Source: Candidatus Mcinerneyibacteriota bacterium (GTDB lineage: Bacteria > AUK180 > JAQVHJ01). Taken from it: DNA of 12,411 nt. Below the pieces are notes generated by a model. The model was not told the DNA's origin. It saw only the letters and a program-made list of their open reading frames with translations, and did not search any database. Made by a program: the position numbers and the translations under genes. Location of the stretch: NCBI GenBank assembly GCA_030630935.1, contig DAOVMD010000040.1, positions 1 through 12,411 on the forward strand, given 5' to 3'. This document shows positions 1 to 12,411 of the stretch, piece after piece. Positions within the stretch are counted from its first letter, which is position 1. The number at the start of each line of letters is the position of its first letter.

Positions 1-365
1 ACAACTTCTTTAATATTATACTTCTTTGCAATTTCGGTAACACCTGTTTTCTCATATAGTTCTTTAATATTTTTCCCAAATGCCGGTGAGTCACCGATTG
101 AAATTTCACAACCTATATCTTTAAATATCTCTACGACTGCTTCCATAAAAACCGGATGAGTTGTAACGGCTTTATCAGGGGAACGAGGAGAAAGGAGGTT
201 TGGGTTAATAAAAACTTTATCACCTTTCTTAACAGGAATATTTTCAAACCCTGAATAAACTAAACTCAGGATATTTATAATGTTCTCTTTTACTTCAGAA
301 AAAATATAGCCCCGGCTTTCCGCCAGGGCTACTTTGGAATTTTTTAATTTATTATCTATATCCAG
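1..365 (-). CDS. DUF362 family protein, N-terminal part (runs off the left window edge)
   Basis: The minus-strand reading is open from an in-frame TAA at 383-381 to base 1, giving about 121 residues. It resembles the N-terminus of DUF362 proteins: a KVALAESRGY strand near residue 11, GDKVFINPNLLSPR at about 48-61, TTHP at 68-71 and GDSP at 91-94. Members are often redox or iron-sulfur linked, but the C-terminal half, where a 4Fe-4S module may sit, is outside the window, so no function is assigned. The frame has no ATG, GTG or TTG before residue 74 (ATG), which would discard the conserved core. The best start is CTG at 365-363, six bases after a perfect AAGGAG. That AAGGAG overlaps the stop of the upstream lipoprotein gene, so the two are probably translationally coupled. 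ATT or ATA just upstream are less well spaced alternatives. Confidence 0.75.
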   Translation of the reverse strand, partial: MDIDNKLKNSKVALAESRGYIFSEVKENIINILSLVYSGFENIPVKKGDKVFINPNLLSPRSPDKAVTTHPVFMEAVVEIFKDIGCEISIGDSPAFGKNIKELYEKTGVTEIAKKYNIKEV

Positions 366-371
366 AATTAT

Positions 372-377
372 CTCCTT
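372..377 (-). promoter_or_regulatory. Shine-Dalgarno AAGGAG that fixes the CTG start of the DUF362 gene
   Basis: AAGGAG on the minus strand overlaps the TAA stop (378-376) of the lipoprotein gene and sits six bases before CTG at 365-363. It is the only strong ribosome-binding signal near the start of the conserved reading frame. Confidence 0.6.
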
Positions 378-1155
378 ATCTTAGCTCAGGATTCCCTCCA
401 TCAGTCTGGTATGCCCAGTCAAAGGTCATATAATGCAAGGTCGTTGCAAGATAATGTGAGGTTACCTGAATCTTTGCATAATTATTTGAGCCTGTCAGTA
501 TCACATAACAATGCCCGTCGATTACTTCAACTATACCGGTAGTAGACCAGCCGGTTGAAGGACCCCAATCAATCGCATCAAGCGAATTCTGATATCCCAT
601 ATCCTGAATACGGGCAAAATTATTTGCAACCAGGTAATAACCGCTTGTTCCAATATCATATTCAAAATAGAAATCATCTAAACCACCACCCGCTTCAACA
701 ACTGATTCAAATGCAAAATTGTATCCGCTCATATCGGGAACTGTCTCGCCCATACCTATTAATGTAACATTCTCTCCCGCGGGACGAGGTGTATCGAAAA
801 CCGACTCACGGCTCAGCTCACTTTCATTTCCGGAATAATCAAATGCTGCAACTGCATAGAAATATGTCTCTCCATTTGTTACATCATAATCAATATAGTA
901 GGTACCTCCAGTTGCATCCATAATATAATATGGACCATTATCATAATGACTCCAGTAAACATTGTAACCTGCTACATCAGGTTCAAAATTTTGATCCCAA
1001 TAGATCTCAACATAACCATCACCAGTAACACTAAAAACACCTGTGGGCGGGTTAGGTGGATAGATATCAGGGTCATCGTCTTCAATTACACAACTGCCAA
1101 AGAATAAGGAAATCGCCAGGATTCCTATTACCGAGATTAAAAAATGCTTTTTCAT
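376..1155 (-). CDS. Lipoprotein with an FN3 domain and a C-terminal beta-rich domain
   Basis: 259 residues, ATG start, with AAAGGAGG six bases upstream. Residues 1-21 form a signal peptide (KK, hydrophobic core) ending in LFFGSC, so Cys22 is the predicted lipidated residue and the protein should be anchored in the envelope. The next residues are acidic (EDDDPD), followed by a proline-rich linker. Residues about 34-123 read as a fibronectin type III domain (PPTGVFSV, VEIYWDQN, GYNVYWS, TYFYAVAAFDYSGNES). The last 100 residues are aromatic and beta-rich, with YAKIQVTS at 226-233 and a FDWAYQTDGGNPEL ending. This is faintly reminiscent of HmuY-like secreted domains, but no haem ligand or partner can be claimed. 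The gene is first of a two-gene unit with the DUF362 gene. The binding function is unknown. Confidence 0.85.
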   Translation of the reverse strand: MKKHFLISVIGILAISLFFGSCVIEDDDPDIYPPNPPTGVFSVTGDGYVEIYWDQNFEPDVAGYNVYWSHYDNGPYYIMDATGGTYYIDYDVTNGETYFYAVAAFDYSGNESELSRESVFDTPRPAGENVTLIGMGETVPDMSGYNFAFESVVEAGGGLDDFYFEYDIGTSGYYLVANNFARIQDMGYQNSLDAIDWGPSTGWSTTGIVEVIDGHCYVILTGSNNYAKIQVTSHYLATTLHYMTFDWAYQTDGGNPELR

Positions 1156-1177
1156 TTTAAGCCTCCTTTTTCTACTT

Positions 1178-1207
1178 ACTATATTAGCATAAACTATGCC
1201 ATCTCAA
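1178..1207 (-). promoter_or_regulatory. Sigma70-type promoter of the lipoprotein-DUF362 unit
   Basis: On the minus strand TTGAGA (1207-1202) and TATAGT (1183-1178) are separated by 18 bases, each matching consensus at five of six positions. The expected transcription start is about 10-15 bases before the AAAGGAGG of the lipoprotein gene. Confidence 0.5.
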
Positions 1208-1476
1208 TGAATGCCAATATTTCGATAGTTACCGAAGGCTCCCCAGAAGTTAAGAGTCTTGTAAGTACCTTATTCTTATACAAATTGTATAAATATGATA
1301 CAGAAAAGGGCTTTGCCGAAAGACAGATAAATCGAGCAATGTTTTGCTTTATATCTTTTTGATGCCACTTTAAAGAACAAAGAATTTTAATTAGATACAA
1401 TTAATTATGTATATATAGTATAGCATAGGAATGAAAATAAATCAACAAATAATTATATATACCTTTTATCAAAAAG

Positions 1477-1507
1477 AAAAAAAATTCTCCGCCCCGAAAA
1501 AACGGGG
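1477..1507 (-). terminator. Possible intrinsic terminator (CCCCG-T6-CGGGG then T-run)
   Basis: On the minus strand CCCCG (1507-1503), a six-T loop and CGGGG (1496-1492) form a five-pair GC stem. It is followed after seven bases by a run of eight T (1484-1477). The gap between stem and T-run makes it imperfect. If real it would end minus-strand transcription from the methyltransferase gene before the lipoprotein promoter. It could equally be part of a repeat. Confidence 0.3.
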
Positions 1508-1525
1508 TAACTCCGGACGCAGAGG

Positions 1526-1536
1526 GGGTTAAACCC
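1526..1536. repeat. Small palindrome GGGTT-A-AACCC
   Basis: GGGTT at 1526-1530 and AACCC at 1532-1536 are complementary around a single A. It is followed by CATTGCTATGCC. Too short to name, but it adds to the cluster of inverted repeats here. Confidence 0.4.
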
Positions 1537-1657
1537 ATTGCTATGCCTAATAATAATACTTTTCAAAGTACTAGCCTTCACACCTGTTCAGTTTGAACTG
1601 GCGCATGATTAAAGATAATAATGTTTTTGTATTTATATATGACAATTCTTTAATCTG

Positions 1658-1718
1658 TAAAACAACTGCTCTCGGTTCTCTGATATCTGTTCTCTGTTCA
1701 AGCAACAGAGTTGCTTGA
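1658..1718 (+). repeat. Interspersed repeat, copy A: 38-base core plus stem-loop
   Basis: The core at 1658-1695 matches 2840-2877 at 33 of 38 positions in the same orientation and contains the motif TATCTGTTCTCT. It is followed at once by a stem-loop: TCAAGCAAC (1698-1706), loop AGA, GTTGCTTGA (1710-1718), nine pairs. Copy B is also followed directly by a triloop hairpin, so core plus hairpin appears to be the unit. Confidence 0.75.
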
Positions 1719-1726
1719 GAATAGCA

Positions 1727-1831
1727 GGTCAGCGACCGTAAGGAGTAGATCTCGTATAATCCCGAAGTGAATTCTGGATAAACTCCAAGTATCGGGAGAA
1801 CTAAAGAGTAAGAAAACACGTAGGGTTTTCT
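1727..1831. repeat. Series of short stem-loops
   Basis: Three inverted repeats follow in succession. GGTC (1727-1730) and GACC (1734-1737) form around AGC. TCCCGA (1760-1765) and TCGGGA (1792-1797) enclose an inner TGGA-TAAAC-TCCA. AGAAAAC (1811-1817) and GTTTTCT (1825-1831) form around a seven-base loop. None has a following T-run on either strand, so they resemble repeat units rather than terminators. Confidence 0.5.
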
Positions 1832-1893
1832 ATTAAAAACTTATGAGAACCTTTTTAAAAAAGGAAAATATTTATTTAATTATATCAGATTGA

Positions 1894-2012
1894 TAGCGTA
1901 CCACGTTGGGTACGCTACTCCGGATTGAGATTGAGACCAAGTATTGAAAGCATTTAGTACAGTCTCGATCTGAGGTCTCGATCTTGAAACTGTTGTTTGC
2001 GAGAGCAAACAA
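1894..2012. repeat. Hairpin cluster overlapping the methyltransferase 3' end
   Basis: TAGCGTACC (1894-1902) and GGTACGCTA (1909-1917) form a perfect nine-pair stem with a six-base loop. GATTGAGACC (1929-1938) can pair with GGTCTCGATC (1974-1983) with one wobble. GTCTCGATC occurs twice at a 13-base period (1962-1970 and 1975-1983). TTGTTTGC (1993-2000) and GCAAACAA (2005-2012) form an eight-pair stem with a GAGA loop. The cluster runs across the stop codon of the methyltransferase reading frame, so the last residues of that protein come from this DNA. Confidence 0.65.
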
Positions 2013-2640
2013 TGGGGCGTGATTTGGAATCGGGTTGATAATTTTCCGAATAATTTTTATTGAGATTTCCAATATGTAAAATTTCAAAACCTACTTTATT
2101 TAAAAGTTGTTTATATTCAGCTAAGCCAAGATTACTCCAATACATTTCAGTTTTAAAAAAATCATCTTTTATATATGAAGGTTTTTCATCCTGGGTTAAT
2201 GTACAAAGGAAAAATCCATTTGGTTTTAGTGCATTATAGATTTTCTGAAAAAGTTTTTTATGTTCTTTTTTAGGGATGTGAAATATTGTATAATAACTGA
2301 CAATGGCATCATAAAATTTATTTTGTAATTCGAATTCCATAATATCAGCAGTAAAATAAACACTGCCGGGAACATTTTTTTTAGCCAGTTCAATTTGTTT
2401 TTCTGAAATATCTATACCCGTAACATTACCAAAATCAGAAAGAAATTGATCTATAGGAATACCGGTACCACAACCGATATCAAGAATGTTACAATTACTA
2501 TTCAGATGTTTAGTTAATAATTCCAGTGATGGTTCAAGTTCCTTCATCCTTACTAAATTGTACTGGTTTGTGCATTTATTATAACCACTTTTTACAATTT
2601 CTTTTCCATTTATGTTTTTATCATTTACTTCTTTATACAT
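1954..2640 (-). CDS. Class I SAM-dependent methyltransferase with a repeat-derived C-terminal tail
   Basis: 228 residues from ATG, with a modest GAGG five to six bases upstream. The Rossmann methyltransferase motifs are clear: ILDIGCGTG (52-60, SAM-binding motif I), GIDIS (75-79, acidic residue contacting ribose), FTADIMEF (96-103), FYDAIVSYYTIFHI (109-122, motif IV region) and LKPNGFFL (138-145). The substrate cannot be told from sequence; the layout is that of generic small-molecule or YjhP/UbiE-like enzymes. The fold should finish with two more strands, but beyond about residue 200 the sequence turns polar and arginine-rich and is encoded by the hairpin cluster at 1954-2030. The native end was probably lost or replaced. 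The gene has its own promoter and stands alone between two copies of an interspersed repeat. It may be functional without its last strands, or decaying. Confidence 0.85.
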   Translation of the reverse strand: MYKEVNDKNINGKEIVKSGYNKCTNQYNLVRMKELEPSLELLTKHLNSNCNILDIGCGTGIPIDQFLSDFGNVTGIDISEKQIELAKKNVPGSVYFTADIMEFELQNKFYDAIVSYYTIFHIPKKEHKKLFQKIYNALKPNGFFLCTLTQDEKPSYIKDDFFKTEMYWSNLGLAEYKQLLNKVGFEILHIGNLNKNYSENYQPDSKSRPIVCSRKQQFQDRDLRSRLY

Positions 2641-2715
2641 TTTACCTCAAGGTTAAATTATTTGGTGGTGATTCAAGTATCCTTACAACTAAACTCACCT
2701 TTAATCTCTTGGAAT

Positions 2716-2744
2716 ATTATATCAATATTTAAGGGTAATTGCAA
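2716..2744 (-). promoter_or_regulatory. Sigma70-type promoter of the methyltransferase gene
   Basis: On the minus strand TTGCAA (2744-2739), 17 bases, then TATAAT (2721-2716), a perfect -10. The predicted start near 2709 leaves a leader of about 70 bases before the ATG, with no obvious structure. The solitary gene therefore seems to carry its own promoter. Confidence 0.6.
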
Positions 2745-2784
2745 ATAAAATTTAAAAGAGCTAAAAAAAAGTTACCTTTATTAT

Positions 2785-2822
2785 AAGATTGCCGCGCTCC
2801 ACTTCGTTCCTCTCGCAATGAC
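2785..2822 (-). repeat. REP-like element of the ATTGCGAG...GGCAAT type
   Basis: Read on the minus strand it goes from GTCATTGCGAG through GGAACGAAGTGGAGCG to GGCAATCTT. ATTGC and GCAAT at 2788-2792 and 2815-2819 form the terminal inverted repeat. Elements of this shape (CATTGCGAGNNNNGAAG...GCAATCT) are familiar, highly repeated intergenic sequences in several bacterial groups; that is recognition by eye, not a search. It lies between the methyltransferase promoter and the end of the TPR gene. Confidence 0.65.
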
Positions 2823-2839
2823 AAATAAACGACTATCTA

Positions 2840-2890
2840 TAAAACGACTGCTTTCTGTTCTCTACTATCTGTTCTCTACAGCGCAGCTGT
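2840..2890 (+). repeat. Interspersed repeat, copy B: 38-base core plus stem-loop
   Basis: 2840-2877 matches copy A (1658-1695) at 33 of 38 bases, same orientation. It is followed by ACAGC (2878-2882), loop GCA, GCTGT (2886-2890). The hairpin abuts the TGA stop of the TPR gene (2892-2890), so the repeat has settled exactly at the gene's end without changing the protein. Confidence 0.75.
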
Positions 2891-4284
2891 CACTTATATG
2901 CGTCGAGGAATTTTCGAGCGAACTTCAAGTTTTCTTTTGCGACAATATTGGTGGGGTCGAGTTTCAATGCTTCCTCATACTTTTCCATTGCATTCTTCAG
3001 GTTTCCTTCTTTGAAGTATACGATTCCGAGATTAATATAAGCATCGACAAAGTTTGGTGAGAGTTGAATAACTTTTTTATATTCAATCTCTGCTTCTTTT
3101 CTTCTTTCTTCAAATAAATAAAGGTTTCCGAGGAAGTAATGTGCCTGCAGGTTATTTGTATTCAATTCAATTGCTTTTTGGAATTCACTAATTGCATCAG
3201 AATACATGCCTTTACTATCATAAACCATTCCGAGGTTGGAGTGGATAATATCAATATATGGATTTATATTAATTGCTTTTTCAAAATACTTAATTGCAGA
3301 CTCGAATATTCTCTTTTTGTAATATACCAGGGCGATATTACTAAATATTTCATAGTCATCCGGGCTGATTTCGAGTGCTTTCTTGAAATTTTCAAGTGCG
3401 TCGGCAAAATTCTCTAATTTATAATATACCAGTCCCAGGTTATTCAAGGCATATACATTATCATCTTCAATATTTAAAATTATCTCAAATTCTTCAATTG
3501 CTTGTTTATATTCTCTTTTTTTATAAAATACTCTTCCTAATAATTCATGTGTTTCGATATCATGGTAAGCGATCTCAATACTTTTCTTAAATGCTTTTAT
3601 ACACGATTCGAGGTCGCCTTTCCTATCATATAGAATTCCAATGCTTTTATATAATGCGGGATCATCATCAGTGAGAGAAATAGCTTTGTTCATGGATGAG
3701 ATTGCTTTATCATAGTCACCTTTTAATTTAAATATCTCACCGATTTTAACATAGATATCTCTATCCTTCGGGTTAATTTTAAATGCGAGTGAGAAGAATT
3801 TCAATGATTGATTAAAATCACCTTTCTGTAGGTTCAGGTTCCCAAGTTCTTTATAAATCTCAATATTATTTGGCACTAAGCTTAAAAGATATGTATAGGA
3901 TTGAATAGCCTTTTCGACTTCTCCCTTTTCTTTATAGACCTGGCAAATGATTTTAATTGCTTTTGTATCATTAGGATCCAGGTTAATAACTTCCTGATAT
4001 TCGGTTAAAGCTTCGTCAAACATTCCTTGTTTATAATATACCCAACCAAGATTAGAATGAACTTCTTTTTCCTTTTCAATTTCATCCAAGCTCGGTGGGG
4101 CATCTTCCGTTTCAGGTTCCGAAGTCAGTTCTTGAGGTGCTTCAATATTATCGAAGATTGAATCGAAGCCCAAGTCATTATCCCCTTCTGATTTGGGTGG
4201 AGAATTATCTTCCGAATTAGTTTGTTCAGAATTTAATTCTTCATTATTTTCCTGAGATTCTTGAAACTCGTTTTGATCTTCCAT
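2890..4284 (-). CDS. Cytoplasmic scaffold protein of eleven tandem TPRs
   Basis: About 464 residues. The first 70 or so are low-complexity and acidic (E, D, N, S, Q, P) with no signal peptide. The rest (residues 76-449 counted from the upstream TTG) is eleven tetratricopeptide repeats in exact 34-residue register. Each has the usual pattern, for example LGWVYYKQGMFDEALTEYQE and LGIVYFKEGNLKNAMEKYEE. TPR superhelices bind other proteins, so the likely role is a scaffold or adaptor. Its start lies 8 to 14 bases after the pilB stop, so the two are almost certainly co-transcribed and it may be a partner of the pilus ATPase. A TTG at 4290 lies two codons upstream in frame. I prefer the ATG at 4284 because neither has a strong ribosome-binding site. 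The gene ends against an interspersed repeat. Confidence 0.9.
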   Translation of the reverse strand: MEDQNEFQESQENNEELNSEQTNSEDNSPPKSEGDNDLGFDSIFDNIEAPQELTSEPETEDAPPSLDEIEKEKEVHSNLGWVYYKQGMFDEALTEYQEVINLDPNDTKAIKIICQVYKEKGEVEKAIQSYTYLLSLVPNNIEIYKELGNLNLQKGDFNQSLKFFSLAFKINPKDRDIYVKIGEIFKLKGDYDKAISSMNKAISLTDDDPALYKSIGILYDRKGDLESCIKAFKKSIEIAYHDIETHELLGRVFYKKREYKQAIEEFEIILNIEDDNVYALNNLGLVYYKLENFADALENFKKALEISPDDYEIFSNIALVYYKKRIFESAIKYFEKAININPYIDIIHSNLGMVYDSKGMYSDAISEFQKAIELNTNNLQAHYFLGNLYLFEERRKEAEIEYKKVIQLSPNFVDAYINLGIVYFKEGNLKNAMEKYEEALKLDPTNIVAKENLKFARKFLDAYK

Positions 4285-4298
4285 ATCCAATCCGGGAG

Positions 4299-5999
4299 TT
4301 AATCCTCATCAGCAGCAGTAACTCGATAAACTTCTGATAAAGTTGTCACTCCTTGTTTAAATTTATTAACAGCAGAAATCCTTAGAGTTGCAATACCTTT
4401 AGACATCATATGTCTCTTCATAACAGTTGCGGGTTCACCATTGATAATAAGTTCTTTTGTATCTTCGTAAATGGGAAAAACCTCGTAGATTGCAATCCTG
4501 CCTTTGTATCCTGAACCGTCGCAGAATGTACAACCTGCACCTTCATAGAAAGTAAGGTTCTTAATTTCTTCTTCCGTAATATGTAATTTTCCCAATTCCT
4601 TTCTTGGTATCTTCACGGGTGCTTTACATTTTTCACAGATCTTCCTCACCAATCTTTGAGCAAGTATCAGCACAACTGAAGACGCTATCATAAACGGTTC
4701 AACTCCCATATTAGAAAGCCTGGATATTGTAGCGGGAGCGTCATTTGTATGCAGGGTTGAAAGGACTAAGTGACCTGTCAATGCAGCTTTAATTGCAATC
4801 TCTGCAGTTTCATAATCCCTGATCTCACCAACCATAATAATATCAGGGTCCTGTCGAAGAAAAGCTCTTAATGCCGCTGCAAATGTTAACCCGACATCTG
4901 CATTAATCTGAACCTGGTTAATTCCTTTCAAGTTATACTCAACAGGGTCTTCTGAAGTCATGATATTTTCAGTAGTTTTATTAAGTGTAGATAATGCAGA
5001 ATATAGCGTTGTCGTTTTTCCCGAACCTGTAGGACCGGTAACTAATAACATTCCCCATGGAGTATGAATTGCCTTATTAAAATCTTCATACGGTTTCGTT
5101 TCAAAACCCAGTTTAGTAAGATCTAAAGAAAGATTACCTTTATCCAAAATTCTCATAACAATCTTTTCACCATGAATACAGGGGAGAATTGAAACCCTAA
5201 GGTCAACTTCTTTCCTTTTTAATTTAATTTTTATTCTACCGTCCTGTGGAATTCTTCTTTCGGCAATATCAAGCCTGGCCATAATTTTAAGACGAGTTGT
5301 AATCAGGTCTTTTAATTTCAAGGGCGGCTTATACTCTTCGAATAAAACTCCATCAACCCGATATCGAATACGCATCATTTTCTCATACGGTTCAATATGA
5401 ATATCAGAAGCTCCACGGTGTATCGCAGCAGTGATTATATTATTGACCAGCTTAATAATTGGAGCGTCTTCGGATAAGGTCTCCAACTTCCCGACATCAA
5501 CATCATCCGCCTCTTCAATAACTTCCATTGCTGTCTCTTCAAGATTATCCAGAACTTCAGTCAGTTCATTCTCCTTCTCATAATACTTATCCAAGGTCTC
5601 CAAAATCTGACTCTCGGGTGCAATGATCACCTCAACTTCACAATTAGTAATGAACCTGATATCTTGAACTGCATTGAAATCTGAAGGGTCAGAAACTGCA
5701 ACGGTTAAAACATTCCCGAACTTATCAATTGGAATCAAACTGTGCTTACGTGCAGTGTCACCGGGGATTAAGTCCTTAATCTGATTATCAATCTCGAAAT
5801 TTGAAAGGTCAATTGTAGGTAGGTTAAACTGTTTACCGAGGAAATTTACCAGCTTCTGCTCATCAAGAAAATCAAGCCTTATTAAGACTGACCCCAGCTT
5901 ATCACCGGGATTTTCTTTCTGTGACTTCAAAGCAGTTTCTAATTGCTTTTCTGTTATCAAACCGGAATTAATTAGTAATTGGCCTAATAACTTTGCCAA
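4299..5999 (-). CDS. pilB: Type IV pilus assembly / type II secretion ATPase (PilB/GspE family)
   Basis: 566 residues, the usual family length. The hexameric cytoplasmic motor drives pilin or pseudopilin assembly by ATP hydrolysis. Residues 1 to about 145 form an MshEN-type N-terminal domain (LGQLLINSGLIT, LGSVLIRLDFL, LPTIDL), which in some relatives binds cyclic di-GMP. The ATPase core follows: SDIHIEP (198-204), Walker A GPTGSGKTT (322-330), Asp box SEDPVE (349-354), Walker B DPDIIMVGEIRD (384-395), and His box LTGHLVLSTLHTND (407-420). Two CxxC pairs (455/458 and 490/493) form the zinc site typical of PilB and GspE. The start is TTG, supported by GGAGG five bases upstream and the canonical MAKLLGQLL beginning. 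It has its own consensus promoter and leads a two-gene unit with the TPR protein. No pilC, pilT or pilin is visible, so pilus and secretion roles cannot be separated. Confidence 0.95.
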   Translation of the reverse strand: MAKLLGQLLINSGLITEKQLETALKSQKENPGDKLGSVLIRLDFLDEQKLVNFLGKQFNLPTIDLSNFEIDNQIKDLIPGDTARKHSLIPIDKFGNVLTVAVSDPSDFNAVQDIRFITNCEVEVIIAPESQILETLDKYYEKENELTEVLDNLEETAMEVIEEADDVDVGKLETLSEDAPIIKLVNNIITAAIHRGASDIHIEPYEKMMRIRYRVDGVLFEEYKPPLKLKDLITTRLKIMARLDIAERRIPQDGRIKIKLKRKEVDLRVSILPCIHGEKIVMRILDKGNLSLDLTKLGFETKPYEDFNKAIHTPWGMLLVTGPTGSGKTTTLYSALSTLNKTTENIMTSEDPVEYNLKGINQVQINADVGLTFAAALRAFLRQDPDIIMVGEIRDYETAEIAIKAALTGHLVLSTLHTNDAPATISRLSNMGVEPFMIASSVVLILAQRLVRKICEKCKAPVKIPRKELGKLHITEEEIKNLTFYEGAGCTFCDGSGYKGRIAIYEVFPIYEDTKELIINGEPATVMKRHMMSKGIATLRISAVNKFKQGVTTLSEVYRVTAADED

Positions 6000-6004
6000 A
6001 ATAT

Positions 6005-6009
6005 CCTCC
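6005..6009 (-). promoter_or_regulatory. GGAGG ribosome-binding site that decides the TTG start of pilB
   Basis: GGAGG lies five bases before the TTG at 5999-5997. No ATG of the same frame lies near, and the family N-terminus begins here, so the rare start codon is well supported. Confidence 0.75.
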
Positions 6010-6028
6010 GTTTTTATAATATCTAAAT

Positions 6029-6057
6029 ATTATATCAAAAAATAAATTAAATGTCAA
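6029..6057 (-). promoter_or_regulatory. Perfect-consensus sigma70 promoter of pilB
   Basis: On the minus strand TTGACA (6057-6052), exactly 17 bases, TATAAT (6034-6029): all twelve consensus positions match with ideal spacing. The spacer is almost pure A/T. Transcription should start near 6022, leaving a leader of about 22 bases that carries the GGAGG. It indicates strong, sigma70-driven expression of the ATPase-TPR pair. Confidence 0.85.
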
Positions 6058-6091
6058 GAACTATTGAAATCTTTAAAAATTAAATGAACTG

Positions 6092-6114
6092 GTTCTTATA
6101 TTATTATAAAGAAC
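6092..6114 (-). terminator. Weak stem-loop after the propeller gene
   Basis: GTTCTTATA (6092-6100) can pair with TAT plus AAGAAC (6105-6107, 6109-6114), nine pairs around a TTAT loop with one bulged A. It lies just after the stop of the propeller protein gene and before the pilB promoter, where a terminator would be expected. But it is AT-rich and has no adjoining T-run. Confidence 0.25.
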
Positions 6115-6126
6115 ATTATTCCCTGT

Positions 6127-8442
6127 CTATTTTTGTCTCAAATCTTCCAAGTTCTGGTCAAAAAATGCTAAGTTATTCTTTGTAAGTATCCAAACTCCAT
6201 TTCGAACGGGAACAATTCCTTTAATGAGAGTTTTTTCTTTAAATACCTGATATGTTTTCCAAGTTTCATTTTTCCTGTCAAACCTTGAGATATCACCTGT
6301 TAAATTTCCTAACCAAAGATATTTTGGTGAGATCCCGAATTCTGCAAAGCTATCTTTTGCCGGTCCGGAAGAATACTCATCGGCAAGTTTCGAGGTAAGA
6401 TTCAATCTTCTTACACTAATCTCCCGCTCCCAATCTTTTTCCGATAACTCCTTCACTCCAAGAATCCAAATGAAATTATCCATAAAAAATATTTTTCTAA
6501 TAAATGTCATGAGTAAATATGGATCTGAGTATTCCTCCTTTAAATGAAACTCAATCATACCCTTCGAACTGCCAGCCCAAATACTATTTTTAACCAGCAA
6601 TAATGTTGAAAAATCAGTCAGGGTTGTTTGTGTATTCGGGTCTGAATATGAAACCGAGGGATGCCACTTCCGTGTTTTTAGATTATATCTGCTTAATCCA
6701 CCTGAGGTAGCAATCCAGACTGTTCTGTTATTATCTATCATGATGTCTTTAACAATATTACTGCCTAAACCATCTTTATTTGTATATCTGATTTTTTTAC
6801 CGGTTTTGGGATTATAAACTAATAGACCACTGTAAGAACCAATCCAAACATCATTCGCTATCTTCTTAATAACAGGTTTAATTGTGACATCTTCTTTCCC
6901 ATCATAAATTATATGAAGAGATTTTTTCTTTTCATTATAAATTTTAACCGAACCATCAATTGAACAGATATATAGTAAACCATCAATAAATTTAAATGAT
7001 GTTACAGGTTTCGAAGTCTCTAACTCTCTCGCATAAATCTTAAAAGCCTTTTTCTTATCATCATAGTAATAGAATCCCCTATCCGTAGAGAGATAACAAG
7101 TCATTCCGCGTAAACCTACCTGATAGAATTCCTTAACGTCTTTCAAATTGGAAACTTCATAAACCTTCCAGACAATCTTATCCATAACCTGTTTGATCTC
7201 TTCAATATGCGGGCTGGAAGGAAATTTCCTCTGGATATCTCTATAAGTAATGAATGCATTGTGATTATCAAAATTCCTTCTATAAATACTTGCAATATGA
7301 AACATTACATCATCAACAATCTTTGAATTCGGATAATCCTTAATTATTGATTTTAATTCTTCCAGAATTTCCATCTCTTCAGCAGAGTCAATCTTCTTCT
7401 CTATTTTATAAAACCTTTTCAATGGTTCAAAATCATTATCTTCATTATCTATAATAAAAGTTAAAGTCTTCTTGTTTAATTTCATCTCCGGAGATTCCGG
7501 ATACTTTTTATCCAGTGTTAAAAAAAATCCTTTTGCCTTTTCAATATCCGGATCATCTGACTCCAGGTTTAACTTCGCAAGTGAAAGAAGAACTTCCTTT
7601 TCATAAAGGTTATCAGGATATTTTGAAAGAAGTGTCGTTAAATCCTTGACGCTCTTCTCCATCTGACCTAAATGGAAATAGGAGATACCACGGCTGTAAT
7701 ACGACTCAACCGAATATTCATCTGAGAGATTCTTCGTTTCTAAAACCTTCGTAAACCACTTCTCTGCTTCAGAATATTTCTTAAGATCAAAATTCCAAAC
7801 GCCTAATCTTAATATCGCAGTTTCCCTATTTGGAAAACTGGGATGACGTTTGAGTAAACCTTCAAAAAATTCAATCCTAACTTCCTTCCCATGAAGAGAT
7901 TCACCAAGATTCATTGAAACTTCATGCTTGAATTTGAAAGTGGAACCTACGAATATAAATAAAATTAACATAAAGAAAATTATTACAAATTTACTCTGAA
8001 AACCCCATGAACTGAAAATCGCCGATAAATACGCAATCAGGACAATCGGTATCGCAATTGCAAGCACACTGCCCGATAATAGAAAAATCTTTAATCCGGG
8101 CTGTGAAAGCAAGTAACCAAAATTAATTGCCTTCTTATTTAAAAACATTTCAATAATAAAATTAATGAATGGAAGAAGAATTATTAGAACCAATAAAATA
8201 AATGATCCGATAACTACTACTTTTAAAGATTCAAAATACTTAAATTTATCTGCAAGGATAATCTTATAAATCCAAAATATAAGATAAATAATCAGGATTA
8301 GAAATATAGGTATTCCATAAAGCAAATTTGAGTTTTTCAAAACGTTTAACAAGTAGGAAAAATTGAAATTTACAAAGAAACTCAGATAAGCAAAACCTAA
8401 GAAAAGTGAGATAATTACAAAAGTTATAATTTTTTTTAACAT
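6127..8442 (-). CDS. Five-helix membrane protein with TPR region and C-terminal beta-propeller
   Basis: 771 residues, ATG start, GGAGG five bases upstream. Five hydrophobic helices lie at about 5-23, 42-62, 74-98, 117-143 and 151-168. The lysine-rich loop after helix 2 suggests N-in topology, which would place the remaining 600 residues outside the cytoplasm. Residues about 190-425 are TPR-like helical repeats with BamD/YbgF flavour (HPSFPNRETAILRLGVWNF, YPDNLYEKEVLLSLAK, YPNSKIVDDVMFHIASIYR). Residues 437-770 are a beta-propeller of the two-component-regulator type, with blades such as VWIGSYSGLLVYNPKTG (532-548), VWIATSGGLSRYNLKTRKW (575-593), IWAGSSKGMIEF (621-632), LWLGNLTGDISRFD (709-722) and VWILTKNNLAFFD (750-762). 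Such propellers usually front histidine kinases; none is present. A sensing or scaffold role is inferred. It lies upstream of pilB in the same orientation but has separate promoter signals. Confidence 0.85.
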   Translation of the reverse strand: MLKKIITFVIISLFLGFAYLSFFVNFNFSYLLNVLKNSNLLYGIPIFLILIIYLIFWIYKIILADKFKYFESLKVVVIGSFILLVLIILLPFINFIIEMFLNKKAINFGYLLSQPGLKIFLLSGSVLAIAIPIVLIAYLSAIFSSWGFQSKFVIIFFMLILFIFVGSTFKFKHEVSMNLGESLHGKEVRIEFFEGLLKRHPSFPNRETAILRLGVWNFDLKKYSEAEKWFTKVLETKNLSDEYSVESYYSRGISYFHLGQMEKSVKDLTTLLSKYPDNLYEKEVLLSLAKLNLESDDPDIEKAKGFFLTLDKKYPESPEMKLNKKTLTFIIDNEDNDFEPLKRFYKIEKKIDSAEEMEILEELKSIIKDYPNSKIVDDVMFHIASIYRRNFDNHNAFITYRDIQRKFPSSPHIEEIKQVMDKIVWKVYEVSNLKDVKEFYQVGLRGMTCYLSTDRGFYYYDDKKKAFKIYARELETSKPVTSFKFIDGLLYICSIDGSVKIYNEKKKSLHIIYDGKEDVTIKPVIKKIANDVWIGSYSGLLVYNPKTGKKIRYTNKDGLGSNIVKDIMIDNNRTVWIATSGGLSRYNLKTRKWHPSVSYSDPNTQTTLTDFSTLLLVKNSIWAGSSKGMIEFHLKEEYSDPYLLMTFIRKIFFMDNFIWILGVKELSEKDWEREISVRRLNLTSKLADEYSSGPAKDSFAEFGISPKYLWLGNLTGDISRFDRKNETWKTYQVFKEKTLIKGIVPVRNGVWILTKNNLAFFDQNLEDLRQK

Positions 8443-8473
8443 TTCTACCTCCGGTCCTTATACAACATTTAGT

Positions 8474-8488
8474 GTTAACACCGGTTAA
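8474..8488. repeat. Overlapping palindromes in the propeller gene leader
   Basis: GTGTTAACAC (8472-8481) is a perfect ten-base palindrome. TTAAC-ACCG-GTTAA (8475-8488) is a second, overlapping inverted repeat. They lie between the predicted promoter and the ribosome-binding site of the propeller gene and could be an operator or a small leader hairpin. Confidence 0.35.
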
Positions 8489-8498
8489 ATACATACAA

Positions 8499-8528
8499 TA
8501 TATAGTATTTCTTCAAAAAACTTAACAA
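8499..8528 (-). promoter_or_regulatory. Candidate promoter of the propeller protein gene
   Basis: On the minus strand TTGTTA (8528-8523), 18 bases, TATATA (8504-8499). Each box matches consensus at four of six positions, so the exact choice is uncertain in this AT-rich region. Its -35 box is 15 bases from the mraZ -35 box, with an A9 tract (8532-8540) between that could act as an UP element. Confidence 0.4.
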
Positions 8529-8543
8529 ATCAAAAAAAAACGC

Positions 8544-8572
8544 TTGACAAATAGCGAAATCTATAGTATATT
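8544..8572 (+). promoter_or_regulatory. Strong sigma70 promoter of the mraZ-led dcw cluster
   Basis: TTGACA (8544-8549), 17 bases, TATATT (8567-8572): eleven of twelve consensus positions with ideal spacing. The start is expected near 8579, giving a long leader of about 128 bases before the mraZ ATG. An A9 tract lies just upstream. The MraZ boxes begin right at the predicted start. Confidence 0.85.
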
Positions 8573-8579
8573 TACCCTA

Positions 8580-8604
8580 GTGGTAAATTGTGGTGAACAG
8601 TGGG
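8580..8604 (+). promoter_or_regulatory. MraZ operator: three GTGGN boxes at 10-bp spacing
   Basis: GTGGT (8580-8584), GTGGT (8590-8594) and GTGGG (8600-8604), each separated by exactly five bases. MraZ proteins are known to bind direct TGGG/GTGG repeats with five-base spacers upstream of mraZ and repress or tune the cluster. The boxes start at the predicted transcription start, so binding would block initiation or early elongation. This predicts autoregulation of mraZ. Confidence 0.75.
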
Positions 8605-8614
8605 AAACTATCCC

Positions 8615-8638
8615 ATGAGCACCAGAATGCTCATTTTT
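8615..8638 (+). terminator. Small terminator-like hairpin in the mraZ leader
   Basis: ATGAGCA (8615-8621) and TGCTCAT (8628-8634) pair perfectly around CCAGAA and run straight into a short T-run (five T, 8634-8638). A neighbouring TGGGA-AACTA-TCCCA stem (8601-8615) overlaps both the third MraZ box and this hairpin's first base. It could attenuate transcription before mraZ, but the stem is only seven pairs and the T-run is short. Confidence 0.4.
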
Positions 8639-8706
8639 CATAGCATGTTGTATTATAACATATATTATAAAAAGAGTCAAGTTAATTAAAACTTTAGGAT
8701 TTAGTT

Positions 8707-9177
8707 ATGTTGATAGGAACATTTAACTACAAGATTGATGCAAAGGGAAGGATTCCAATCCCGGCTCCCTTCAGGGGATACCTCAAGGAGAATTATCCTG
8801 AGGAAGAGCTTGTTCTTGTTGCCGGTATTGGTGATAAATACCTTTATCTTCATCCTATTTCAGCATGGCAAAGATATTCAAGGAAATTAAAGAAGAAATA
8901 CTTTAATGCCCGTTTAAGACAGCTTGACACATTTTTAAATGCTTTTTCGGCTCATGTTTCAATAGATAAACAGGGACGGATACTTATTCCGGAGAATTTG
9001 AAGAAGTTAAGTGAACTCGAGAATGAAGTAGTAATTATAGGGAATCAGAATTGGATTGAGATCTGGTCTGGTAAGAATTGGAAGAAATTCACTGAAGAAT
9101 TCATTAAAAGTACCGAATCCCTTGAAGAGATGGAGAAGATGTTTAGGTCCATTAATATTGAAGATGAAGAAGATTAA
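8707..9177 (+). CDS. mraZ: Transcriptional regulator MraZ
   Basis: 156 residues, slightly longer than the common 140-150. MraZ is a DNA-binding ring-forming protein made of two SpoVT-AbrB-like domains and controls the division and cell-wall cluster. Both signature loops are present: DAKGR at 11-15, followed by IPIPAPFR, and DKQGR at 87-91, followed by ILIPENLKKL. An acidic tail ends the protein (EDEED). The ATG is seven bases after AGGA, and MLIGTFNYKIDAKGR is the classic N-terminus. It leads mraZ-rsmH-ftsL-ftsI, the conserved order. The three GTGGN boxes in its own leader imply autoregulation. Confidence 0.97.
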   Translation: MLIGTFNYKIDAKGRIPIPAPFRGYLKENYPEEELVLVAGIGDKYLYLHPISAWQRYSRKLKKKYFNARLRQLDTFLNAFSAHVSIDKQGRILIPENLKKLSELENEVVIIGNQNWIEIWSGKNWKKFTEEFIKSTESLEEMEKMFRSINIEDEED

Positions 9178-9206
9178 GAATAATAGCTCTTTAATTTATT
9201 TCCTTA

Positions 9207-9312
9207 GGTTACTGGAGATCGGATGTATTTAATTTGAAAATCGCGAAAACCTTTTATAAACCCCGTAGTCGCGGAATTTCAAATACTGAAATACACCTGA
9301 TCTCCAGCAGCC
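9207..9312 (+). ncRNA. Long structured RNA hairpin between mraZ and rsmH (putative cis-element)
   Basis: A 106-base near-continuous stem-loop fills most of the 161-base gap. From the base upward: GGTT (9207-9210) with AGCC (9309-9312); a 1x1 A/C mismatch; CTGGAGATC (9212-9220) with GATCTCCAG (9299-9307); G·U and G-C pairs; an A/C mismatch; TGTATTT (9224-9230) with AAATACA (9289-9295); a 2/5 internal loop; TTTGAAA (9233-9239) with TTTCAAA (9277-9283); then CGCGA (9242-9246) with TCGCG (9269-9273), closing a 22-base loop. No T-run follows, so it is not a standard terminator. It could be a cis-regulatory structure, an RNase processing site, or a MITE-like palindromic insertion. I do not recognise the family. 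Confidence 0.7.
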
Positions 9313-9316
9313 ATTA

Positions 9317-9332
9317 TATAATTTAGTATAAT
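9317..9332 (+). promoter_or_regulatory. Two TATAAT boxes just before rsmH
   Basis: TATAAT occurs at 9317-9322 and again at 9327-9332, only 16 and six bases before the rsmH ATG. No -35 box is found at the right distance. If used, initiation would give a leaderless or nearly leaderless rsmH message. In such AT-rich DNA the boxes may be chance. Confidence 0.25.
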
Positions 9333-9338
9333 AGAAAA

Positions 9339-10244
9339 ATGAAAGAATATACCTCTTCACACTACAGTCACACTCCGGTATTTGCCGAAGAAATCAAGCA
9401 GTTCTTTGAAAAATATACGCATAAGTATATATTTGACTGTACGCTGGGAGAGGGGGGACATAGTGAGTTCTTTTTAGAGAGTTTTTTAACGAATATCTTT
9501 TTAGTTGGTATTGAAAGAGACCCTGTCATCTTTCAAAAGGCGCGAAAGCGGTTGGAGCGATTTCGTGAAAAAGTTGAGTTAATTAATGGTTCTTTCTCAA
9601 GATTAGATGTTTATTTCTCTCGTCTTCATCGACCTGATCCGGTTACCTGTATTCTTTTTGATATAGGTATATCTTCATTTCATGTAGATGAATCCGGGCG
9701 AGGATTTTCCTTTCGTAAGTCTGAGCCATTGGATATGCGTTTTGATCCGAGTGATGGTATAAGTGCATATGAAGTGGTTAACGGTTTCACCAAGGAAGAT
9801 CTTGCAGATATTATTTATGAATATGGAGAGGAGAGGAATTCCCGCCGGATTGCCGATTTAATAGTACGGTCTCGCAAGTCAGGAAAAATTGAGACAAGTT
9901 TAGATCTTGCCGAGATTGTATTAAAGGCGTTTCCCCGAAGGAGATACAACAGGATTCATCCGGCTACGCGAGTATTTCAAGCGCTCAGGATTTATGTAAA
10001 TAATGAGTTGGAGGAATTCAAGTTAGCTCTGGAGAAGTCGGTAGAAATTTTAGGTTCGGGGGGAAGGATAATCGTCATTTCTTACCATTCATTAGAAGAC
10101 AGGATAGTTAAAAGATTTTTCAAATCACTCTCGCCGGAAAATTATACAATTCTAACCAAAAAGCCACTTCGCCCCTCTTTAGAAGAGATAAAGGAAAATA
10201 AAAGATCTCGATCTGCGAAGATTCGAGTACTGGAAAGGAACTAG
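9339..10244 (+). CDS. rsmH: 16S rRNA (cytosine1402-N4)-methyltransferase RsmH (MraW)
   Basis: 301 residues, the family's normal size. It methylates N4 of C1402 in the ribosomal P site using SAM. Signature motifs are in order: HTPVF at 11-15, FDCTLGEGGHS (32-42, SAM site), GIERDP (57-62), FDIGISSFHVD (107-117), RGFSF (121-125), LDMRFD (131-136), HPATRVFQALRIYVNNEL (207-224), SYHSLEDRIVKRFF (248-261) and the closing RSRSAKIRVLER (289-300). Some positions are divergent (FDIGISSFHVD against the usual DLGVSSPQLD) but no key residue is missing. There is no Shine-Dalgarno before the ATG, only ATAGAAAA, unlike its neighbours. The long hairpin ends 26 bases upstream. ftsL follows with no gap. Confidence 0.97.
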   Translation: MKEYTSSHYSHTPVFAEEIKQFFEKYTHKYIFDCTLGEGGHSEFFLESFLTNIFLVGIERDPVIFQKARKRLERFREKVELINGSFSRLDVYFSRLHRPDPVTCILFDIGISSFHVDESGRGFSFRKSEPLDMRFDPSDGISAYEVVNGFTKEDLADIIYEYGEERNSRRIADLIVRSRKSGKIETSLDLAEIVLKAFPRRRYNRIHPATRVFQALRIYVNNELEEFKLALEKSVEILGSGGRIIVISYHSLEDRIVKRFFKSLSPENYTILTKKPLRPSLEEIKENKRSRSAKIRVLERN

Positions 10245-10613
10245 ATGAAAGCAAAGAAGCTGAAAAGGAAGGGCATTGATTTCAGAAGCAGAATCAAGTT
10301 ATTTTTTATTCTGTTTGGTCTATTCTTGATTGTTTTCGTATATGCACACATGCATATAAAAACCTTAAATCTTGGATACAAGTACATCCTATTGCAGAAC
10401 AAGAAATTAGAATTACAGAACAGGAATTATTCTCTTAAGAAGGATCTTGGAAAGAGAATGAATCTTGCGGAAATTGACAGGATTTCGAGTGAAGATTTAG
10501 GTTTAGTATATCCTGACGGGGATAAGATTTACATAATTCGTGCCCCGAAGGCAATCAAGGAAGATGAATTTAAGGAACGTCAAGAGACATTCCAATCCCT
10601 TCTAATTAAGTAA
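10245..10613 (+). CDS. ftsL: FtsL-like septal division protein
   Basis: 122 residues with a basic cytoplasmic N-terminus (KAKKLKRK), one transmembrane helix (about 18-36) and a heptad-like coiled coil (about 44-75). A C-terminal stretch RISSEDLGLVYPDGDKIYII (79-98) follows the typical FtsL pattern of an alpha segment, then a G-L-x-x-P turn and a short strand. FtsL bridges FtsB/FtsQ and the FtsW-FtsI synthase at the septum. The identification rests on topology, that motif and the conserved position between rsmH and ftsI, because FtsL sequences diverge strongly. The ATG follows the rsmH TAG directly and AAAGGA lies five bases upstream, so translation is coupled. Confidence 0.85.
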   Translation: MKAKKLKRKGIDFRSRIKLFFILFGLFLIVFVYAHMHIKTLNLGYKYILLQNKKLELQNRNYSLKKDLGKRMNLAEIDRISSEDLGLVYPDGDKIYIIRAPKAIKEDEFKERQETFQSLLIK

Positions 10614-10641
10614 TTTATTTTCAGATTTATAGGAAAAATAT

Positions 10642-12411
10642 ATGAAGAGAAAGAGCGAAACATCTGTATCTATATTTAAGCGAGCCCGGATAGTGTTAAT
10701 ATTCTTCTTTTTATTATTTTCAATATTGGTAGTCCGGTTAGTACATCTTCAGGTGTTTAATTCCAGCTACTATTTTGAGAAGGCTCAGAACCAAAGTGCC
10801 CGGTTAGTAAAGATTATGCCGGAGCGCGGAGATATTTTTGATAGAAACGGTAAGCTATTAACATTTAATATAAAGTTAAAATCCATATATGCAAATCCGA
10901 ACGAGATTGAAGATGTTTGGAATGCTGCGGAACGGCTCCAACCAGTTCTAAAGCTTCAGTTAGAGGAGATTGCGATGAATCTTGATAAGCAGAAGTGTTT
11001 TGTTTGGATTCAGCGTAAAGTTGACAAGGAGACTGCGGAGAGGATTAAAGGATTAAATATTCAGGGAATAAACTTTCTAAATGAAAATAAACGCATATAC
11101 CTATCTTCAGAGTTATATGCGAACATCATTGGATTTGCGGGTGATGATAATGCCGGTCTTGAGGGTTTAGAGAAGTATTATGATAAGGAGTTGAGTGGAG
11201 AAGAAGGTAAGATAAACCTTTGTTATGACGGGATTCGAAGGTGTTCAAAGATTTTCCAAACCCCTATCGAACCTATTAGAAACGGTAGGAATCTTTATCT
11301 TACGCTTGATACTTCGATTCAATATTTCACATATAAAACAATCAAGAAATATGTAAAGAGATTCCATGCACAGCGCGGAATGGCGATAGTAATGGATCCG
11401 AAGACCGGTGAGATTCTTGCTATGGTAAATTACCCGACATTTGATTCCAACGAGTTTTTCAAGACACCGAAGAAGTATTGGAAGAATTCTTGTATAATAG
11501 ATAGTTACGAACCCGGCTCAACATTCAAAATCATTACTGCAGCTGCCCTGATTGAATCAAACTCAGTAGATTTCAAGAAAAAGATTTATTGTGAAGATGG
11601 TGAATATACTGTTTTAGGGAGGACGATAAAAGATGTCAAGAAATTGAAGTATTTAACTTTCAGGGATATAATAGTGAAATCCAGTAATATTGGAATGGTA
11701 AAGGTCTCCAGGAATCTTGACAGGAAGTTCTTTTCAAAGATTATGATGAAATTTGGTTTTGGTTACAAAACCGAAATTGACTATCCAGGTGAGATTAAAG
11801 GTTTAGTACGTCCTTATAAGGAATGGTCAAAATCCTCTTTACTGGCAATTCCAATCGGTTATGAAATCAGTGTAACTCCCCTTCAGATTGTAACGGCATA
11901 TTGTGCAATTGCAAATGATGGAGTTCTAATGAAACCATTCCTGATATCCAGGATTGAAGATAAAGACAATAATGAAATTGAAACTTTTAATCCGCAAAGA
12001 ATAAGGCAAGTAATATCAAAGAAGACAACAGATACCTTGAAAACGTTCATGGAACTCGTTATAGAAGAAGGAACTGGAAAAGCGGCAAGGATACCCGGTG
12101 TAAAAATCTGCGGCAAGACCGGAACTTCAAGTAAATTCAATAATGAATTGAATCAGTATTCAAAGGAGAAATACCTATCATCCTTTATTGGTTTCTTCCC
12201 CAAGGAAGAACCAAAATACGTAATTGGAGTATTTATTGATGAGCCGCAGAAGTATATTTATGGAAGCGTGGTTGCTGCACCGCCATTTAAAGAGATTGCA
12301 GAATACCTGGTTAATTATGAAAATATCAACTATAAGAGAATTTACCCTAATAATAAAGAAATACCTACTATTGAAAATAACAAGGAGATCACTTCCCTGG
12401 AAGCAGGCTAT
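10642..12411 (+). CDS. ftsI: Septal penicillin-binding protein FtsI (PBP3), 3' end beyond the window
   Basis: Open to the last base with 590 codons and no stop. It is the transpeptidase that cross-links septal peptidoglycan with FtsW. A basic cytoplasmic tail and a single helix at about 17-33 anchor it. The pedestal domain carries ERGDIFDRNG (61-70). The transpeptidase domain begins near RGMAIVMDPKTGEILAMVNYP. Catalytic motifs are complete: S293-T-F-K296 in EPGSTFK, S347-S-N349, and K492-T-G494 in CGKTGTSS. ATG at 10642 is seven bases after AGGA, 28 bases after the ftsL stop. A C-terminal PASTA domain, or none, cannot be judged from this window. It presumably continues into murE, murF and so on. 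Confidence 0.95.
   Translation, partial: MKRKSETSVSIFKRARIVLIFFFLLFSILVVRLVHLQVFNSSYYFEKAQNQSARLVKIMPERGDIFDRNGKLLTFNIKLKSIYANPNEIEDVWNAAERLQPVLKLQLEEIAMNLDKQKCFVWIQRKVDKETAERIKGLNIQGINFLNENKRIYLSSELYANIIGFAGDDNAGLEGLEKYYDKELSGEEGKINLCYDGIRRCSKIFQTPIEPIRNGRNLYLTLDTSIQYFTYKTIKKYVKRFHAQRGMAIVMDPKTGEILAMVNYPTFDSNEFFKTPKKYWKNSCIIDSYEPGSTFKIITAAALIESNSVDFKKKIYCEDGEYTVLGRTIKDVKKLKYLTFRDIIVKSSNIGMVKVSRNLDRKFFSKIMMKFGFGYKTEIDYPGEIKGLVRPYKEWSKSSLLAIPIGYEISVTPLQIVTAYCAIANDGVLMKPFLISRIEDKDNNEIETFNPQRIRQVISKKTTDTLKTFMELVIEEGTGKAARIPGVKICGKTGTSSKFNNELNQYSKEKYLSSFIGFFPKEEPKYVIGVFIDEPQKYIYGSVVAAPPFKEIAEYLVNYENINYKRIYPNNKEIPTIENNKEITSLEAGY

Follow-up and report, generated by a model that had tools for sequence, protein, structure and literature searches.

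The window, meaning the whole 12,411-nucleotide stretch of contig DAOVMD010000040.1 that was analysed, carries mraZ, rsmH and two further genes of a division-gene cluster on its forward strand. MraZ ends at 9177 and the RsmH ATG lies at 9339, leaving a gap of 161 nt (9178–9338). Most of this gap is taken up by a predicted hairpin, separated from the MraZ stop by 29 nt and from the RsmH ATG by 26 nt. The features discussed below include comparisons with one relative, G001 (JAQVHJ010000320.1), which belongs to a different genus of the same family.

8707–9177, + strand: mraZ (PF02381, E 8e-28)
9206–9231, + strand: 5' basal arm of the hairpin, 26 nt, AGGTTACTGGAGATCGGATGTATTTA; identical in G001 and among the longest exact runs shared with it
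9207–9312, + strand (sense strand of the mraZ–rsmH transcript): hairpin, a 106-nt rod with small internal loops; minimum free energy (MFE) −42 to −44.5, z −6 to −8
9213–9237, + strand: GGAG-N5-ATG in the 5' arm (9213–9225) with a four-codon mini-ORF, MYLI (9223–9237); a possible buried start site
9232–9285, + strand: apical part of the hairpin: an 8-pair stem, a 6-pair stem and a loop that varies
9291–9312, + strand: 3' basal arm of the hairpin, 22 nt, ATACACCTGATCTCCAGCAGCC; identical in G001 and among the longest exact runs shared with it
9313–9338, + strand: A/U-rich stretch before the RsmH start, lacking a Shine-Dalgarno sequence; the G001 equivalent is likewise A/U-rich and lacks one
9339–10244, + strand: rsmH (mraW) (PF01795, E 5e-99)
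10245–10613, + strand: small protein in the ftsL position, placed by position and length; no Pfam match
10642–12411, + strand: division penicillin-binding protein of the ftsI/pbpB type (PF00905, PF03717), truncated by the contig end

The first-pass annotation had described rsmH as lacking a Shine-Dalgarno sequence, which is borne out both here and in G001; such a sequence is present at the G001 mraZ and at the window's gene in the ftsL position. A leaderless rsmH start from the TATAAT at 9327–9332 was rejected, as this motif has no −35 element and is not kept in G001. On the minus strand at 8652–8680, a little upstream of the ATG of mraZ and pointing away from it, lies a consensus promoter (TTGACT-17-TATAAT with TG) that would serve a TPR-domain gene at 6127–8442; read by eye, G001 keeps this divergent promoter as TTGACA-17-TATAAT (L003 1–83).

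Fold and stability of the hairpin

The predicted fold of 9207–9312 is a single rod of five stems with 4, 11, 7, 8 and 6 pairs: GGUU/AGCC (4 pairs, one of them G-U); CUGGAGAUCGG/CUGAUCUCCAG (11 pairs, nine consecutive Watson-Crick pairs followed by G-U and G-C); UGUAUUU/AAAUACA (7 pairs); AUUUGAAA/UUUCAAAU (8 pairs); and UCGCGA/UCGCGG (6 pairs, one a wobble). Between the stems lie small internal loops and two A.C mismatches, and the total of 36 pairs divides into a basal stem of 22 and an apical stem of 14. An earlier count of the arm pairs as 4, 9, 7, 7 and 5, made from the letters alone, was nearly right, except that the four include a wobble and the fourth arm has 8.

The 161-nt gap folds with an MFE of −44.5, against a mean of −22.3 for shuffled sequences (z −6.2), and none of 200 dinucleotide shuffles equalled it. 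The hairpin alone reaches about −42 kcal/mol, with z −8.0 against dinucleotide shuffles. These values uphold the original description of a near-continuous hairpin far beyond chance. When 110-nt stretches were scanned in 12-nt steps over 20 contigs of the same genome (134.6 kb), few others folded equally well, and those inspected include other palindromes. One strong intergenic palindrome of this genome (L098 2990–3320, GTAGGGGCG..CGCCCCTAC) resembles a dispersed repeat, and another contig with a comparably strong fold carries an Rfam match to the Acido-Lenti-1 RNA (L106 3396–3441, minus strand).

Conservation between two genera and wider distribution

The family comparison consists of two sequences, the window and G001, whose contig has a coverage of about 2x, going by its name. 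The two are well diverged: MraZ is 68% and RsmH 63% identical in amino acids, and fourfold-degenerate sites are 39–47% identical. G001 carries this hairpin too, in the orthologous position (L003 586–693), and its separately computed MFE fold has the same architecture. The first-pass annotation had proposed looking for the stem in close relatives with the same gene order, and in G001, the one close relative, it is present. The basal arms are identical over 26 nt (5') and 22 nt (3'), two A.C mismatches and two G-U pairs included, and are the second and third longest exact runs common to both loci. The rest of the gap has diverged, and conservation stops at the hairpin base. The longest run, of 31 nt, lies within rsmH at 9445–9475 and encodes a GEGGHSEFF motif (GGGAGAGGGGGGACAT...); all of its third positions are kept, although only about half are identical elsewhere.

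Imposing the window's pairing on G001 keeps 32 of the 36 pairs. Pairs that do not vary at all number 23 of 36, split between the basal stem (20 of 22) and the apical stem (3 of 14). The apical stem has 15 substitutions in G001, yet 12 of its 14 pairs are kept: four pairs are altered in both partners and five in one partner without loss of pairing, and two pairs were lost. With the pairing in register 94% of cells are paired, falling to 31–43% when it is slid by 1–3 columns. As many pairs are kept in 10% of trials under a strict permutation of the same substitutions (0.10) and in 0.5% under a looser null (0.005), and shuffling reproduced the observed pair counts in 27 of 500 cases; with only two sequences, the pattern is suggestive of covariation rather than proof of it.

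The apical changes also discriminate between strands. On the plus strand G001 keeps 12 of 14 apical pairs, compared with 8 of 14 on the minus strand, since four of the kept pairs are plus-strand G-U wobbles that would turn into A.C mismatches on the other; the minus-strand fold of G001 loses the apical stem. The basal stem pairs as well on one strand as on the other and does not discriminate. Because the apical wobbles of G001 pair on the plus strand only, the comparison speaks more for an RNA of the mRNA strand than for a site in DNA. Judged from this alignment, conservation of the hairpin structure between the two genera is well supported, and the identical basal arms together with the largely compensated apical changes support a conserved role at the RNA level.

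Beyond these two genomes, the hairpin appears to be restricted in distribution. In five genomes of the same class but another family (G002–G006), mraZ directly adjoins rsmH, and both the gap and the hairpin are absent. A search of GTDB species genomes with a MraZ alignment recovered only G001 and distant Firmicutes/Bacilli, and covariance-model searches of up to 386 genomes gave nothing else convincing. G241, one of the 386 genomes searched, gave a match at E 0.009 per genome; it falls within an antisense coding frame and was set aside as chance. The mraZ–rsmH gaps of about 30 other genomes held no comparable conserved hairpin; one of them (L007) contains a different large palindrome. A link to phages was also rejected: a loose two-arm pattern gave 26 matches on viral contigs, which were not inspected singly, and a stricter pattern gave none.

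We found one copy of the hairpin in its own genome (80% complete) and one in G001 (72% complete), and searches of these two incomplete assemblies returned no second copy in either. The first-pass annotation had warned that many identical copies elsewhere in the genome would mark a generic palindromic repeat; none was found. No Rfam family exceeded its gathering cut-off on the hairpin, and relaxing the threshold brought up only chance matches to eukaryotic miRNA-like rods and the like. A misread SRP RNA or 6S RNA was ruled out, both RNAs having been located elsewhere in the same genome. Neither Rfam nor the literature searched contained a structured RNA between mraZ and rsmH, in agreement with the initial statement that no RNA described at this position was known.

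Candidate roles of the element

The hairpin is probably an undescribed control or processing element of the division-gene cluster. The reading we favour, tentatively and at somewhat under an even chance, is that the polycistronic mRNA contains here a structured RNA that acts in cis, is restricted to the family and is read in the direction from mraZ to rsmH; at this site RNase III or an RNA-binding protein would process or stabilize the transcript. The hairpin would form between the MraZ stop and the RsmH start, at a distance from the ribosomes of both genes, and would be recognized by a double-strand-binding factor, for which RNase III is the simplest candidate. Either RNase III would cut the mRNA at the hairpin or the stem would shield the mRNA there, giving the MraZ and RsmH-FtsL-PBP messages separate stabilities and ratios and so setting MraZ:RsmH stoichiometry; recognition would take place at the invariant base, with the variable tip serving as a spacer stem. 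Both genomes encode RNase III (TIGR02191, 240.5 bits here and 239.8 in G001, above the cut-off), and the hairpin offers the stem of at least two helical turns between co-oriented genes expected of an RNase III-type element (22 basal and 14 apical pairs). RNase III would naturally accept an intercistronic stem of such length as a substrate. In E. coli, excess MraZ is harmful and the harm is relieved by RsmH (MraW), so the MraZ:RsmH ratio would be worth controlling. RNase III is only weakly sequence-specific and would therefore, by itself, leave the invariant arms unexplained; given these arms, a dedicated protein or a target in trans may be involved.

Since the invariant arms exceed what RNase III needs, the main rival is a specific regulatory protein or ligand that binds the hairpin without cleavage and exerts autogenous control over rsmH or the whole cluster, which we consider possible though on balance unlikely. 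The letter-for-letter identity of both basal arms, down to the A.C mismatches and G-U pairs, suggests specific recognition, and RsmH lacks a Shine-Dalgarno sequence in both genomes. However, the hairpin stops 26 nt before the RsmH start without overlapping it, inspection short of a systematic search revealed no alternative fold in which the start is hidden, and nothing in Rfam matches. A bolder version seems unlikely: an undescribed class of RNA element whose double-stranded stem, specific in sequence and placed between mraZ and rsmH, would be the target of a dedicated RNA-binding factor tuning the MraZ:RsmH ratio. Conserved arms could also belong to a stable small RNA cut from the mRNA and acting in trans through them, and a small RNA derived from a dcw leader exists elsewhere (UpsM; PMC5089854). 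We regard this as improbable, as a strong stem keeps the arms paired rather than exposed as single-stranded seeds, the loop is the usual seed and yet is the variable part here, and the genome holds no near-match to the arms beyond chance. A small ORF, with the stem gating its translation or coupling, would account for the Shine-Dalgarno sequence, ATG and two further codons found within the invariant arm of both genomes. This is very improbable indeed: the ATG opens 4 codons in the window but 34 in G001, the peptide (MYLI in the window) is not conserved, and the 3' arm is conserved just as much.

The initial description had noted the missing T-run and discounted an ordinary terminator, and the window's tail, AUUAUAUAAUUU, indeed has none. 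A Rho-independent terminator, in which a T-run directly follows a GC-rich stem, was rejected for want of a T-run after 9312 (G001: CTTATTTTC). The length of the hairpin, and in G001 the CTTATTTTC that follows it, would suit an attenuator or weak terminator lowering expression downstream of mraZ, but the window's tail is ATTATATAATTT, without a T-run, and terminator calling found none in its mraZ–rsmH gap, so we give this reading a slim chance. A DNA-level site (an inverted binding site, a cruciform, or a mobile-element remnant of the MITE, REP or attC-like kind) is quite improbable too. The arms are palindromic and the genome has other strong palindromes (for example L098 3025–3150), but the hairpin is single-copy, occupies the orthologous position in two genera, and has apical changes that preserve pairing through wobbles working on the plus strand only. 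Among the roles first suggested for the hairpin (RNase III processing, a site for a small RNA or ribosomal protein, or a MITE-like insertion), an RNA-level role is supported by the conserved arms and largely compensated tip. The MITE-like insertion fails, as neither of the two incomplete assemblies yielded a second copy and the site is orthologous in two genera; with conservation stopping at the hairpin base as well, a MITE or dispersed palindrome was ruled out.

If the favoured reading of a processed or stabilized intercistronic RNA is right, the hairpin would exert post-transcriptional control at the joint between the regulator (MraZ) and the first enzyme (RsmH) of an operon that ranks among the most conserved in bacteria. 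Were a dedicated factor involved, it would link the regulator of cluster transcription to ribosome methylation and septum synthesis. The reach of these proposals is modest for now, as they concern one little-sampled family and a mechanism that we infer.

Comparison with described systems

REP/BIME and MITE elements are also imperfect intergenic palindromes, but they occur in many copies, whereas this hairpin is present once per genome and occupies orthologous sites in two genera. Within the dcw cluster, the closest described RNA that we found is UpsM, a small RNA from the extended dcw leader of Rhodobacteraceae, which lies upstream of mraZ, ends in a Rho-independent terminator and is cut by RNase E (PMC5089854). 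Both are family-restricted structured RNAs in the dcw cluster (PMC5089854), but they are unrelated: UpsM lies upstream of mraZ and has a terminator, whereas the hairpin lies downstream and has no terminator in the window. We accordingly rejected a leader small RNA of the UpsM type, which would be located upstream of mraZ with an internal terminator. Separately from the hairpin, the region upstream of mraZ at 8544–8634 contains a promoter-like site (TTGACA-17-TATATT) followed by a terminator-like stem (8615–8634) and TTTTC, a possible leader attenuator with a layout reminiscent of UpsM.

The rpsO-pnp intergenic hairpin, which is cut by RNase III and controls operon expression in E. coli and Streptomyces coelicolor (PMC10126417), is likewise a long intercistronic hairpin with internal loops, located between two ORFs of an operon mRNA (PMC10126417), and it provides a precedent for the processing proposed here. 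It differs in lying between other genes, with no known sequence relation to the mraZ–rsmH hairpin; in the latter, cleavage is a proposal and the base is invariant in sequence between genera. We see the mraZ–rsmH element as a new case of an intercistronic mRNA hairpin, restricted to one family.
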